The notes under the pieces: model-generated
Seen by the model: the letters and a program-made list of their open reading frames with translations, nothing else
Databases searched by the model: none
What the model was told of the DNA's origin: nothing
Program-made: the position numbers and the translations under genes
Shown: positions 1-64,000 of the stretch, one piece after another
Layout of the letters: each line of letters starts with the position of its first letter
Position numbering within the stretch: the first letter of the stretch is position 1
Source: Actinomycetota bacterium
GTDB lineage: Bacteria > Actinomycetota > Acidimicrobiia > Acidimicrobiales > Ilumatobacteraceae
Assembly: GCA_016871355.1 (NCBI GenBank)
Contig: VFZC01000005.1
Location: 1 to 64,000 of the forward strand
Direction: 5' to 3'
Length of the DNA stretch: 64,000 bases

Positions 1-1122
1 CATCACCAAACCCGCGACAGGTCCGGCCACCATGTTGGTCACGAGTCCGATCGCATCGGGCCAGCCGAACACCGACGCCGACACCGGCAACACGGCCACT
101 TGCGCTCCGATCGTCGGCGCGACGAATGACGCGATACGTCCACCACCGAGCGCACGCTCGACCAACGGGCTCACCAGAACCAAGCCAGCGCAGCCACTCA
201 CCGACAACCACCACCCCACCGACCACACCAAGAACGGATCGACGATCACGCCCACGATCACAGCCGTCGACAATGCGCGTACCGAGCGTGTGGTGGTGCG
301 CGGAAGAACGAGCGCCGCACCGGCCATCAACGCCGCCCGCACCACCGACGGTTCGGCTCGGGTGAGGATCACGAAGATCGCGAGCACCGCGATCGACGAG
401 ACGACGCGTGCCCGCTGACGCAGACGGCCGAGCAACGGTGCGACCACGGCCATCACATAGGCCACGTTCTGACCCGAGACCGCGGTGAGATGGGCCAAGC
501 CAGCCCGGCGGAACTCGTCGACCACCTCGCGATCGAGACGACGATCATCGCCGTAGAGCAGTCCGGTGAGGAGATTCCGGCGCTCATCCGGCAATGACGC
601 CGCACCATCAGCGAACACGCGTCGCAATCGGTTCACGGAACGATGCAGATGGTTGACCGATTCTCCGATCACGGTGACGTCGTCCACGTGCACACGTCCG
701 ACGATGTGTCGCAGTAGGTCTCGCCGTGGTCGAGTCGACTCGTCGATCCGTCCGACAAGCCACACGCGCTCACCCGACGACACGCGTTCGATTCGACGAG
801 CCAGGCGTCCGTACAACCACGCGTCCACGCGTCGACCCTCGACCTCGAACACCACGTGAGTGCCTCGCTCGCTCGGGTCGGGGTCGTCGGCGACGGTGGC
901 CGCCACCGAGATCGAGCCGGTGGGTGCTGACGCCACCGACCACTCGACCACTCCCCGGCCCAGAGCCACGATCGACAACGCCACGACGACTAGTGCCGAT
1001 CGATCACGCGATGCGACCACCATCGCCGAGCCGATGGCCGCGAGCACGACGGGTGCGAGTCGTCCCGTGTGAACGCGACCGTCGACCACCCAATCCGAGA
1101 CCCAGGCGCCGAACGTCACCAC
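1..1122 (-). CDS. comEC: ComEC/Rec2-type DNA uptake channel, N-terminal part (cut by window edge)
   Basis: Polytopic membrane protein of the competence machinery that carries single-stranded DNA across the cytoplasmic membrane. Translating the minus strand shows a hydrophobic N-terminus, a soluble OB-like stretch, and then the competence domain with the family hallmark A-V-S-G-Q-N (about residues 214-219) followed by R-A-E-P-S-V-V-R-A (about 255-263). The 3' part, including any metallo-beta-lactamase-like domain, lies outside the window. The start is uncertain: GTG at 1122 is used because the first hydrophobic segment begins there, but TTG 1134 and GTG 1242 are also in frame. The frame stays open upstream into the divergent gene. 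comEA lies upstream on the same strand, separated by a plus-strand gene. Confidence 0.85.
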   Translation of the reverse strand, partial: MVTFGAWVSDWVVDGRVHTGRLAPVVLAAIGSAMVVASRDRSALVVVALSIVALGRGVVEWSVASAPTGSISVAATVADDPDPSERGTHVVFEVEGRRVDAWLYGRLARRIERVSSGERVWLVGRIDESTRPRRDLLRHIVGRVHVDDVTVIGESVNHLHRSVNRLRRVFADGAASLPDERRNLLTGLLYGDDRRLDREVVDEFRRAGLAHLTAVSGQNVAYVMAVVAPLLGRLRQRARVVSSIAVLAIFVILTRAEPSVVRAALMAGAALVLPRTTTRSVRALSTAVIVGVIVDPFLVWSVGWWLSVSGCAGLVLVSPLVERALGGGRIASFVAPTIGAQVAVLPVSASVFGWPDAIGLVTNMVAGPVAGLVM

Positions 1123-1191
1123 TCCCGCAGCCAAAGGGAATCGCCACCAATGTCCGTCACGACCCGTCTCGACCTCGTACCGTTGAGAGTC

Positions 1192-1626
1192 GTGAGCGAC
1201 CTCGCGCGTGTTCCGATCGTCCCCGACGGCGTCCGCTACCACCGCTTCATGGTCCGCCGCAACGGACCGCTCATGGGCCTGTCCATTCCGTTCGCGTGCG
1301 GAGTGTTGGCACTGTTGTTGCTCACCGGTTCGGAATCGACCTGGCGCGGAGTGCTCGGTTTCGTGCTGGCGATCATGGCGCTGCCGACTCTTCCGCTCAT
1401 GGGTATCCCGGTGATGGGCGGTGCCGTGCGTTGGCTCCTCGCCATCGCGTCGAGTGCCGTGGTGTGGGCGCTCATCGGTTTCGTCGCGGCGCGACGTTCG
1501 ACGAGTCGAGTGGCCACCAGTTGGCCCGAGTGGCGTCGCGAATGGCGTCGACTGGCCATCGGTGTGTGGTTCGGGGCCCTGCTCGGCATCGGAGTGGCCG
1601 CAACCTTGTTGTCGGTGAGTCTCTGA
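1192..1626 (+). CDS. Small polytopic membrane protein of unknown function
   Basis: A protein of about 144 residues with four or so hydrophobic segments: about residues 29-47, 54-66, 80-96 and a C-terminal one. They are separated by an Arg/Trp-rich loop (W-P-E-W-R-R-E-W-R-R). I recognise no family motif. GTG 1192 is preferred because a TACCGT -10-like box at 1178-1183 lies 8 nt before it, as at other genes here. ATG 1150, with a weak purine-rich stretch upstream, is the alternative and adds 14 residues. It is divergent from comEC and convergent with comEA, ending 3 nt from the comEA stop. The hydrophobic pattern makes it a real gene rather than an antisense shadow. Confidence 0.6.
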   Translation: MSDLARVPIVPDGVRYHRFMVRRNGPLMGLSIPFACGVLALLLLTGSESTWRGVLGFVLAIMALPTLPLMGIPVMGGAVRWLLAIASSAVVWALIGFVAARRSTSRVATSWPEWRREWRRLAIGVWFGALLGIGVAATLLSVSL

Positions 1627-1629
1627 CGG

Positions 1630-2316
1630 TCAGACCGTCACGAGCCCGCGAATCGCCGCCACCTTGGCCGGGCCGAGTCCGGGAACCTCGAGTAGATCGT
1701 CCACCGACACGAAACGACCGATCTCGGTGCGTCGCGCGATGATCGCGTTGGCGGTGGAAGGGCCGACTCCGGGTAGTTGGTCGAGTTGTTCGATCGTGGC
1801 CGCGTTGAGATCGAGTGGAAACGACGATCCGGTCGAGGCCGTTGCGCCAACCGGAGCACTCACCACTTCACCGATGGCCGGAACGTAGATCTGTTCGCCG
1901 TCGCGAAGAGCCGCGGCCAGATTGAGCGCGTCGACGCGGGCCCGCGGCAAGGCTCCCCCAGCGGCGGCCACCGCATCGACCACGCGCGAACCACCCGAGA
2001 GCGTGTACACACCCGGAGTCGACACCGAACCGGCGACGTGCACCACCACCTCGATGCTCGACACGTCAGCAGTCGGTGCGAGCGATGACGGCGTTGCCGT
2101 CGCCGCATCAGGCGCAACCACGGACGTGCCGTCGACTCGCGACAGTTGCGCGGTGGCGTCGGGCGGATTGGGTTTGACCAACCACCAGCCCACGATCGCC
2201 ACCGCCGCCACCACACCGATGGATGACGCGACTTTGCGCGGGCCGATCCAGCGCAACCAGCCGATCACGTCGGGAATGCTGCGTTCGGACGGCGGACCAG
2301 GACGCCAGGTATCCAC
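1630..2316 (-). CDS. comEA: ComEA family DNA-binding protein
   Basis: Membrane-anchored DNA receptor that passes double-stranded DNA to the ComEC channel. The 228-residue product has a short cytoplasmic N-terminus, one membrane segment (about 29-47), a low-complexity Ala/Thr/Pro linker, an SLBB domain (about 86-140, starting near V-V-V-H-V-A-G-S-V) and a C-terminal double helix-hairpin-helix DNA-binding module from residue 168 (L-D-L-N-A-A-T, then L-P-G-V-G-P and V-P-G-L-G-P). Length and domain order match ComEA. GTG start. The usual partner comEC is encoded on the same strand 0.5 kb further on. Confidence 0.92.
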   Translation of the reverse strand: MDTWRPGPPSERSIPDVIGWLRWIGPRKVASSIGVVAAVAIVGWWLVKPNPPDATAQLSRVDGTSVVAPDAATATPSSLAPTADVSSIEVVVHVAGSVSTPGVYTLSGGSRVVDAVAAAGGALPRARVDALNLAAALRDGEQIYVPAIGEVVSAPVGATASTGSSFPLDLNAATIEQLDQLPGVGPSTANAIIARRTEIGRFVSVDDLLEVPGLGPAKVAAIRGLVTV

Positions 2317-2355
2317 GAGACCTCACATGTGTCGAATGCCCACGGGGCGGTTCGT

Positions 2356-4104
2356 TCAGGCGCGTGCCGGTGAGATGCGCCAATGCGAGTCGAGGGCGGC
2401 TCGACGATCGAGTTCGGCCCGAATCTCGTGATCACGACGCGTGTCGTCCCAACCGAGCAACGGGGCCGCGATGTGGGCGATACGACGGATGGCCGTCTCG
2501 GGTACCCGCGACACGGTTCCGAGCACGAGGCGGCGATCGATGATGTCGGCGAGTGTGCGCGCCGCTTCGTCGACCACGGCGACGATCACTTGGGCTTCCA
2601 CATCACCTGAACCGGCGATCGGGCGAGCCAGGTCGGGGTCGTCGGACACCAACTCGGCGATCTTGCGGTGATCGGTGCCGTAGAGACGAGCGACGAGTTC
2701 GGCCGACTGCGACGACAGGCCCGCCTCCACGAGGCTGGTGGCCGCCGAAGCGAGGAACGGCTCGGCATCATCGGCCCAGGCGAAGGTTCCGTGCGCAGCG
2801 GCACTGCGCGTGTCGAACCCGCGCATCGGAACACCCGTGAGTTCGTGAGCGGCGAGTTCGTCGACCATTTCTTCGGCAGTGGCGCGAGCGGTGGTCCACT
2901 TGCCACCGCCGATCGACCACAGATTGCGCACCCCGCGATCGACATGGTGATAGAGCTCGTGACGGCGGCTGGCCGAATACGTGTCGCCACCGTCGTCGGG
3001 GGTGTTCGACATGTCGGTCGGATCGACCGTGGTGTCGGTGTGCTTGATGAGTGGACGCACACCGATCGTGGTGAGTTCGACGTCATCGAACGTGAGCGGG
3101 GCTTCGGCGGCCGACATGGTGGAGTTCACGGTGTCGAGAATCAAGTCGACGTCGTCAGGAGTCACCACCGGATCGGATTCGTTGATCGGCGTGTCGGTGG
3201 GGCCGATGAACGACTTGCCCATCCAGGGCGACACGATCACGTGACGTCCCGACTGTGCGCGCGCGAACACGGCGTCGCGAACGACACCACCACCCAGCGG
3301 ACGAGTGAGCACGTGCACACCCTTCGAACGATCGACCCCGACTCCGGTGGGCCGGCCGAGGGTGCCCAGCACCTTGTCGATCCAAGGACCGGCCGCGTTC
3401 ACCACCACCCGGGCGCGCACCTCGAGCGAACGGCCGGTGAGTCGGTCGGTGGCGTGCACACCTTCCACGAGGAAGTCACCCGCGACATCGTGACCCACGA
3501 ACGAATCAACCGTGATGTGGTTGATCAGAACTGCCCCGGCGGCCGCTGCCGACTGTGCGTAGGCGAGCAGCAGCCGTTCGGGGTGCAGGTTGAGCGTGTC
3601 GTGATACGCGAAGCCGCCCTGCAGACCGTCGGCATCGAGCCACGGCACGCGCTTGAGCAACGCCGACTTCGACAACCACTTCGGATGCGGAATACGCAGG
3701 CTGTCGGGAGCGGCCACGTTGCGGTCGAACGACAACGCGTCGTACAACAACACACCAGCGCCGAGCAACGGCGTGGGCGGCTTGCTCCAGCGCCAGGCCG
3801 GCATGATGAACTGCGTCTGCTCCACGAGATGCGGAGCGCCGAGCGCGAGGATGCGTCGCTCGCGCAGACTCTCGCGCACCACCGCCACGTCGTACTGCTC
3901 GAGGTAGCGGATACCGCCGTGGATGTACTTGGTGGTGGCCGAACTGGTGCCCGATCCGAAGTCGTCGCGTTCGAGCAAGGCCGTGCGCAGACCCCGTGAC
4001 GCCGCTTCACGAGCGACACAGACTCCGGTGATGCCACCACCGATCACGACGACGTCGAAATCGTCGGCCAAGCGGGCGATCGGGCGATCGAGTCGTGCCG
4101 TCAT
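2356..4104 (-). CDS. glpD: Glycerol-3-phosphate dehydrogenase (FAD-dependent)
   Basis: Oxidises sn-glycerol 3-phosphate to dihydroxyacetone phosphate at the membrane and passes electrons to the quinone pool. The 582 residues are normal for the family. The FAD-binding V-V-I-G-G-G-I-T-G motif is at 19-27, followed by the GlpD signature S-S-A-T-T-K-Y-I-H-G-G-I-R-Y-L (about 54-68), a DAO domain and a C-terminal helical DAO_C domain (from about residue 430). It lies 6 nt downstream of the thioredoxin-like gene on the same strand, so the two are probably co-transcribed from the leaderless promoter at 4823-4828. Confidence 0.93.
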   Translation of the reverse strand: MTARLDRPIARLADDFDVVVIGGGITGVCVAREAASRGLRTALLERDDFGSGTSSATTKYIHGGIRYLEQYDVAVVRESLRERRILALGAPHLVEQTQFIMPAWRWSKPPTPLLGAGVLLYDALSFDRNVAAPDSLRIPHPKWLSKSALLKRVPWLDADGLQGGFAYHDTLNLHPERLLLAYAQSAAAAGAVLINHITVDSFVGHDVAGDFLVEGVHATDRLTGRSLEVRARVVVNAAGPWIDKVLGTLGRPTGVGVDRSKGVHVLTRPLGGGVVRDAVFARAQSGRHVIVSPWMGKSFIGPTDTPINESDPVVTPDDVDLILDTVNSTMSAAEAPLTFDDVELTTIGVRPLIKHTDTTVDPTDMSNTPDDGGDTYSASRRHELYHHVDRGVRNLWSIGGGKWTTARATAEEMVDELAAHELTGVPMRGFDTRSAAAHGTFAWADDAEPFLASAATSLVEAGLSSQSAELVARLYGTDHRKIAELVSDDPDLARPIAGSGDVEAQVIVAVVDEAARTLADIIDRRLVLGTVSRVPETAIRRIAHIAAPLLGWDDTRRDHEIRAELDRRAALDSHWRISPARA

Positions 4105-4110
4105 CGGGTC

Positions 4111-4815
4111 TTAGAACAGACGCGCGGTGAGCTTCTTGCGCCACTGCGCGGTGCGCGGGTCGTCGGGACCCATGAGTTCGAGGATGTCGACGAACTGCTG
4201 GCGGGCGTCGTCGTCGCCCTTCACCTTGTCGATCAGAACACCGAGTTGATGGTCGTAGTCGTCGGCCGGACGAAGCGACATGCGGGCAGCCGCGGCAGCC
4301 TTTCGAACGTCATCCGATTCGGGAATACGAGCCAACACCTGAAGCGCTTCTTCGCCGCGAGCAGACGCCGTGAGAAGATTGGCCAGAGCCACGATCGCGC
4401 TTTCGTCACCGGGCGACAGTTCGAGCGCGCGCCGCAGACTGGCTTCGTCGCCCGCACGAACGAGCGCAGCGATTTCTTCGTCGACAGCGGTGGGCAACAA
4501 GGTGTCGACGAATTGCTGCACCGCTTGTTCGGGATACGCGCCTTGGAAGCCATTGACAACGGCGCCTTTGTCGATCGCGAACACAGCCGGAATCGACTGC
4601 ACACGAAACGCTTGCGAAATGGCCGGGTTCTCGTCGACGTTGACCTTGGCCAACATCACTTTGCCGCCGGTCGCATCGATGACTTTGTCGAGAATGGGAC
4701 CGAGCGTCTTGCACGGACCACACCACGGTGCCCACAGATCGACCACCACAGGCGTGGTCATCGAACGCTCCATGACCTCGGTTTCGAAGGTCGCGTCGGT
4801 GACGTCGATCGCCAT
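4111..4815 (-). CDS. Thioredoxin-TPR protein (CnoX/YbbN-like)
   Basis: A 234-residue protein with an N-terminal thioredoxin domain containing the intact active site W-C-G-P-C (31-35) and cis-Pro in S-I-P-A-V. It is followed by a C-terminal TPR-like helical region of about 110 residues with the recurring pattern E-I-A-A-L-V-R-A-G-D. This is the architecture of the YbbN/CnoX chaperedoxins. Because the CxxC is intact it may also reduce disulfides. ATG 4815 is chosen because a TATCGT box (4823-4828) lies 7 nt upstream, giving a leaderless mRNA; an upstream in-frame start would add ten atypical residues. First gene of a two-gene unit with glpD. Confidence 0.85.
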   Translation of the reverse strand: MAIDVTDATFETEVMERSMTTPVVVDLWAPWCGPCKTLGPILDKVIDATGGKVMLAKVNVDENPAISQAFRVQSIPAVFAIDKGAVVNGFQGAYPEQAVQQFVDTLLPTAVDEEIAALVRAGDEASLRRALELSPGDESAIVALANLLTASARGEEALQVLARIPESDDVRKAAAAARMSLRPADDYDHQLGVLIDKVKGDDDARQQFVDILELMGPDDPRTAQWRKKLTARLF

Positions 4816-4822
4816 GGAAATG

Positions 4823-4828
4823 ACGATA
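4823..4828 (-). promoter_or_regulatory. -10 box of leaderless trx-glpD promoter
   Basis: Minus-strand TATCGT, 7 nt before the ATG at 4815, so transcription should begin at or next to the start codon. It fixes the thioredoxin start. Confidence 0.55.
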
Positions 4829-4871
4829 CCGCCGGTCGTGGCCACCGCTCGGAAGTGAGCCGAACCACCGA

Positions 4872-4877
4872 TACCGT
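4872..4877 (+). promoter_or_regulatory. -10 box of leaderless phosphotransferase promoter
   Basis: TACCGT, 7 nt before GTG 4885. It supports that GTG as the start. No ribosome binding site is visible. Confidence 0.5.
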
Positions 4878-4884
4878 ACGGGCC

Positions 4885-5922
4885 GTGAGCGCCGATGTCG
4901 CCGGAGTCGATCTACCCAAGGTCACCAATTGGCTTGAGGCGAACGTGGCCGGGGCCCGTGGGCCGTTCACCTTCGATCTGATCGCCGGCGGACACTCCAA
5001 CCTCACGTATCGAGTCACCAGCGCCAACGGTGAGCGCTTCGTTCTGCGTCGGCCGCCGCTCGGTCACGTGTTGGCCAGTGCACACGACATGAGTCGCGAG
5101 CATCGCATCATCGCGGCCCTGCGCGACACACCGGTGCCGGTCGCTCCCGCGGTGGGGTTCTGCGACGATCCCGACGTGAACGGAGTTCCGTTCTACGTCA
5201 TGAAGTTCGTCGACGGGCTCGTGATCCGCGATCGCGAAGCCGCCGAGAAACTCCTCACGCCCGACGCGCGTCGGCGCGCCAGCGAATCGATCGTCGACAC
5301 CATGACCGCCATTCACGCGGTCGATCAGGCCGCCGTGGGACTGGGCGAACTCGGTCGCCACGAGGGCTACATCGCTCGACAGTTGAAGCGTTGGTACGGC
5401 CAGTGGAACGCGCAGAAGACTCGCGATCTGCCGGCGGTCGATCGTGTGCACGACGAACTGCTGGCCCGAGTACCCGAACAGGGGCTGGCCACACTGGTGC
5501 ACGGCGACTACCGGCTCGACAACTGCATGGTCGATTCGTCGGGCCAGGTGATCGCCGTTCTCGACTGGGAGATCTGCACGCTGGGCGACCCCATGGCCGA
5601 CCTCGGACTACTGATGGTGTACTGGACCGGACCCGACGACGATCAGTCGTCGTGGACCAACGGTTCGTGCACCGCACCTGGGTTCCTCAATCGACACACC
5701 CTCGCCGAGCGCTACACGACGGTGAGCGGTCGCGACACCAGCCAACTCGACTTCTACGTCGCCTTCGCCTACTGGAAGTTGGCCTGCATTCTCGAAGGTG
5801 TGTACGCGCGCTACCTCGGTGGTGCGTTGGGTCAGCGCGATCCCGCCGAGCTCGAACCGTTCAATCAGCAAGTCATCGGTGCCGCCGCGCGAGCCGAACA
5901 ACTCCTGAGCGAATTGCGATGA
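4885..5922 (+). CDS. Phosphotransferase family protein (APH/ACAD10-11 N-terminal type)
   Basis: A 345-residue aminoglycoside-phosphotransferase-fold kinase. The Brenner motif H-G-D-Y-R-L-D-N is at 206-213 (catalytic Asp208), and L-D-W-E (Asp227) binds Mg2+. The stretch L-G-D-P-M-A-D-L-G is typical of the subfamily related to the N-terminal kinase domain of acyl-CoA dehydrogenases ACAD10/11, thought to phosphorylate hydroxyacyl groups. A true antibiotic kinase is unlikely. GTG 4885 starts the recognisable domain and sits behind a leaderless -10 box. The stop codon overlaps the ATG of the PAC2 gene, so the two are translationally coupled. Confidence 0.85.
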   Translation: MSADVAGVDLPKVTNWLEANVAGARGPFTFDLIAGGHSNLTYRVTSANGERFVLRRPPLGHVLASAHDMSREHRIIAALRDTPVPVAPAVGFCDDPDVNGVPFYVMKFVDGLVIRDREAAEKLLTPDARRRASESIVDTMTAIHAVDQAAVGLGELGRHEGYIARQLKRWYGQWNAQKTRDLPAVDRVHDELLARVPEQGLATLVHGDYRLDNCMVDSSGQVIAVLDWEICTLGDPMADLGLLMVYWTGPDDDQSSWTNGSCTAPGFLNRHTLAERYTTVSGRDTSQLDFYVAFAYWKLACILEGVYARYLGGALGQRDPAELEPFNQQVIGAAARAEQLLSELR

Positions 5923-6830
5923 CGTCGCCGTCGTCCGACTACGAATTGCACGGCGAACTGCCGTCTCTCGTCGACCCGGTGCTGATCGTGTCGCTGAAGG
6001 GTTGGATCGACGCCGCCGAGGCCGCCGACGAAGCCATGTCGGCCATCGAAGGACAGATCGATCCGTTACCGGTGGCCACCTTCGACACCGACGTGTTCAT
6101 CGACTACCGCGCTCGTCGTCCAACCATGGAGATCCGCGACGGTCGCAACACCAACATCGATTGGCCGTCCATCGATCTCTACTCGGGTCGCGACACCAAC
6201 GGGCGCGACGTGCTCATCCTCACCGGCCACGAGCCCGATTCGGCCTGGAACCGTTTCTCGGCCGCGGTGCGCGACCTGTGCGCGCGTCTGAACGTGAAGA
6301 TGATGGTCGGTCTGGGTGCGTACCCCTTCCCCACTCCGCACACACGACCCAGCCGTTTGTCGTGCACCACGCCGTCACCCGAATTGCTGCAGCGCACCGC
6401 GTTCCTGCGCACATCGGTCGACGTGCCGGCCGGCATGACCGCCGTTCTCGAGCACGTGCTTCACCACGCCGGCGTTCCGTCCATCACGTTGTGGTCGCAA
6501 GTGCCGCAGTACATCCCGGCCATGAGTTACCCGGGTGCGGCCGTCGCCCTCCTCGACGGCATCGACCACGTGTCGGGTCTGCAGTTCGACCGTCGGGCCC
6601 TCGAGCAGGAGGCCATCATCCAGCGCGATCGCCTCGATCGCCTGGTGGCTCGCAACGACGAGCACCGCGAGATGGTGGCCAAACTCGAATCGGCGTACGA
6701 CTCGACCCTGCAGCCCACCCTTCCGCTCGAACCCCAGCCGGCCGCCCTCCGCGAGTCGGACATTCCGTCGCCCGACGAGTTGGCGGCCGAACTCGAAGCG
6801 TTCCTGCGCAACGCCAATCCCGAGACCTGA
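5919..6830 (+). CDS. PAC2 family protein
   Basis: A 303-residue PAC2 (proteasome assembly chaperone 2-like) protein. The core motif is visible as V-L-I-V-S-L-K-G-W-I-D-A-A-E-A-A (about 21-36) together with G-L-G-A-Y-P-F-P-T-P-H-T-R-P (about 129-142). Actinobacterial members are of unsettled function; some are studied next to the bacterial proteasome and mycobacterial ATP-grasp enzymes. The C-terminus is a charged helical tail with an acidic end. Starts with ATG overlapping the TGA of the kinase upstream. Confidence 0.85.
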   Translation: MTSPSSDYELHGELPSLVDPVLIVSLKGWIDAAEAADEAMSAIEGQIDPLPVATFDTDVFIDYRARRPTMEIRDGRNTNIDWPSIDLYSGRDTNGRDVLILTGHEPDSAWNRFSAAVRDLCARLNVKMMVGLGAYPFPTPHTRPSRLSCTTPSPELLQRTAFLRTSVDVPAGMTAVLEHVLHHAGVPSITLWSQVPQYIPAMSYPGAAVALLDGIDHVSGLQFDRRALEQEAIIQRDRLDRLVARNDEHREMVAKLESAYDSTLQPTLPLEPQPAALRESDIPSPDELAAELEAFLRNANPET

Positions 6831-6894
6831 TCGATTCGGCTCGGGCCGATTCGCATCGCTACGGTCGGATTCGAATCGAGCGAAGGAGACAGCC

Positions 6895-7914
6895 ATGAAG
6901 GTCGACGGTGGCATCAGCGCCAATCTGCACGAGACCATCGCAAGTGCGAAGGACGTCGAAGCAGCGGGCTACTCGGGTGCGTGGACGGCCGAGACGAGTC
7001 ACGATCCGTTCCTCCCGTTGCTGCTCGCGGCCGAGCACACGCAGAAGATCGAACTCGGCACGTCCATCGCGGTGGCCTTCGCGCGCAGCCCGATGACCGT
7101 GGCAAACACCGCGTGGGATCTGCAGGCGTACTCGAAGGGCCGTTTCGTCCTGGGCCTGGGTAGTCAGATCCAGCCGCACATCACGAAGCGATTCAGCATG
7201 CCCTGGAGCAAGCCGGCTGCTCGTATGCGCGAATTCGTGCTCGCCACGCGCGCCATCTGGGACTGCTGGCTCACTGGCACCAAGCTCGACTTCCGCGGCG
7301 AGTTCTACACGCACACGCTCATGACGCCGTTCTTCACTCCCCCGGCGTCCGATCTCGCCGGTTTCGGCCGCCCAAGATTCTTCCTGGCCGGTGTGGGCGA
7401 ACTCATGACCGAGGTCGCCGGTGAAGTGTGCGACGGTTTCATCTGCCACGGCTTCACCACCGAGAAGTACTTGCGCGACGTCACGATTCCGGCACTCGCC
7501 CGCGGCCGGGCCAAGGCCGGCAAGACCATGGACGGTTTCGAGATCGTCGGACCCAGTTTCGTGGTGACCGGCAACAACGAGAAAGAGATGGCCGCGGCGG
7601 CCGCTGGTACACGTCAGCAGATCGCGTTCTACGGCTCGACACCCGCGTATCGCCCGGTCCTCGACATCCACGGCTGGGGCGATCTGCAAGAGCGTCTCAA
7701 CACGTTGTCGAAGCAGGGCAAGTGGGTGGAGATGGGTGAGCTCATCGACGACGAGATCCTCAACACCTTCGCGGTCGTGGGCGAACCCGAAACGGTCGCG
7801 CCCGAACTGCATACGCGTTACGGCGACGTGATCCAGCGCATCTCGTTCTACGCGCCGTATCGCACCGACCCCGACCGGTGGCGCAAGGTGTTGGCCGACC
7901 TGCAGTCGGCCTAA
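6895..7914 (+). CDS. F420-type luciferase-like (LLM) oxidoreductase
   Basis: A 339-residue TIM-barrel flavin/F420-dependent oxidoreductase. It begins M-K-V-D-G-G-I and has G-Y-S-G-A-W-T-A-E-T near residue 25, I-E-L-G-T-S-I-A-V-A (about 51-60) and G-R-F-V-L-G-L-G-S-Q-I (about 82-92). These are typical of the actinobacterial family annotated as TIGR03617 F420-dependent oxidoreductase. The substrate is not predictable. ATG 6895 has a good ribosome binding site (GAAGGAGA, 5-6 nt upstream), unlike the many leaderless genes nearby. It ends tail to tail with the next gene, overlapping by 4 bp. Confidence 0.85.
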   Translation: MKVDGGISANLHETIASAKDVEAAGYSGAWTAETSHDPFLPLLLAAEHTQKIELGTSIAVAFARSPMTVANTAWDLQAYSKGRFVLGLGSQIQPHITKRFSMPWSKPAARMREFVLATRAIWDCWLTGTKLDFRGEFYTHTLMTPFFTPPASDLAGFGRPRFFLAGVGELMTEVAGEVCDGFICHGFTTEKYLRDVTIPALARGRAKAGKTMDGFEIVGPSFVVTGNNEKEMAAAAAGTRQQIAFYGSTPAYRPVLDIHGWGDLQERLNTLSKQGKWVEMGELIDDEILNTFAVVGEPETVAPELHTRYGDVIQRISFYAPYRTDPDRWRKVLADLQSA

Positions 7915-9617
7915 ACCAGTTCGAGTCCGCCGTCGAGGTACAACTCGCGGCACTTGGCCCGCTGCAACTTGCCGCTGCTCGTCTTGGGCAGTGTTCCGGG
8001 CTTCACGAGCATCACGTCGCGCGGCGGGAGGCCCGACACTTCGAGGGCCGAGTGGTGGATATCGGCGCGAACTCGATCGAGATCGACGTCTTTCACCTCG
8101 GCCACCACGATGACGGTTTCCTTGCCCTTGTACCCGTCGACGCCGAACGCGATCACGTTTCCTGCGCGCACACCGTCGATGGTTCCGACCGCCCGTTCGA
8201 TGTCTTCGGGGAACACGTTGCGACCGCCGACGATGATGACGTCCTTGATGCGACCGCAGATCACCAATTCGCCGTCGAGTGTGTAGGCGAGGTCGCCGGT
8301 GCACAGCCACCCCTCGTGAAACATGGCCGAGGTGGCGTCGGGGCGCTTGTAGTAACCGGGTGTCACGCTCGTTCCGCGCAACAGAAGTTCGCCCACGTGG
8401 CGTTCGGGCAACTCGGTCTTGGTGTCGGGGTCGACGATCTTCATCTCGAGACCGGGCACCGCCCGACCGAGCAACGGAAGACGGCGCACGTGCACCTGGT
8501 CGTCGTCGTTGGGGTCGACTTCCTTGGCGATGCGTTCGCGTTCGAGGACGATGCGATCGACCGAATCGCACACCAAACCCCGATGGCGCTTCGGGAACGC
8601 CCCACCGATGGCCACTTCAGCCATTCCGAACGCCGGGAACACGCTGCCGGCGCGGAAGCCGAAACGGCTCGCCTCGTTCACGAACGCCTCGACGGCCACC
8701 GGATCGACCGGCTCGGCTCCCGACAGCGCGAGAGTGAGCGACGAGAGGTCGATGTCTTTCATGCGCTTCAGCGCGCGCGTGGCCAAGACCCACGAGAAGT
8801 TCGGGCCCGCGGTGGCGGTGCCCTTCCAGTCGCTGATCCACTGCATCCACGAGCCGGGGTGGGCCATGAAGTCCTGTGGCGCGGCTTGCACAAGCTGTAC
8901 ACCCTTCAACATCGGAAGGGCGAGGAACCCCACCAAGCCCATGTCGTGATACAGCGGGAGCCACGAGACCATGACTTCCGACTGCGTGAGTTCGGCCGCC
9001 TCGCACGACGCATCGATGTTCGCGCACAACACCCGATCGGGAATCATCACTCCCTTGGGCTCGGACGTGGATCCGCTGGTGTATTGAAGGACCACCAGAC
9101 GTTCGGGATCGTCGGCCGGAAGTTCGAGGCGGTCGCCGGTGGGTCGGCCGGCACCGGGCATCACCGCGGCCATCGGCTTGATAGGCGGGTCGCCCGGCGC
9201 GGCCTGATAGAAGTCGGCCAGCAGATCGTCGATCAGAATGAGCTTGGCTTCACCGTGGCGAATACGCGCTCGCGTGCTTTCCACGAACGCGTCGAGTGAC
9301 GCCATGCGCATCGGCAGTGGCAACACCATGCTCGCCGCGCCAGCCAACCAGCACCCGCGCACGATCGTCATGAGCGCACGACTGGTGGGTCCGAGAATCG
9401 CGACGTGATCACCCGGTTCGATGCCGAGCGACTGCAACGTGGCGGCCACCGCGCGAGCCTCGTCGTGGATCTGACGCCAGGCGATGAAGTCGCGACCCTC
9501 GGTGGGCTTCACACTCGCGCCCACGAAACGAACACCGGTGGGTGCGTCAGCGGCGCTCTCGAGTCGAGCGATCACCGAACCGCTGGACGGAACGAACGGC
9601 GAGATCGAGGCGTTCAT
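7911..9617 (-). CDS. Fatty-acyl-AMP ligase-like / acyl-CoA synthetase
   Basis: A 568-residue ANL-superfamily adenylating enzyme. The ATP loop is Y-T-S-G-S-T-S-E-P-K-G (179-189). W-L-P-L-Y-H-D-M-G-L-V (about 215-225) is typical of the FAAL/FadD32 branch. The A5 region is F-G-M-A-E-V, the A7 motif T-G-D-L-A-Y, and the C-terminal lysine motif P-K-T-S-S-G-K-L-Q-R. It should activate a fatty acid as acyl-AMP for transfer to an acyl carrier. No polyketide synthase or carrier protein is encoded nearby, so the acceptor is unknown. Whether it forms acyl-CoA instead depends on the FAAL insertion, which I cannot judge without alignment. Confidence 0.85.
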   Translation of the reverse strand: MNASISPFVPSSGSVIARLESAADAPTGVRFVGASVKPTEGRDFIAWRQIHDEARAVAATLQSLGIEPGDHVAILGPTSRALMTIVRGCWLAGAASMVLPLPMRMASLDAFVESTRARIRHGEAKLILIDDLLADFYQAAPGDPPIKPMAAVMPGAGRPTGDRLELPADDPERLVVLQYTSGSTSEPKGVMIPDRVLCANIDASCEAAELTQSEVMVSWLPLYHDMGLVGFLALPMLKGVQLVQAAPQDFMAHPGSWMQWISDWKGTATAGPNFSWVLATRALKRMKDIDLSSLTLALSGAEPVDPVAVEAFVNEASRFGFRAGSVFPAFGMAEVAIGGAFPKRHRGLVCDSVDRIVLERERIAKEVDPNDDDQVHVRRLPLLGRAVPGLEMKIVDPDTKTELPERHVGELLLRGTSVTPGYYKRPDATSAMFHEGWLCTGDLAYTLDGELVICGRIKDVIIVGGRNVFPEDIERAVGTIDGVRAGNVIAFGVDGYKGKETVIVVAEVKDVDLDRVRADIHHSALEVSGLPPRDVMLVKPGTLPKTSSGKLQRAKCRELYLDGGLELV

Positions 9618-9733
9618 GAGACCGGCGAGAACCTAGTCGTGGCCACCCTCACCGAGCCGACTTATCCCCCAAAGACCCAGCACACGAGGGTCGACTCGGC
9701 GCGCGAAACCGGCGCTCGTCGGGGATCGACCAT

Positions 9734-9739
9734 TACCCT
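9734..9739 (+). promoter_or_regulatory. -10 box of leaderless leuS promoter
   Basis: TACCCT, 8 nt before ATG 9748. No ribosome binding site is seen. It lies in the 130-bp divergent gap between the FAAL-like gene and leuS. Confidence 0.45.
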
Positions 9740-9747
9740 GGGCACCC

Positions 9748-12615
9748 ATGTCCGCACCGACCGACGACGCCCCGCGCCACCGCTACAACGCGGCGCTGGC
9801 CCGTCGCATCGAGGAGGCCTGGCAGGACCGCTGGGATGCCGCGGGTACGTTCCACGCGCCCAATCCAGCCGGTCCGTTGGCCGAGCCCGACAAGGTGGGT
9901 GGACGACCCAAACTCTTCGTGCTCGACATGTTCCCGTACCCGAGTGGCGCCGGCCTGCACGTGGGTCATCCGCTCGGCTACATCGGCACCGACGTGTACG
10001 GGCGCTTCAAGCGCATGATGGGCTTCAACGTTCTGCACGCGCTCGGTTACGACAGTTTCGGTTTGCCCGCCGAACAGCACGCCATCACCACCGGCGTGCA
10101 TCCGCGAGTGAACACCGAAGCGAACGTGGCCAACATGCGCCGCCAGTTGCGTCGCCTCGGCTTGGCTCATGATCCTCGGCGCAGTGTGAGCACCACCGAC
10201 GAAGACTTCTGCCGCTGGACGCAGTGGATCTTCTTGCAGGTGTTCAACGCGTGGTACGACACCGAACAAGGGTGCGCGCGACCCATCGCCGAACTCGAAG
10301 CAGAACTCGCTTCCGGCCAGCGCCCCACCAGCGACGGCCGTGCCTGGAGCGCCTTGTCGCGCACCGAACAACGCGCGCACGTCGATTCGCATCGTCTGGC
10401 GTACCTGTCGGAAGCGCCGGTCAACTGGTGTCCGGGTCTGGGCACCATCCTCGCCAACGAAGAGGTCACGGCCGACGGCCGCAGCGACATCGGCAACTAC
10501 CCCGTGTTCGAGAAGAACATGCGCCAGTGGATGATGCGAATCACCGCGTACGCCGATCGACTGCTCGACGATCTCGATCGCCTCGACTGGCCCGAGCCCA
10601 TCAAGTTGATGCAACGCAACTGGATCGGCCGCAGCCACGGCGCGCGAGTCGACTTCGCATCGTCGGCCGGCACCATCACGGTGTTCACCACCCGACCCGA
10701 CACCTTGTTCGGTGCGTCGTTCATGGTTCTCGCGCCCGAGCATCCGCTCGTCGACGCGCTCACCACCGCCGAGCAACGTGCGGCCGTTGTCGCGTACCGA
10801 ACCACCGCGGCGGCCACCAAGGACCTCGATCGCCAGGCCGAGGGTCGTGAGAAGACCGGTGTGTTCACCGGTTCGTTCGCGGTCAATCCGTTGAACGGCG
10901 AGTCGATTCCGGTCTGGATCGCCGACTACGTGCTGATGGGATACGGAACCGGCGCGATCATGGCCGTTCCGTGTGGCGACGAACGCGACTTCGAGTTCGC
11001 TCGAAAGTTCGGCTTGGCGATTCCCGCCATTCAACAGCCACCGGCGGCCTGGTTCGAGGCCCGTTCACTCGCGCCGCAGTCGGGCGCGGCAGTCGACACG
11101 GCTTCGTGGCCCGAGGCGTTCGTGGGCGACGGCGTGTACATCAACTCGGCCCGCGCCGATCTCGACCTGAACGGTGTCGAGTCGGTCGACGAGGGCAAGC
11201 GCATCGTGAACGAGTGGCTCGAACGCAACGGTCGGGGCCAGGCCACCATCAACTACAAGTTGCGCGACTGGCTGTTCAGCCGTCAGCGCTACTGGGGTGA
11301 GCCGTTCCCGATCGTGTACGACGCCGACGGCAGTCCGGTGTCGCTGCCGGCGTCGATGCTGCCGGTTCTGCTGCCCGAACTCGAAGACTTCAAACCGCAA
11401 GCACTCGATCCCGACGACGACGTGACCGACCCGATTCCGCCGCTCGCGCGCGCGTCCGAATGGACCACCGTCACGCTCGATCTGGGCGACGGCCCGAAGC
11501 AGTACCGCCGCGAAATCAACGTGATGCCGCAGTGGGCCGGTTCGTGTTGGTACGAGCTGCGCTATCTTGACCCCACCAACTCCGACCACTTCGTCGATCC
11601 GGCGGTGGAGAAGTACTGGATGGGTCCGGCCGACGACGGCGATGGCCGCACCGGCCACACCGGTGGTGTCGATCTGTACGTGGGTGGCGTCGAACACGCG
11701 GTTCTGCACCTGTTGTACGCGCGCTTCTGGCACAAGGTGCTGTTCGACCTCGGACACGTCTCGAGTTCCGAACCGTTCCACCGTCTCTTCAATCAGGGCC
11801 ACATCCAGGCCTACGCCTATCGCGATCCGCGCGGCCAGCCGGTGCCGGCCGCTGAGGTCGAAGAACGCGACGGCGCCTACTGGTTCGACGGTGAGAAGGT
11901 CGCGCGCGAATACGGGAAGATGGGCAAGAGCCTCAAGAACATCGTCACTCCCGACGAGATGTACGACGAGTACGGCGCCGACACGTTCCGCTTGTACGAG
12001 ATGAGCATGGGACCACTCGAGGCGAGCCGTCCCTGGAACACTCGCGACGTCGTGGGAATGCAGCGCTTCTTGCAGCGCGTGTGGCGCAACGTGGTCGACG
12101 AAGACTCCGGCGAACTGCGGGTGTCCGATTCGGCCACACCCGACGAACTGCGTCGACTTCTGCACCGAACCATCGACGGCGTTCGCACCGACATGGACAA
12201 CTTGCGCTTCAACACGGCCATCGCCAAGTTGATCGAACTGAACAACGCGCTCACCCAAGAAGTGACTCGTTCCGGTTCGACGCCGCGCGAAGTGGCCGAC
12301 TCGTTGGTGCAGATGTTGTCGCCGCTGTGCCCCCACCTCGCCGAAGAACTCTGGGGTCGACTCGGCCACTCCGGTTCGATCACGTTCGTGACGTTCCCGG
12401 TTCCCGATCCGAGCCTCTTGGTCGACGATTCGGTGGAGTACCCGGTGCAGATCAACGGCAAGGTGCGCGCGCGCATCTCGGCGCCGGCCGACGCCGACCA
12501 AGCCACCGTGCAAGCGATCGCCCTGGCCGACGACAAGGTGGTAGCCGCTCTGGCCGGTGTGGCGCCCAAGAAAGTGATCGTCGTTCCGGGCCGCATGGTC
12601 AACCTGGTCGTGTGA
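9748..12615 (+). CDS. leuS: Leucyl-tRNA synthetase
   Basis: Charges tRNA-Leu with leucine. The 955-residue class I enzyme has the HIGH signature as [12 protein letters not shown] (64-74) and KMSKS as K-M-G-K-S (724-728). Between them lies a CP1 editing domain with the T-rich motif [10 protein letters not shown]. The leucine-specific region includes [19 protein letters not shown]. The C-terminal anticodon-binding and Leu-C domains are complete (Q-I-N-G-K-V-R-A near residue 905). Length is at the long end for LeuS. The next gene starts 4 nt after the stop, so the two probably share a transcript. Confidence 0.97.
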
Positions 12616-12619
12616 GCTC

Positions 12620-13837
12620 GTGGCGCTGATCGCGGGGGTCATCGAAGGCTTCTACGGTCCGCCCTGGTCGCACGCCGACCGTCTGGCCACCATCGATCTC
12701 CTAGCCGAGAACAGCGGCAACTGGTACGTCTGGGCACCCAAGGCCGCCCCGCGTCATCGCGTCGCCTGGCGCGAACCGTTCACCCCCGACGAAATCGGTG
12801 AATTCGGCGACCTGGCGGGCTGTCGCGACGGTGTGGGCGTCTCGGTGGGTCTCACTCCGGGGCCCGACGCCACGACCGACGAGGTGATCGCCAAGTTGAG
12901 GTCGGCGGTCGACGCCGGGGTCCAGGGGCTCACGTTGTGTTTCGACGACGTACCCGAACTCGATGCGGCGTCGCGTCATCGCGACCTGGCCAATGCGGTC
13001 CGTCGCGCGTTCGGCCTTCCGGTGGGGCTGGTTCCCACTCACTACGCGGGCGGCGTGTCGTCCCCCTATCTCGAGCGACTCATCGATGGCCTCGATCCCG
13101 AGGTGCTCGTGATGTGGACCGGCTCGCACGTGGTGTGCGACACGATCACCGTCGACGACGTGAACGCCCGCCGAAATGCAACCGATGACCGTCCGCCGCT
13201 CATTTGGGACAACACACCGGTCAACGATGCGCTGATGACCGAAGCACTGCACCTCGGCCCGTACTCCGGACGTGACGCAGAGATTCGATCGTCGATCGCT
13301 GGTGTCTTGGTGAACCCCATGGAGTTCGCTCGTGCCTCGTGGCCCACCATCGTGAGCGCACTGGCGTGGTGTCGCGGCGGCGACACGATCACCGCGTGGA
13401 GTGGCGAGATCGATCGACTCGGCCTTCGTCGACTCGCCGAAGCCACCGCGTTTCCCGACGACGAACACTGGCCGGGCGCGCGACCCGAGCGCGCGTGGTG
13501 GTCGGAGGTGGCCGCGCTCGACGCCGACGCGATCACCGCCTGGGTTGGCGACGGTGTTCGTCGATGGGTGGACGCCGCGCGTGACGGTGCCGCACTCGCA
13601 CTGCGGGCACTCGACTTGGCTGCACTCGACGCAGGCGAACGACGGGCGCTGGCACAGTTCGGACTCGCCGTGGCCGCCCGCGAATGGGAGCGTCGCCCCG
13701 CGCTCACCTTCGGTGGTGGGCCCCGCATTCGCCCGGTGGCCACCAACGACGAGGCCGGACGGTTCGTGATGGACCCCCGTTCGGTGTCGTGGTCGACCTC
13801 GCTGGTGGCCGATCTGGTGCGGCGAACCCTGGCCTGA
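12620..13837 (+). CDS. GH84-type beta-N-acetylglucosaminidase
   Basis: A 405-residue glycoside hydrolase whose catalytic barrel starts at once: A-G-V-I-E-G-F-Y-G-P-P-W-S (5-17) is the hallmark of the NAGidase/hyaluronidase-2 (GH84, O-GlcNAcase-like) family. The catalytic Asp pair is C-F-D-D-V-P (D109-D110). W-D-N-T-P-V-N-D (about 195-202) is the conserved N-D-substrate loop. There is no signal peptide, so the enzyme should be cytoplasmic, acting on GlcNAc released from recycled wall or on modified protein. Secreted clostridial-type relatives differ in this. GTG start 4 nt after leuS. Confidence 0.85.
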   Translation: MALIAGVIEGFYGPPWSHADRLATIDLLAENSGNWYVWAPKAAPRHRVAWREPFTPDEIGEFGDLAGCRDGVGVSVGLTPGPDATTDEVIAKLRSAVDAGVQGLTLCFDDVPELDAASRHRDLANAVRRAFGLPVGLVPTHYAGGVSSPYLERLIDGLDPEVLVMWTGSHVVCDTITVDDVNARRNATDDRPPLIWDNTPVNDALMTEALHLGPYSGRDAEIRSSIAGVLVNPMEFARASWPTIVSALAWCRGGDTITAWSGEIDRLGLRRLAEATAFPDDEHWPGARPERAWWSEVAALDADAITAWVGDGVRRWVDAARDGAALALRALDLAALDAGERRALAQFGLAVAAREWERRPALTFGGGPRIRPVATNDEAGRFVMDPRSVSWSTSLVADLVRRTLA

Positions 13838-13865
13838 TCGGCCGTTTGACCACTCTCCGTGCTCA

Positions 13866-13880
13866 TTTCACCAGGTGAAA
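13866..13880. promoter_or_regulatory. 15-bp palindrome upstream of small membrane gene
   Basis: TTTCACC-A-GGTGAAA is a perfect 7+7 inverted repeat about 95 bp before the ATG at 13973. It resembles an operator for a dimeric regulator. It could also form a short hairpin behind the GH84 gene, but no T-run follows. Confidence 0.35.
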
Positions 13881-13972
13881 GGGCCATTTAACAAGAAATC
13901 CACCACCTTGTGCGTATGTGCTTCATACCGTGCCCACGCGGCCACGGACCGCACCTACCGAAAGGGGTTCAC

Positions 13973-14287
13973 ATGTACGTCATCGGACTCTTCATCGTGA
14001 TGGCCATCCTTCTGGAAGCCGTCATGAAAGTCCTCCACTCGATCCTCGGAATCGTCGGCGTCGACGGTCAGGTCGGCAAGCTGCCGGTGATCGGGGCCAA
14101 CCTGACGTTGCTCGTGTCGATCCTCATGGTTTGGCTCTTCGGCGATTGGGGCATGGTCCTCGGTGGCTGGGGCTGGGTCCATGAAGACGAGTGGATCAAC
14201 TACGTCGCCAACGGCGCGATCATCTGCGGAATGATTCCGCTCAAGGACGCCGTGTTCAACGCGATCAACAAGGGCCTGCGCGCCTGA
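13973..14287 (+). CDS. Small membrane protein of unknown function
   Basis: A 104-residue protein with two strongly hydrophobic stretches (about 2-28 and 42-66) and a W-G-M-V-L-G-G-W-G-W-V turn. It ends in a short amphipathic region containing N-Y-V-A-N-G-A-I-I-C-G-M. I recognise no family. ATG 13973 has a purine-rich ribosome binding site (AAAGGGG, about 5 nt upstream). The gene has its own 135-bp upstream region with a palindrome and is followed at once by a strong rho-independent terminator, so it is an independent transcription unit, probably well expressed. Confidence 0.75.
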   Translation: MYVIGLFIVMAILLEAVMKVLHSILGIVGVDGQVGKLPVIGANLTLLVSILMVWLFGDWGMVLGGWGWVHEDEWINYVANGAIICGMIPLKDAVFNAINKGLRA

Positions 14288-14322
14288 TTTCGTCGCCCTG
14301 CGGGGCACGTTTCCTTCCCGGA

Positions 14323-14360
14323 CGGGGGGCTGGTTCTTCGGAACCGCCCCCCGTTTCCTT
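14323..14360 (+). terminator. Rho-independent terminator
   Basis: Long hairpin: CGGGGGGC (14323-14330) pairs with GCCCCCCG (14346-14353), and inside it GGTTC-TTCG-GAACC (14332-14345) forms a UUCG tetraloop stem, with one bulged T. A T-rich tail (TTTCCTT) follows. It terminates the small membrane gene, and perhaps on the other strand the DUF2855 gene ending at 14379. Confidence 0.85.
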
Positions 14361-14378
14361 TTCCGGAACGGTGACGTT

Positions 14379-15467
14379 TCAACTCATGCGGCACACGTGG
14401 CCGATGCGCGGATCGACACGCCCCGCGAGCATCTCGCCGTAGAGACGTTCCACGTTCTCGGCGCCTTGCGTGGTCTCGAATCGCAACCAGCCGTTCGACC
14501 ACGACGCGAAGCGATCCCACGCGTCACCCACCCGTTGATCGAGCCCGTCGCGGCCCCACTCCTTGGTGCGCAGTGCGATCTGCGACGGCGCGAAGAAGAA
14601 CTCTGGCTTGGGCCCGGGCATGGCACCGTCGGCGCGTGGGGCCGACCAATGCGTTCCGCCCACCACCATGCTGTACGCGAGGCCGTCTTCGAAGATGCGG
14701 TGGACTCCGCCGGTGACGGCCTGATCGCCCGCGATGTCGACGTAGGCGGCGCGGCCTTCGGGCCACGACGCCGATCCCTGCGCGACTTCGTCGTAAGTGA
14801 CGACCGACGAGTAGCAGCCGAGGTCGTTCACGAACGACGCGTTGCCCTTGGAGGTGACGCCCACGACGTGGATGTCGGGGCGTAGCGCACCCAAGAACGC
14901 CGCACCGATCGCGGTCTTGCTCGATGCACTCGACACCACGACCGTGGTGACTTCGGGGTCGGACAGAACGCTCTGACCCAGGAAGTCGTCGATCATGAAC
15001 GACGTCATGAACAGCGGCCACAGCACCATCTGGTGCGCTTCGCGGTCGGCTCGGTACGTGGGGTCGGCGGCCGTGTTCGAGTAGCGGTTGTACGCGGCGG
15101 CCATCGGCGAACGATGTTCGGCGAGGTCGGTGAATCCACGCGCATCCACGCGCCCGGCCTGCACCACCAATTCGGTACCCATGGGCAGATAGCCGTAGAA
15201 GCGCTGACCGACTTCGAGCGCTGACTTCGACTCGACCACGTCGGCGAATCCCCACACGGGGACCCGTCCCCACGAGCCCTCGCCCACCGGAAAGAAATCC
15301 CAGTAACGCAAGCCGTCGCCGAACACGGCGTAGGTGATGTTGTTGGCCGTGAGCGCGAAGGCCTCGATCGCCAGTCGCGCTTCGCCATCGGCCAGCGCTC
15401 GTGACGGTGAGCGGTTGAGACGGCTGACGGACAGATTCGAACGATCGACATCGATGACGACGGACAT
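14379..15467 (-). CDS. DUF2855 family protein
   Basis: A 362-residue protein with the DUF2855 pattern, related to medium-chain dehydrogenases. The N-terminal half resembles a GroES-like domain (A-L-T-A-N-N-I-T-Y-A-V-F-G-D about 37-50, and Y-W-D-F-F-P). The central part is Rossmann-like with V-V-V-S-S-A-S-S-K-T-A-I-G (about 176-188), a conserved DUF2855 feature. The biochemical role is not established. ATG 15467 follows a G-rich ribosome binding site (GGTGGGGGAG). Divergent from the GrdB-like gene with a 90-bp gap. The F-F-A-P near the C-terminus is also typical. Confidence 0.85.
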   Translation of the reverse strand: MSVVIDVDRSNLSVSRLNRSPSRALADGEARLAIEAFALTANNITYAVFGDGLRYWDFFPVGEGSWGRVPVWGFADVVESKSALEVGQRFYGYLPMGTELVVQAGRVDARGFTDLAEHRSPMAAAYNRYSNTAADPTYRADREAHQMVLWPLFMTSFMIDDFLGQSVLSDPEVTTVVVSSASSKTAIGAAFLGALRPDIHVVGVTSKGNASFVNDLGCYSSVVTYDEVAQGSASWPEGRAAYVDIAGDQAVTGGVHRIFEDGLAYSMVVGGTHWSAPRADGAMPGPKPEFFFAPSQIALRTKEWGRDGLDQRVGDAWDRFASWSNGWLRFETTQGAENVERLYGEMLAGRVDPRIGHVCRMS

Positions 15468-15545
15468 GGCTCCCCCACCTTCTTTTCGGGCTCGGACCAT
15501 CCTCGCAGACGCTCGGTGGGGGCTTCGTAGCCACGCGACCCTCGC

Positions 15546-15551
15546 TACTGT
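15546..15551 (+). promoter_or_regulatory. -10 box of leaderless GrdB-like promoter
   Basis: TACTGT, 6 nt before GTG 15558. It supports that GTG as the start of the selenoprotein candidate. Nothing comparable precedes the second half at 16029. Confidence 0.55.
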
Positions 15552-15557
15552 GAGGTC

Positions 15558-16712
15558 GTGAACGGTGACCAGGCCATGCGCGAGATGGGGAAGAACCTCC
15601 CCGTCCCGACCTTCGACGGCACGGCGTGGGCGTCGGCCCCGCGCCTGCGCGACGCGACGGTGGCCATCGTGACCTCGGCGGCGATCCACCGCGCCCACGA
15701 CGACCGCTTCAGTGCCGGTGACACCGGCTATCGCATGATTCCGTCCGATGCGCACGACTTGGTGATGGGCCATTGGAGCCCGAACTTCGATCACACCGGA
15801 TTCCAGATCGACCTGAACGTGGTGTTCCCCATCGATCGACTCCACGAGTTGGCCGCCGACAAGGTGATCGGACGCGTCGCGCCGCGTCACTACTCGTTCG
15901 CCGGCAATCAACCCGACGACGTATCGGCCATTCGTCTCGACAGTGGCCCGGCGGTCGCCGCCGAGTTGAAGCGTGACGGCGTCGATGTTGTGTTGCTCAC
16001 ACCTGTTTGACCGCTTTGTACGCGCACCGTGAGTGTGCTCGCGCATGTGATCGAAGCAGCCGGAATATCCACGGTGGTGCTCGCCTCGATGCGACCGGTC
16101 GTGGAGAAGATGCGTCCTCCCCGCTCGCTGTATTGCGAGTTTCCGCTCGGCCGTCCACTCGGAATTCCCGGTGACGCCGAGTTTCAGCATCGCGTGTTGA
16201 CCGAGGCGTTCTCACTGTTGGACACGACGGCCGACCACGGCCCGATCATTCGAGACTTCGACGAGGTCGTCGAATCCGACGAGCAGCCGGTTGAGTGTGC
16301 ACTGCCGCCGCGTTTCGATCCGAACCTTCCCGCGTGCGTGGACGAAGCCCGGGGGCTACGAAACGCGTACGACCGTGCCGTGGCCAAGCGCCGACACACC
16401 GATGTCGGCCGTGCGGTCGATGCCGACACGGTTCCGGAAGTGCTCGCCGCATTTCACCGCATCGCGTCGGGCGACGACTGGACGACCGTTGCGATTCCGG
16501 GCAAGAACACCGTGGCCGTGATGCACGACGTCCGCGCGTACTACGAAGAGGCGGCACTCGAATTGGTGGGCACCGCCGGTGCGCGCAGCCTGGAAGCGTG
16601 GTTCTTCGAGGCGACCGAGGCCGGCAAGACCACGCTCGCGGCGCGCCAAGCGATCAAGGACGGGGGCGGACCGTTCCCGTTCTGGTTCTACATGGCCCCG
16701 GGCCACCGCTGA
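15558..16712 (+). CDS. GrdB/PrdB-like reductase with in-frame UGA: candidate selenoprotein
   Basis: One 384-residue reading frame interrupted only by TGA at 16008-16010 (codon 151). The part before the TGA has the family pattern: V-A-I-V-T-S-A-A-I-H-R, F-S-A-G-D-T-G-Y-R-M-I-P, H-T-G-F-Q-I-D-L-N-V-V-F-P-I-D-R-L, and H-Y-S-F-A-G. The part after it continues in the same frame as P-L-C-T-R-T-V-S-V-L-A, then M-R-P-P-R-S-L-Y and F-P-L-G-R-P-L-G-I-P-G-D. In the glycine/sarcosine/betaine/D-proline reductase B-like family the site normally reads C-P-L-C or has Sec. Here UGA replaces the first Cys, giving Sec-Pro-Leu-Cys. The downstream half has no promoter, RBS or sensible start. I infer Sec insertion rather than a pseudogene; the substrate is unknown. 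selA, selB, selC and selD are not in this window. Confidence 0.75.
16008..16038 (+). promoter_or_regulatory. UGA codon and SECIS-like stem-loop
   Basis: TGA at 16008-16010 is followed 12 nt later by a 6-bp stem, GCGCAC (16022-16027) with GTGTGC (16033-16038, one G-U pair), closing a five-base loop CGTGA. The loop starts 17 nt after the UGA and has G as its second base. This fits the bacterial SECIS layout as I remember it (short apical loop with an early G, placed inside the coding sequence just downstream of UGA). The stem is short, so this alone is modest evidence. Confidence 0.5.
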
Positions 16713-16720
16713 CAGTCTCG

Positions 16721-17593
16721 TCAGGTCACGGGGCGGCGTTCGCGCGCCGCCGGCATCCAGTTCGGGCCAGCGGTTTCGTCGATTCGAGCGAGAAGGCGCG
16801 GGCCGACGGGTTCGATCACCTTCAGGAAGCGTTCGGTGACCTCGAGTCCGACCGCCTGCCACTGAGCCACGCAGATCTCGTTGGTGCGCGACTCGATCTC
16901 ATCGCGTAGAGCCAGACCGGCCGGTGAAACGACGCCATCGCGCGCCAGGCCGCGCCGCTCGAGCTCGGCGAAGGCGTTCGTGAGTTGCGCTTCGTCGGCC
17001 CCGCGACTCTGCGCGATCCAGCCGCCGTAGTTGAGATGAGCATCGTGGAGAATGCCGGCCTGCACGCGATCGATCCCGTGGGCGAGGAGTACCGCGAAGT
17101 GCGTGTCGCCGCGCCATTCGCGCAAGCAGTTCACGGCCAACCACGCCGACACCACCGGATCGTCCACACGGGGAGCCTCGCGATGCACGGCGAAGAGCAC
17201 ACGCCCCGATTCGGGAAGTGCGTCGGCCGCCGCCCACAACGCCGGACCCATGTTGGCGAGTTCGTCGCACACGTCGGGTGCGTAGCGACGTAGACCTGCT
17301 CCCACGGCTTCGTTGCGCGCGTTGTAGATGGCCCGCCACTCGGTGTGTTGGGCCGCGAGTTCGACCGCCAGCCGAATGAAGGCCGGATGGATGGAGAAGA
17401 AGGCCGCCGTGACCGCTTGGTGTCCGGCCGGCAAGAGAGGAGCAGCGCGACTGGTGACGTAGTAACCGAGGCCGTTCGGGATACCGAGATCGCCGTAGGC
17501 CTTGATCGCGTCGGGGTCCCAATAGATCCAGCCGACGAGGCGGTGCGACGCGAAAGCCGCGCGCTGAGTGAGATCGAGCCAATCGGGTTCCAC
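16721..17593 (-). CDS. SCO6745 family helical protein
   Basis: A 290-residue mostly helical protein resembling the actinobacterial SCO6745 family (related to EvbL; winged-helix-like C-terminus). Visible features are A-R-N-E-A-V-G-A-G-L-R-R-Y (about 92-104), N-C-L-R-E-W-R-G-D-T-H-F-A-V-L-L-A (about 154-170) and a C-terminal segment, F-A-E-L-E-R-R-G-L-A, like a winged helix. Function is unproven. GTG start 17593 is preceded 6 nt upstream by GATGAT, a possible leaderless -10. Convergent with the GrdB-like gene, 8 nt apart. Confidence 0.75.
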   Translation of the reverse strand: MEPDWLDLTQRAAFASHRLVGWIYWDPDAIKAYGDLGIPNGLGYYVTSRAAPLLPAGHQAVTAAFFSIHPAFIRLAVELAAQHTEWRAIYNARNEAVGAGLRRYAPDVCDELANMGPALWAAADALPESGRVLFAVHREAPRVDDPVVSAWLAVNCLREWRGDTHFAVLLAHGIDRVQAGILHDAHLNYGGWIAQSRGADEAQLTNAFAELERRGLARDGVVSPAGLALRDEIESRTNEICVAQWQAVGLEVTERFLKVIEPVGPRLLARIDETAGPNWMPAARERRPVT

Positions 17594-17679
17594 CGGCCCA
17601 TCATCGCAGGATCGCTCGGCTCACGAGGTCAACGGTCGTCACGCGTCGTCCCCATGAGCGCGCCTACTAGCGTGCCCAT

Positions 17680-17685
17680 TAACGT
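17680..17685 (+). promoter_or_regulatory. -10 box of leaderless glycosyltransferase promoter
   Basis: TAACGT, 6 nt before GTG 17692. Confidence 0.5.
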
Positions 17686-17691
17686 GACTGT

Positions 17692-18840
17692 GTGTCCGAC
17701 TCGACGCCACCGCGTTCCGTGCTCGTGTATCGGTCACTGTTCGGTGCGCCGAGCGAGCCGTGGCTGTTCACGCAGCATCGCGATGTTCCGGGCTGGCACA
17801 CCACGTATCTCACGCATCAGATCGACGCACAGGGTGAGTTCGTCCACGACTGGGCTCGTTCACGGGTGGAAGCGAGCACCTGGGGAACGAGTCGACTACG
17901 GCGCGCTGCCTTCATGCGCGGGCACGATCCCGTAGCCAATCGAGCGATCGCGCGGCTTCGACCCGCGCTGCTGCACGCCCACTTCGGTCCGGACGGAATG
18001 TTGGCCATGCGGATCGCCGAACGCCACCGACTACCGCTGGTGGTGTCGTTCCACGGTTACGACGCGACTCGTCGCGACGACTCGTTCACCACGGCTGGCG
18101 GCCGACTCTGGTTGGCGCATCGGGCCGAACTGTTCGATCGGGCCACGTACTTGTTGGCCAATTCCGAGTTCGTGCGCGGGCGATTGATCGCGCTCGGCAC
18201 CCCCGCCGACAAGGTGGTGCTGCACCGAATCGGTGTCGATCTCGGACGCTTTGCACCGGCGGCGTCAACGTCAACATCAACGGCGCCCGATCATGTCGTG
18301 TTCGTCGGTCGACTGGCTGCAGTGAAGGGAATCGACATCGCGGTGCGGGCGATGGCGGTCGTTCGGCGATCGCATCCATCAGCGCGACTCACGGTGGTGG
18401 GTGACGGCCCGCTGCGCTCCGAGACGGAGGCGCTCGCCGTGTCGCTCGGTGTCGACGTCACCTGGCGAGGCGCGCTGCCGTTCGACCAGGTGTTGGACGA
18501 ACTCTCCACGGCGACCCTGGTGGTGGCACCGAGCATCACCGCAACCAACGGCCAACCCGAGGCACTCGGCCTGTCGCTAGTGGAGGCTCAGGCCTGCGGT
18601 ATCGCGGTGGTGGCGTCGCGGTCGGGCGGCATTCCCGAGACCGTGGTCGACGGCGTCACCGGTTTGTTGGCCGAGGAGGGGTCGGTCGATGAGACCGCGA
18701 ACCACATCACGCGGTTGCTCGGCGACTCAGAACTGCGGAGCCGACTGGGCCGGGCCGGGCGCGAGCACGTGACCCGCGAGTTCGATCTCGCCACGCAGTC
18801 ACGTCGACTGAGCGAGTTGTACGACCGGGCGGTTCGATAG
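17692..18840 (+). CDS. GT4-family glycosyltransferase
   Basis: A 382-residue GT-B glycosyltransferase. The N-terminal domain has L-L-H-A-H-F-G-P-D-G (about 101-110) and V-V-S-F-H-G-Y-D. The C-terminal GT4 domain has V-F-V-G-R-L-A-A-V-K-G (about 203-213), G-D-G-P-L-R and the nucleotide-sugar motif E-A-L-G-L-S-L-V-E-A-Q-A-C-G (E-x7-E). It probably adds a hexose to a cell-envelope or secreted polysaccharide, but donor and acceptor cannot be told. GTG start behind a leaderless -10 box. It stands alone, and tRNA-Ala follows on the other strand. Confidence 0.88.
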   Translation: MSDSTPPRSVLVYRSLFGAPSEPWLFTQHRDVPGWHTTYLTHQIDAQGEFVHDWARSRVEASTWGTSRLRRAAFMRGHDPVANRAIARLRPALLHAHFGPDGMLAMRIAERHRLPLVVSFHGYDATRRDDSFTTAGGRLWLAHRAELFDRATYLLANSEFVRGRLIALGTPADKVVLHRIGVDLGRFAPAASTSTSTAPDHVVFVGRLAAVKGIDIAVRAMAVVRRSHPSARLTVVGDGPLRSETEALAVSLGVDVTWRGALPFDQVLDELSTATLVVAPSITATNGQPEALGLSLVEAQACGIAVVASRSGGIPETVVDGVTGLLAEEGSVDETANHITRLLGDSELRSRLGRAGREHVTREFDLATQSRRLSELYDRAVR

Positions 18841-18910
18841 CGACCGAGCCGAACGGGCGGCAATGTCGAACAAGGCCAGAGATGAATTCGCCGTCAGAAG
18901 CACCAAGTTG

Positions 18911-18983
18911 TGGAGCTGAGGGGAATTGAACCCCTGACCTCTTCCATGCCATGGAAGCGCTCTGCCAACTGAGCTACAGCCCC
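18911..18983 (-). tRNA. tRNA-Ala (GGC)
   Basis: Complete cloverleaf of 73 nt. The acceptor stem GGGGCTG pairs with CAGCTCC. The D arm is GCTCAGTTGGCAGAGC, the anticodon stem CTTCC/GGAAG with loop ATGGCAT (anticodon GGC), and the T loop TTCAATT. The 3' CCA is not encoded. Confidence 0.95.
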
Positions 18984-18998
18984 GAATGGGACGGCTGA

Positions 18999-19027
18999 AC
19001 GATACCAACGGGGCCCGACCACCCCAA
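18999..19027 (-). promoter_or_regulatory. Promoter of tRNA-Ala
   Basis: Minus-strand -35 TTGGGG (19022-19027) and -10 TATCGT (18999-19004) with a 17-bp spacer, ending 15 bp upstream of the tRNA. Confidence 0.5.
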
Positions 19028-19041
19028 ACCCCAAGCCCGAC

Positions 19042-19335
19042 TTACGCGGGTCTCACGTGCCGGGTCCGCTCACCGCACCCGCACACGAGCACGATCGACC
19101 AATTGGGTGGTTCGGGCGGTGGCGGCAGCGGGTCGTACACACCCTTGTCGCGCCACTCGTCAGCGCGACGACTCACCACCTCCAGATCCGACCACACATC
19201 CGACGACGCGGCGTCGATCACCGAGTCGGCCACGTCTTCCACGCGAACATCGGCGCGTTTCGCCACGAGGCGCCACGACGAATCCGAGACGTCAGCGGTC
19301 CAGGTTCCGCAGTGCGGACAGGTCAGTCGCGCCAT
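19042..19335 (-). CDS. Small CxxC-containing protein of unknown function
   Basis: A 97-residue protein starting M-A-R-L-T-C-P-H-C-G-T-W. This CPxCG knuckle, with a second Cys pair near the C-terminus (L-V-C-G-C-G-E), could bind one zinc. The middle is acidic and helical (V-D-S-V-I-D-like stretches). No family is recognised. ATG 19335 overlaps the end of rsfS by 13 nt, so it is the last gene of the nadD / LCP-like / rsfS run. Confidence 0.65.
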   Translation of the reverse strand: MARLTCPHCGTWTADVSDSSWRLVAKRADVRVEDVADSVIDAASSDVWSDLEVVSRRADEWRDKGVYDPLPPPPEPPNWSIVLVCGCGERTRHVRPA

Positions 19336-19685
19336 TCGATGCGCGGTGCGTCCTTGTACAGACGCTCGATCTCGTAGAAGTCGCGCGTCTCCTGCAAGAA
19401 AACGTGCACGATCACGTCGCCGTAATCGGCGAGGATCCACTGCTGCTCGCGATTGCCTTCCACGCGAATGGGTGACCGGCCGGTCACTTCGCGCACCTTC
19501 TCATCGATGTCGTCGGCGATCGCGCGAACGAGCCGCCGGTTGGGCGCTCCGGTGATCACGAACAACTCGGTGATGGCCAGCACGTGACCAACCGACACGA
19601 CCATGGTGTCGGTGCCCTGTTTGTCGTCGGCGGCCCGAGCGGCCACTCGGGCCAGTTCGATCGAATCGGTTGGCGCGGTCGTCAT
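19323..19685 (-). CDS. rsfS: Ribosome silencing factor RsfS
   Basis: A 120-residue Iojap/RsfS protein that binds uL14 on the 50S subunit and blocks subunit joining in starvation. Family pattern: A-D-D-K-Q-G-T-D-T-M-V-V (about 20-31), F-V-I-T-G-A-P-N-R-R (about 42-51), I-R-V-E-G (74-78), W-I-L-A-D-Y-G-D-V-I-V-H-V-F (about 84-97) and F-Y-E-I-E-R-L-Y-K-D-A. Its ATG overlaps the stop of the LCP-like gene by one base (TGATG). Clustering with nadD is the usual bacterial arrangement. Confidence 0.95.
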   Translation of the reverse strand: MTTAPTDSIELARVAARAADDKQGTDTMVVSVGHVLAITELFVITGAPNRRLVRAIADDIDEKVREVTGRSPIRVEGNREQQWILADYGDVIVHVFLQETRDFYEIERLYKDAPRIEWRD

Positions 19686-20965
19686 CAGCCCGCCACCGTA
19701 TCGGCGACGGTGGCGTCACTGGCCGGATCGGTGGTCGTCGACATCGCCGATGCGGCTTGATCTTCGATCGACGTCCCGGCGGTCGCTTTCAAGAAAGCGA
19801 CGAACGATTCGCCGAGAGTCACCTGCAGATCGATTCCGGCCACGCGTTCGGTGGCCCGTTCCCAGGTGACTTCGTCGAGCAGGATCGTGAGCGGCTCGGC
19901 CATGCCACGATCCATTTCGTCGGAGTACGAAATGGTCGTGACCGCCGGCGGTGGATCGTTGGTGGTGCGCACCAACATCACGTTGGCACCCATGTAGATG
20001 AGTCGGAACACGGCCTGGCGGGTCACTTCGGCATCGGCGAACGGACTGTCGACCTGCAGGCTCAGGGTGGGGAACACCGCGACCATCGCGCTCGGCGCGA
20101 CACTCGCCAACACCATGATCACTTCGCCGAAATCGAAGCCGTACAGATCGAGCGAATCGGGGTTGCGATCGGTGTCGGTGATGATCTGATAACCGATCTG
20201 CCAAACGCGCACCGGACCGGCGAAGAGGGCCGACATGAACGACGCCATGTCGGCGGGCACCTGCGCACCCACGTCTTGGATCACCGTGGCCGGCATGGTG
20301 CCGATCTTTCCGGCGCCCACGGCCTTGGCGATGGCCTCCCACGTCGTACGCACGTCGGGTAGTCGCGTGTTCTCCGGTCGCTCGGGGTCGCGGGCCGCCA
20401 GCACAGCCGCCGCTTGTAGGGGGGTGAACGTGTTCGGACCCGCCTTGCCGACGACGCGCATCTCGCCGTCGTCGTAATCGAGCACGTCGGCTCCGTACGT
20501 CACGTCGATGCTTCCCGCGCGCGCGATGAGATCACCGGTGCCGCGCTCGGGTTCGACCGCGATCAGGTCGATTTGAGAGTTGGTCTGACTCTCGACGGCC
20601 AGTTTCAAGGCGTCGATTCCGTCCGATCCGTACACATCGGCCAAGCGTTGGGGCTCGCCCTCGGGTCGGCCGTTCATGGTCATGCCCACCGGCAACGACA
20701 GCACGGTTCCACCGGCTCCGTTGGGCGACAGCGTGAGAATGCTGATGGACGCGAGATAGTTCTGCTCGTCGGTGGTGGCCAAGATCGCCGTGGGTGTGGT
20801 GGGAACGGCGATGGTGGGCAGCGCAACAACCGCTTCGGCCGCTCGCGAGTCGCGCACCGCGCGCCAGGCGATCACGCCAGAAACGGGCAGCAACGCCAAC
20901 ACCACCACACCCGACACGAATGCCACGAGAGTTCGCTGACGGCGCTGCGACTTGAGAAAACTCAT
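19685..20965 (-). CDS. LytR-CpsA-Psr-like membrane protein, divergent
   Basis: A 426-residue protein with a basic N-terminus (K-S-Q-R-R-Q-R), one membrane helix (about 13-34) and an extracytoplasmic domain. In the nadD-rsfS interval many actinobacteria carry an LCP wall-polymer ligase. Here the LCP-like core I-L-T-L-S-P-N-G-A-G-G-T-V-L-S-L-P (about 75-91) is visible, but the usual R-D-T after S-L-P is replaced by V-G-M-T, and other conserved arginines are not evident. An active phosphotransferase is therefore doubtful. A second, LytR_C-like region may occupy 230-400. The ATG is just before the nadD stop (4-nt overlap). Confidence 0.65.
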   Translation of the reverse strand: MSFLKSQRRQRTLVAFVSGVVVLALLPVSGVIAWRAVRDSRAAEAVVALPTIAVPTTPTAILATTDEQNYLASISILTLSPNGAGGTVLSLPVGMTMNGRPEGEPQRLADVYGSDGIDALKLAVESQTNSQIDLIAVEPERGTGDLIARAGSIDVTYGADVLDYDDGEMRVVGKAGPNTFTPLQAAAVLAARDPERPENTRLPDVRTTWEAIAKAVGAGKIGTMPATVIQDVGAQVPADMASFMSALFAGPVRVWQIGYQIITDTDRNPDSLDLYGFDFGEVIMVLASVAPSAMVAVFPTLSLQVDSPFADAEVTRQAVFRLIYMGANVMLVRTTNDPPPAVTTISYSDEMDRGMAEPLTILLDEVTWERATERVAGIDLQVTLGESFVAFLKATAGTSIEDQAASAMSTTTDPASDATVADTVAG

Positions 20966-21570
20966 CGCGCGCTTTCCGACGTGTACAGACCACGTTCGCG
21001 AATGACGGCGAGCACCGAGTCGGTCACGAGATAGTCGAGCGGTCGACCATCATGGAAACGCGCGCGCAAATCGGTGCTCGACACTTCGAGACGCGGCACT
21101 TCCACACGCAACCAATCGATTCCTGATGGCAACTCGACGGGTGCACCGGGACGATCGACCACCACGATGCGACTCAACGTCACCACGTCGGCGAATCGCT
21201 CCCACGTCTCGAGGCCAGCCGCCGCATCGTCACCCACGATCGTGAACAACTCGGCGTCTGGGTTCGCACTCTTCAACGCGGCAAGAGTGTCGGCGGTGTA
21301 ACTCGGGCCTCCGTGTTCGATCTCCCACGTTCCCACTTCGAGACCTGGCACTCCGCGCACCGCCGCGGTGACCATCGCCTGTCGATCGGCGGCCGGTGTG
21401 ATGCTGCGCCGGCCCTCTTTCTGCCAAGGCACGTTGGCCACCATCACGATGACGCGGTCGAGGCCCAAGGCATGGCGCACGTTGACGGCCGTGACCAGGT
21501 GCCCCACATGGGGAGGGTCGAAGGTGCCCCCGAAGAGGCCGATCCGGGGATTTGGCGCGCGGCCCGACAC
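20962..21570 (-). CDS. nadD: Nicotinate-nucleotide adenylyltransferase
   Basis: Makes nicotinic acid adenine dinucleotide from NaMN and ATP in NAD synthesis. The 202-residue product has G-L-F-G-G-T-F-D-P-P-H-V-G-H (11-24, the nucleotidyltransferase HxGH) and a C-terminal S-S-T-D-L-R-A-R (the ISSTxIR motif). GTG 21570 lies just before the conserved core, with TAGACT (21579-21584) 8 nt upstream. The frame is open much further upstream, but that part is antisense to the sigma gene and its leader. First gene of nadD - LCP-like - rsfS - small zinc protein. Confidence 0.93.
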   Translation of the reverse strand: MSGRAPNPRIGLFGGTFDPPHVGHLVTAVNVRHALGLDRVIVMVANVPWQKEGRRSITPAADRQAMVTAAVRGVPGLEVGTWEIEHGGPSYTADTLAALKSANPDAELFTIVGDDAAAGLETWERFADVVTLSRIVVVDRPGAPVELPSGIDWLRVEVPRLEVSSTDLRARFHDGRPLDYLVTDSVLAVIRERGLYTSESAR

Positions 21571-21891
21571 GTCTGCGAAGTCTACGGCCGGGCATTTCCC
21601 CTGTTCAGGCCGGGTAGCGACGAATTGCTCAAGTTCATGTGACAACCGACCGATACCTCGGGCGTCCCTGCCCACCCGCTCGACCCCGAACCGATTGCGA
21701 CACCCCAAAGAACTCTGATAACTTACGGGTCCCCCTTCGGGACCCCCCAGTTCCGATCTCGAGTTCTTGACCCCCACATACCAAGAGCTCCCGTTCGTTG
21801 TTGTCCACGGACCGGTCACTGTCGTGCCGGTGTCCGAAGTCACCGGCGGACACGGAACAACAGACGAAGACGAACAGTTGAGAAGAACATC
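21571..21891. other. 321-bp divergent intergenic region with structured sigma leader
   Basis: This gap holds the nadD -10 (21579-21584, minus), a sigma-gene promoter (21695-21722, plus), a hairpin GGGTCCC/GGGACCC (21727-21745) starting about 5 nt after that -10, and a second inverted repeat GTGTCCG/CGGACAC (21830-21853) 40 nt before the ATG. The sigma mRNA would thus have a structured leader of about 160 nt. No short coding frame stands out. Confidence 0.55.
21695..21722 (+). promoter_or_regulatory. Promoter of first sigma-factor gene
   Basis: TTGCGA (21695-21700), a 16-bp spacer and GATAAC (21717-21722). It is the best sigma-70-like pair in the gap, followed directly by a hairpin at 21727-21745. 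Confidence 0.45.
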
Positions 21892-22719
21892 ATGAACGAT
21901 TCCATCGGCATCTACCTGAACGACATCGGCAAGGTTCCCTTGCTCACCGCTGAAGACGAGCGCGTGCTGTCGCGTGCGATCGAAAAGGGCCGCGAAGCCG
22001 CCGCCAAGAAGGGTGCTGGCGAGAAGAGCCCGGCCATCAACCGCGACATTCGCGAAGCAGCCAAGGCCAAGGATCGGTTCATTCGCGCCAACTTGCGTCT
22101 CGTCGTCTCGATCGCGCGTCGCTATCCCCTGCCGCAGGGCATGGATCTCCTCGACCTCATCCAGGAAGGCAACCTCGGCCTCGAGCACGCCGTCGACAAG
22201 TTCGACTGGCGTCGTGGCTTCAAGTTCTCCACCTACGCCACCTTCTGGATCCGCCAGGCCATCGGTCGCGCCCTCGACCAGAAGGCCAGCCTCATTCGTA
22301 TCCCCGGTGATCGTTCGGCCAGCCTGCGCGCCGCGTTGCGTCAGGCCAGCGGCGACGGTGAAACCCTCGACATGGCCAATGCCGAATTGCACCGCCTCAC
22401 CACGCCGGTGTCGCTCGACAAGACCATCGGCGACGACGGCGATGCCACACTCGGCGATCTCATGGCCAATGGCGATCCCACGCCCGAAGATCACATCATC
22501 GCGCAGGGCGAGACCGAGCAGCTCACCAAGTTGCTCGACACCCTCGATGCTCGCGCCCGCTACGCCGTCGAGGCCCGCTTCGGTCTCATCGACGGAGAGC
22601 GCAAGAGCTTCCGCGAAGTCGGCGAAAAGCTCGGCGTCACCGCCGAAGCCGCGCGTCGCCTCGTGTCACGAGCCGTGGCTGGTTTGAAGGAAGAGGCCGA
22701 CGGCATCTTTGCTGCCTGA
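21892..22719 (+). CDS. RNA polymerase sigma factor, sigma-70 group 2 type
   Basis: A 275-residue sigma factor. Region 1.2 is I-G-I-Y-L-N-D-I-G-K-V-P-L-L (about 5-18). Region 2 has L-R-L-V-V-S-I-A-R-R-Y, D-L-I-Q-E-G-N-L-G-L and F-K-F-S-T-Y-A-T-F-W-I-R-Q-A-I. A shortened region 3 follows, then region 4 with F-R-E-V-G-E-K-L-G-V-T-A-E-A-A-R-R. Region 4 is unusual: the end of the helix-turn-helix reads T-A-E-A-A-R-R-L rather than the common T-R-E-R-V-R-Q-I. Region 1.1 is absent. ATG has a GAGAAG ribosome binding site. Probably a stress or stationary-phase alternative factor. Confidence 0.9.
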   Translation: MNDSIGIYLNDIGKVPLLTAEDERVLSRAIEKGREAAAKKGAGEKSPAINRDIREAAKAKDRFIRANLRLVVSIARRYPLPQGMDLLDLIQEGNLGLEHAVDKFDWRRGFKFSTYATFWIRQAIGRALDQKASLIRIPGDRSASLRAALRQASGDGETLDMANAELHRLTTPVSLDKTIGDDGDATLGDLMANGDPTPEDHIIAQGETEQLTKLLDTLDARARYAVEARFGLIDGERKSFREVGEKLGVTAEAARRLVSRAVAGLKEEADGIFAA

Positions 22720-22750
22720 TGCTCGGTCTTCCCTGAAGACAGCCAACTCA

Positions 22751-22790
22751 AACGACCCGGCGCCTTTCGGTGTCGGGTCGTTAGTCTTTC
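22751..22790 (+). terminator. Rho-independent terminator after sigma gene
   Basis: A 14-bp stem (22751-22764 with 22769-22782, including G-U pairs) closing a TTTC loop, then a T-rich tail. The tail contains the -10 box of the next gene (22782-22787), so terminator and promoter overlap. Confidence 0.85.
22782..22787 (+). promoter_or_regulatory. -10 box of leaderless DAHP synthase promoter
   Basis: TAGTCT, 7 nt before ATG 22795, placed at the foot of the upstream terminator hairpin. Confidence 0.5.
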
Positions 22791-22794
22791 TGAC

Positions 22795-24150
22795 ATGGCA
22801 TCAGGGTGGTCACCGTCGTCATGGCGTGCATTTCCCGCCGCGCAACAGCCCGACTGGCCCGACGAGGGCGATCTCGAGCGAGCGCTGAAGCAGATCGCCT
22901 CCTATCCCCCGTTGGTGTTCGCTGGCGAGGCCCGTTCGCTCCAATCGGCCCTGGCCCAGGTGTCGGCCGGTAACGCATTCTTGTTGCAGGCCGGCGACTG
23001 CGCCGAGAGTTTCGACGACTTCTCGGCCAACAACATTCGCGAGAAATTGCGGGTCATCCTGCAGATGGCCGTCGTGCTCACCTACAGCCTCGGTGTTCCC
23101 ACGGTGAAGGTGGGCCGCATCGCTGGCCAGTTCGCCAAGCCGCGCAGCAGCCCCACCGAGAAGATCGGCGATCTCGAACTGCCGAGTTTCCGCGGGCACA
23201 TCGTGAACGATCCCACGCCCACGCCGGCCGCGCGCATCCCCGATGCCGATCGACTCGTGCAGGCGTACCACCAGTCGGCGTCCACGCTGAACCTGGTTCG
23301 CGCGTTCACCAAGGGCGGCTTCGCCGATCTGTCGCGGGTGCATGCCTGGACGCAGGAGTTCGTGGGCTCGAGTCCTGAAGGTCAGCGCTACGAACAGCTG
23401 GCCACCGAAATCGATCGCGCGATGAGGTTCATGCGCGCGTGTGGTGTCGACACCGAGAACAACTCGTCACTACACGAGGTCGACGTGTTCACGAGTCACG
23501 AGGCACTACTGCTCGGCTACGAAGAGTCGCTCACGCGCCAGGACTCCCTCACCGGCGGATGGTACGACTGCTCGGCCCACATGCTCTGGATCGGCGAGCG
23601 CACCCGTCAGCTCGACGGCGCGCACATCGAGTTCCTGCGCGGCGTCGGTAATCCGATCGGCTGCAAGATCGGTGCGAGCACATCGGTCGACTTCGTCCTC
23701 GAACTGTGTCAGGTTCTCAATCCGGCTCGCGTGCCGGGTCGGCTCACGCTCATCAGTCGCATGGGTGCCGACAAGGTCGAGTCGGCGCTGCGGCCATTGC
23801 TGCGTGCGGTCACCGATGCCGGTCATCCGGTCGTGTGGGCTTGCGATCCAATGCACGCCAACACGTTCACGTCGTCGTCCGGATTGAAGACGCGTCACTT
23901 CGACGACATCATCCGCGAGATCTCCGGCTTCGTGAATGCGCACCGCGCCGAGGGCACCTGGCCGGGCGGCATCCACGTCGAACTCACCGGCGACAACGTG
24001 ACCGAATGCCTCGGTGGCGCCGACGATCTCACGGTCGAAGATCTCGACCATCGCTACCAGACGGTGTGCGATCCGCGACTCAACGCCCGCCAAGGTCTCG
24101 ACTTGGCGTTCGGCGTGGCCGAGCTCATTCGCTCGTCGGGCTTTGCCTGA
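22795..24150 (+). CDS. aroG: Class II 3-deoxy-7-phosphoheptulonate synthase
   Basis: First step of the shikimate pathway: condenses phosphoenolpyruvate with erythrose 4-phosphate to DAHP. The 451-residue product is the plant/actinobacterial class II (AroA-II) form. Visible are L-L-Q-A-G-D-C-A-E-S-F (about 62-72, with the metal-binding Cys), R-I-A-G-Q-F-A-K-P-R, L-P-S-F-R-G-H, T-S-H-E-A-L-L-L-G-Y-E, H-M-L-W-I-G-E-R-T-R and C-D-P-M-H-A-N-T. All core blocks are complete. Leaderless start. The following serine hydrolase starts inside its last codons. Confidence 0.95.
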   Translation: MASGWSPSSWRAFPAAQQPDWPDEGDLERALKQIASYPPLVFAGEARSLQSALAQVSAGNAFLLQAGDCAESFDDFSANNIREKLRVILQMAVVLTYSLGVPTVKVGRIAGQFAKPRSSPTEKIGDLELPSFRGHIVNDPTPTPAARIPDADRLVQAYHQSASTLNLVRAFTKGGFADLSRVHAWTQEFVGSSPEGQRYEQLATEIDRAMRFMRACGVDTENNSSLHEVDVFTSHEALLLGYEESLTRQDSLTGGWYDCSAHMLWIGERTRQLDGAHIEFLRGVGNPIGCKIGASTSVDFVLELCQVLNPARVPGRLTLISRMGADKVESALRPLLRAVTDAGHPVVWACDPMHANTFTSSSGLKTRHFDDIIREISGFVNAHRAEGTWPGGIHVELTGDNVTECLGGADDLTVEDLDHRYQTVCDPRLNARQGLDLAFGVAELIRSSGFA

Positions 24151-24964
24151 TCGTCTCCTCGACGTCGTCAGCACCTGGCCCGTCCCGCACGCCTCGGCCG
24201 CCGTGCTGCGCAACGGGTCGGTCGTCGTACGTCGTGGTGACGCATCGTTCTCGTATCGCTTGGCGTCACTGTCGAAGATGATCACTGCCTGGGCCACGCT
24301 CATCGCGTGCGAAGAAGGTGTCGTATCGCTCGACGACGAAGTGGGTCCGGCCACGCTGCGCCATCTCCTCGCCCACGCCGCGGGCTACGGCTTCGACGGC
24401 GACACGCCGATCATGGGTCCGGGCAAGCGGCGCATCTACTCGAACACCGGCATCGAAACCGCCGCCGCGCACGTGGCCGATCAGGCCGCCATGCCATTCG
24501 ATCGTTACCTGCACGAGGCCGTGTTCGAACCACTGGGGATGACGTCGTCGGCACTTCGGGGTTCGGCGGCGTTCGCGGTGTGGAGCACCCTCGACGACAT
24601 CGCTCGATTCGTCGTCGAGCTCATGCGGCCAACATTGGTGTCGGCCGGCACCGCTCGCGATGCCATCACCGTTCAGTTCCCCGATCTCGGTGGCGTGGTT
24701 CCCGGCCTCGGTTCGTTCAAGCCGTGTCCGTGGGGCCTCGGCATCGAGATCCGTGGCGACAAGTGGCCTCATTGGACGGGCTCGCGCAATTCGCCGCGCA
24801 CGTTCGGTCACTTCGGCGGCAGTGGGACCATGGCCTGGGTCGATCCCGACATCGATGTCGCACTCGTGGCACTCACTGATCGCGACTTCGACCAGTGGCC
24901 CGCCGAGGCACTGGCGGCGTGGTCGAGCTTGAGCGACGCCGTGGTCGATTGGGCGAGGTCGTGA
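24143..24964 (+). CDS. Serine hydrolase, beta-lactamase/PBP4* family
   Basis: A 273-residue class C beta-lactamase-like enzyme without a signal peptide. The SxxK nucleophile motif is S-L-S-K (42-45), the YxN motif is Y-S-N (99-101), and a family H-F-G-G-S-G occurs near residue 222 in place of the KTG triad. TTG 24143 is the only start that keeps the conserved N-terminus; it overlaps the DAHP synthase stop by 8 nt, suggesting coupling. Possible roles are esterase, amidase or D-aminopeptidase. Resistance is unlikely given its cytoplasmic location. Confidence 0.75.
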   Translation: MPDRLLDVVSTWPVPHASAAVLRNGSVVVRRGDASFSYRLASLSKMITAWATLIACEEGVVSLDDEVGPATLRHLLAHAAGYGFDGDTPIMGPGKRRIYSNTGIETAAAHVADQAAMPFDRYLHEAVFEPLGMTSSALRGSAAFAVWSTLDDIARFVVELMRPTLVSAGTARDAITVQFPDLGGVVPGLGSFKPCPWGLGIEIRGDKWPHWTGSRNSPRTFGHFGGSGTMAWVDPDIDVALVALTDRDFDQWPAEALAAWSSLSDAVVDWARS

Positions 24965-24965
24965 C

Positions 24966-26153
24966 ATGACGTCCACTCGCGCCACTGAGCGTGTGCTCCT
25001 CGCGTCGGCATTCATGTTGTCGGCGAGCAACAGCGTGGTGTTCGCGCTCATGGGCAACCTGCAGGACGAGTTCGGGTTCAGCGCAGCCGGGCTCGGCTTC
25101 ATCGCGGCGGCTGGGTTCCTCGCGTCGTTCGTCATGCAAGTCGTCGTCGCGCCATTCGCCGATCGCGGTCACGCCAAGTTCCTCATGATTCTCGGACCGG
25201 TGTTGGCGATCATCGGCAACGCCACGTTCGCCACCGGGTCGACGCTCGTGCAGTTCGTGATCGCGCGCGCGATCGCCGGCTCGGCCACCGGCTGCTTCTA
25301 TCCGCCGGCTCGCGCGCTGATGGCGAACCTCAAATCAGACGGTCAGTCCGAGCGACTCGGTGCGATGGCCGGTATCGACCTGGCCGGCTTCGTCACGGGT
25401 CCGGTGATCGGCGGACTGCTCGTCGGCCCGCTTGGACTGCGTTGGCCCTTCGTGATCTTCTCGATCGCCGCCGGCATCTCATTCTTCTTGGTGTCGACCC
25501 GGCCGTTGCCCGATCTCCCGCGCTCCACCGAGCGGGCTGGCTTGCCGTTCGGGTTGTTGCGTGATCGTGGTGTGCTCGTGCCGATCATCTTGCTGGTCGC
25601 GCTGGCGCTACCGGTCGGTTTGTACGACTCGCTGTGGGATCGCTTCCTCACCGACCTCGGCGCGACCGACGCGGTGGTCGGTTTGTCGTTGGGCGCATAC
25701 GCGATTCCGTTCGTGGCGTTGTCGCGCTTCGGTGGACGTCTCGCCGACCGACGCGATCACTTGCTCGTCGCCTACAGCGGGATCTTCGTGGTGGCTCCGT
25801 TCACCGTGTTGTACGGGCAGTTCTCGGCGGTGTGGATTCCGATCGCTCTGGGCACGATCGAGTCGTGCGCGCAGGCGTGTGCCGCACCCGCGGCAGCCGG
25901 ATTGTTGGCCCGCAATGCGCCGCCCGGACGGGCCGCCTCAGCACAGGGTTTGGCCGGGGCGTGCAATCAGTTGGTGGCCGCGGTGGTCGCGTTGTTGGCC
26001 ACGTGGGGGTACGGACACACGTCGCCGAACGTGTTGTTCGCGGTGGCCGGTGTTGCGGTGCTCGGGGTCGGAACCTCGGCCCGCCTCCTCCACACCCGTC
26101 CCCGAGGATCTGGTTATCCCCGAGGATCTGGTTATCCCCGAGGATCTGGTTAG
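24966..26153 (+). CDS. MFS transporter with repeat-encoded C-terminus
   Basis: A 395-residue major facilitator with about 12 hydrophobic segments. The loop 2-3 region is F-A-D-R-G-H-A-K-F (about 64-72) and its second-half equivalent G-G-R-L-A-D-R-R-D-H. S-R-F-G-G in the second half is also usual. Substrate unknown; drug- or sugar-exporter-like. ATG is one base after the hydrolase stop. The last 17 residues are P-R-G-S-G-Y repeats encoded by an 18-bp tandem repeat that continues past the stop, so the natural C-terminus has probably been overwritten by the repeat array. Confidence 0.85.
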   Translation: MTSTRATERVLLASAFMLSASNSVVFALMGNLQDEFGFSAAGLGFIAAAGFLASFVMQVVVAPFADRGHAKFLMILGPVLAIIGNATFATGSTLVQFVIARAIAGSATGCFYPPARALMANLKSDGQSERLGAMAGIDLAGFVTGPVIGGLLVGPLGLRWPFVIFSIAAGISFFLVSTRPLPDLPRSTERAGLPFGLLRDRGVLVPIILLVALALPVGLYDSLWDRFLTDLGATDAVVGLSLGAYAIPFVALSRFGGRLADRRDHLLVAYSGIFVVAPFTVLYGQFSAVWIPIALGTIESCAQACAAPAAAGLLARNAPPGRAASAQGLAGACNQLVAAVVALLATWGYGHTSPNVLFAVAGVAVLGVGTSARLLHTRPRGSGYPRGSGYPRGSG

Positions 26154-26316
26154 AGATATTGACCCATACGGTCAAAATTCCTCACCAGAACAACGAGGTC
26201 AATACCAAAACAACGAGGTCAATACCAAAACAACGAGGATCTGGTTAGAGAAATTGACCCATACGGTGAAAAATCCTCACCAAAACAACGAGGTCAATAC
26301 CAGAACAACGAGGTCA
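26104..26316. repeat. Nested tandem repeat array between MFS and thiolase genes
   Basis: Three copies of an 18-bp unit beginning GAGGATCTGGTTA start at 26104, 26122 and 26140, and a fourth such segment is at 26235. From 26140 a block of about 95 bp is repeated at 26235. Each block holds TTGACCCATACGG and copies of a 20-bp unit CAACGAGGTCAATACCAAAA (26191, 26211; variants at 26286 and 26306). The first block has a perfect TTGACC-CATAC-GGTCAA palindrome (26159-26175). It covers the end of the MFS gene and the stop of the thiolase gene and is visibly more AT-rich than its surroundings. Confidence 0.85.
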
Positions 26317-27516
26317 GCTGAGGCGTTCAACGATCATGGCCATGCCCTGGCCGCCGCCCACGCACATCGTCTCGAGTCCGTACTGCTTGTTGCGTTCCTG
26401 CAGTCCGTGAATGAGCGTGGTCATGATGCGCGCACCCGTCATACCGAAGGGATGACCAAGGGCGATCGAGCCACCGTGCACGTTCAACTTGTCCATCGAG
26501 ATTCCGAGATGCTTCGCCGACGGAATCACTTGCGCCGCGAACGCCTCGTTGATCTCCACGAGGCCGATCTGGTCGATCGAAAGGCCCGCCCGTGACAACG
26601 CCTGGCGACTCGCATCGATCGGTCCGAGTCCCATGATCTCCGGATCGAGCGCCGAAACTCCACTCGACACCACACGCGCGAGCGGAGTAAGTCCGAGCTT
26701 CTTGGCCTTGGTGTCGCTCATCACCAACACGGCGGCGGCGCCATCGTTGAGTGGGCACGCGTTACCAGCCGTGATCTGACCATCGGGGCGGAACGCAGGC
26801 TTGAGCCCACCCAGTCCGTCGAGCGTCGTTCCCTCGCGCGGGCAGTCGTCCTTGTCGACCACCGTGCCGTCGGGAAGCGTGAGCGGCGTGATCTCATCGG
26901 CGAAGAAACCGTTCTTCACGTTCTCCGATGCGCGGTCCTGACTCAACTTGGCGAACGCGTCCATCTCCTCACGCGTGACGTTTTCGAGTTCGCGCACGTT
27001 CTCGGCGGTCTGTCCCATGGCGATGTAGATGTCGGGCAGCCCGCTCGGGGGCGTCCAGGTGGGCTGGCCACCAGCCGAACGCAAATGGGTGCGTTCACCC
27101 GACTTCTCGAAGATCGAGTTCGGAGCGGTGTCGCTGGCTCCCGAGCCGTAACGACTCACCGCTTCGACACCAGCGGCGATGAAACAGTCGCCTTCACCCG
27201 ACTTGATCGCGTGCGCGGCCATGCGAATGGTCTGCAGCGACGACGAGCAGTAGCGATTCACGGTCACGCCCGGCGCTTCGGGCACACCGGCCAGAATGGC
27301 GACGACGCGCGCCAGGTTGAATCCGGCCTCGCCGGCCGGCTGACCCACACCCATGATGAGGTCCTCGATGTCGGAACCCTTCACCTGCGGAACCTTGGCC
27401 ATCAAAGCCCGCACGATCTGGGCCGCCATGTCGTCGGTGCGCAACGACACCAGCGAACCCTTTCCGGCTCGACCAATCGGACTACGGGCGGTTGCGACGA
27501 TGACGGCTTCGGTCAT
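26314..27516 (-). CDS. Acetyl-CoA acetyltransferase / 3-ketoacyl-CoA thiolase
   Basis: A 400-residue thiolase that cleaves 3-ketoacyl-CoA (beta-oxidation) or condenses two acetyl-CoA. The nucleophile is Cys90 in N-R-Y-C-S-S-S. The catalytic His lies in G-G-S-I-A-L-G-H-P-F-G-M-T-G (about 345-358), and the second Cys is in C-V-G-G-G-Q-G. N-E-A-F-A is also present. ATG 27516 has a strong ribosome binding site (GAGGAGG) 5-6 nt upstream. A start seven codons upstream is in frame but would include this RBS in the coding sequence. The stop codon lies in the repeat array. Confidence 0.93.
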   Translation of the reverse strand: MTEAVIVATARSPIGRAGKGSLVSLRTDDMAAQIVRALMAKVPQVKGSDIEDLIMGVGQPAGEAGFNLARVVAILAGVPEAPGVTVNRYCSSSLQTIRMAAHAIKSGEGDCFIAAGVEAVSRYGSGASDTAPNSIFEKSGERTHLRSAGGQPTWTPPSGLPDIYIAMGQTAENVRELENVTREEMDAFAKLSQDRASENVKNGFFADEITPLTLPDGTVVDKDDCPREGTTLDGLGGLKPAFRPDGQITAGNACPLNDGAAAVLVMSDTKAKKLGLTPLARVVSSGVSALDPEIMGLGPIDASRQALSRAGLSIDQIGLVEINEAFAAQVIPSAKHLGISMDKLNVHGGSIALGHPFGMTGARIMTTLIHGLQERNKQYGLETMCVGGGQGMAMIVERLS

Positions 27517-27564
27517 GATTCCCTCCTCAGGACTCACCGAAGAGTAATCAGGAACGAGAAGAAA

Positions 27565-28041
27565 TCACGAGGGCCCGAGGGTGCCCGAGCGCAGGAAGGT
27601 CGTGCGCTTCTCCTTCGCCCCCAACCCGAACATCTTCCACGCCCACGCGCACAGCACGAGCCCGGCCAATTCGAGCGGAACGTTCACCCACCCGCGCTCC
27701 ACCACCGGCAACCGCGCACCCTCGAACGACACTCCGCCGAACGGCCACCAGAACACCTGAGTGTTGCCGAATGCCCCGTCGAACACCAGATGCAGGAACG
27801 TCCCGATCGGGATCGCCAACAGTCGCCGACGCAGCGGGCGCTTCCCCACCGTCGCGAACATCACGCCGGTCAGAATCGCCACACTCCCGACGAGTGAATG
27901 CATCGCTCGCGCCCCTCCCCACACACCGTCGATCACGTCGGGCAACAACACACCGACGATCAACAAACGATGATCGAACCGCGAGTCACGAAAGACGTAC
28001 CACACCGCCAGCGTTGCGGTTCCGATGAACCAGAAGAGCAC
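27565..28041 (-). CDS. Membrane protein, metal-dependent-hydrolase-like (YdjM type)
   Basis: A 158-residue integral membrane protein with about four hydrophobic segments. It has D-H-R (about 23-25), L-L-P-D-V-I-D (about 32-38), M-H-S-L-V-G-S (about 47-53) and F-L-H-L-V-F-D (about 82-88). The spaced His/Asp pattern in membrane segments is what is seen in YdjM/LexA-regulated or DUF457-like membrane-bound hydrolases. Enzymatic function is inferred only. GTG start behind a leaderless -10 box (TACGGT, 28048-28053, N6). Confidence 0.65.
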   Translation of the reverse strand: MLFWFIGTATLAVWYVFRDSRFDHRLLIVGVLLPDVIDGVWGGARAMHSLVGSVAILTGVMFATVGKRPLRRRLLAIPIGTFLHLVFDGAFGNTQVFWWPFGGVSFEGARLPVVERGWVNVPLELAGLVLCAWAWKMFGLGAKEKRTTFLRSGTLGPS

Positions 28042-28045
28042 GTCT

Positions 28046-28750
28046 CTACCGTACGAGCCAGCGCCCGCAACTCGGACATTCGGCTACCTGCTCGGCCGGC
28101 AGCCGCTTGATCGCATCCTGTTCCGACTTCGAAATCTCCATGTGGCAGCCACTGCACTTTCCGTGCGTGATACTCGCCACCGCCACACCACCGCTGGCCG
28201 CGCGATGCCGGTCGTACGCAACCAAGTCAGTGTTCGCCACCGCGCTGGCGGCTGCATCACGATGAGCGACCATCTCGGCAATGCGCGCGTCGGCATCGGC
28301 TTCGGCCGCGGCCCGACGCTCGGCAGCGCGTGCCTCCGCTTCGGCTGCCCGAGCCTCGACCTGCGACAACTGCGCGATCTCTTCGTCGGCTGCCGACGAG
28401 GCCTCCAACAACTCGAGCCCACGATCGTCGAGTTCGTTGCGACGAGCGGCCAACGTCTGCATTTCGTGTTGCAACGCCTCGGCTTCACGAGGCGAGATGA
28501 TCGTCTTCATCTGCCGCTCGAGCCGCGACCGGTTGGCGTCGATCTCGGCCGACGACGCCTCCACGGTGTCGAGTTCGCGTTGCGCATCGTCCTGTCGTCG
28601 ACGAATGTCGGCCAGTTGCCCACGCACGACCGCGAGCTCACGCTCGGCAGCCTGGTGTTCGAGGACTTCGGCGAGACGTGGTCGGGCATGACGGGCCTGA
28701 TCGAGCGCCGTGTCGATCGCCTGCACCGCCGCCAACGCCACGAGATCCAT
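28046..28750 (-). CDS. Coiled-coil C4-type zinc ribbon protein (CdsZ-like)
   Basis: A 234-residue protein with a long antiparallel coiled coil (about 25-180) rich in Ala, Glu and Arg. The C-terminal zinc ribbon is C-S-G-C-H-M-E-I (about 198-205) and C-P-S-C-G-R-W (about 225-231). This is the family described as CT398/CdsZ, widespread in bacteria and sometimes annotated as a nucleic-acid-binding zinc ribbon. ATG 28750 is fixed by a TACAGT box (28757-28762) 6 nt upstream. The next gene's start is 5 nt beyond its stop, and the two may be partly co-transcribed. Confidence 0.85.
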   Translation of the reverse strand: MDLVALAAVQAIDTALDQARHARPRLAEVLEHQAAERELAVVRGQLADIRRRQDDAQRELDTVEASSAEIDANRSRLERQMKTIISPREAEALQHEMQTLAARRNELDDRGLELLEASSAADEEIAQLSQVEARAAEAEARAAERRAAAEADADARIAEMVAHRDAAASAVANTDLVAYDRHRAASGGVAVASITHGKCSGCHMEISKSEQDAIKRLPAEQVAECPSCGRWLVR

Positions 28751-28772
28751 GGGCCGACTGTACAGAGGCGTG

Positions 28773-31112
28773 TCAATCCGAGGTCGACGGTGGTGCGGTG
28801 GGCGCGGTCGCGCAGATCTCGATGTCGAACTGGCGCGGATCGACGGTGGGAACCGGCCAGGTCGGATCGGTCTGACCGCGCGGAATCGTGGTGGCGAAGT
28901 CGAACACGATCTGACCCGGAATCGTCGTCGACGTCGTCGTGGTCGTCGACGTCGTCGTGGTCGTCGATGTGGTGCTCGACGGCACCGCACTCGAATCATC
29001 CGGATTCGCCGTCACCTCGTCGCTCACCGTGGTGGGTGGTGCGGTCGTCACCGCGACCGGACACTCGACACCGGGCAAGAACAACCTCATGGGCGGCCGA
29101 ATGTTGGGTAACGGCGCGAAGAATGTCGACGGAGGAACTCCGGCCAAGGCTGCATCCATGGTCGCTTTCCAGATGGCGGCCGGGAAGGTGCTGCCCTGCA
29201 CCCGCGGAACATCCGCGGCCACGAACTCAGGGATGTTCTTCATCGGGAGATACAAGTCGGGGTGACCAACCCACACCGCCGTGGTCAACTCGGGCGTGTA
29301 CCCAACGAACCATGCGTTCGTGTTGTTGTCCTGGGTTCCGGTCTTGCCCGCCGCGACGCGACCCTCCAACGCCGAACGCCGGGCCGTCCCGCTACGAAGC
29401 ACACCTTCGAGAATGCTCGTGGTCCGCCGCGCCGCTTCCTCGGTGAGCACACGGTTGGTGGTGCCCTCGTGCTCGTAGAGAAGGCCGGTTGGTCCCTCCA
29501 CCCGCTCGATGAAGTACGGCTCGGCGTGCAATCCGTCGTTGGCGAGGGTCTGCGCACCCGACGCCATGTCGAGTGCACTCATCTCGTTGGCACCGGTACC
29601 GAAACTCGCGTACGGGAAGAGCGGCGACCGCTCGAGAACGCTCTGCCCCGCGTACAAGTACTGGCTACGCGCCATTCGATACGTGGTGTCGACCACACGA
29701 TCGAGGCCCACCATCTGGGCGAGACGGCTGTAGGCGCAGTTGATGGAGAACCACGTCATCTCGTCGAGCGGACTCACGTCACGACTCACGCCCTCGGTGA
29801 TGACGAAGGGCTGATCGGGATCGTCGGGATTGGGCAACACGCACGGCCGACGACCGTCGATGAGATCGTCGTTCTGCGCACCGGCCTGCACCGCCGCGGC
29901 CAGGATGAAGATCTTGATGCTCGAACCGGTCTGACGCGTGGACAGCGCGAGGTTCACTTCGTTGCGACCGGCCTGGAACGGTCGACCGCCCACCATCGCC
30001 CTCACCGCACCGGTCTTGGAATCGAGTGTCACGACCGATGCTTCGATGCCGGCCGAGTTGGCCGGCAACTGAGTGAGCTTGGCCGACTCGGCCGCGGCTT
30101 GAACCTTCGGATCGAGGGTGGTGTAGATCTTCAAGCCACCGCGGAACAAGCGGTAGTAACGCTCTTCGTACGTGTCACCGAGGATGTCGGACCGATTGAG
30201 GAGATACGAACGCACTTCCTCGCTGAAGTGGGTCCGCGTGATCTTCTTCTCGGGAATGGCCTGGACGAGTTCAGGAATCTGCCAACTCCCGACGCAACGC
30301 TCGTCGAGCGCAATCTGCTCGGCTGGCGTCGGCGCCTCCCGCGGCTCGAGGCACTCCACGATCGCGTCGGCGTCCTCTCGCATCATCAACTCTTCGTCGA
30401 CCGCGGCGTCGAGAACTTCGACGAATCGTCGGCGGCTCGGCTCGGGCCGACGAATCGGGTCGTAACTCGACGGTGCCTGAATGAGCCCGGCCAAGAAGAT
30501 GCCGTCGGTCAATGTCAACTGTTCGACGTTCTTGCCGAAGTACACCTCGGACGCGGCCTGGATTCCGTACGCGTTGTTGCCGAAGAAGATGGTGTTGAGG
30601 TACCGCTCGAGGATCTGAGCTTTCGTGCGCTCCTTCTCGAGTCGGCGCGCGTACAAGATCTGCATGAGTTTGTAGCGGCCGTCGCGCTCGAGTCCGGCCA
30701 AGTAGTCGACCTTCACGACCTGCTGTGTGATGGTGGACGCACCTTGGCGAGCCCCGCCTTCGAAGTTCGACAACGACGCACGGAACAAACCGCGCACGTT
30801 CACACCGTCGTGGCGATAGAACTCGCGATCTTCCACCGCGAGTACGGCGCCGATCACGGCCTCGGGGATCTGATCGATCGACACCGGCTGGATGTTCTCG
30901 AGTTCGTAGGCCGCGATCTCGTTACCGGCCGCGTCATACACGTACGAGCGCTCAGCAATGGTTTCGACGGGCGGTAGCGAAACCGGCATTTCCTCGTGCG
31001 CGTTGGCGATGCCCCAGAGGCGCGGACCGACACCCACCACGACAGCGGTGATCAAGAGGGCCCCCGCCGTCACGACGAGGCAGAGTCGTAGCCACCACGA
31101 GACGATTCGCAC
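28773..31112 (-). CDS. Class A penicillin-binding protein
   Basis: A 779-residue bifunctional peptidoglycan synthase. One N-terminal membrane helix (about 9-29) is followed by a GT51 glycosyltransferase domain with the catalytic Glu in E-D-R-E-F-Y-R-H-D-G-V (about 92-102) and T-I-T-Q-Q-V-V-K. The transpeptidase domain has SxxK as S-S-I-K (S397-K400), SxN as S-I-N-C and K-T-G-T. Hydrophobic Ile replaces the more usual Phe in the GSSFK motif. The C-terminal tail has a Thr/Ser run (DNA at about 28921-28980, trinucleotide-like) likely to sit in the wall. GTG start. Divergent from the LLM gene. Confidence 0.93.
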   Translation of the reverse strand: MRIVSWWLRLCLVVTAGALLITAVVVGVGPRLWGIANAHEEMPVSLPPVETIAERSYVYDAAGNEIAAYELENIQPVSIDQIPEAVIGAVLAVEDREFYRHDGVNVRGLFRASLSNFEGGARQGASTITQQVVKVDYLAGLERDGRYKLMQILYARRLEKERTKAQILERYLNTIFFGNNAYGIQAASEVYFGKNVEQLTLTDGIFLAGLIQAPSSYDPIRRPEPSRRRFVEVLDAAVDEELMMREDADAIVECLEPREAPTPAEQIALDERCVGSWQIPELVQAIPEKKITRTHFSEEVRSYLLNRSDILGDTYEERYYRLFRGGLKIYTTLDPKVQAAAESAKLTQLPANSAGIEASVVTLDSKTGAVRAMVGGRPFQAGRNEVNLALSTRQTGSSIKIFILAAAVQAGAQNDDLIDGRRPCVLPNPDDPDQPFVITEGVSRDVSPLDEMTWFSINCAYSRLAQMVGLDRVVDTTYRMARSQYLYAGQSVLERSPLFPYASFGTGANEMSALDMASGAQTLANDGLHAEPYFIERVEGPTGLLYEHEGTTNRVLTEEAARRTTSILEGVLRSGTARRSALEGRVAAGKTGTQDNNTNAWFVGYTPELTTAVWVGHPDLYLPMKNIPEFVAADVPRVQGSTFPAAIWKATMDAALAGVPPSTFFAPLPNIRPPMRLFLPGVECPVAVTTAPPTTVSDEVTANPDDSSAVPSSTTSTTTTTSTTTTTSTTIPGQIVFDFATTIPRGQTDPTWPVPTVDPRQFDIEICATAPTAPPSTSD

Positions 31113-31159
31113 AGCACTTCCACGGTACTTGGCCTGCGGTGATGCAGTCGGTCACCCCC

Positions 31160-31165
31160 TACGAT
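31160..31165 (+). promoter_or_regulatory. -10 box of leaderless LLM operon promoter
   Basis: TACGAT, 6 nt before ATG 31172; head of a three-gene unit. Confidence 0.5.
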
Positions 31166-31171
31166 CGAGAC

Positions 31172-32113
31172 ATGACACCGCATCAGCGTCCCTTCCGTTT
31201 CGGAGTGCAGGCCAGTCGCTCCACCGATGGCACGGGTTGGACCGAACTCGCCCGTCGCGTGGAAGCCAAGGGCTACGACGTGCTCACGATGCCCGATCAC
31301 TTCGACGATCAGTTGGCTCCGGTTCCGGCCCTCACCGCGGCCGCGGCCATCACCTCGGCCCTACGCGTCGGCGCGCTCGTGTGGGACAACGACTACAAGC
31401 ATCCGCTCGTGTTGGCCAAGGAACTCGCCACCATGGACGTGCTCTCGGAAGGTCGCGCCGAGATCGGCCTCGGGGCCGGCTGGATGATCGCCGACTACGA
31501 GCAGGCCGGCATGCCCTACGACTCGGCCAAGGTGCGCATCGATCGTTTCGTGGAGGGCCTGGCCATCATCAAGGGCCTCATGCACGACGGACCGTTCTCG
31601 TTCTCGGGTGAGCACTACACGATCACCAACCATGACGGTCGCCCCAAGCCCGTGCAGAAGCCGTATCCGCCGGTGCTCATCGGCGGTGGCGGCAAGCGAG
31701 TGCTCTCCATCGCCGCGCGTGAAGCCGACATCGTGGGCATCAACGCCACCATGAGCGCGGGCGTGATCGGCCCCGACGCGTTCTCGTCGATGACCGCCGA
31801 GGCGGTCGACGAAAAGGTCGCCATCACCAAGGCAGCCGCCGGCGATCGGTGGTCGGAGATCGAACTCAACGTGCGCGCCTTCCTCGTGAGCGTCACCGAC
31901 GACGCCGACCAAGCGGCCGAGAACATCGCCAAGATGCTCGGCGTCGAGAAGTCGATGGTCGAACACTCACCGTTCGCTTTGGTGGGACCGCCGTCGAAGA
32001 TCGTCGACGACTTGCTGGCTCGCCGCGAGAAGTGGGGTTTCTCCTACGTCATCGTGGGCAGCGCCGACGTGGACGACTTCGCTCCCGTCGTGGCTCAGCT
32101 CGCCGGACACTGA
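31172..32113 (+). CDS. F420-type luciferase-like (LLM) oxidoreductase
   Basis: A 313-residue LLM-class TIM barrel. Typical are R-F-G-V-Q-A-S (about 9-15), Y-D-V-L-T-M-P-D-H-F-D-D-Q (about 35-47), G-R-A-E-I-G-L-G-A-G-W (about 92-102) and P-P-V-L-I-G-G-G-G-K-R-V-L. These match the actinobacterial TIGR03621-type F420-dependent oxidoreductases. ATG 31172 is supported by the leaderless -10 box; an ATG 11 codons upstream would place the promoter inside the gene. Followed 8 nt later by the MocA-type gene. Confidence 0.85.
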   Translation: MTPHQRPFRFGVQASRSTDGTGWTELARRVEAKGYDVLTMPDHFDDQLAPVPALTAAAAITSALRVGALVWDNDYKHPLVLAKELATMDVLSEGRAEIGLGAGWMIADYEQAGMPYDSAKVRIDRFVEGLAIIKGLMHDGPFSFSGEHYTITNHDGRPKPVQKPYPPVLIGGGGKRVLSIAAREADIVGINATMSAGVIGPDAFSSMTAEAVDEKVAITKAAAGDRWSEIELNVRAFLVSVTDDADQAAENIAKMLGVEKSMVEHSPFALVGPPSKIVDDLLARREKWGFSYVIVGSADVDDFAPVVAQLAGH

Positions 32114-32121
32114 TCGACGCG

Positions 32122-33138
32122 ATGAACCAGCCGACGGTGGCCTTGTGCGGAGCCGGACTGATCACCGGCGCTCACGCATTGGCGGCATCGTCTCTCGGTG
32201 TTCCGATCGTCGCGGTCGCCTCGCGCACACGAACGCGCGCCGAAGAACGGGCCGCCCAGATCAAGCCACCGGCCCGCGTGGTCGACTACCAACAGTTACC
32301 CGCTGATGCCGACATCGTGATCGTCGCCACGCCACCTGGCCAACACCTCGAGCACGCCGAACATGCACTCGCCCGCGGAGCCGCCGTGTTGCTGGAGAAG
32401 CCGCTCGTGCGCACACTCGCCGAGGCCGACCGACTCGTTTCGTTGGGCGGCACCGTTCTCTACGGAGAGAACCTCGCCTTCGCTCCCGTGTTCACCGAGT
32501 TCGTTCAACGCGCCCGCACCATCGGCCCGATCACTCACTTCGAACTCCGCACACTTCAATCGGCGCCCAGCTGGGGTGGATTCCTCTCACCCGAGTGGGG
32601 CGGCGGAGTGCTCTTCGATCTCGGAATCCACCCACTGGCTCTGGCGGTTTTGGCGGCGCGAGCAACCGGCAACGGTGAAGCCGTCGCGGCCCGGGCCACA
32701 CTTCGCGGCGACACCACCGACACCCATGCCGAGGCAGTCATCGAGTTCGCGTCCGGCCTCGAAGCCCGAGTCGTCGCCAGTTGGGAAGGCCCCGACGCAG
32801 GCGTGTGGGACATGCAGGTTTCGTCACGATCATCGGTGGTTCGCGCCGATCTTCGCCCCGACCTGAGCCTCGAAGTGAACGGCGACCCGGTCGCCCTGCC
32901 TCAGCCGCGCCACCCGATTCCGGTCATCGAACAATTCGGCTACGAACAGCAATTGCGGGTCATGGTCGACTCGGTTCGCAGCGGCCACGCTCCGGCCATC
33001 GACGCGACGTTCGGTCGATGGATGCTCGAGATCGTGAGTGCGTGTTACGTCTCGGCCGCGCGCGATGGCGAGAAGACACCCGTGCCGAGCGGCTGCGATC
33101 GCACCAAGTCGCCCTGGGAGCTCTGGAAGCAACCGTGA
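32122..33138 (+). CDS. Gfo/Idh/MocA family oxidoreductase
   Basis: A 338-residue NAD(P)-dependent oxidoreductase. The Rossmann motif V-A-L-C-G-A-G-L-I-T-G-A-H (6-18) is followed by I-V-I-V-A-T-P-P-G-Q-H (about 65-75), the E-K-P-L motif (about 92-95) and G-G-G-V-L-F-D-L-G-I-H-P (about 155-166), where the His is the usual catalytic residue. The substrate is probably a sugar or cyclitol, unknown here. The TGA stop overlaps the GTG start of the dimethylformamidase-like gene, so the pair is coupled. Confidence 0.88.
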   Translation: MNQPTVALCGAGLITGAHALAASSLGVPIVAVASRTRTRAEERAAQIKPPARVVDYQQLPADADIVIVATPPGQHLEHAEHALARGAAVLLEKPLVRTLAEADRLVSLGGTVLYGENLAFAPVFTEFVQRARTIGPITHFELRTLQSAPSWGGFLSPEWGGGVLFDLGIHPLALAVLAARATGNGEAVAARATLRGDTTDTHAEAVIEFASGLEARVVASWEGPDAGVWDMQVSSRSSVVRADLRPDLSLEVNGDPVALPQPRHPIPVIEQFGYEQQLRVMVDSVRSGHAPAIDATFGRWMLEIVSACYVSAARDGEKTPVPSGCDRTKSPWELWKQP

Positions 33139-34811
33139 TCGATCGTCGGCGATTCCTGCGTGACTCCGCCGTCTTCGGCTTGGCGGCCGCCGTCGCCGCC
33201 GCGTGTGGCGACGAAGCGTCACCGGGCTCGACTCAGGACCCATCTCCCACTGCCACTCCCTCGAACGCACCTACCACTGCTCCCACGACCACCGCAGCAG
33301 CAACGACCACGACTCCCCCGCCCCGGCCCTACACGCAGGCGGGTTGGTTGGCCGCCGAGAATCAGCGCGCGGGCACATCGGCTTGGCGCATCGAAACTCC
33401 CGTGCCGCAAGCCAGCGCCGAACCCCGACCGGGTTGGATCGAGGGTTACGCCGACACCACGAGCGCGCGCCCCGGCGACGACGTCACGCTTCGCGTGTCG
33501 TGCAACTCCGAGTCGTGGCACGCCGAGGCGTACCGCATGGGTTGGTACCGCGGCGAACTCGGTCGGCTGGTGTGGACGTCCGACGAAATCCCCACGCCGT
33601 GGCAGTTCGTCGTCTCGCGCGACAAAGCCACCAAGATGACGCGAGCCGAGTGGACCCCGTCTCTCACGATCTCGATCACCGACGAGTGGCCGCCCGGTTC
33701 GTATCTCATCAAGTTGGTCTCCGACGTCGGTGAAGCGCACTACGTACCTCTCACGGTGCGTGACGACTCAGTGGTCGGATCACTCGCGGTCGTCTCGGCC
33801 GTCACCACCTGGCAGGCGTACAACCCGTGGGGTGGCTGCTCGCTCTATCGCTGCTACGACGGACCCGGTCGCTCCACCGTGGTGTCGTTCGATCGCCCCT
33901 ACGCCGCCACCTACAACTGGGGCTCGGCCGACTACCTCACCCACGAACTTCCGCTCATCGCCCTCATCGAAGAACTCGGAATCGACACGGCCTACTTCAC
34001 CAACATCGACCTTCACACGAGCGGATCGGGCGAGGGTGACGAACTCGATTCGGTTCTGAACGGTCGCACCGCACTGCTCTCGGTCGGACACGACGAGTAC
34101 TACTCCACTGCGATGCGCGCGACCCTCGAACGGGCCCGCGATCGCGGGATCAACCTGGCGTTCTTCGGCGCCAACGCCGTGTACCGCCACATCCGCCTCG
34201 AACCGAACACCGAAGGTCTCTCATTTCGCCAGATGCCGAACTACCGGCGCGCCAACGACGACCCGATCACCGAGGAAGATCCGATGCAGTCGACCGTCCA
34301 GTGGCGCAATCCTCCGTTGCGACGACCCGAATCGGCCCTCATCGGCGTGCAGTACTTCGCGGCGGGAGTGAAGACGTCACTCCGCGTGGTGAATCCGAAG
34401 AACTGGGTGTTCGAGGGCGTCAAAGTTCGTAACGGCACGCGTTTCAAACGATTGGTGTCGATCGAGGCCGATGGTCTGGGGCTGGCCGAGTACGAACCGG
34501 ACAATCTCGAGGTGCTCGCGGCCAATCCGGTGAAACTCGTCGACGGTCTCTACGACCACGCCATGACGTACTACGCAGCCGACAGCGGTGCCGGAGTGTT
34601 CGCCACCGGCACCATCGCGTGGATCCTGGCCCTCGACGAAGCCGAATGGGACGACCCGAAGACCACAGAATTCGTGCGCGGGGTCACCACGAACGTGCTG
34701 ACGGCATTCGCGGCTGGTCCAGCCGGTCGTGTTCACCCGAGCACGGGCAACGCCAGCCGTTATCGGAATTCGATCAGGCCTCCGGAGTCGGTCGAGACTG
34801 CTGAATCGTAG
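33135..34811 (+). CDS. Tat-exported N,N-dimethylformamidase beta-subunit-like lipoprotein
   Basis: A 558-residue protein. The N-terminus M-I-D-R-R-R-F-L-R-D plus a hydrophobic stretch and A-A-A-C (Cys25) reads as a twin-arginine lipoprotein signal. A Thr/Pro/Ala linker (about 28-65) precedes the large domain. That domain resembles the C-terminal domain of the dimethylformamidase large subunit: Y-R-M-G-W-Y-R-G (about 130-137), T-W-Q-A-Y-N-P-W-G-G (about 218-227) and S-V-G-H-D-E-Y-Y-S (about 315-323). The family is a mononuclear iron amidohydrolase. GTG start overlapping the MocA stop. A second copy of its last ~290 bp lies at 36963-37259. Confidence 0.8.
   Translation: MIDRRRFLRDSAVFGLAAAVAAACGDEASPGSTQDPSPTATPSNAPTTAPTTTAAATTTTPPPRPYTQAGWLAAENQRAGTSAWRIETPVPQASAEPRPGWIEGYADTTSARPGDDVTLRVSCNSESWHAEAYRMGWYRGELGRLVWTSDEIPTPWQFVVSRDKATKMTRAEWTPSLTISITDEWPPGSYLIKLVSDVGEAHYVPLTVRDDSVVGSLAVVSAVTTWQAYNPWGGCSLYRCYDGPGRSTVVSFDRPYAATYNWGSADYLTHELPLIALIEELGIDTAYFTNIDLHTSGSGEGDELDSVLNGRTALLSVGHDEYYSTAMRATLERARDRGINLAFFGANAVYRHIRLEPNTEGLSFRQMPNYRRANDDPITEEDPMQSTVQWRNPPLRRPESALIGVQYFAAGVKTSLRVVNPKNWVFEGVKVRNGTRFKRLVSIEADGLGLAEYEPDNLEVLAANPVKLVDGLYDHAMTYYAADSGAGVFATGTIAWILALDEAEWDDPKTTEFVRGVTTNVLTAFAAGPAGRVHPSTGNASRYRNSIRPPESVETAES
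34518..34811 (+). repeat. Direct repeat copy 1 (3' end of DMFase-like gene)
   Basis: About 290 bp almost identical to 36963-37259 (I count fewer than ten differences by eye), same orientation. It is the genuine gene end. Confidence 0.9.
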
Positions 34812-34827
34812 TAAGAAGTCGAGCGGA

Positions 34828-35826
34828 CTAGGAGCGGGGTCGGACCTTTTCGAAGTGGACGTAGAAGTCCTGCACCGGCATGCCGAAGGCCCGCTGGAAC
34901 GCCGTCGGCCACGGGTTCTTCTCGCCCAGCAACTGGTAATAGGTGACGATCGACTTCGGCGTGTTGCCGTTGAGCTTCATCAACTCGTCGATGGCAACTG
35001 CGTACAAACGGTAAGCACCGTCAATCGACCTACGACCATCGACCGCCTCGAATGCGCTCAGGGCTTTGGAGATGACAGCCGCGTACGGAACCCACGCCGA
35101 CCGAGCCTCGATCATTGTGGTTCTGCCGATCTGACTCAGTAGCCAAAAGGCAGACCACTCGGCCAGCCCTTCGATTAACCAATCCGGCCCGTCCCCTCGG
35201 ACGGCACTCGATGGCGCCAAGCCAGATATGTAGTCACGGTGGAGTTGGTACTGAACGACATGGTGCACTTCGTGAAAGATCACCTTGATTTTCTGAAAAT
35301 CATCGCCGCTGAAGTTCCCGATGTTCAGCACTTGGTAGCACTCGACCTGAACCGGGGCCGGACTACAGCCAGCGACGGCCCAGATCTGACTGAAGAAACT
35401 CGCCCTCGAGTTCTGACAATCGACCAGGCGCGGGTACCGCCGACAATCTCTGTTCGACAGCCAGTTCGCATCCCGAGACGCGTTTGTCGTAAAGGGGGTC
35501 ATCCGAAGGCCGAAGTACTGCTGATGCGCCGAGACTGCGAGAAGAGTCCGCTCCTTGAGCAGGGCGGCTTCCGACTCGTCAAGATTCGGGTCCAGGTCAA
35601 AGATCGAAACCTGCTCCGGGGTGAGCAGCGGGGGAATCGTCGTTGTTGGAGCGGTCGACCTCTTACATGCATCGACCGATCGCTGTTGCTTGGCCGTCAA
35701 CTTCTTCGCCCGCTCGATCGACCGAGTCGCCGACTTCCCCACCGACTTCTCGAGACACTTCTTCACAGCCGCATCAATCGGAACCGCATCAGCCAAGGAT
35801 GCCGGGTGTATTCCGGCCACCAGCAC
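34828..35826 (-). CDS. Secreted HExxH metallopeptidase-like protein, copy 1 (start codon damaged)
   Basis: A 332-residue product from GTG 35826. The H-E-V-H-H zinc motif (about 185-189) is followed by a Glu in W-L-I-E-G-L-A-E-W; Cys pairs suit an exported protein. It is a paralogue of the gene at 35875-36894, with nearly identical first and last parts and a divergent middle. In-frame sequence upstream of the GTG encodes R-K-K-F-L-V-F-A-V, a normal signal-peptide start, but the codon matching the paralogue's ATG is AGG. No -10 box precedes it. It may be translated poorly from the paralogue's mRNA (48-nt gap) or be an incipient pseudogene. Peptidase activity is inferred. Confidence 0.65.
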   Translation of the reverse strand: MLVAGIHPASLADAVPIDAAVKKCLEKSVGKSATRSIERAKKLTAKQQRSVDACKRSTAPTTTIPPLLTPEQVSIFDLDPNLDESEAALLKERTLLAVSAHQQYFGLRMTPFTTNASRDANWLSNRDCRRYPRLVDCQNSRASFFSQIWAVAGCSPAPVQVECYQVLNIGNFSGDDFQKIKVIFHEVHHVVQYQLHRDYISGLAPSSAVRGDGPDWLIEGLAEWSAFWLLSQIGRTTMIEARSAWVPYAAVISKALSAFEAVDGRRSIDGAYRLYAVAIDELMKLNGNTPKSIVTYYQLLGEKNPWPTAFQRAFGMPVQDFYVHFEKVRPRS

Positions 35827-35874
35827 TGCGAATACCAGGAACTTCTTCCTTGTTCTGATCCTTCGGCGATCCAG

Positions 35875-36894
35875 CTACGAACGAGGTCGGACCCGTTCGA
35901 AGTGAACGTAGAAATCCTGCACGGTCATACCGAAGGCCCGCTGGAACGCCGTCGGCCACGGGTTCTTTTCACCCAACAACTGGTAATAGGTGATGATCGA
36001 CTTCGGCGTGTTTCCGTTGAGCTTCATCAACTCGTCGACAGCTAGGGCGTAGAGCGTGTAAAGGTTGACGAACGATTCACGACCGCCGAAGGTCTCGAAG
36101 CCACTCAGTGCCTTTGGGATTCGGGCCGCCCATGGGCGCCAATCCGCTCGCGTCGCGTCCATCGTGGTCCGCCCGAGATCGCTCACGATGTAGTACGCAG
36201 ACCACTCGGCCAGCCCTTCGAAGAGCCAGTGGGGCCCGTCCCCTCGGACCGTATTCGAGGGCGCCCGCCCGGCCTCGTAATCCTTGTGGGTTTGGTACTG
36301 AACGATGTGGTGAACCTCATGCACGAAAGTCTTGAGGAGCAGATAATCCTCACCTTGGAAGAGGGCGAGATTTGCGACGTGGTAGCACTCCAGTTGTACC
36401 GGCGAAGGACCACAACCAGCCATCGCCCAATTCGTCTTGAAGAGATTGGTGCGGTCGGCCACGCACGTGGTCCAAAAGTGGCGACGGCAGTCGCGATTGG
36501 CGATCCACACGGGATCGCGAGAGATGTTGTTGGTGAATGTCGATACCTGGACCCCGAACACCTTTTGATGACCAGTGATTGCCAGGGTGGTCCATTCCTT
36601 GATCTTCGCGACATCGGCGGCGCTCAGAGCCGGATCAAGGTCGTAGATCGGCTCGGTTCCCGGGGGCAACGTGGGAATCGTCGTTGTTGGAGCAGTCGAC
36701 CTCTTACATGCATCGACCGACCGCTGCTGCTTGGCCGTCAACTTCTTCGCCCGCTCGATCGACCGAGTCGCCGACTTGCCCACCGACTTCTCGAGACACT
36801 TCTTCACGGCCGCATCAATCGGAACCGCATCAGCCATCGATGCCGGAAAGACGCCAGCCAAAACGACGACTGCCCCCACCCAAATTCTCTTCAT
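35875..36894 (-). CDS. Secreted HExxH metallopeptidase-like protein, copy 2
   Basis: A 339-residue product with a signal peptide (about 1-23, ending S-M-A-D-A), a Lys-rich helical N-terminal region with two Cys, a T-T-T-I-P linker, then a domain with H-E-V-H-H (192-196) and the downstream Glu in L-F-E-G-L-A-E-W (226 or 230). This spacing fits gluzincin-type peptidases such as DUF4157/M-family relatives, but I recognise no named family. Leaderless start: TAAATT lies 6 nt before the ATG. It lies between two copies of a 290-bp direct repeat together with copy 1. Confidence 0.75.
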   Translation of the reverse strand: MKRIWVGAVVVLAGVFPASMADAVPIDAAVKKCLEKSVGKSATRSIERAKKLTAKQQRSVDACKRSTAPTTTIPTLPPGTEPIYDLDPALSAADVAKIKEWTTLAITGHQKVFGVQVSTFTNNISRDPVWIANRDCRRHFWTTCVADRTNLFKTNWAMAGCGPSPVQLECYHVANLALFQGEDYLLLKTFVHEVHHIVQYQTHKDYEAGRAPSNTVRGDGPHWLFEGLAEWSAYYIVSDLGRTTMDATRADWRPWAARIPKALSGFETFGGRESFVNLYTLYALAVDELMKLNGNTPKSIITYYQLLGEKNPWPTAFQRAFGMTVQDFYVHFERVRPRS

Positions 36895-36900
36895 GGGCCG

Positions 36901-36906
36901 AATTTA
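36901..36906 (-). promoter_or_regulatory. -10 box of leaderless metallopeptidase-like gene
   Basis: Minus-strand TAAATT, 6 nt before ATG 36894. It is absent at the equivalent place in copy 1. Confidence 0.5.
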
Positions 36907-36962
36907 CCCTGAGCTCCGAATCATCTGACACGGGAACATCCCCGTTCCGACTATCAGTCTGA

Positions 36963-37259
36963 GCGGCCAATCCGGTGAAATTCGTCGACGGTCTCTACGA
37001 CCACGCCATGACGTACTACGCAGCCGACAGCGGTGCCGGAGTGTTCGCCACCGGCACCATCGCGTGGATCCTGGCCCTCGACGAAGCCGAATGGGACGAC
37101 CCGAAGACCACAGAATTCGTACGCGGGGTCACCACGAACGTGCTGACGGCATTCGCGGCTGGTCCGGCCGGTCGTGTTCACCCGAGCACGGGCAACGCCA
37201 GCCGTTATCGGAATTCGATCAGGCCTCCGGAGTCGGTCGAGGCTGCGGAGTCGGCGTAG
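36963..37259 (+). pseudogene. Duplicated 3' fragment of the DMFase-like gene
   Basis: Copy of 34518-34811 in the same orientation, encoding the last ~95 residues (V-D-G-L-Y-D-H-A-M-T-Y-Y to the R-P-P-E-S-V-E end) with a small change at the stop. There is no start, promoter or catalytic region, so it is a remnant. Direct repeat copy 2; the 2.15 kb between the copies contains exactly the two HExxH genes. Confidence 0.85.
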
Positions 37260-37271
37260 CAGTCGTGATCT

Positions 37272-37709
37272 CTACACGCAATTTCCCGCACCCGAAAGCT
37301 CGCGGATTTGATTTGCTTTGTAGTAAGGGCTTCGAGGGAGTTTCGACCACAGGATGTGAATACATCCGTTGCGTCTGACCGCTCTAGACAGCATGTCCTT
37401 GAGACCCGTCGCGATGGCAGCGCTCTCAAGGCAGGCTTCACGATTGATTCCCCGGAGGGGCTGACACACCGGCCCCAAGGCGACCTTGATATCGGTCGCG
37501 GTTGGGCGCGGGAGGCTACTCAGAGAATCGTTCAGGCGCTGGGTCTCGGCACTCGACAGCTTGATCGTGCACATCAAGATTCTGCAAGAATTCGTCACCC
37601 GGACGAATCGAGCATTGGAGACCTCTGAAGCGTTGGCAACCCCGCCCGCCATGAAAGTGATGCTCGAAAGAACCACCGCAAACAACTGAAAGAGTCTGAT
37701 CGACTTCAT
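37272..37709 (-). CDS. Small secreted Cys-containing protein of unknown function
   Basis: A 145-residue product with a clear Sec signal peptide (about 1-26, ending A-N-A-S). Six Cys occur in the mature part (N-S-C-R-I-L-M-C, P-V-C-Q-P, E-A-C-L, G-C-I-H, N-C-V), enough for three disulfides. No family is recognised. ATG 37709 has a ribosome binding site AAGGGG. An in-frame start 26 codons upstream would run into tRNA-Val and is rejected. Base composition looks lower in GC than the housekeeping genes around it. Confidence 0.6.
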   Translation of the reverse strand: MKSIRLFQLFAVVLSSITFMAGGVANASEVSNARFVRVTNSCRILMCTIKLSSAETQRLNDSLSSLPRPTATDIKVALGPVCQPLRGINREACLESAAIATGLKDMLSRAVRRNGCIHILWSKLPRSPYYKANQIRELSGAGNCV

Positions 37710-37754
37710 TGAATACCCCTTCCCCTGCGGGGACCCTACTCGGATCAGGAACTT

Positions 37755-37831
37755 TGGTGGGCGCAGAGGGACTCGAACCCCCGACATCTTCCTTGTAAGG
37801 GAAGCGCTCTAGCCAACTGAGCTATGCGCCC
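37755..37831 (-). tRNA. tRNA-Val (TAC)
   Basis: Acceptor GGGCGCA, D arm GCTCAGTTGGCTAGAGC, anticodon stem CTTCC/GGAAG with loop CTTACAA (anticodon TAC), T loop TTCGAGT. CCA is encoded (37755-37757). TAGCCT at 37847-37852 (minus) is a plausible -10. Its 3' end faces the duplicated low-GC region. Confidence 0.95.
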
Positions 37832-37907
37832 GCAACGAGTGGTGAAGGCTACCGCCACCACACGAGTCCCCGAATTTGGTATCCACCGCCAGGAGAAACC
37901 GCACAAC

Positions 37908-37913
37908 TAGCGT
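37908..37913 (+). promoter_or_regulatory. -10 box of leaderless second sigma gene
   Basis: TAGCGT, 6 nt before ATG 37920. It favours that ATG over the TTG at 37914. Confidence 0.55.
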
Positions 37914-37919
37914 TTGGCC

Positions 37920-38861
37920 ATGGCACCCCGACCGAGCGACGCCGAGAGCGAACTGCTCCGTCAGTACCTCGACGACATCGGTGCCTATCCCCTCCTCTCC
38001 GCCGACGACGAGCGTCGCCTGGCCGCGGCCATCGCCGAAGCGCGCGTCGCACAAGAACAACTCGACGGCGAACCCAAGCCCGCTGGCCGCGAGCGCACTC
38101 GTCTCAACAAGGCGCTGCGCACCGGAGACGCCGCTCGCCAAACGTTCATCCAGTGCAATCTTCGACTCGTCGTGAGCGTGGCTCGTCGCTACGAAGGGTC
38201 CGGTCTCAGCCTGCTCGACCTCATCCAGGAGGGAAACCTCGGCCTGATGCGCGCGGTCGAAGGCTTCGACCATCAGAAGGGTTTCAAGTTCTCCACCTAC
38301 GCCACCTGGTGGATCCGCCAGTCGATCGGTCGCGCCCTGGCCGATTCGTCGCGCACCATTCGCGTGCCCTCGCACGTGCGTGAGGTCTATTCGCTCATCG
38401 ATCAGTCGACCGAGAAGTTGGCCGCAACCCTCGATCGCCAGCCCACGGTCGAAGAAGTGGCCGAACTATCGGGTGTGAGCGCCGAGCGCGTGGCCCTGGT
38501 GCGTCAGCACCGACGTCCGCTGGTGTCGCTCTCCACTCCGCTCGACAACGAGGGTGAAACCGAACTGGCCGAGATCATCGCCGACGACTCGGCGGTGTCG
38601 CCGTTCGACGCCGCGGCCGCCTCCCTCGAACGGCGAGCCCTGGTCGAGCAACTCCGGCGCCTCGAAGAGCGCGAAGAAGAGGTCCTGAGGGCCCGCTTCG
38701 GCATCGATGGTCATCCGAGGACGTTGGCCGAGATCGGCGACATGCTCGGCGTCACCCGCGAGCGCGTCCGCCAGATCGAAGCGCGCGCCTTGGGCAAACT
38801 CCGCCACCCGAGTGTGTCGCGGGTGTGGCACCAGAGTCAGCAAGTCGCCGACGCCGGCTGA
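37920..38861 (+). CDS. RNA polymerase sigma factor, sigma-70 group 2 type
   Basis: A 313-residue sigma factor. Region 1.2 has L-L-R-Q-Y-L-D-D-I-G-A-Y-P-L-L. Region 2 has L-R-L-V-V-S-V-A-R-R-Y, D-L-I-Q-E-G-N-L-G-L-M-R-A and F-K-F-S-T-Y-A-T-W-W-I-R-Q-S-I. A full region 3 contains R-V-P-S-H-V-R-E. Region 4 ends G-V-T-R-E-R-V-R-Q-I-E. It is the canonical HrdB/RpoS-like pattern without region 1.1, so an alternative principal-like factor. In contrast to the sigma at 21892, it is leaderless and has the standard -35-binding helix. No anti-sigma gene is adjacent. Confidence 0.92.
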   Translation: MAPRPSDAESELLRQYLDDIGAYPLLSADDERRLAAAIAEARVAQEQLDGEPKPAGRERTRLNKALRTGDAARQTFIQCNLRLVVSVARRYEGSGLSLLDLIQEGNLGLMRAVEGFDHQKGFKFSTYATWWIRQSIGRALADSSRTIRVPSHVREVYSLIDQSTEKLAATLDRQPTVEEVAELSGVSAERVALVRQHRRPLVSLSTPLDNEGETELAEIIADDSAVSPFDAAAASLERRALVEQLRRLEEREEEVLRARFGIDGHPRTLAEIGDMLGVTRERVRQIEARALGKLRHPSVSRVWHQSQQVADAG

Positions 38862-38870
38862 CGTTCGCCC

Positions 38871-39623
38871 TCAGAGCGGCAACTGCCGTCGCACCGATTG
38901 CGCGTCGTTCATCAGATGTGCGGGAGCAGCGATCGGCGTGCGTCGCGCCACGTGATCGAGCACGAACAAGTCGCGATCTTGCGCGTCGACGACGACGGCT
39001 CCAGCCTCATCGAGGATGAGCGTGGCCGCGCCGTAGTCCCACACGCCGTGGGCTGACGGGCCCATGTCGATGAACGCATCGACGGTTCCATCGGCCACCA
39101 GACACAGATCGATCGCGCTCGCACCCAGAGCACGAAACTGCCACCAGCCCGGCTGCTCGGGTGGACGACCCGATATCGCGACCACCGCCTCGCCCCACGA
39201 TGCCGTGGTGGACGGAGCGATCGGTGTTCCGTTGCGCCACGCACCGCCCCCACGAGTGGCCCACCAGCGAGTGGGCTGGGCCTGGTGCGCCACCAGTGCG
39301 GCCAACACCCCCGACCGGTCCATCACACAGAGCGACGTGGCGAAGTGTGGAACACCACGACTCGCGTTGGTCGAGCCGTCGAGCGGATCGACCACCAGCA
39401 CCAGATCGCGGTCGAGATTCGACGACCCACTCTCCTCGGAGAGGACACCCCAGTCGACGCCGAGATCAGCCAACGCTCGGTGCACGGCGGCATCGGCCAC
39501 CAGATCGGCCGCGTACTGTCCGTCGCGTCGACCCGATGGACCCCAGTCGGACACCGCGGCCAGCGCGTCGCGCACGTCGTCGGCGATGCGGTGCAGCGCC
39601 TCGAGCAGCCCAGCGGTGTTCAC
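38871..39623 (-). CDS. Inositol monophosphatase family protein
   Basis: A 250-residue Mg2+-dependent phosphatase. Metal site 1 is L-S-E-E-S-G (61-66, Glu64 by position). The signature D-P-L-D-G-S-T-N is at 79-86, and W-D-Y-G-A-A (about 194-199) supplies the last metal Asp. Substrates in the family include inositol phosphate, histidinol phosphate and fructose bisphosphate; nothing here decides between them. GTG start with TACCCT 7 nt upstream. Divergent by 23 bp from the next gene, with overlapping -10 boxes. Confidence 0.88.
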   Translation of the reverse strand: MNTAGLLEALHRIADDVRDALAAVSDWGPSGRRDGQYAADLVADAAVHRALADLGVDWGVLSEESGSSNLDRDLVLVVDPLDGSTNASRGVPHFATSLCVMDRSGVLAALVAHQAQPTRWWATRGGGAWRNGTPIAPSTTASWGEAVVAISGRPPEQPGWWQFRALGASAIDLCLVADGTVDAFIDMGPSAHGVWDYGAATLILDEAGAVVVDAQDRDLFVLDHVARRTPIAAPAHLMNDAQSVRRQLPL

Positions 39624-39630
39624 CCGTCGA

Positions 39631-39640
39631 AGGGTAGTGT
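39631..39640. promoter_or_regulatory. Overlapping divergent leaderless -10 boxes
   Basis: Minus-strand TACCCT (39631-39636, 7 nt before GTG 39623) and plus-strand TAGTGT (39635-39640, 6 nt before GTG 39647) share two bases. Two polymerases cannot occupy both at once. Confidence 0.5.
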
Positions 39641-39646
39641 CGCCTC

Positions 39647-40216
39647 GTGGCAGTGATCGACGTCGCGGGCTTCGTGTCCGACATGAAGAGCCATGCCATC
39701 GACCATGGTTTCCACGTTCACGACGAACGGCATTTCGTCGAGACCTACTCCCTGCGTCAGCTCTGGGAAGTCGATCTCCATCCGGAAGAAGCCTGTGACG
39801 GCCCGATCGACCTGCACTTGTCGCTCGAAGTCGATCCCCGCGCGTTACTCGGCTTCGAGGACGCCGTGGCCGCCATCGACCCCGAAGTCGACGAACTCCC
39901 GACCGACTTCATGTTTCCGTTGCTGTTCACCTGGGCGTTGCCGCCGCTGCAGAATCCACCCGATCTCCTGGTGCTGGCCACCGATCTCGCCGGCGTGGGC
40001 GGCATCGAGTTACCGCTCGAAGTCTCGGCCATCGATTCCACCGCGTCGGTCACCGACGCCCCCGAGCGCAAACTGTCGATCGTGGCGCGGCTGTCGGTTC
40101 CGTTGGCCGACGTGTACGACAACAACGACGAGACGTTCTGCCACACTCTCGATCGTTGTCGCGACGTGAGCCTCTACTTACTCGAAGTCGCGCCGCGCTG
40201 GTTGGCCGAATCCTGA
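39647..40216 (+). CDS. Conserved-looking protein of unknown function
   Basis: A 189-residue acidic soluble protein with no signal or membrane segment. Stretches include L-R-Q-L-W-E-V-D-L-H-P-E-E and D-L-H-L-S-L-E-V-D-P-R. I recognise no family. Codon use and composition match its neighbours, and the leaderless -10 box supports GTG 39647. It may be co-transcribed with the small acidic protein 32 bp downstream. Confidence 0.65.
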   Translation: MAVIDVAGFVSDMKSHAIDHGFHVHDERHFVETYSLRQLWEVDLHPEEACDGPIDLHLSLEVDPRALLGFEDAVAAIDPEVDELPTDFMFPLLFTWALPPLQNPPDLLVLATDLAGVGGIELPLEVSAIDSTASVTDAPERKLSIVARLSVPLADVYDNNDETFCHTLDRCRDVSLYLLEVAPRWLAES

Positions 40217-40248
40217 TTCCGGCCGTCGGGCCGTGAAAGACTGACCAC

Positions 40249-40542
40249 ATGAACGTGGCCGAGTTGATCGACATCTTGAAGGACCTCGATCCGGACGCGT
40301 TGGTCGAGATGGCCATCGTCGCGCCGGTGACGGCCGAGGACGACTCGATCACCGTCGATCAGTACATGGTGGAAGGCATCCTTCCGCGCGATCCGGCCGA
40401 TCACGAAGGCGAGTCGGTGGTGTGGCTCATCGGTGGCGAGGCCAACGACGTCGACGAGTTCATCGATGCCGTCGGCGCCGAAGATCCGATGTCGCACTCA
40501 GGCGAGGGTGACGTGATCGACATGTCGACCTGGCCCCGCTGA
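40249..40542 (+). CDS. Small acidic protein of unknown function
   Basis: A 97-residue acidic protein beginning M-N-V-A-E-L-I-D-I-L-K-D-L-D-P-D-A-L-V, a pattern seen in small phage- and plasmid-type proteins of this shape (a helix followed by a beta sandwich). The rest is rich in Asp/Glu with no Cys or hydrophobic segments. ATG 40249 has AAGACT 6 nt upstream as a weak -10. Function unknown. Confidence 0.6.
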   Translation: MNVAELIDILKDLDPDALVEMAIVAPVTAEDDSITVDQYMVEGILPRDPADHEGESVVWLIGGEANDVDEFIDAVGAEDPMSHSGEGDVIDMSTWPR

Positions 40543-40557
40543 TCGCGACGGAATCAC

Positions 40558-41355
40558 TCAGAGTCGGGCCCTGATCGCCCACAGATCGGGAAACACCGGC
40601 CTCCCGAGCGTGGTCTTCAAGTAGTCGGCCCCACTCGAACCACCCGTGCCAGGTTTCGTTCCAATCGTTCGCTCGACCATCTTCACGTGGCGATACCGCC
40701 ACTCTTGAAGGCCTTCGTCGAGATCGACCAAGCGCTCACACAGTTCGGCCGCGTCACGATCGTGCCGGTAGACCTCGATCAGGGCGTCCTGGACTCGCTC
40801 ATCGGGCTCGGTCGACCGAGCCGGATCACGCCTGATGACATCACCGGGAATCGCGTGACCGCGACGAGCGATGTGCGCACAGAACGCCGTCCACATCGAC
40901 GGAGCCACCAGTCGACGGTGCAACCGGTCCCGAACCACTCCGTCGGCCGGGAGCGCCTCGATCACCCCGCCGCGCTTGTGACCGAGGAGGAATTCGAGCT
41001 CACGGAACTGAGCCGACTGGAAGCCACTCCCCGACTCGAGCCGTTCACGGAAACTCAGGAACTCGAGAGGTGTCATGGTCTCGAGGACGTCCATCTGGGC
41101 GACCATCACCTTCATGATCGTCAACACCCGCTTGAGCGTGTGCCCGCACCGCGTGGTCTCATCGCCGTCGAGCAGCACCACCGCGTGGTCGAGTTCGTGG
41201 AGCACCTGCTTGAACCACAACTCGTACACCTGATGGATCACGATGAACAGCATCTCGTCGTGCTCGTCACGACCAGCGGCGGCCGACTGCGGATTCTGCA
41301 ACGAGAGCAAGTCGTCGATGCGGAGATAGGTCGAGTAGGTGAGTTCGTCGCTCAT
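40558..41355 (-). CDS. kynA: Tryptophan 2,3-dioxygenase
   Basis: Haem enzyme opening the indole ring of tryptophan to N-formylkynurenine. The 265-residue product has the full TDO pattern: T-Y-S-T-Y-L-R-I-D-D-L-L (6-17), H-D-E-M-L-F-I-V-I-H-Q-V-Y-E-L-W-F-K (about 32-49), S-G-S-G-F-Q-S-A-Q-F-R (about 106-116) and W-R-Y-R-H-V-K-M-V-E-R, whose His is the haem ligand, then G-T-G-G-S-S-G. Last gene of a three-gene unit: its ATG overlaps the stop of the LLM gene (4 nt). No kynureninase or formamidase is nearby. Confidence 0.95.
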   Translation of the reverse strand: MSDELTYSTYLRIDDLLSLQNPQSAAAGRDEHDEMLFIVIHQVYELWFKQVLHELDHAVVLLDGDETTRCGHTLKRVLTIMKVMVAQMDVLETMTPLEFLSFRERLESGSGFQSAQFRELEFLLGHKRGGVIEALPADGVVRDRLHRRLVAPSMWTAFCAHIARRGHAIPGDVIRRDPARSTEPDERVQDALIEVYRHDRDAAELCERLVDLDEGLQEWRYRHVKMVERTIGTKPGTGGSSGADYLKTTLGRPVFPDLWAIRARL

Positions 41356-42434
41356 GGGTGAATCTCCAACCGGCCGTGATCGATGAGGGGCAGGACCATC
41401 TCGCCGACGCGGCGACATTCGTCGAGGTGCGGGTAGCCCGACAGGATGAAGGCTTCAATTCCGAGAGCGCGATACTGCGCGATCTTGGCCGCCACCTGAT
41501 GCGGGTCGCCCACGATCGCCGCACCGCAACCGCTACGGCCCCGACCGATGCCGGTCCACAAGTGGTCTTCCACGAAGCCATCGGTGCTCGCCGACTCGCG
41601 GAGTTCGGCCTGACGACGCACACCGGTCGATTGCGAGTCGAGCGACCGAGCGCGAATGGCGGCGCCCGTCTCGTCGTCGAGAGCGGCCACGATGTGATCG
41701 GCGGCTGCGCGAGCCTCTTTGTCGGTCTCTCGAACCACCACGTGGGCCCGGTAACCGAAACGAAGCGTGCGACCGTACGCGGCTGCTCGTTCGTTCATCT
41801 CGCTCACCAAGCCACCGATCACGTCGATCGTGTCGGGCCACATCAGGTACACATCGGCGTGGCGGGCTGCCACGTCGCGGGCCTCGTCCGACAGACCGCC
41901 GAAGTACAGAGGCGGGCAGCCACGACCGGCCGTCGCGATGCGCGGTGACGACACGTCCACCGAGACGAACTCGCCTTCGCCCGACAACGCTCGCCCGGCG
42001 AGCAGATCACGCAACGCCGCCATCACCTCACCCGTACGGCGATAGCGAGCCGGCCCGTCGAGGACCTCCCCCGGCATCTCCGACGAGATGATGTTCACCG
42101 TGAGGCGACCGCCGAGCATGTGGTCGAGGGTCGCGATCTGTCGCGCCAACTGCGGTGTCCACATCTCGCCGCAACGCACGGCCACCAGCAACCGAATGGT
42201 GGAGGTGCAGGCCGCCATTCCGCCGGCGAAAGCAACCGCGTCGATTCCGAGGGCGTACCCGGACGGCAACAGAACGTTGTCGAAGCCACTGCGCTCGGCC
42301 TGTTCGACGATCGCGCGACAATGACTCCACGAACTCCGCAGATCGGAATCGACCACCCCGAGTTGTTCGTAATCGTCGTCGCACAACGCGGCGAACCAAC
42401 TGACTTCGCACCGACCCGGTGCCGATGCCGTCAC
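41352..42434 (-). CDS. SsuD-like LLM flavin-dependent monooxygenase
   Basis: A 360-residue LLM-class protein closest in motif to the alkanesulfonate monooxygenase SsuD branch: F-D-N-V-L-L-P-S-G-Y, A-V-R-C-G-E-M-W-T-P-Q-L-A-R-Q-I-A-T-L-D, G-R-L-T-V-N-I-I-S-S-E and P-L-Y-F-G-G-L-S-D-E-A. It needs reduced FMN. Substrate unknown; the tryptophan dioxygenase and aldo/keto reductase partners do not suggest sulfonate use. Start overlaps the AKR stop by 4 nt. Confidence 0.85.
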   Translation of the reverse strand: MTASAPGRCEVSWFAALCDDDYEQLGVVDSDLRSSWSHCRAIVEQAERSGFDNVLLPSGYALGIDAVAFAGGMAACTSTIRLLVAVRCGEMWTPQLARQIATLDHMLGGRLTVNIISSEMPGEVLDGPARYRRTGEVMAALRDLLAGRALSGEGEFVSVDVSSPRIATAGRGCPPLYFGGLSDEARDVAARHADVYLMWPDTIDVIGGLVSEMNERAAAYGRTLRFGYRAHVVVRETDKEARAAADHIVAALDDETGAAIRARSLDSQSTGVRRQAELRESASTDGFVEDHLWTGIGRGRSGCGAAIVGDPHQVAAKIAQYRALGIEAFILSGYPHLDECRRVGEMVLPLIDHGRLEIHP

Positions 42435-43336
42435 GGCAAAGGCCGCCCGTCACTCGCCTCGATGAATCGATACACCTCGGCCCGTGTGAGTTTCACGGAA
42501 GTCGCAGCGACCAGATCGGCAAGACGCTGCGCGTTCTGGCTGCCGACGATGGCAATCGGTGCACTCGGATGAGCGAGCACGAAGGCCACCGCCACGGCAG
42601 CGCGCGACACACCGTGCGCCGACGCGATGGCGTCGAGGGCATTGATCAACTCCGGGCGTACACCATCTCCGGTGGCCACACGGCCTCCCGCCAGCGGACT
42701 CCACGCCAAGGGAACCACGCCCGTTTCGGTGCACAGATCGAGAGTTCCGTCGCGAAGCGAATCGAGCGTCATCACCGACAACTCGGGTTGCGTGGTGGCC
42801 AGTCGCACCGGCAGGTGCTCCTGCAGAGCGCGCGTCTGTGCGACCGTATGGTTCGACACCCCCACTGCCTTCACGACACCGCGAGTGATGAGCGACATCA
42901 AGGCATCGGCCACCTCGGCCGGATGCGTGAACGGATCGGGACGATGGATCTGGTACAGATCGATCACGTCGACTCCGAGTCGACGCAGCGACGCCTCGCA
43001 GGCTTCGATGAGGTACGCGCGACTGCTCACGTACGGAACGCCCGGAACGATGCCGCCCTTGGTCGCCAACACGATGCGATCGCGTAACCCGGGGCGCGAG
43101 CGCAGAACCTCTCCCAACGTCTCCTCGCACGTGCCGAATCCGCGACCACCCCAGTCGAGGCCGTACACGTCGGCGTTGTCGACCAGGTTCATCCCGAGAT
43201 CGACGACGGTTTCCACCAATTCGGCACAACGGCCCGTGTCGGAATCGGTGAGGCGCCAACATCCGAAGGCCAGCGCGCCGACCTCACGTCCGGCGATGGA
43301 CCGAGAGCCAGGATTGAGCGGAGCATCGACGGACAT
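42431..43336 (-). CDS. Aldo/keto reductase
   Basis: A 301-residue NADPH-dependent (alpha/beta)8 reductase. The catalytic Asp and Tyr lie in N-L-V-D-N-A-D-V-Y-G (about 50-59), the Lys in L-A-T-K-G-G-I-V (about 89-96), and the His in L-Y-Q-I-H-R-P-D (about 126-133). V-G-V-S-N-H-T is also present. Leaderless: TACATT at 43344-43349 lies 7 nt before ATG 43336. It heads the AKR - LLM - tryptophan dioxygenase operon, joined by 4-nt overlaps. Confidence 0.9.
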   Translation of the reverse strand: MSVDAPLNPGSRSIAGREVGALAFGCWRLTDSDTGRCAELVETVVDLGMNLVDNADVYGLDWGGRGFGTCEETLGEVLRSRPGLRDRIVLATKGGIVPGVPYVSSRAYLIEACEASLRRLGVDVIDLYQIHRPDPFTHPAEVADALMSLITRGVVKAVGVSNHTVAQTRALQEHLPVRLATTQPELSVMTLDSLRDGTLDLCTETGVVPLAWSPLAGGRVATGDGVRPELINALDAIASAHGVSRAAVAVAFVLAHPSAPIAIVGSQNAQRLADLVAATSVKLTRAEVYRFIEASDGRPLP

Positions 43337-43343
43337 CGAGGCG

Positions 43344-43349
43344 AATGTA
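43344..43349 (-). promoter_or_regulatory. -10 box of leaderless AKR operon promoter
   Basis: Minus-strand TACATT, 7 nt before ATG 43336; 2 bp beyond the 3' end of the preceding tRNA gene. Confidence 0.5.
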
Positions 43350-43350
43350 G

Positions 43351-43424
43351 TGGGGCGGGCAGGGATCGAACCCGCGACCCAGGGATTATGAGTCCCCTGC
43401 TCTGACCAACTGAGCTACCGCCCC
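43351..43424 (-). tRNA. tRNA with CAT anticodon (Met, possibly Ile2)
   Basis: Acceptor GGGGCGG pairs with CCGCCCC. D arm GCTCAGTTGGTCAGAGC, anticodon stem GGGGA/TCCCT with loop CTCATAA (anticodon CAT). CCA is not encoded. It is not an initiator by its paired first base. Elongator Met or lysidine-modified Ile2 cannot be separated by eye. Confidence 0.9.
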
Positions 43425-43431
43425 GAATGAG

Positions 43432-43458
43432 ACAGGGTCCGCACGAGGCGGACCCTGT
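43432..43458 (-). terminator. Perfect 11-bp hairpin between two tRNA genes
   Basis: ACAGGGTCCGC / GCGGACCCTGT with a five-base loop, lying between tRNA-Asn and the CAT tRNA. No T-run follows, so it may be a processing or attenuation stem rather than a true terminator. Confidence 0.45.
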
Positions 43459-43463
43459 GTGTG

Positions 43464-43536
43464 CTCCGAGAGCAGGGCTCGAACCTGCGACCCGCTGATT
43501 AACAGTCAGCTGCTCTGCCAACTGAGCTATCTCGGA
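43464..43536 (-). tRNA. tRNA-Asn (GTT)
   Basis: Acceptor TCCGAGA pairs with TCTCGGA, discriminator G. D arm GCTCAGTTGGCAGAGC, anticodon stem GCTGA/TCAGC with loop CTGTTAA (anticodon GTT). CCA not encoded. Confidence 0.95.
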
Positions 43537-43583
43537 AGGCGTGTCCGAGGTTATCAGCGGGCCCAGGTCGGCCCACGGGCTGG

Positions 43584-44624
43584 TCAGTCGAGCTCGATGG
43601 GCTCTTCGTCGGCGGCCTCGAAACCCTCACCCGAACCGGTGAGACCCGAGGCCGTACGCACCTTCTCGGTGATGTCGACCATCAACTCGGGGTTCTCGGT
43701 CAAGAACGACTTGGCGTTCTCGCGACCCTGACCCATCTGTTCGCCGTCGTAGGTGAACCAGGCACCGGATTTCTTCACGATGCCCAGATCGACCGCCATG
43801 TCGAGCAGTGTGCCTTCGCGGCTGATGCCCTTGCCGTACATGATGTCGAACTCGGCCTGACGGAAGGGCGGCGCCACCTTGTTCTTGACGACCTTCACGC
43901 GGGTGCGGTTACCCACGACTTCGGCACCGTCCTTGATGGACTCGATACGGCGAATGTCGAGACGAACCGACGAGTAGAACTTGAGCGCACGACCACCGGG
44001 AGTGGTTTCGGGCGAACCGAACATCACGCCGATCTTTTCGCGCAACTGGTTGATGAAGATGGCGATGGTGTTGGTCTTGTTGAGGTTGGCCGTGAGTTTG
44101 CGCAGGGCCTGGCTCATGAGACGGGCCTGCAAGCCCACGTGGGTGTCGCCCATTTCGCCTTCGATTTCGGCCTTCGGTGTGAGGGCCGCGACCGAGTCGA
44201 TGACCACCACGTCGAGAGCACCCGAGCGCACGAGCATGTCGGCGATTTCGAGGGCCTGTTCGCCGGTGTCGGGCTGCGAGATGAGGAGCTGGTCGATGTC
44301 GACACCAATGGAGCGGGCGTACACCGGGTCCATGGCGTGCTCGGCGTCGATGTAGGCGCACACGCCACCGTTGCGCTGAGCCTCGGCCACGACGTGCATG
44401 GCGAGGGTGGACTTACCCGACGACTCCGGGCCGTAGATCTCGACGACGCGGCCGCGGGGCAGTCCGCCCACTCCGAGGGCCACGTCGAGGGCCAGGGCGC
44501 CCGTGGAGACGGTTTGGATGCCCTTGAAGGTCTGGTCGCCCATCCGCATGATGGACCCCTTACCGAACTGCTTGTCGATCTGGGCGAGGGCCATATCGAG
44601 GGCCTTGGCGCGGTCTGTGCTCAT
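43584..44624 (-). CDS. recA: Recombinase RecA
   Basis: DNA strand-exchange protein and SOS co-protease. The 346-residue product has Walker [10 protein letters not shown] (65-73), Walker [10 protein letters not shown] (about 139-147), the loop L1 [22 protein letters not shown] and L2 [15 protein letters not shown]. No intein. ATG with an AAAGG ribosome binding site. It has a leader of about 90 nt and an SOS promoter at 44720-44748. recX is not found downstream; two tRNAs follow instead. Confidence 0.98.
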
Positions 44625-44719
44625 GTCTCTACCTTTCTAGAGGTTGTTGGTGTCTGTGTCGGGGACCGTACGAGACGGGTGTGGCACAGAAGCCGGGATC
44701 ACGCTGGACGAATGACAGG

Positions 44720-44748
44720 AGCGTAACTACGAACACCCGTTCGGTCAA
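44720..44748 (-). promoter_or_regulatory. recA promoter
   Basis: Minus-strand -35 TTGACC (44743-44748), 17-bp spacer, -10 TACGCT (44720-44725). Transcription should start near 44713. Confidence 0.65.
44730..44743. promoter_or_regulatory. LexA (SOS) box in the recA promoter
   Basis: CGAAC-ACCC-GTTCG, a perfect inverted repeat matching the actinobacterial SOS box CGAAC-N4-GTTCG. It fills the spacer and touches the -35 of the recA promoter, so LexA binding would block polymerase. Confidence 0.8.
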
Positions 44749-44760
44749 GGATTTGATCGA

Positions 44761-45231
44761 TCAAATGTTCGATTGGCTGGCCAGCCAGCCGCTCAACCAG
44801 CTGGCCGCCTCGGCCGCCTCGTCGTCACCCACCGGTCGGACCCGTAGGTCGATGGCGATCCAGATGGTGTGCGTGAGGGGCCAGGTGACCACCGGGATCA
44901 CGATCGCGGCCGAAGCCAGGATCACGTACAGCGTCACCACCGGAACATCGGGAACTGTGAGCGCGAGCGCGATGCCGACGGCGGCGAGCACGAGACCGAT
45001 GTTCAGAACGAGTCCGATCGTGAGCGCACCCAACTCGTGGCCGTCGACACCACGTGTGCGGCGCAAACCGCATCCGACACAACGTTCACCTTGGGCGAAC
45101 CACGAACGGAACCACGCTCTCCCACTGCCGCAACGCGGACAGCGGCGGACGACCGCGCGCAGCAACAGACGTGAAAGCGGAAGGGCGGGAAAGTCGCGCG
45201 GCGAACCGTCAGCGGAGCTGACGCGGGTCAC
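44761..45231 (-). CDS. DUF983 family membrane protein
   Basis: A 156-residue protein. A zinc-ribbon-like N-terminus, C-P-R-C-G-S-G-R-A-W-F (about 31-41) and C-V-G-C-G-L-R-R (about 51-58), is followed by H-E-L-G-A and two membrane helices (about 69-92 and 98-118). This is the DUF983 pattern; the function is unsettled, with some relatives near cytochrome oxidase genes. GTG/ATG choice is unimportant here because it overlaps the last codons of the aminotransferase by 4 nt, so it is translated from that transcript. Confidence 0.8.
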   Translation of the reverse strand: MTRVSSADGSPRDFPALPLSRLLLRAVVRRCPRCGSGRAWFRSWFAQGERCVGCGLRRTRGVDGHELGALTIGLVLNIGLVLAAVGIALALTVPDVPVVTLYVILASAAIVIPVVTWPLTHTIWIAIDLRVRPVGDDEAAEAASWLSGWLASQSNI

Positions 45232-46607
45232 GCGAGGAGTTCGTGGACGAAATCAGCGAACACATCGGCGTACGCGAGTGCATCGGCCTCGGTGTGCATG
45301 ATCGAGATGAGCCACTGCTCGTCAAGACCCGGCGGCAAGAGGATTCCGCGGTTGATGCCGTGAATCCATTGCGCGAACGCCAGATCGAAGTTGGTGGCTT
45401 TGTAATCGCGGTAGTTGCGAATGGGCTCGGGCGCCCACGTGACACAACCTTTGGCACCGAACTGGATGGTGTGAGCCGGAACACCACTCGAGTCGATGAC
45501 GTCGTTGCACGCGTCGACCAACGTGGTGTTGCGCAGAATCGTCTCGTTGGTGGCTTCGGGCGTGCACACTTCTGACAGCACGGCCTTGGCCGCCGCCATG
45601 CACAACGGGTTGCCGTTGTACGTACCGAGGTGGATGACACGACCGAGTGTGATCTGGTCCATGTACTCGCGCTTGCCGCCGAACGCACCGAGCGGCAGAC
45701 CACCACCGATCGACTTGGCGAGCGACACGAGATCGGGTGTGACGCCGAGAGCTCCGGTGGCCCCACCCCAACCCGCGGTGATACCGGTCTTGACTTCGTC
45801 GAAGATGAGAAGAGTTCCGTAGCGCTGCGTGATTTCGCGAACGGCCTGCAGATAGCCCGGCTGGGGCAAGCAGATGCCGATGTTCTCCATCACGGGCTCG
45901 ACGATGAAGCAGGCCACGTCGCCATTGCGCAGAACGCGTTCGAGCGCTTCGGGGTCGTTGTACGGGATGACGATCGTGTCGCCCAGTACGGCCTTGGTGA
46001 CGCCGGCGGTGGAAGGCACCGGGATCGGCGCATCGGCCGGGCCGGCCTGATCGAGCGGCGGCTTCATGGAGATCATGACCTCGTCGTGGTGGCCGTGATA
46101 ACCGCCCTCGACCTTCACGATCTTGTCGCGACCGGTCACACCGCGAGCCACGCGAATGGCGTCCATGGTGGCCTCGGTTCCCGAATTGGTGAACCGCCAC
46201 ATAGGCAAGCCGTAACGCTCGCCGAGCATCTCGGCGACTTCGGCGTTCGACTCGCACGGCGTGACGAACAACGTGCCGTTGTCGAGTTGTGCTTCGACCG
46301 CACGACGTACCGCGGGATGCACGTGGCCGCTGAAGAGCGCACCGAATCCCATGTCGTAGTCGATGTAGCGATTGCCATCGACGTCGACCATGTACGCGTC
46401 CTTGGCCGATCGCACGACGATCGGATGCGGGTCGTAGGCCTGGAAACTCGACGGCACGCCGAGGGGCAGGACGAGACGAGCGCGTTCGGTCGCCTTCTGC
46501 GAGCCTTTCGTGCGCTCGGCGTACCGAGCGATCTCGCGGGCGGTGATTGCTTTCGCCCGATCTTCGAGCGAACGGACGCTGCTGACTGACGAGTCCGTGG
46601 TTGACAC
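45228..46607 (-). CDS. Class III PLP-dependent aminotransferase (GSA-aminomutase-like)
   Basis: A 459-residue aminotransferase. The PLP Asp is in L-L-I-F-D-E-V-K-T-G (D270) and the Schiff-base Lys in L-V-S-L-A-K-S-I-G-G-G (K298). F-T-N-S-G-T-E-A-T-M (139-148) and E-G-G-Y-H-G-H-H-D (168-175) are typical of the glutamate-1-semialdehyde aminomutase subgroup. No other haem genes are near, and the N-terminus is longer than HemL, so hemL is not assigned. GTG 46607 is chosen because GAAGGAG lies 9 nt upstream; an in-frame TTG three codons earlier overlaps that site. TAGGGT at 46635-46640 is a likely -10. Confidence 0.85.
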   Translation of the reverse strand: MSTTDSSVSSVRSLEDRAKAITAREIARYAERTKGSQKATERARLVLPLGVPSSFQAYDPHPIVVRSAKDAYMVDVDGNRYIDYDMGFGALFSGHVHPAVRRAVEAQLDNGTLFVTPCESNAEVAEMLGERYGLPMWRFTNSGTEATMDAIRVARGVTGRDKIVKVEGGYHGHHDEVMISMKPPLDQAGPADAPIPVPSTAGVTKAVLGDTIVIPYNDPEALERVLRNGDVACFIVEPVMENIGICLPQPGYLQAVREITQRYGTLLIFDEVKTGITAGWGGATGALGVTPDLVSLAKSIGGGLPLGAFGGKREYMDQITLGRVIHLGTYNGNPLCMAAAKAVLSEVCTPEATNETILRNTTLVDACNDVIDSSGVPAHTIQFGAKGCVTWAPEPIRNYRDYKATNFDLAFAQWIHGINRGILLPPGLDEQWLISIMHTEADALAYADVFADFVHELLA

Positions 46608-46775
46608 GGATATCAACTCCTTCAGAGTTACGTCACCCTAGCAAGGCTTCTGGAGGGCCCCTCGCGACGAATCGACTGCTTCGCGTCGCCCCAGCAAAAC
46701 CCCGGGATTTCCGGACAGATGTGGTTCGGAGATCGTGGGATTGGCAGGTATTGCTGGCAGACTTTGCGAGTTCAT

Positions 46776-46853
46776 GGTGGACGTAGCTCAGTCGGTTAGA
46801 GCGTCAGGTTGTGGCCCTGAAGGCCGGGGGTTCGATTCCCCTCGTTCACCCCA
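46776..46853 (+). tRNA. tRNA-His (GTG)
   Basis: Eight-base acceptor including G-1 (46776) paired with C73. D arm GCTCAGTCGGTTAGAGC, anticodon stem TCAGG/CCTGA with loop TTGTGGC (anticodon GTG), T loop TTCGATT. CCA encoded. Confidence 0.95.
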
Positions 46854-46883
46854 GTCGGCGCCTACACTCGTACTTTGCGTCAG

Positions 46884-46958
46884 GCACCTCTAGCTCAACG
46901 GCAGAGCAGTGGACTCTTAATCCATTGGTTCAGGGTTCGAATCCCTGGGGGTGCACCA
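46884..46958 (+). tRNA. tRNA-Lys (CTT)
   Basis: Acceptor GCACCTC pairs with GGGGTGC. D arm GCTCAACGGCAGAGC, anticodon stem GTGGA/TCCAT with loop CTCTTAA (anticodon CTT), T loop TTCGAAT. CCA encoded. It is 30 bp after tRNA-His and probably co-transcribed. Confidence 0.95.
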
Positions 46959-46986
46959 TGATCCGCGCGGTCTCGCGGTCCGCCCC

Positions 46987-47580
46987 ATGAACGCCCTGGT
47001 CGTCTTCGCGCACCCCGACCCCGAGTCGTACAACCGAACCCTGGCCGATGCCGTGGTCCGCGGACTCTCGTCAACCGGCCATCAGGTGACGCTCCTCGAC
47101 CTCTACGCCCTCGATTACGCCGGGGCGCTCTCCCCCGCCGAATGGGCGGCCTACACATCCGAACAGCCGATCGTCGACCCTGTGGTGGCCGAACACGCTC
47201 GGCTCGTGAAGCAGGCCGAGATCCTCGTGTTCGTGTACCCCACGTGGTGGAGCAGTGTGCCCGCCATCATGAAGGCCTGGTTCGAACGAACGCTCGTGAT
47301 GGGTACGGCGTTCACTCTCGATCCGCGCACGCAACGAGTGCGGCCCGGCCTCACGCACGTTCGCCACGTCGTCGGAGTGACCACTTCTGGCTCGCCCTGG
47401 TGGTACATCAAGGCCATCAACGACAACGGTCGACGCACGATCGCGCGCACATTGCGCGTGGCCTGCGGGCGCCGCACCAAAGTCACCTGGCGCGCGCTGT
47501 ACGCACTCGATGGTCAGACTCATGAGCGGCGTCGCGCATTCATCACCACGGTCGAATCGTCCATGGCGGCGATTCGATGA
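46987..47580 (+). CDS. Flavodoxin-fold NAD(P)H dehydrogenase (quinone), copy 1
   Basis: A 197-residue protein of the MdaB/Kef-ancillary/NQO-like family. It begins M-N-A-L-V-V-F-A-H-P-D-P-E-S-Y-N, with V-F-V-Y-P-T-W-W-S-S-V-P-A-I-M-K-A-W-F-E-R binding FMN/FAD. Probably performs two-electron reduction of quinones or nitroaromatics. ATG 46987 lies 28 bp after tRNA-Lys with no clear own promoter, so transcription may read through from the tRNA pair. Followed 10 nt later by a paralogue. Confidence 0.85.
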   Translation: MNALVVFAHPDPESYNRTLADAVVRGLSSTGHQVTLLDLYALDYAGALSPAEWAAYTSEQPIVDPVVAEHARLVKQAEILVFVYPTWWSSVPAIMKAWFERTLVMGTAFTLDPRTQRVRPGLTHVRHVVGVTTSGSPWWYIKAINDNGRRTIARTLRVACGRRTKVTWRALYALDGQTHERRRAFITTVESSMAAIR

Positions 47581-47590
47581 GGTCGTCGTC

Positions 47591-48181
47591 ATGAGTCGCG
47601 TCCTCGTGGTGTTCGCCCACCCCGGCGCCGAATCGCTCAACCGCGAAGTACTGCGCCGCGTCACGTCGGCACTCGCACCCGGACGTCACGACGTTCGGGT
47701 GCGCGATCTCTACGCGGAAGGTTTCGACTCACGACTCAGTCGGGCCGAAAAGCAGGCGCACTTCGACGCACCCGAAACGAAGCCTCAGCTCGCCTCACAC
47801 TTCGCCGATCTCGTGTGGTGCGAGGCCCTGGTGTTGGTGCACCCCACCTGGTGGGGTCAGCAGCCGGCCATTCTGAAGGGCTGGTTCGATCGCGTGTGGG
47901 CGCACGGAGTGGCCTGGGACTTCCCGGAGGGTGCCACTCGGTTGCGTCCGCGACTGCGCAACATCCGTCGTTTGATCACGATCACCACCCACGGATCACC
48001 GTGGTACGTGAACGCGGTTCAAGGCATGCCAGGCAAGCGACTCGCCAACCGCGGACTTCGTGTGCTGTGCCATCCGCTGTGTCACACCACCTGGATCGCC
48101 CGGTGGGGACTCGATCGCGAGAACCCTCGGAAGACCACGCGGTTCTTCCGACGAATCGACCGCACTCTCAGGCGTTTGTAG
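47591..48181 (+). CDS. Flavodoxin-fold NAD(P)H dehydrogenase (quinone), copy 2
   Basis: A 196-residue paralogue of the preceding protein: V-L-V-V-F-A-H-P-G-A-E-S-L-N (4-17) and V-L-V-H-P-T-W-W-G-Q-Q-P-A-I-L-K-G-W-F-D. The tandem pair may act as a heterodimer or have split substrates. The C-terminal regions differ more. Its 3' end overlaps the convergent psuG gene by 14 bp. Confidence 0.85.
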   Translation: MSRVLVVFAHPGAESLNREVLRRVTSALAPGRHDVRVRDLYAEGFDSRLSRAEKQAHFDAPETKPQLASHFADLVWCEALVLVHPTWWGQQPAILKGWFDRVWAHGVAWDFPEGATRLRPRLRNIRRLITITTHGSPWYVNAVQGMPGKRLANRGLRVLCHPLCHTTWIARWGLDRENPRKTTRFFRRIDRTLRRL

Positions 48182-49073
48182 CCGCGACGGCGCGAGCGAT
48201 CTGGGCCGCCACGCGAGCGTTGTTCTCGGCCAACGCGAGATTGGCCGGCACACTCCGCCCTGACGTGGCCTCGGCGATGCGCGCCAACACGAAGGGCGTG
48301 ACTCCCGGACCGGCGATGCCGGCCTCGTCGCATTCGTTCACCGCGCGAGCGACCACGTCGTCCATGAACGCCTGATCGAGTTGATCGGCTTCGGGGATCG
48401 GTGCCGTCAGGAGCACACCCATCGAGAGCCGCGTGCGACTCTCGAACACCGCGGCCACTTCGGAGCCGGACTCCACGCGATGTGGAACGCGAAGACCCGA
48501 CGAACGTGTGTAGAACGCCGGGAACCAGTCGTGTTGCCAACCGAGCACCGCCACTCCGCGCGTCTCGAGATACTCCAGTGTCCGCGGCAGATCGAGAAAT
48601 GCCTTCGCACCCGCGCACACCGTGATGACCGGATGGCTCGCGATGGCATCGAGATCGGCCGACACGTCACCGGTGATCTCGGAACCACGATGCACTCCGC
48701 CGATACCGCCGGTGGCGAACACCGAGACACCGCCGGCGGCCGCGATCGCCACCGACGCCGACACGGTGGTGGCACCCACTGGCCACCGTTGCACAATGGC
48801 CACGCCGATGTCTCGTTCGGCCATCTTCTGAGCCGGGCCGAGAATGCGTTCGTGTTCGTCGGCGTGCAATCCCAAGCGCACGACGCCATCGATCACCGCG
48901 GTGATGGCCGGTGTCGCGCCGGCTTCGCGGATCACCCCCGTACAGCGTTCGAGTGCTTCGCGATTGGCCGGCGACGGCAAGCCGAGGTGCGAGAAGATCG
49001 TGGACTCGAGCGCGACGACGGGCCGACCCGACGACAATGCGGCGGCGACTTCAGCGGTGGTTTCGAAATGCAT
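48168..49073 (-). CDS. psuG: Pseudouridine-5'-phosphate glycosidase
   Basis: Reversibly cleaves the C-C bond of pseudouridine 5'-phosphate to uracil and ribose 5-phosphate. The 301-residue product has V-A-L-E-S-T-I-F-S-H-L-G-L-P (20-33; Glu23 in the catalytic pocket), A-T-G-G-I-G-G-V-H-R (about 119-128), C-A-G-A-K-A-F-L-D and E-N-N-A-R-V-A-A. Complete. It starts 3 nt after the stop of the RNA methyltransferase gene, so it is co-transcribed with it; a psuK kinase is not adjacent. Partnering an RNA-modification gene with an enzyme for a modified nucleotide is suggestive. Confidence 0.93.
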   Translation of the reverse strand: MHFETTAEVAAALSSGRPVVALESTIFSHLGLPSPANREALERCTGVIREAGATPAITAVIDGVVRLGLHADEHERILGPAQKMAERDIGVAIVQRWPVGATTVSASVAIAAAGGVSVFATGGIGGVHRGSEITGDVSADLDAIASHPVITVCAGAKAFLDLPRTLEYLETRGVAVLGWQHDWFPAFYTRSSGLRVPHRVESGSEVAAVFESRTRLSMGVLLTAPIPEADQLDQAFMDDVVARAVNECDEAGIAGPGVTPFVLARIAEATSGRSVPANLALAENNARVAAQIARAVAATNA

Positions 49074-49076
49074 CGT

Positions 49077-50264
49077 TCACAGCCTCCCACGCCGCACGAA
49101 TCGACTCACGGCTTCCACGTGGTGCGTCTGCGGAAACAGATCGAGAACCTCACATTGGTCGAGCACATACCCCGCGGTGTCGAGTAGTCGCGCGTCGCGA
49201 CCCAACGATGCCGGGTCGCACGACACCAGAACGATCACCGCCGCCTTCGTGTTCGCGAGAACCTCCACACCCGACGCACGCAAACCGTCCCGAGCCGGAT
49301 CGGCGATCACCACGGCACAATCGTGCGGCGACCAATCGTCGACGCGCGACTCGACGACGGTGGCCGAGCGATCCGACAAGTTCTCGCGAGCATCGGCGCA
49401 GGCCCACGAGTTGCTCTCGATCGCGACCACGTGACGATCGGGCGGCACCACCAGCGCGGCGAAGAGACCGATACCCGAGTAGGCGTCCACCACGTCGCCG
49501 GCGGGCCAGGTGCGCGGATCGCCGAGCGCACGTCGCACCGCATCGACCAGCGCTTCGGCCGCGACGGGTGACGACTGGAAGAACGAACCAGCCGATACCA
49601 CGAAGTCACGATCGAACACGCGCTCGACGAGGCGAGCATCGGGTCCACCGAGATCGGACAACCCCGACACGTCGTGCGCGTCGGGCTCGGCCCACCACGT
49701 GATGGCGTCATCGACACTCGACACTCTGATCGCGATCTCGTCGACTTCCGAACCGACGCGAACCGTCTCGAGCGCCGCGTTGAGAGTGGGATGAGCCACC
49801 AGACATTCCGTCACCGGAACCACATCGTGCGACGAGCGACGCCGGAACCCCACCTGCCCGCCCTCACCGCGGGCCACGCGGATGGTCGTGCGGTATCCGA
49901 AAAGCTCGTTGTGCACCGGACCGAGAACGACGTCGGGGTCGGCCAGGCGCCCGATGCGGACGAGCGACTCGCGCACGATGTCGACCTTGATACGTCGCTG
50001 CAACGCGACCGACGCGTGCTGAAGGTCGCAGCCGCCGCAACCGCGGCTCACGTAACGGCAGGGCGGTTCGACACGATCGGGATTGGCTTCGAGTACCTCG
50101 ACGGCCACGGCCCGTGCATAGTCGCGCGACTGCTTCACGATGCGGATCGACACGACCTCGCCGGGCAGTCCGCCTTCGACGAAGACCACGCGCCCATCGG
50201 GGAGTCGTCCCAGACCGTCACCCTCGGCAACGACCTTTTCGATACGCACCTCGGGTTCGGTCAT
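49077..50264 (-). CDS. TRAM-domain RNA m5U methyltransferase (RumA/TrmFO-like)
   Basis: A 395-residue SAM-dependent uridine-C5 methyltransferase. An N-terminal TRAM domain (about 1-60) is followed by a 4Fe-4S motif with Cys69, Cys76, Cys79 (C-G-G-C-D-L-Q-H) and Cys154. The SAM motif is V-D-A-Y-S-G-I-G-L-F, D-P-A-R-D-G-L is the motif before the active site, and the nucleophile Cys is in V-S-C-D-P-A-S-L. Whether the target is 23S rRNA (RlmD/RumA-like) or tRNA cannot be told. TAGTCT lies 9 nt before the ATG. Confidence 0.88.
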   Translation of the reverse strand: MTEPEVRIEKVVAEGDGLGRLPDGRVVFVEGGLPGEVVSIRIVKQSRDYARAVAVEVLEANPDRVEPPCRYVSRGCGGCDLQHASVALQRRIKVDIVRESLVRIGRLADPDVVLGPVHNELFGYRTTIRVARGEGGQVGFRRRSSHDVVPVTECLVAHPTLNAALETVRVGSEVDEIAIRVSSVDDAITWWAEPDAHDVSGLSDLGGPDARLVERVFDRDFVVSAGSFFQSSPVAAEALVDAVRRALGDPRTWPAGDVVDAYSGIGLFAALVVPPDRHVVAIESNSWACADARENLSDRSATVVESRVDDWSPHDCAVVIADPARDGLRASGVEVLANTKAAVIVLVSCDPASLGRDARLLDTAGYVLDQCEVLDLFPQTHHVEAVSRFVRRGRL

Positions 50265-50313
50265 GACGAGCCGAGACTACGGGCGCACTCACTCGGCCCG
50301 TGACTCTGACGGG

Positions 50314-50319
50314 TAGCGT
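50314..50319 (+). promoter_or_regulatory. -10 box of leaderless rpe promoter
   Basis: TAGCGT, 7 nt before GTG 50327; it sets the rpe start. Confidence 0.5.
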
Positions 50320-50326
50320 TCACGGC

Positions 50327-51013
50327 GTGGCGCTTCCGATCCAGATCGTCCCCTCGGTGCTTCCGTGCGACTTCGCCCGTCTGGGTGCCGAGATCGAAGC
50401 TCTCGATGCAGCCGGCGTCGATCACTTCCAGTGGGACGTCATGGACGGCCAGTTCGTGCCCAACCTCACCTTCGGGCCCGACGTGATCGCCGCCGCGCGC
50501 AAGCACACCAAGAAGCCTTTCGAAGCGCACTTGATGACGCTCACCCCCGATGTGCTCGCGGCGCGCTACGTCGAAGCGGGCTGCAATCGCCTCATCGTGC
50601 ACGTCGAGGCCTGCACCCATCTGCACCGCACGCTCGGCAACATCGCGTCGCTCGGTGCCACCGCGGCGGTCGCACTCAATCCGCACACGCCCATCAGTGA
50701 GGTCGCCAACGTTCTCGATCTGGTCGACATGGTGCTCGTGATGACGGTGAACCCGGGTTTCGGCGGCCAGTCGTACATCGCGCCGATGGAACCCAAGATC
50801 CGCGAACTGCGCGATCTGCTGGTGGCCCGCGGACTTCACGATCGCGTGAACATCGAAGTCGACGGCGGCATCGGCCCCACCACGATCGCTGGGGCCGTGA
50901 ACGCCGGTGCCAACGTGCTCATCGCCGGCACGGCGTTGTTCCGCTACGCCGAAGGTCTCGACTTCGCGGTGGCCGACTTGCGCGCCCGCGCCGAAGCAGC
51001 GCGAGCGGCCTGA
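50327..51013 (+). CDS. rpe: Ribulose-phosphate 3-epimerase
   Basis: Interconverts ribulose 5-phosphate and xylulose 5-phosphate in the pentose phosphate pathway. The 228-residue barrel has I-V-P-S-V-L-P-C-D-F-A-R-L (7-19), D-V-M-D-G-Q-F-V-P-N-L-T-F-G-P (about 38-52, catalytic Asp), H-L-M-T, V-N-P-G-F-G-G-Q (about 143-150) and E-V-D-G-G-I. The common S-A-D is C-D-F here and S-I-L is S-V-L, minor variations. The 3' end overlaps the convergent gene by 70 bp. Confidence 0.95.
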   Translation: MALPIQIVPSVLPCDFARLGAEIEALDAAGVDHFQWDVMDGQFVPNLTFGPDVIAAARKHTKKPFEAHLMTLTPDVLAARYVEAGCNRLIVHVEACTHLHRTLGNIASLGATAAVALNPHTPISEVANVLDLVDMVLVMTVNPGFGGQSYIAPMEPKIRELRDLLVARGLHDRVNIEVDGGIGPTTIAGAVNAGANVLIAGTALFRYAEGLDFAVADLRARAEAARAA

Positions 51014-51651
51014 CGTCGCCGACTCCGACCCACCACAGCGCGAACACCGTTGGCGATGATCGCCAGACCCACCAGTCCTCCGAAGACCCACGCGAACGGC
51101 AGCGCCACCGCGCGGAGCAGACCGCGTGAATCGTCGGCCAGCGGGGCCAATACTCCGCTCTCCACACTGCGCCCGTCGAGCGTGAGGGTCCGCACCGCAT
51201 CTTCGAGTTCGGGGCAATCGAGATTGCGTTCTTCGATTCCGATCACCTGATTGCCGCCGAAGAGCGGCTCGGGATCGCGCACTTTCGAGAACAAGCGATT
51301 TGTCTCGTCGTCGAGAGCGGCCGCGACGATGTACTCGACATCGACGTCGAGGAATCGAACATCGTCTCCGAAGTCGACGTCGACGAGACCGTTCGCGGTG
51401 TAACCCTCCAGGTTCCCGCCGCGCAGTTGGCGCACCTCGAAACGAGCGGTTCGACGATCGGCTGCCACCAACAGGCCCACGAACGTGGCGCGCGGAACCT
51501 CCGGGATCGGACAATCGGACGGAATGGTGGTGTTGACGGCCGGCACCGAGGGCGGCGTGCTCGGAGGCACCGAAGCCGACGCTTCGAGGCCCATCGACGC
51601 GGTGATGCCGCCGACGGCGATCAGAGTCAGAGCGATCGCGCGGCGAACCAT
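50944..51651 (-). CDS. Exported single-pass membrane protein of unknown function
   Basis: A 235-residue protein. The N-terminal signal (about 1-26, A-L-T-L-I-A-V-G-G-I) and Pro/Thr linker precede an acidic extracytoplasmic domain (about 45-170) with Cys in S-D-C-P and L-D-C-P. A C-terminal membrane helix (about 187-207) and a strongly basic cytoplasmic tail follow. The layout (signal, domain, helix, basic tail) is like cell-surface or adaptor proteins. ATG 51651 is supported by TAGCGT (51659-51664) 7 nt upstream. Overlaps the rpe end by 70 bp. Confidence 0.7.
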   Translation of the reverse strand: MVRRAIALTLIAVGGITASMGLEASASVPPSTPPSVPAVNTTIPSDCPIPEVPRATFVGLLVAADRRTARFEVRQLRGGNLEGYTANGLVDVDFGDDVRFLDVDVEYIVAAALDDETNRLFSKVRDPEPLFGGNQVIGIEERNLDCPELEDAVRTLTLDGRSVESGVLAPLADDSRGLLRAVALPFAWVFGGLVGLAIIANGVRAVVGRSRRRQAARAASARARKSATAKSRPSA

Positions 51652-51688
51652 CGACCCCACGCTAGTGAGGGCCGACGACGCGAATGTG

Positions 51689-52498
51689 TCAGCGACCCTT
51701 GAAGACGGGTGCGCGCTTCTCGAGGAACGCCGCGATCGCCTCGGGCGTGTCCTTGGTTCCGAAGTTGACGGTTTGTGCCGTTCCTTCGTCGTCGAGGGCC
51801 TCTTCGAGTGTCACGTTCATGGCGTTGTTGAGCATGCGCTTCGACTGCGCCAACGCGATGGGCGGCATGGCGAGCAGACGCTGCGTCCAGTCGGCCACGA
51901 ACGCGTCGAGTTCGCCATCGGGAACGACGCGATTGACCAGTCCGATGCGATCGGCCTCGGCGGCCGAGATGATGTCGGCGAAGAAGGTCAACTCCTTGGC
52001 ACGATGCAGACCCACGCGCCGCGGCAATATCCACGAACCGCCGCCGTCGAGCGAGAGTCCGCGCTTGGCGAAGATCTCGGAGAAACGTGCGTTGTCTGAT
52101 GCCACCACCAGATCGCAGCCCAGCGCCATGTTGGCACCCACACCGACCGCCACACCACGCACCTTGGCGATCGTGGGCTGAGGCAGACGGGCCAGCGCGA
52201 GAATGACCGAAGTGACCTCACGCATCGAGTAGTAGGTGTGCGAGTGCTCACGGCCGCTCGACTTGCCGACGGTGTTGAGGTCGGCGCCGCTGCAGAACTC
52301 GTTGTTCGCGCCGGTGAGAACCACCACGCGATCGGACCCGTTGTTGTAGATCTCGGTGAGAGCGTCGTGCAGCTCGATCCACATCTGACCGTTGACCGCG
52401 TTCTTGCGCTCGGGTCGATTGAACGTGAGAGTGACCACACCCTCGGCACGGTCGACGATGATGGTCTCGTACTGCTTGGAATTCGCGTTGCTGCTCAC
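51689..52498 (-). CDS. Enoyl-CoA hydratase/isomerase family protein
   Basis: A 269-residue crotonase. The oxyanion-hole motifs are G-A-N-N-E-F-C-S-G-A-D-L-N (about 61-73) and V-R-G-V-A-V-G-V-G-A-N-M-A-L-G-C-D (about 105-121). F-A-K-R-G-L-S-L-D-G-G-G-S-W (about 134-147) has Asp where bona fide enoyl-CoA hydratases carry a catalytic Glu, so isomerase activity is as likely as hydration. GTG 52498 is fixed by TATCGT 7 nt upstream. Divergent from a tiny membrane protein with overlapping -10 boxes. Confidence 0.88.
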   Translation of the reverse strand: MSSNANSKQYETIIVDRAEGVVTLTFNRPERKNAVNGQMWIELHDALTEIYNNGSDRVVVLTGANNEFCSGADLNTVGKSSGREHSHTYYSMREVTSVILALARLPQPTIAKVRGVAVGVGANMALGCDLVVASDNARFSEIFAKRGLSLDGGGSWILPRRVGLHRAKELTFFADIISAAEADRIGLVNRVVPDGELDAFVADWTQRLLAMPPIALAQSKRMLNNAMNVTLEEALDDEGTAQTVNFGTKDTPEAIAAFLEKRAPVFKGR

Positions 52499-52505
52499 CG
52501 GAGGG

Positions 52506-52513
52506 ACGATAAT
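52506..52513. promoter_or_regulatory. Overlapping divergent leaderless -10 boxes
   Basis: Minus-strand TATCGT (52506-52511, 7 nt before GTG 52498) and plus-strand GATAAT (52508-52513, 6 nt before ATG 52520) share four bases in a 21-bp gap. Confidence 0.5.
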
Positions 52514-52519
52514 GACGGC

Positions 52520-52630
52520 ATGGGTTTCAACCCGTATCGGAAGTTCCGGGCCCGCCGCGCCGACTACGTCTTCGTGGCTGCCGCCATTGTCGCGGCGATC
52601 GCGCTCGTCGTCTGGGCCTTCCTTGGCTGA
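52520..52630 (+). CDS. 36-residue single-pass membrane protein
   Basis: M-G-F-N-P-Y-R-K-F-R-A-R-R-A-D-Y followed by a 19-residue hydrophobic helix and a short end. The basic, Arg-rich N-terminus gives an N-in orientation. I recall similar M-G-F-N-P-Y-R proteins in other actinobacteria, with no known function. Its ATG has a -10 box 6 nt upstream. The TGA stop overlaps the TTG start of the next gene, suggesting coupling. Confidence 0.65.
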   Translation: MGFNPYRKFRARRADYVFVAAAIVAAIALVVWAFLG

Positions 52631-52847
52631 TCGGGCCAAACTCTCCATCTGGAACGGTCTGTACGGCCCGGTGGAAGTGCGCCGGGTCCAGCCGTACCAG
52701 GCCACCAAGCGCTACGTGTGCCCGGGCTGCCACCGCGACATTCCGGTCGGCCTCGGACACGTGGTGGCGGTTCCTCGTGATGCGCCCGACCTGCGTCGCC
52801 ACTGGCACCACGCATGTTGGCGGTCGCGAGCGAAACGTTCGTCGTGA
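52623..52847 (+). CDS. Small CxxC/HH protein (actinobacterial, often labelled ATP/GTP-binding)
   Basis: A 74-residue protein from TTG 52623, overlapping the stop of the 36-residue gene. The core is Y-V-C-P-G-C-H-R-D-I-P-V-G-L-G-H-V-V (about 31-48) and R-R-H-W-H-H-A-C-W (about 60-68). Cys/His spacing suits one zinc site. This matches a short family conserved in actinobacteria whose ATP/GTP-binding label has no visible basis in sequence. The start codon is the least certain part. Confidence 0.65.
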   Translation: MADRAKLSIWNGLYGPVEVRRVQPYQATKRYVCPGCHRDIPVGLGHVVAVPRDAPDLRRHWHHACWRSRAKRSS

Positions 52848-52870
52848 CCGAGGATCCTCGTCGGGGTCGT

Positions 52871-53356
52871 CTAGAACGCGTTCTCGATGATCTCGACCCG
52901 AGTGCCCGACACCGCCGCCACGTCGAATCGAACCGTGACACGACCCGGTTGATGTTCGGCCAACCACGCGGCGGCCAGTCGACGTAAACGTTGCTGTTTG
53001 TCGCGAGTGACGGCCAGCGACGGATGCCCGAAGTAGTCGGTGGCCCGAGCCTTCACCTCGCACACCACCAGCACCTGATCACGACGAGCGATCAGGTCGA
53101 TTTCGCCGTTGCGACCATCACGCCAATTGCGTTCGACGATCTGGAACCCCTTCGCGCGATACCACTCGGCGGCGCGGTCTTCGCCCCAACGACCACGAGC
53201 GTTGTTGGCGCTGCGGCGCGGTGCGCTCGCCTCGCCTACGGGCGGTCGAGGTCGTTCAGTTCTTCGCGCGGAAGTTCTTCGACGTTCACGTCCTTGAAGG
53301 TGAGGATCTTCACCTTCGACACGAAACGGCTCTTGCGGTACATGTCCCAGACCCAC
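52871..53356 (-). CDS. UPF0102 (YraN) family nuclease-like protein
   Basis: The conserved YraN core starts near 53200: A-R-G-R-W-G-E-D-R-A-A-E-W-Y, then G-F-Q-I-V-E-R-N-W-R-D, G-E-I-D-L-I-A-R-R-D-Q-V-L-V-V-C-E-V-K-A-R and a C-terminal R-V-T-V-R-F-D-V-A-A-V. This is a PD-(D/E)xK nuclease-like fold (E-I-D, E-V-K). Function unknown. The only canonical start upstream is ATG 53356, 121 bp inside the DUF2469 gene. The real start is probably near 53230, where no ATG, GTG or TTG exists; GTA at the DUF2469 stop is in frame. Confidence 0.75.
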   Translation of the reverse strand: MGLGHVPQEPFRVEGEDPHLQGRERRRTSARRTERPRPPVGEASAPRRSANNARGRWGEDRAAEWYRAKGFQIVERNWRDGRNGEIDLIARRDQVLVVCEVKARATDYFGHPSLAVTRDKQQRLRRLAAAWLAEHQPGRVTVRFDVAAVSGTRVEIIENAF

Positions 53357-53547
53357 GCGTCGGTCAACTCCACTTGGACGAGCGGCCGTGTCGATTCTCC
53401 GGTCACGGAGACGTCGACTTTGTTGGCCAAATAGAAACGGCGCTCGGTTTCGACGGCGTAGCGGAACATGGCCGCGACGTCTTGATACTCGTGCGCCAAC
53501 TGGAGCTCGCGCTCGGCCTCGAACTCTTCGAGGTCGTCAGTGCCCAA
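53236..53547 (-). CDS. DUF2469 family protein
   Basis: A 103-residue actinobacteria-specific protein, often encoded beside rnhB and yraN. It begins M-G-T-D-D-L-E-E-F-E-A-E-R-E-L-Q-L (1-17) and contains F-R-Y-A-V-E-T-E-R-R-F-Y-L (about 28-40). Function unknown; the acidic N-terminal helix is characteristic. ATG follows an AGGAG-like ribosome binding site. It is a good taxonomic marker for Actinomycetota. Its tail is overlapped by the upstream part of the yraN frame. Confidence 0.9.
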   Translation of the reverse strand: MGTDDLEEFEAERELQLAHEYQDVAAMFRYAVETERRFYLANKVDVSVTGESTRPLVQVELTDAWVWDMYRKSRFVSKVKILTFKDVNVEELPREELNDLDRP

Positions 53548-53577
53548 TGGAGGAGCCTTTCGTGAGAAGAAAGACGA

Positions 53578-53925
53578 TCAGAATTCGCGCTTCTCGCGCA
53601 CCTTGGCGGCCTTGCCGCTGCGATCGCGGAGGTAGTACATTTTGGCGCGACGCACGTCGCCCTTCTTGACGACCTCGATCTTGGCGACGCTCGGGCTGTG
53701 CACCGGGAACTTGCGCTCAACACCCACGCCGTAACTCACCTTGCGGACCGTGTAGGTCTCCTGAATGCCCGAACCCGAACGGGAGGTGACATTGCCCTGG
53801 AAGATCTGCACACGCTCTTTGCCGCTCTCGACCACACGCACGTGGACCTTGAGTTCGTCACCGGGCCCGAACTCGGGAATGTCGGTGCGAAGGTTCTGCA
53901 GGTCAACGATGTCGGTGGTCTTCAT
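53578..53925 (-). CDS. rplS: 50S ribosomal protein bL19
   Basis: A 115-residue bL19 at the 30S-50S interface. Standard pattern: [15 protein letters not shown] (about 19-33), R-V-Q-I-F-Q-G-N-V (about 38-46), [20 protein letters not shown] (about 52-71), and [17 protein letters not shown] (about 92-108). Complete and of normal length. Distal to trmD in the usual rpsP-rimM-trmD-rplS order. Confidence 0.97.
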
Positions 53926-53951
53926 GATGCGTCCTCAGGTCGGGTAGCCGG

Positions 53952-54698
53952 TCAAGGATACGGGACGGCTGGGAACTCTTCCAACAGGCGTTTCTCCTGG
54001 TCGGAGAGGCCACCGCGGGCGTCGATGAGGTCGGGGCGAACGCGCAGGGTGCGGTGCAGGGCCTGAGCCAACCGCCACCGCTCGATTCGGGCGTGATCGC
54101 CGCTGCGCAGGATCTCGGGCACCGGCCAGCCGCGGAAGTCGGCCGGGCGGGTGTAGTGCGATTCTTCGAGGAGACCCGACGTTCCGAAACTCTCGGTGAC
54201 CGGGCTCACGTCGTTGCCCATGGCGCCCGGGATCAACCGAGCGACGGCCTCGATCACGAGGCAGGCTGCCACTTCTCCACCCGACAGCACCACGTCGCCG
54301 ATGCTGATCTCGCCGTCGACGAGATGCTCGACCACGCGATGATCGACACCTTCGTACCGGCCGCACAGCAGGCTGAAACCGCCGCCGGTCGGGTGCGTGG
54401 CCGCGAGTTCGCGGGCCATGGCCTGATCGAACCGGCGACCGCCCGGGCTGAGCAAGAACAACGGTCGGGGCGGAGCGGCCGCTTCCACCGACGCGAAGAT
54501 CGGCTCGGCGCGCATGACCATGCCGGCACCGCCACCGAATGGTGCGTCGTCGACTGAACGGTGCACATCGGTCGTGTGTTCACGAAGGTCGTGACAGCGC
54601 AGATCGAGCAAGCCGTTCTCGCGGGCCTTGCCCAACAGACTCTCGGAGCAGAACCCGTCGACGAGGGCGGGGAAGATGCTGAAGACGTCGACTCTCAT
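53952..54698 (-). CDS. trmD: tRNA (guanine-N1)-methyltransferase TrmD
   Basis: Makes m1G37 in tRNAs to prevent frameshifts. The 248-residue SPOUT enzyme has [10 protein letters not shown] (1-10), the deep-knot region [11 protein letters not shown] (about 112-122), Y-E-G being the TrmD signature, [12 protein letters not shown] (about 131-142), and the catalytic S-H-Y-T-R-P-A-D-F (about 176-184). Its ATG overlaps the rimM stop (4 nt). Confidence 0.97.
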
Positions 54699-55204
54699 GA
54701 TTCGTCCAGATCGAAGAGACCCTCGGGCGCATCCACGTGCACGACGATGCGATCGGCCACGTGTTCGACACGCGCGACGAAGCGGCCCGGAACGAGCGCA
54801 CCCGAGTCAATTTCGAGCAGATCGTCAGCCGGATTGGCCACCACCGCAACACAACGACCGCGCGTCGTGCCGTGTTGATCGATCACCTCGGCACCGATGA
54901 CTTCGTGAACCCACACCGCTTCCGGATCGACGAGGGGTTCGGCCCAAATGGTTCGATTCACCAAACGTTCGACGGTGTTGCGATCGTCCACGCCCACCAG
55001 GCCGACCACCGGACGACCCGAGGCTTCGAACGACTCGACGATCTCGACCCATCCTCCGGGCCAGCCTTCGCACCACAGGCGCGATCCGACCGCGACTCGT
55101 TCGGTGCGATCGGTGGAGAGGTTCACGTGCACTCGACCACGAACACCATGGGGACGACCGAAACGGCCGACCTCGAGCAGATGGGGCGGGCGTAACTCGG
55201 TCAT
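54695..55204 (-). CDS. rimM: Ribosome maturation factor RimM
   Basis: A 169-residue 30S assembly factor with an N-terminal RimM domain ([14 protein letters not shown], 10-23) and a C-terminal PRC-barrel domain (about 92-165, with V-W-V-H-E-V-I-G and V-P-G-R-F-V-A-R). ATG 55204 directly precedes the conserved core. The frame is open 44 codons further upstream, but that part is antisense-like and overlaps the KH gene. It starts 16 nt after the KH gene stop. Confidence 0.95.
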
Positions 55205-55220
55205 CGCCGAGCCGATCGAA

Positions 55221-55484
55221 TCAGTCGACGAAGTCGACGTCGACCTCGCTGCCGTCCTTGGCGGCGGCGGCGCGCACGAGTGTGCGAATGCTCTGCGCGG
55301 TGCGGCCACGACGGCCGATGACGCGGCCCAGATCACCGGGGCCGACCTTCACTTCGAGCTTGGCGCGGTGACGGCCCTCGACTTCGTTGACCACCACGGC
55401 GTCGGGATCGTCGACGATGGAGCGCACCACGTGGGTGAGAACGGCGACGGCCGTCGGCGAGGCGTACTGGTTGGGATCGCTCAC
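55221..55484 (-). CDS. KH-domain RNA-binding protein (KhpA-like)
   Basis: An 87-residue single-KH protein of the YlqC/KhpA family. The G-x-x-G loop is in L-G-R-V-I-G-R-R-G-R-T-A-Q-S-I (about 53-67). It is preceded by V-G-P-G-D and ends in an acidic D-V-D-F-V-D. In Firmicutes KhpA pairs with Jag/KhpB in envelope control. GTG 55484 is used (V-S-D-P-N-Q-Y); the open frame further upstream is out of the conserved domain. It lies between rpsP and rimM as in most actinobacteria. Confidence 0.9.
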   Translation of the reverse strand: MSDPNQYASPTAVAVLTHVVRSIVDDPDAVVVNEVEGRHRAKLEVKVGPGDLGRVIGRRGRTAQSIRTLVRAAAAKDGSEVDVDFVD

Positions 55485-55500
55485 GATGGAACTCGTGGGA

Positions 55501-55770
55501 TCACTTGCCGCGGGCGGCGGTGAACTGCGCCCACGCACCCGAGATCTCGAGAAGCTTGCGGACACGCTCGGTGGGCTGCGCACCCTTCATCAACCAGGCC
55601 ACGGCCTTGTCGTTGTCGATGTTGAGACCCGACGGTTCGAGACGCGGGTTGTACTGGCCGAGGATCTCGAGGAAAGCGCCGTCGCGCGCGGTGCGGCTGT
55701 CGCTCGCAATGACGCGGTAATACGGCTGCTTGGTCTTTCCGATTCGAGTGAGACGCAACTTGACGGCCAT
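55501..55770 (-). CDS. rpsP: 30S ribosomal protein bS16
   Basis: An 89-residue bS16 needed for 30S assembly. Begins M-A-V-K-L-R-L-T-R-I-G-K-T-K-Q-P-Y-Y-R with I-A-S-D-S-R-T-A-R-D-G (about 21-31) and A-W-L-M-K-G-A-Q-P-T-E-R-V. Complete. An AGGAG ribosome binding site is about 10 nt upstream, and a 7-bp hairpin lies at 55792-55811 before it. First gene of the rpsP-KH-rimM-trmD-rplS operon. Confidence 0.97.
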   Translation of the reverse strand: MAVKLRLTRIGKTKQPYYRVIASDSRTARDGAFLEILGQYNPRLEPSGLNIDNDKAVAWLMKGAQPTERVRKLLEISGAWAQFTAARGK

Positions 55771-55791
55771 GTAAGAAGAACTCCTGCGGTT

Positions 55792-55811
55792 ACGGATCCG
55801 CGGTGATCCGT
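55792..55811 (-). promoter_or_regulatory. Hairpin before the rpsP ribosome binding site
   Basis: ACGGATC / GATCCGT (7 bp, 6-nt loop), ending about 10 nt before AGGAG of rpsP. It could regulate ribosomal-operon translation or be a weak terminator. No T-run. Confidence 0.35.
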
Positions 55812-55845
55812 GGACGGGAACCCTGAGAGGTTAGCGGTGGGTCTC

Positions 55846-55862
55846 GGGCGTCCCCAACGCCC
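55846..55862 (-). terminator. Short GC hairpin after ffh
   Basis: GGGCGT / ACGCCC with a 5-nt loop, 14 bp after the ffh stop. No T-run, so only a tentative terminator between ffh and the rpsP operon. Confidence 0.35.
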
Positions 55863-55875
55863 GCCGACCAGGACC

Positions 55876-57282
55876 TCAGCGCGACGGCGGGAAGGGAAAT
55901 CCACCCGGTGCCGAGCCGGCACCCGGGAGTCCGGGCAGACCGGCGCCGGGTCCGCCGGCCAGGCCGCCCAGGCCACCACGCTTGCCCTTCTTGCCACCGC
56001 CCATGCCACCCATGCGCTTCATCATCTTTTGCATCTCGGAGAACTGCTTCACGAGACGATTGACCTCGGCGATCGAACGGCCACTCCCCTGCGCGATGCG
56101 TTGACGACGACTGCCGTTGATGATCTCGGGCTTGCGACGTTCGTCGAGTGTCATCGAGCGGATGATCGCTTCGACGGGCTTGAGGTCGTCGTCACCGATC
56201 TGTGCGTTCTTCAACTCCTTGGGCATACCGGGCAACATGCCGAGCACCCCGCCGAGCGGACCCATTTTCTTCAGCGACTGCATCTGCTCGAGGAAGTCGT
56301 CGAGAGTGAACTCGCCGTCGAGTAGTCGCGCCGCGGCTTGTTCGGCCTGATCTTTCTCGAATGCCTTCTCGGCTTGTTCGATGAGCGTGAGAACGTCGCC
56401 CATGCCGAGGATGCGGCTGGCCATGCGGTCGGGATGGAACTGATCGAACGCGTCGAGTTTCTCGCCCGTGCTGGCGAACGCGATCGGCCGGCCGATCACT
56501 TCTTTCACCGACAGCGCCGCACCACCACGGGCATCGCCGTCGAGTTTCGACAGGATCACACCGTCGATCTGCAACGTGGTGTGGAACGCCTCGGCGACGT
56601 TGACCGCGTCCTGACCGGTCATCGCGTCGATCACGAGGAACGTGTAGTTCGGTGTGATCTGGTCGGAGATCTGACGGATCTGCGCCATCATCTCGTCATC
56701 GATGGCCAAACGACCGGCGGTGTCGACGATGAGCACGTCCTTGCCCAAACGGCGGGCCTCGGCCAGACCGCGCGTGGCGGTGGTGACCGGATCGCCGGGT
56801 TCGCTGAACACCGGCACGTCGATCTGCGAACCCAACGTGCGCAACTGTTCGACAGCAGCCGGACGCTGCAGGTCGGCTCCGACGAGCAGCGGATGACGTC
56901 CCTGCGACTTGAACCAGCGGGCCAACTTGGCCGAGCTAGTGGTCTTGCCCGAACCCTGCAGACCCGCCATGAGGATGACGGTGGGCGGCTTGCTCGCGTA
57001 CGAGATCTTGAGGGTCTCGCCACCGAGAATCGCCGTGAGTTCGGCGTTGACGAGTTTGATGATCTGCTGACTGGGATCGAGCGCCTTCGACTGCTCGATG
57101 CCGATGGCGCCGTCGCGGATGCGAGCCACCACGTTGCGAACGACGCCGACGTTCACGTCGGCTTCGAGCAAGGCGGTGCGAATCTCTTTCAGCACCTCGT
57201 CGACATCGGCCTCCGACAGACGGCCTTTGCCGCGGATGCGCTTGAAGATTCCCTCGAAGCGGCCGGACAGATTGTCGAACAT
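55876..57282 (-). CDS. ffh: Signal recognition particle GTPase Ffh
   Basis: Protein component of the signal recognition particle. The 468-residue product has an N domain, a G domain with G1 G-L-Q-G-S-G-K-T-T (107-115), D-T-A-G-R-L (about 193-198) and T-K-L-D-like S-K-L-D-G-D-A-R-G-G (about 250-259), and a Met-rich M domain with L-G-M-L-P-G-M-P, I-M-x-S-M-T-like M-T-L-D-E-R and S-R-R-Q-R-I-A-Q-G-S-G. The C-terminus is a Gly-rich/Met tail (G-G-M-G-G-G-K-K-G). TAGCCT is 9 nt upstream of the ATG. Confidence 0.97.
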   Translation of the reverse strand: MFDNLSGRFEGIFKRIRGKGRLSEADVDEVLKEIRTALLEADVNVGVVRNVVARIRDGAIGIEQSKALDPSQQIIKLVNAELTAILGGETLKISYASKPPTVILMAGLQGSGKTTSSAKLARWFKSQGRHPLLVGADLQRPAAVEQLRTLGSQIDVPVFSEPGDPVTTATRGLAEARRLGKDVLIVDTAGRLAIDDEMMAQIRQISDQITPNYTFLVIDAMTGQDAVNVAEAFHTTLQIDGVILSKLDGDARGGAALSVKEVIGRPIAFASTGEKLDAFDQFHPDRMASRILGMGDVLTLIEQAEKAFEKDQAEQAAARLLDGEFTLDDFLEQMQSLKKMGPLGGVLGMLPGMPKELKNAQIGDDDLKPVEAIIRSMTLDERRKPEIINGSRRQRIAQGSGRSIAEVNRLVKQFSEMQKMMKRMGGMGGGKKGKRGGLGGLAGGPGAGLPGLPGAGSAPGGFPFPPSR

Positions 57283-57356
57283 GGTCAGGTCAGGCTAGCG
57301 ATCGCGTCGCCGAGCCACCGAGGCGCCTTTGCCCGCGAGTGCCCACGTCGTGCGCG

Positions 57357-58847
57357 TTAGCCGACGTACACCTCGGTCACGATGTCGTCGACCACGGTGA
57401 GATTCACACGTGCCGTCGAGTAATCCATCGTGATCGGGAATTCCTCGCCATCCCGCGCCACCACGCGCACGGCCCAACCTTGCGACTCGGCCGCCTGAAT
57501 CGCCGCTTTCTCGGTGAGACCGATCAGATCCTGTTCGGCGCCCTTCGGAACGTCGACACCCGTCGCGACACCGTCGTCGCCCGGCACTGCGGTCTCGGTG
57601 GTCACGTCGCCGGGAACTTCGGCCTGCTGCACGTATTCGTCGGGCATGGCAGAAACGAGATAACGCGACTCGTAACCGTCTTCGGTGGCGAGGAACGCGT
57701 AGCCCGGGACGAGGTACACCGAACCGTCCTCACTCCAGACGTACACGAGTTCTTCTTCCACACCTTCGATGGTCACCGTGATGGTTTCCGGTTCGACCGG
57801 AACCGAATTGATGGGCGGCATCGGTTCGATGGGCATGACCGTCTCGCTGACCGGACTGCTGGCCGCGTCGTCGACGATCGCGGGTTTGATGGCGATGCCA
57901 CCACCGCGAGCCATCGGCCCGCCAGTTCCGGTCCACATGCCGTTGTACTCATTGGTCATGCGCTCGATCGCAGTCGCAGTTCCGACGCGTGGATACTCGG
58001 CAAACTTTTGCGGTCTGGCCAGAACTCCGCTGGCCCACGTGAGTTCGCCGTTCTCGCCGTACGACGCGCTCATCGACATCGGTGAGCGCACACCGTCGAG
58101 GCGCAACCACCCGGTCACGCTCGCGTTCCAGTCGTCGGCCCAGGCATCGATCACCAGATCGTCGGCCGAGTAGCCGAACGCCGCCGCCATCTCACGGAAC
58201 TTGGCGATCGCTTCGTCCTTCGACGGAACTCCGACCGGTGGTTCGCTCGGACCGCACGGCATCGGCGTCACGGCCGGTTCGGCAACAGCCGCCGTGGTTC
58301 CCGATGACGAAGCGCCCGCCGACGAACCGTTCGCGTCGCCGCTCGCCGCCGGGTCGACCGGTGCGGGAATGACGCATTCGGGCATCGCCACCACGTTGCC
58401 GAAGCCAGCCGAGTACCACCACGACAACATGGCGTCGCTCGAGACGTTGATCGACGGTTCGGAACCATCGATCGAGCCGGCCATCCACGTCGTGTACTCC
58501 CACGGCTCGCCCACACCTTCGGTGCGCTCGGCGAACTCGCCCGTGATGTCGAAGTAATCGACCAAGAAGCGCAGCTTCTCGTCACTCGGCCGCGGGTCGG
58601 CTGCCAGCACCCAGGCCCAGGCGGGCGAGTCGAGGGCCGGCAAGTCGCCGCCGATCACGAACTTCCACTCGACCGGCCGGTACATCATCTTGTCGCCGAC
58701 CATCGGCGAGTTGGCCGCCATCTCGGCCCCGGCCATCGCGGCTCCACCAGTGGCACGAATGATCGGCGGATTGGCCCCATCGGGATCGTCTCCACACGCG
58801 GCGACGAGCGCAATCACGGAGACGATCGGGAGCACGTGACGAACCAT
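57357..58847 (-). CDS. Lipoprotein of unknown function
   Basis: A 496-residue exported protein. The signal M-V-R-H-V-L-P-I-V-S-V-I-A-L-V-A-A-C has a lipobox L-V-A-A-C (Cys18). The large domain is acidic, with an Ala/Ser/Gly linker around 150-190 and Met/Pro-rich stretches. The C-terminus has a PASTA- or PepSY-like end (T-E-K-A-A-I-Q-A-A-E-S-Q-G-W-A-V-R-V-V). ATG 58847 is fixed by TACCGT (58855-58860) 7 nt upstream; M at 58883 is in frame but would carry the promoter inside. No family recognised. Confidence 0.75.
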   Translation of the reverse strand: MVRHVLPIVSVIALVAACGDDPDGANPPIIRATGGAAMAGAEMAANSPMVGDKMMYRPVEWKFVIGGDLPALDSPAWAWVLAADPRPSDEKLRFLVDYFDITGEFAERTEGVGEPWEYTTWMAGSIDGSEPSINVSSDAMLSWWYSAGFGNVVAMPECVIPAPVDPAASGDANGSSAGASSSGTTAAVAEPAVTPMPCGPSEPPVGVPSKDEAIAKFREMAAAFGYSADDLVIDAWADDWNASVTGWLRLDGVRSPMSMSASYGENGELTWASGVLARPQKFAEYPRVGTATAIERMTNEYNGMWTGTGGPMARGGGIAIKPAIVDDAASSPVSETVMPIEPMPPINSVPVEPETITVTIEGVEEELVYVWSEDGSVYLVPGYAFLATEDGYESRYLVSAMPDEYVQQAEVPGDVTTETAVPGDDGVATGVDVPKGAEQDLIGLTEKAAIQAAESQGWAVRVVARDGEEFPITMDYSTARVNLTVVDDIVTEVYVG

Positions 58848-58854
58848 GTGGTTC

Positions 58855-58860
58855 ACGGTA
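58855..58860 (-). promoter_or_regulatory. -10 box of leaderless lipoprotein promoter
   Basis: Minus-strand TACCGT, 7 nt before ATG 58847. Confidence 0.5.
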
Positions 58861-58940
58861 CGGCTGGCGGTGAGTCGAGTCATGGCACTCTGACGTTCGG
58901 TGACGGGTGTCCGGTTCCCACGATCACGAAAAAATGTCAT

Positions 58941-59009
58941 GAGAGGTCGAGCAGGGCGTCGTTACGAGAGGTCGAGCAGGGCGTCGTTACGAGAGGTCGA
59001 GCAGGGCGC
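58941..59009. repeat. 25-bp tandem repeat made from the ftsY 3' end
   Basis: Unit GAGAGGTCGAGCAGGGCGTC + GTTAC at 58941-58965 and 58966-58990, with a third partial copy (58991-59009) inside the end of ftsY. Each copy repeats the last codons L-D-L-S and the TAA stop, so the tail of ftsY was duplicated twice behind itself. Confidence 0.9.
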
Positions 59010-60174
59010 CGACGAACTCGTTCGGGTCGAACACCACCAGATCGGCGATCGTTTCGCCCAGACCTACCAACTTCACCGGAAGACCCAATTCGGTTTCGAT
59101 CGCGAACACGATGCCACCCTTGGCCGAGCCGTCGAGTTTGGTGAGCACCACACCGGTCACGCCGGCCGCATCGGTGAACTCGCGGGCTTGAGCCAAGCCG
59201 TTCTGGCCGGTGGTCGCGTCGATCACGAGGAGAACTTCGGTCACCACACCGGGCTCTTTCGATGCGACACGCCGCACCTTGCGGAGCTCTTCCATCAGGT
59301 TGCTCTTGTTTTGCAGACGTCCGGCGGTGTCGCCCAACACCAACGACACACCTTTGGCGTTGGCGCGCTGCACACCGTCGTAGATCACCGAACTCGGATC
59401 GCCACCCTCGGCGCCGCGCACCAGTTCGGCACCTGAGCGATCGGCCCAGGTTCCGAGTTGCTCGGCCGCGGCCGCACGGAACGTGTCGCCGGCGGCCAGG
59501 ATCACCGAACGGCCCGCGGCCACCTGCTGCGCCGCCACCTTGCCGATGGAGGTGGTCTTTCCGACGCCGTTCACTCCCACGAACAACCAGACGTTCACCT
59601 GACCGGACACCGCGAGCGACTCGTCGAAACGAAGTGAGCGATCGGCACCAAGCAGGCGACTCGACATGTCGGCCGCTAGGGCCGCGATGAGTTCGTCGGG
59701 GGTCTGGATGGACTTCGACTTGACCCGCTCGCGGAGTCCGTCGAGCAGAGCGGTGGTCACGCCAATGCCCACATCGGCGCGTAGCAACGCCTCTTCGAGA
59801 TCGTCCCAGGTGTCGTTGCCGATGCTCTGACGCGAACGGACACCACCGAGAACACCGGCCATGGCCGCGGCGGCCTTGCTCATGCGCTCACGAAACGACG
59901 GAGCGCGTTCTTCGACGACGGGCTCGACGACGGGCTCGACGACTGAGTCGACGACTGATCCGACGACTGATTCGACGTCGTGTTCGACGAGAACGGGCTC
60001 GGCATCTCGAACCTCGATGATCGGCGGTTCGATTCGCGGCGGCGCCGAACGAATCTCCGGCGCTTTGGTGTCGGTCGACGGTGGTGCGACTCGTCGTCGA
60101 TTGACGACGACCACACCGAGGCCGAACACCACGGCCACCACGAGCAGGACGATGATCAGCGTCTGAGCGTTCAT
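58987..60174 (-). CDS. ftsY: Signal recognition particle receptor FtsY
   Basis: SRP receptor that docks ribosomes at the membrane. The 395-residue product has an N-terminal membrane helix (about 5-25), an acidic Val/Glu-rich A domain (about 60-90) coded by 12-bp DNA repeats (59912-59971), an N domain, and a G domain with G-V-N-G-V-G-K-T-T (200-208), D-T-F-R-A-A-A, L-G-D-T-A-G-R-L (DTAGR) and T-K-L-D-G-S-A-K-G-G. The C-terminus is F-V-G-A-L-L-D-L-S. Starts 17 nt after the smc stop. Confidence 0.97.
   Translation of the reverse strand: MNAQTLIIVLLVVAVVFGLGVVVVNRRRVAPPSTDTKAPEIRSAPPRIEPPIIEVRDAEPVLVEHDVESVVGSVVDSVVEPVVEPVVEERAPSFRERMSKAAAAMAGVLGGVRSRQSIGNDTWDDLEEALLRADVGIGVTTALLDGLRERVKSKSIQTPDELIAALAADMSSRLLGADRSLRFDESLAVSGQVNVWLFVGVNGVGKTTSIGKVAAQQVAAGRSVILAAGDTFRAAAAEQLGTWADRSGAELVRGAEGGDPSSVIYDGVQRANAKGVSLVLGDTAGRLQNKSNLMEELRKVRRVASKEPGVVTEVLLVIDATTGQNGLAQAREFTDAAGVTGVVLTKLDGSAKGGIVFAIETELGLPVKLVGLGETIADLVVFDPNEFVGALLDLS
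59912..59971. repeat. 12-bp tandem repeat in the ftsY acidic domain
   Basis: Five 12-bp units (TCGACGACGGGC and variants) encoding a V-V-E/D-P/S four-residue period. In frame; length should vary between strains. Confidence 0.8.
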
Positions 60175-60190
60175 TCCACAGACGTGTCTA

Positions 60191-63100
60191 TCAGGACGAT
60201 GCGCTGCTCTTCTCGGTCACGACCTTCGACGAACCACCGGGCTGCATCGTGACGCCGAGCAGGCAGTCGCCGGCCTCCATCGTGCGCTTCTGGTGGCTCA
60301 CGATGATGAGCTGAGCATCCTTGCGGAACTCGTTCATGAGACCGAGGAAACGGTGCAGGTTCACGTCGTCGAGAGCGGCCTCGACTTCGTCCATCACGTA
60401 GAACGGTGACGGGCGACTCCGGAACACGGCGAACAAGAAGGCCAGGGCCGTGAGGCTGCGCTCGCCACCCGACAGCAAACTCAACTTCTTGACGTTCTTG
60501 CCGCTCGGCTTGGCCTCGACTTCGATACCGGTGTTCAGCAGATCATCAGGGTTGGTGAGAACGAGTCGACCGGTTCCGCCCGGAAACAACATGGCGAACA
60601 ACTGCGTGAAGTTCACGCTCACGTCGGCGTACGCCGCGGCGAACACCTGCTGGATCTCGGTGTCGATCGCCTGGATCACCCGCATCAACTCGCGGCGCGT
60701 GTTGCGCACGTCTTCGAGTTGGGCCTCGAGGAAGGTGTGGCGCTCCTGCAACTCGGTGAACTCCTGGAGCGCCAACGGGTTGATCGGACCCATGAGGCGC
60801 AGTTCGCGTTCGAGTTCGCGCACGCGGCCCAACGGGTTGGTCCCCTCCGGCAATTCGGGCATCTCGGCCGCTTCGGCCACACTCGGCTCGACGTCGAGGT
60901 CTCGTCGCAAGGTTTCGACCGTGGTCTCGAGCCGCAACTTCGTCTCGACTTCCTCGACTTCTCCGCGCCGCGAGAGTTCGCGAACTTCTTCGAGTTCGCG
61001 CTCGGCACTCGAACGAGCCTTGCGCATGGAGTCGAGACGAGACGCCAACTCGCGCACTTCGTCGCTCTGGCGACGGCGACGCTCGTGCAGGTCGGCCAGA
61101 CGAACTTCGATGCGCTGACGATGACCTTCCACGATCGCGCTGAGACGATCGGTCGCGCGAATGATTCGCTCGATGCGCTCGCGATGCGAGGCGACTTCGC
61201 GACGAGCAGCGGCGTCGGCCTCGAGGCGACGCTCGGCATCGGCCAAACGAGCCTCCAAGAACTGGCGACGCTCGAGAAGCCCAGCCGACCGAACTTCGAG
61301 ATCGCGTCGACGACCAGTCAGCAGAGCCGCTTTGGCGTCGAGCGACGCCCTCGCCTCACCACGCACACGCGCGGCTTCGACCTCGGCGGCTTCGTCACGT
61401 TCGAGCGTGGGCAGAACGCGCTCGAGTTCGGCCACGCGCGAACGCTGACCACTGAGACGCTCTTCGAGATCACGGCGGGTGACGTCGAGGCCCTCCACTT
61501 CGGAACCTTGTTCGCGACGCTCGCTCTGCACCCGGGCCAACGCCTCGGATGCCGCGGTGAACGAGGCATCGTTGGCGTCGAGCTTCTTCTTGCCGTCGGC
61601 CTCTTGTTGACGAGCCACTTGCTGCTCGATCGCGGCCGCACGAACTTCGTCGTCACGCTGTGAGAGATTCGACGCCGCCGATTCGGCCCGCGACACCGCT
61701 TCTTCGAGAGCAGCCGCCGTGGCTCCCCCACCGCCGGTACCGATGCACCAACCCGACGCGGTGAAACGATCGCCGTCTCCAGTGACGGCGACGAACGACG
61801 GATCGGCGATCACGACGTCGACCGCGGCGGTCCAGTCGGACACGTGCACTGCTCGGGCGAGCAATGCATCGAGCAGACCATCCACACCCGGTCGGCGACC
61901 ACGAACGTGCGGTCGCACGGCCTGGCTTCCACTCGGCACGGAGGCCGGAGCCACCGCGCGCGCTCCCAACGCGAGCACCGCACCGCTCGCGGTCGAAGTA
62001 CGCAGTCGCTCGATCGCCCGCCGGGCCGCGGCTGGGTCGTCGACGACGACGGCCGACACCGCTTCACCGAGAGCCGCTTCCACGGCCTCACCCCAACCGT
62101 CGTCGATCTCGATCACGTCGAGAAGTGCACCGACGACGCCGGCCACGTCGCTTAGAACTTCGGCACCCGCTCGTGCCCGGGCGCTGTCGAGCGCCAACTG
62201 CAGCGCTTCGGCCCGGGCCTGCCAACGCGACAATTCCGACTGCGCGTCGGAGCGCGCGTTCACCACCGCTTCGTACGTGGCATCGGCCGTCATGCGGCGC
62301 GACTCGGCCGCGGTCACTTCGTTGACGAGCGGGGCCTCCACGGCCTGCGCTTGTTCGAGTTCGTCGCGCAACCGCTGGATCTCACCAGCCAGACGACCAT
62401 CGCGTTCGGCCAGACTTTCGAGCCGCGTCGCGAGACGGCGGTATTCGGATTCGGCCGCTTCGAGGGCGGCGCGCAGTGTGCGCAATTCGCCGCGCACTTC
62501 GGCCGCGGCGCTCGACGCCGACTGCGACGACGACAATTCGTCGAACAAGGTGACGGCGGCGGCCTTTTCACCTTCGAACACCGCTTCGTCGTTCGTGAGT
62601 TCGCGTCCTTCGGGTTCGAGGCGAGAGATACCCGCCTCCACGTCGCCGAGTTCGGCGCGTAGGGCTGCAGCGTCGGCTTCGAGACTGGCCACCAGACCCG
62701 AGTCCATGAGTTGTCCGCGATCGCGTTCGTACGAACGGCGACGTTCGACCAACAACATGGAGGTACCGCGCGCGCGTTCGCGCAACTGCTCGACTCGCAT
62801 CAATTCGTCGGACAATCCGCTCTCACCGCGAGCCGACAGTTCGGACTCGGCTGCCATCACACCGGTGTCGAGTTCGGCCAGTTGCTTACGCAACTCACCT
62901 TCGCGACGAGTGGCTTCGGTGCGATCGCCGGCCAACGCTTCGAGACGACGACGGAATCCGGCGATCTCGCGGCCGGCCAGGAAGATCTGCAACGCGCTCA
63001 ACTCGGCGACGAGATCACCGTGACGGCGCGCCGCCTCGGCCTGCCGTTCGAGCGGACGCAACTGCCGACGAACTTCGCGCAGGAGGTCTTGAACGCGCAG

Positions 63101-63664
63101 GAGGCTCGCTTCGGTGGCCTCGAGGCGACGCTCAGACTTCTCCTTGCGCTTGCGGAACTTGAGAACTCCGGCCGCCTCTTCGATGATCGACCGGCGATCT
63201 TCAGGGCGTGCGTTGAGCACGGCGTCGATCTGACCCTGGCTCACGATCACGTGTTGCTGACGACCCACGCCGGCGTCGGAGAGCAGTTCTTGCACATCGA
63301 GCAGACGACACTGCACGCCGTTGATGGCGTACTCGCTCTCGCCGGTTCGGAACAGTGTGCGACTGACGCTCACCTCGCTGAACTCGACGGGCAAGAGGCC
63401 AGCCGAGTTGTCGAGCGTGAGCGTGACCTCGGCGCGACCGAGGGCCGGACGCTTGGCGGTGCCGGCGAAGATCACGTCGTCCATCTTCTGGCTGCGCATG
63501 GCACTGGGGGCCTGCGCACCGAGAACCCATGCGATGGCGTCCACCACGTTCGACTTGCCCGAGCCGTTGGGTCCGACCACCACCGTGACCCCCGGTTCGA
63601 GGTCCATGACGGTGGTGTCGGCGAAGGACTTGAAGCCCTTGAGGGTCAGCGTCTTCAGGAACAC
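60191..63664 (-). CDS. smc: Chromosome segregation protein SMC
   Basis: A 1157-residue SMC ATPase for chromosome condensation and segregation. N-terminal Walker A is G-P-N-G-S-G-K-S-N (31-39), followed by Q-G-Q-I (R-loop region). Two long coiled-coil arms (about 165-500 and 660-1000) surround a hinge with D-G-L-L-D-A-L-L and G-G-G-G. The C-terminal head has the signature L-L-S-G-G-E-R-S-L-T-A (about 1068-1078) and D-E-V-E-A-A-L-D-D (Walker B). GTG start with TAGGGT 10 nt upstream. Normal length. Confidence 0.97.
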   Translation of the reverse strand: MFLKTLTLKGFKSFADTTVMDLEPGVTVVVGPNGSGKSNVVDAIAWVLGAQAPSAMRSQKMDDVIFAGTAKRPALGRAEVTLTLDNSAGLLPVEFSEVSVSRTLFRTGESEYAINGVQCRLLDVQELLSDAGVGRQQHVIVSQGQIDAVLNARPEDRRSIIEEAAGVLKFRKRKEKSERRLEATEASLLRVQDLLREVRRQLRPLERQAEAARRHGDLVAELSALQIFLAGREIAGFRRRLEALAGDRTEATRREGELRKQLAELDTGVMAAESELSARGESGLSDELMRVEQLRERARGTSMLLVERRRSYERDRGQLMDSGLVASLEADAAALRAELGDVEAGISRLEPEGRELTNDEAVFEGEKAAAVTLFDELSSSQSASSAAAEVRGELRTLRAALEAAESEYRRLATRLESLAERDGRLAGEIQRLRDELEQAQAVEAPLVNEVTAAESRRMTADATYEAVVNARSDAQSELSRWQARAEALQLALDSARARAGAEVLSDVAGVVGALLDVIEIDDGWGEAVEAALGEAVSAVVVDDPAAARRAIERLRTSTASGAVLALGARAVAPASVPSGSQAVRPHVRGRRPGVDGLLDALLARAVHVSDWTAAVDVVIADPSFVAVTGDGDRFTASGWCIGTGGGGATAAALEEAVSRAESAASNLSQRDDEVRAAAIEQQVARQQEADGKKKLDANDASFTAASEALARVQSERREQGSEVEGLDVTRRDLEERLSGQRSRVAELERVLPTLERDEAAEVEAARVRGEARASLDAKAALLTGRRRDLEVRSAGLLERRQFLEARLADAERRLEADAAARREVASHRERIERIIRATDRLSAIVEGHRQRIEVRLADLHERRRRQSDEVRELASRLDSMRKARSSAERELEEVRELSRRGEVEEVETKLRLETTVETLRRDLDVEPSVAEAAEMPELPEGTNPLGRVRELERELRLMGPINPLALQEFTELQERHTFLEAQLEDVRNTRRELMRVIQAIDTEIQQVFAAAYADVSVNFTQLFAMLFPGGTGRLVLTNPDDLLNTGIEVEAKPSGKNVKKLSLLSGGERSLTALAFLFAVFRSRPSPFYVMDEVEAALDDVNLHRFLGLMNEFRKDAQLIIVSHQKRTMEAGDCLLGVTMQPGGSSKVVTEKSSASS

Positions 63665-63719
63665 GGCACGAGCGACCCTAGTGGACGGACCCGCAGGTGG
63701 GCCGGAAGCGCGGCGGGCC

Positions 63720-64000
63720 TCAGCGCTGGCAGACCCGGCACCACGACGTGGTGCGACCGGCCACCACCGCGCTGGTCACCACACCCCGGCCACAGGTGAT
63801 GCAGCGCTCACCCGCCCGGCCGTACACGCGGTGGTTCTCTTGGAACGAACCGCCCTCACCCGACACGTCCACGTATTGAGCGTCCCCGAGGCTCGACCCG
63901 CCCATCGCCACGGCGTCGGCGAGCACCGAGACGACCGCATCGCGCAAACGTGCGACCTTCGCTCCGGTGACTCGATTGGCCGGGCGCAACGGACTGATGC
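63720..64000 (-). CDS. mutM: Formamidopyrimidine-DNA glycosylase, C-terminal part (cut by window edge)
   Basis: Base-excision repair enzyme removing oxidised purines. The visible part begins at the right edge (I-S-P-L-R-P-A-N-R-V-T) and contains A-R-L-R-D-A-V-V-S-V-L, G-G-S-S-L-G-D-A-Q-Y-V-D-V-S-G, F-Q-E-N-H-R-V-Y-G-R-A-G-E and the C-terminal zinc finger C-I-T-C-G-R-G-V and W-C-R-V-C-Q-R. All four Cys of the Fpg zinc finger are present. The N-terminal catalytic Pro lies outside. It sits just upstream of smc, the usual actinobacterial order. Confidence 0.93.
   Translation of the reverse strand, partial: ISPLRPANRVTGAKVARLRDAVVSVLADAVAMGGSSLGDAQYVDVSGEGGSFQENHRVYGRAGERCITCGRGVVTSAVVAGRTTSWCRVCQR

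Follow-up and report, generated by a model that had tools for sequence, protein, structure and literature searches.

Does a TGA in the middle of a conserved reading frame mark the end of a protein, or is it read as selenocysteine (Sec)? The question is raised by a locus on contig VFZC01000005.1 of an actinomycetotal assembly (GCA_016871355.1) placed in the Ilumatobacteraceae. In the window, that is, the whole stretch of 64,000 nucleotides that was analysed, the plus-strand translation of positions 15558-16712 begins with GTG and runs through 384 residues to a final TGA (16710-16712), its sole internal stop being the TGA at 16008-16010, codon 151, which is directly followed by Pro-Leu-Cys and would thus yield a U-P-L-C motif. 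A plain listing of open reading frames halves this gene into a 150-amino-acid ORF (15558-16010) and a 227-amino-acid ORF (16029-16712), the latter opening with a GTG 18 bases past the TGA, just as the first-pass annotation of this DNA had expected of standard annotation. That annotation regarded the halves as parts of one protein family, in the same frame and separated by the TGA only, and profile searches bear this out, as each half alone matches successive positions of the PrdB model TIGR04483, namely 12-145 (1.1e-26) and then 151-226 (1.3e-8). From the sequence evidence assembled below it seems very probable (about 0.88) that 15558-16712 encodes one 384-residue protein in which UGA 151 is decoded as Sec.

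The persistence of the TGA among relatives is central to this reading. A scan of genome contigs with six peptide patterns, none of which touches codon 151, recovered 58 relative loci, and the codon is TGA in all 53 that reach it, down to 46% identity; the remaining five (L070, L072, L073, L074 and L076) have no match at codon 151 and lie outside this count. The nearest named record, 'Acidimicrobiales bacterium mtb01', is 90% identical. At L063 the upstream part lies in other frames, and TGA-Pro-Leu-Cys is still in frame with the downstream part. For neighbouring genes and codons a set of 54 loci was used, L072, L073, L074 and L076 being excluded as their match lies downstream of codon 151, and the sets for codon choice, dN/dS and folding of recoded sequences, which also omit L060 (partial), L063 (frameshifted) and L070 (starting past the codon), comprise 51 relatives plus the window. 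The alignments contain, besides the window, 32 relatives (A1), 52 (A2) and 37 (A4).

Some of these records are unusual in themselves. At L073 (5947-6246) residues 1-38 abut residues 303-382, as if the middle of the gene, including the Sec site, had been deleted, and from this close joining the copy is judged to be damaged or chimeric. L070 is a fragment with a TGA (498-500) at the codon of the nearly invariant Cys193, and an assembly error is likely here, because the match does not extend upstream of residue 158. The records of L039, L062, L063, L070 and L071 hold copies 50-72% identical to that of the window and are labelled Acidobacteria, Pseudomonadales, Akkermansiaceae, Poseidoniales and Deltaproteobacteria; mis-binning of contigs seems a more probable cause of these labels than transfer.

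Surveys of larger sets of genomes gave a similar picture. Within the class Acidimicrobiia, 89 of 296 genomes have a match at E <= 1e-10, and 42 fall in a full-length group, defined by a best E <= 1e-120, although two of these 42 matches are partial. Exactly one TGA is present in 40 of the 42, in every case at the UPxC site (40/40), and two have no TGA. The class-survey set and the 58-locus set appear to have several records in common (L082 and L019, for example) and are not independent. Stem and site were read at 39 loci, of which 38 fitted the pattern; at L086 the TGA was confirmed at the site and the stem was left uncounted, L125 and L153 proved to be one and the same gene, five further loci plus L162 were read separately, and the window itself was counted as L085. 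Of the 40 TGA sites, 33 come from the 39-locus reading, one is that of L086, five come from the further loci and one is that of L162. At the level of the phylum, 62 of 396 genomes match at 1e-20, and eight of the nine in the full-length group carry the TGA. The ninth, G319, holds the one full-length Cys homologue found, with the motif CPMC, and CPLC occurs in the shorter relatives L147, L148 and L150; the Cys form named by the first-pass annotation does exist. The two class copies without TGA, L108 (genome G194) and L109 (G158), both from one genus, have Ala (GCT, GCG) instead. An unrelated residue at codon 151, which the first-pass annotation had named as a further sign against its proposal, is confined to these two Ala copies.

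If the TGA had truncated the gene, one might look for relaxed selection behind it, which the first-pass annotation had named as a sign of a pseudogene. This is not what was found: against L019 (90% identical) dN/dS is 0.082 before the TGA and 0.073 after it, and the medians over 69 close pairs are 0.10 and 0.12, so that the downstream part is constrained as strongly as the upstream part.

A further line of evidence concerns the RNA immediately beyond the TGA. The available text of an ocean metagenome survey describes the bacterial SECIS as a hairpin directly 3' of the UGA with a small apical loop that contains a guanosine (PMC1088965), and such a structure is present at 16018-16042 of the plus strand. 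This candidate hairpin consists of a six-pair stem (16022-16027/16033-16038) that begins 11 bases after the UGA, a loop CGUGA (16028-16032), and two more, outer pairs (16018-16019/16041-16042). The bases that form it are those in which codon choice is restricted: among 136 well conserved codon sites, T155, R156, T157, V158, L161 and A162 stand out, T155 being ACG in 52 of 52 sequences, T157 ACC in 50 of 51 and V158 GTG in 51 of 52, and the mean entropy change over six sites in codons 152-160 is -0.94 bits versus -0.21 across all sites. As a point against, isolated sites elsewhere are also codon-restricted, S74 being the lowest. Over 51 distinct rows 99.5% of the cells are complementary, whereas slid controls reach at most 69%. 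At the fourth inner pair (18-28), 28 of these rows have U-A and 22 have C-G, a compensatory change, and the fifth goes from A-U to G-C in one row; four of the eight pairs are invariant, and of the five measures tested by shuffling two are weak, with changes on both sides reached by 9 of 500 shuffles and further pair types by all 500.

The U-A/C-G switch couples an Arg codon (CGT or CGC) to the residue four codons on, CGT being found mostly with Thr (ACG) and CGC with Val (GTG) or Ala (GCG), with L031 mixed; given this linkage, the protein sequence seems to bend to the RNA at the putative hairpin. Folding of the region gives a mean energy of -9.3 kcal/mol, compared with -4.3 for synonymous recodings, none of 200 of which was as low. 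When the hairpin region of the window is folded alone, its stability does not exceed that of dinucleotide shuffles in any of four stretches (z -0.32 to +1.24), and the folding program favours a shifted hairpin in L019 and L045. The inner stem is intact, with six of six pairs, in each of the 40 TGA copies that were counted (a set that overlaps with the 58 loci and includes the window), while the long homologues without TGA retain three of six (Ala), three of six (Ala) and two of six (Cys).

Decoding of the UGA also depends on dedicated factors, and SelA, SelB, SelD and tRNA-Sec were all found in the genome of the window, which is 86% complete; the absence of this machinery, which the first-pass annotation had regarded as fatal to its proposal, is not observed. 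The frames of SelA (7942-9672) and SelB (9669-10961), both on L018, overlap by four bases, and the tRNA-Sec has the anticodon TCA (UCA). Across the class, SelA is present in 38 of the 40 genomes that carry the TGA, against 206 of 296 overall. In the two exceptions, G188 (79% complete) and G174 (70% complete), SelA and SelB were not found above cut-off, and the missing SelA is put down to genome incompleteness alone. The Cys genome G319 holds SelA and SelB. Neither was found above cut-off in the two Ala genomes, which are 64% and 80% complete, and in the Ala copies the rest of the protein is kept despite the Ala and a hairpin that is half lost. Two homologues with Ala at the Sec site imply that Sec can go without replacement by Cys, and such a loss possibly took place in this genus.

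It is against this background that other explanations of the TGA have to be considered. A pseudogene or a sequencing error would mean that a nonsense mutation split a Cys-type gene whose halves are now decaying, which would agree with the halved ORF listing and with the occurrence of copies without TGA; yet a TGA retained in 53 of 53 relatives, equal purifying selection on either side of it and a hairpin that is conserved and covaries leave this explanation with next to no probability. The conserved TGA, the covarying hairpin, the machinery and the equally low dN/dS are together the grounds for regarding the locus as a selenoprotein gene instead. As Sec is read here from nucleotides and not from the protein, one might also argue that the UGA is decoded as some other amino acid or by non-specific read-through. 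This is very improbable, however, as the gene of the window and many of its relatives themselves terminate in TGA, the hairpin is specific and has decayed in the copies without TGA, the Sec machinery is complete, and the position is that of the TGA of PrdB. Somewhat less remote, though still improbable, is the notion that the 150-residue product is used as well and that selenium supply decides, at the UGA, which of the two products is made: recoding is described as competing with termination in the available part of one source (PMC4513850), and the 227-amino-acid ORF has its own GTG shortly after the TGA, but the two halves make up a single domain. Decoding of UGA 151 as Sec within one protein remains the preferred reading.

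Which protein this is raises a separate question, as the first-pass annotation had placed it among the known GrdB/PrdB reductases. The joined protein matches TIGR04483 over residues 16-229 (15603-16244) at 1.8e-42 and 145.4 bits, well short of the curated cut-off of 300, which the positive control, Terrisporobacter PrdB, passes with 424.7. PF07355 (GRDB) matches residues 10-148 at 34.2 bits, above the gathering cut-off of 22, and TIGR01918, the selenoprotein B subfamily, scores 59.3 bits, below its cut-off of 65.45; no NCBIfam model is above cut-off for the joined protein. The TGA aligns exactly with that of two annotated genes, the Terrisporobacter plasmid prdB (with prdA and prdC nearby) and the Ligilactobacillus plasmid prdB, and because of this alignment there is a high probability that the protein works via Sec at the same active site. 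Around its Sec, Terrisporobacter PrdB itself (L157:4986-5708) weakly matches the UGSC selenoprotein family (22.5 bits, cut-off 125), a hint that the two share an origin.

The characterised relatives depend on a pyruvoyl subunit. A first search of the genome of the window for the pyruvoyl-type family PF09338 (PrdA) was made without a positive control; in the subsequent search of 396 genomes of the phylum, PF09338 was absent from all nine full-length carriers, this genome included, and was matched in 15 genomes, including two from the same class; the model also picks up PrdA in each of the two annotated prd clusters. At the 54 loci no prdA-like neighbour was seen, unlike in the two annotated clusters, where prdA lies near prdB, and no neighbour of any kind is common to more than 12 of the 54. 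In the window the flanking genes code for DUF2855 and HTH_67 proteins on the opposite strand. The DUF2855 gene (14397-15488, minus strand) is divergent, and a DUF2855-like gene occurs at 8 of the 54 loci, being divergent and directly upstream in 6. Between the two genes lies a candidate -10 hexamer, TACTGT (15546-15551, plus strand), six bases 5' of the start codon in what would be a leaderless arrangement. The leaderless promoter suggested by the first-pass annotation thus has support in the nearest clade only, as the hexamer is also present in L019 and L020, and was not seen at the six-base distance in the other upstream regions inspected, many of which lie before the beginning of a match instead of a start codon.

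It is conceivable that the protein is nevertheless a true subunit of a D-proline, glycine, betaine or sarcosine reductase whose pyruvoyl partner is encoded elsewhere in the genome. In this respect, the Sec position is the same, identity to annotated PrdB is 34-35%, and the metagenome papers, as far as their available text goes, class such sequences as PrdB (PMC1088965, PMC2398784). A TIGR04483 score of 145 where 300 is demanded, the occurrence of PF09338 in 0 of 9 carriers versus 15 of 396 genomes, the prdA-free surroundings and the extra C-terminal domain speak against this, and such a role is considered unlikely. Membership of the known reductases, as first proposed, was consequently too strong a claim, in view of the score and of carriers without PF09338; most likely the protein is a stand-alone Sec/Cys reductase and not a D-proline reductase.

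The extra domain extends over residues ~259-384 (16332-16709) and has no counterpart in the two PrdB proteins used for comparison. It is predicted with high confidence to be helical, with a pLDDT of 91.6 for residues 240-384 alone and 91.4 for the whole protein, and found no convincing match among solved structures. In alignment A1 Arg326, Tyr328, Tyr329, Trp348, Thr353, Gly356 and Arg363 are invariant, and so, in A1 and A3, is Cys154 (codon 16017-16019), presumably the resolving thiol of the UxxC pair.

A scheme for the action of such a protein can be proposed. SelB and Sec-tRNA(Sec) would recognise the hairpin 3' of UGA 16008-16010 and insert Sec at residue 151, and the product would be a stand-alone relative of PrdB and GrdB with Sec in the place of the PrdB Sec, paired with Cys154. 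The selenolate may then attack the substrate, and the adduct, or a selenenyl-sulfide between U151 and C154, would be re-reduced by a thiol donor, with Cys154 as the resolving residue. The C-terminal helical domain, which is conserved along with the gene, most likely helps to build the substrate site and would in this way replace the pyruvoyl partner. The chemistry outlined here is given about even odds. Rather more tentative, and somewhat short of even, is the proposal that these proteins form a distinct selenoenzyme subfamily of free-living Acidimicrobiia, combining a PrdB-type Sec domain with an unmatched helical domain, lacking a pyruvoyl subunit and carrying out a new Sec-dependent reduction.

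If this proposal is true, the name 'D-proline reductase' would largely be a misnomer among the abundant selenoproteins of the ocean. The role of these PrdB-like proteins also becomes testable, as there is one protein, no known partner and a defined active site, and since Sec, Cys and Ala forms occur in nature, some with the hairpin and some lacking it, Sec decoding can be examined cleanly within the sequence itself. A conserved selenoprotein has here been easy to overlook, because the ORF listing halves the gene and no NCBIfam model scores above cut-off, the long form being present in 42 of the 296 genomes sampled from the class.

To what extent is the protein new? That the UGA encodes Sec in a GrdB/PrdB-like protein stands, on the alignment with the annotated PrdB TGA and the full machinery; 'new', as the first-pass annotation had it, is too strong, because selenoproteins of the PrdB type with UxxC have already been described for the Sargasso Sea and GOS metagenomes and, according to the available text of both papers, have been on record since 2005 and count among the abundant selenoproteins there (PMC1088965, PMC2398784). 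The former lists 42 Sec genes and one Cys homologue (PMC1088965), the latter, under pfam07355, 235 Sec genes and 110 Cys homologues (PMC2398784). These share UxxC and, in the GOS table, pfam07355 with the protein described here, and may comprise the long form, the short form or both. In the available portion of a 2026 selenoprotein inventory, TIGR04483 (D-proline reductase) and PF07355 (GRDB) are entered, and the long form has no entry of its own. The kind is thus already known; the literature searched contained no separate description of the long partnerless form.

Among the known systems PrdB (TIGR04483) is similar in its homology over residues 16-229, in the TGA at the identical aligned position and in UxxC, but it has UGTC where UPLC is found here, and the protein of the window has half the curated score, ~150 extra C-terminal residues, no prd cluster and, in nine carriers, no PF09338 partner. 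With GrdB (PF07355, TIGR01918) there is likeness at the level of PF07355, above cut-off, the match stopping three residues before the Sec, but it is confined to positions 202-345 of the 347 in that profile, and TIGR01918 stays below cut-off. The same class and phylum also contain a second group of PrdB-like selenoproteins, which are shorter (L111, L114, L115, L118, L119, L126, L128, L135 and others) and have UPxC, mostly followed by His, and several genomes, for example G027, G254, G246 and G227, hold both forms. In such shorter proteins (e.g. L111, L114, L118, L128 and L135) UPxC is at the same place as in the long form, but their match spans only its residues ~15-230.
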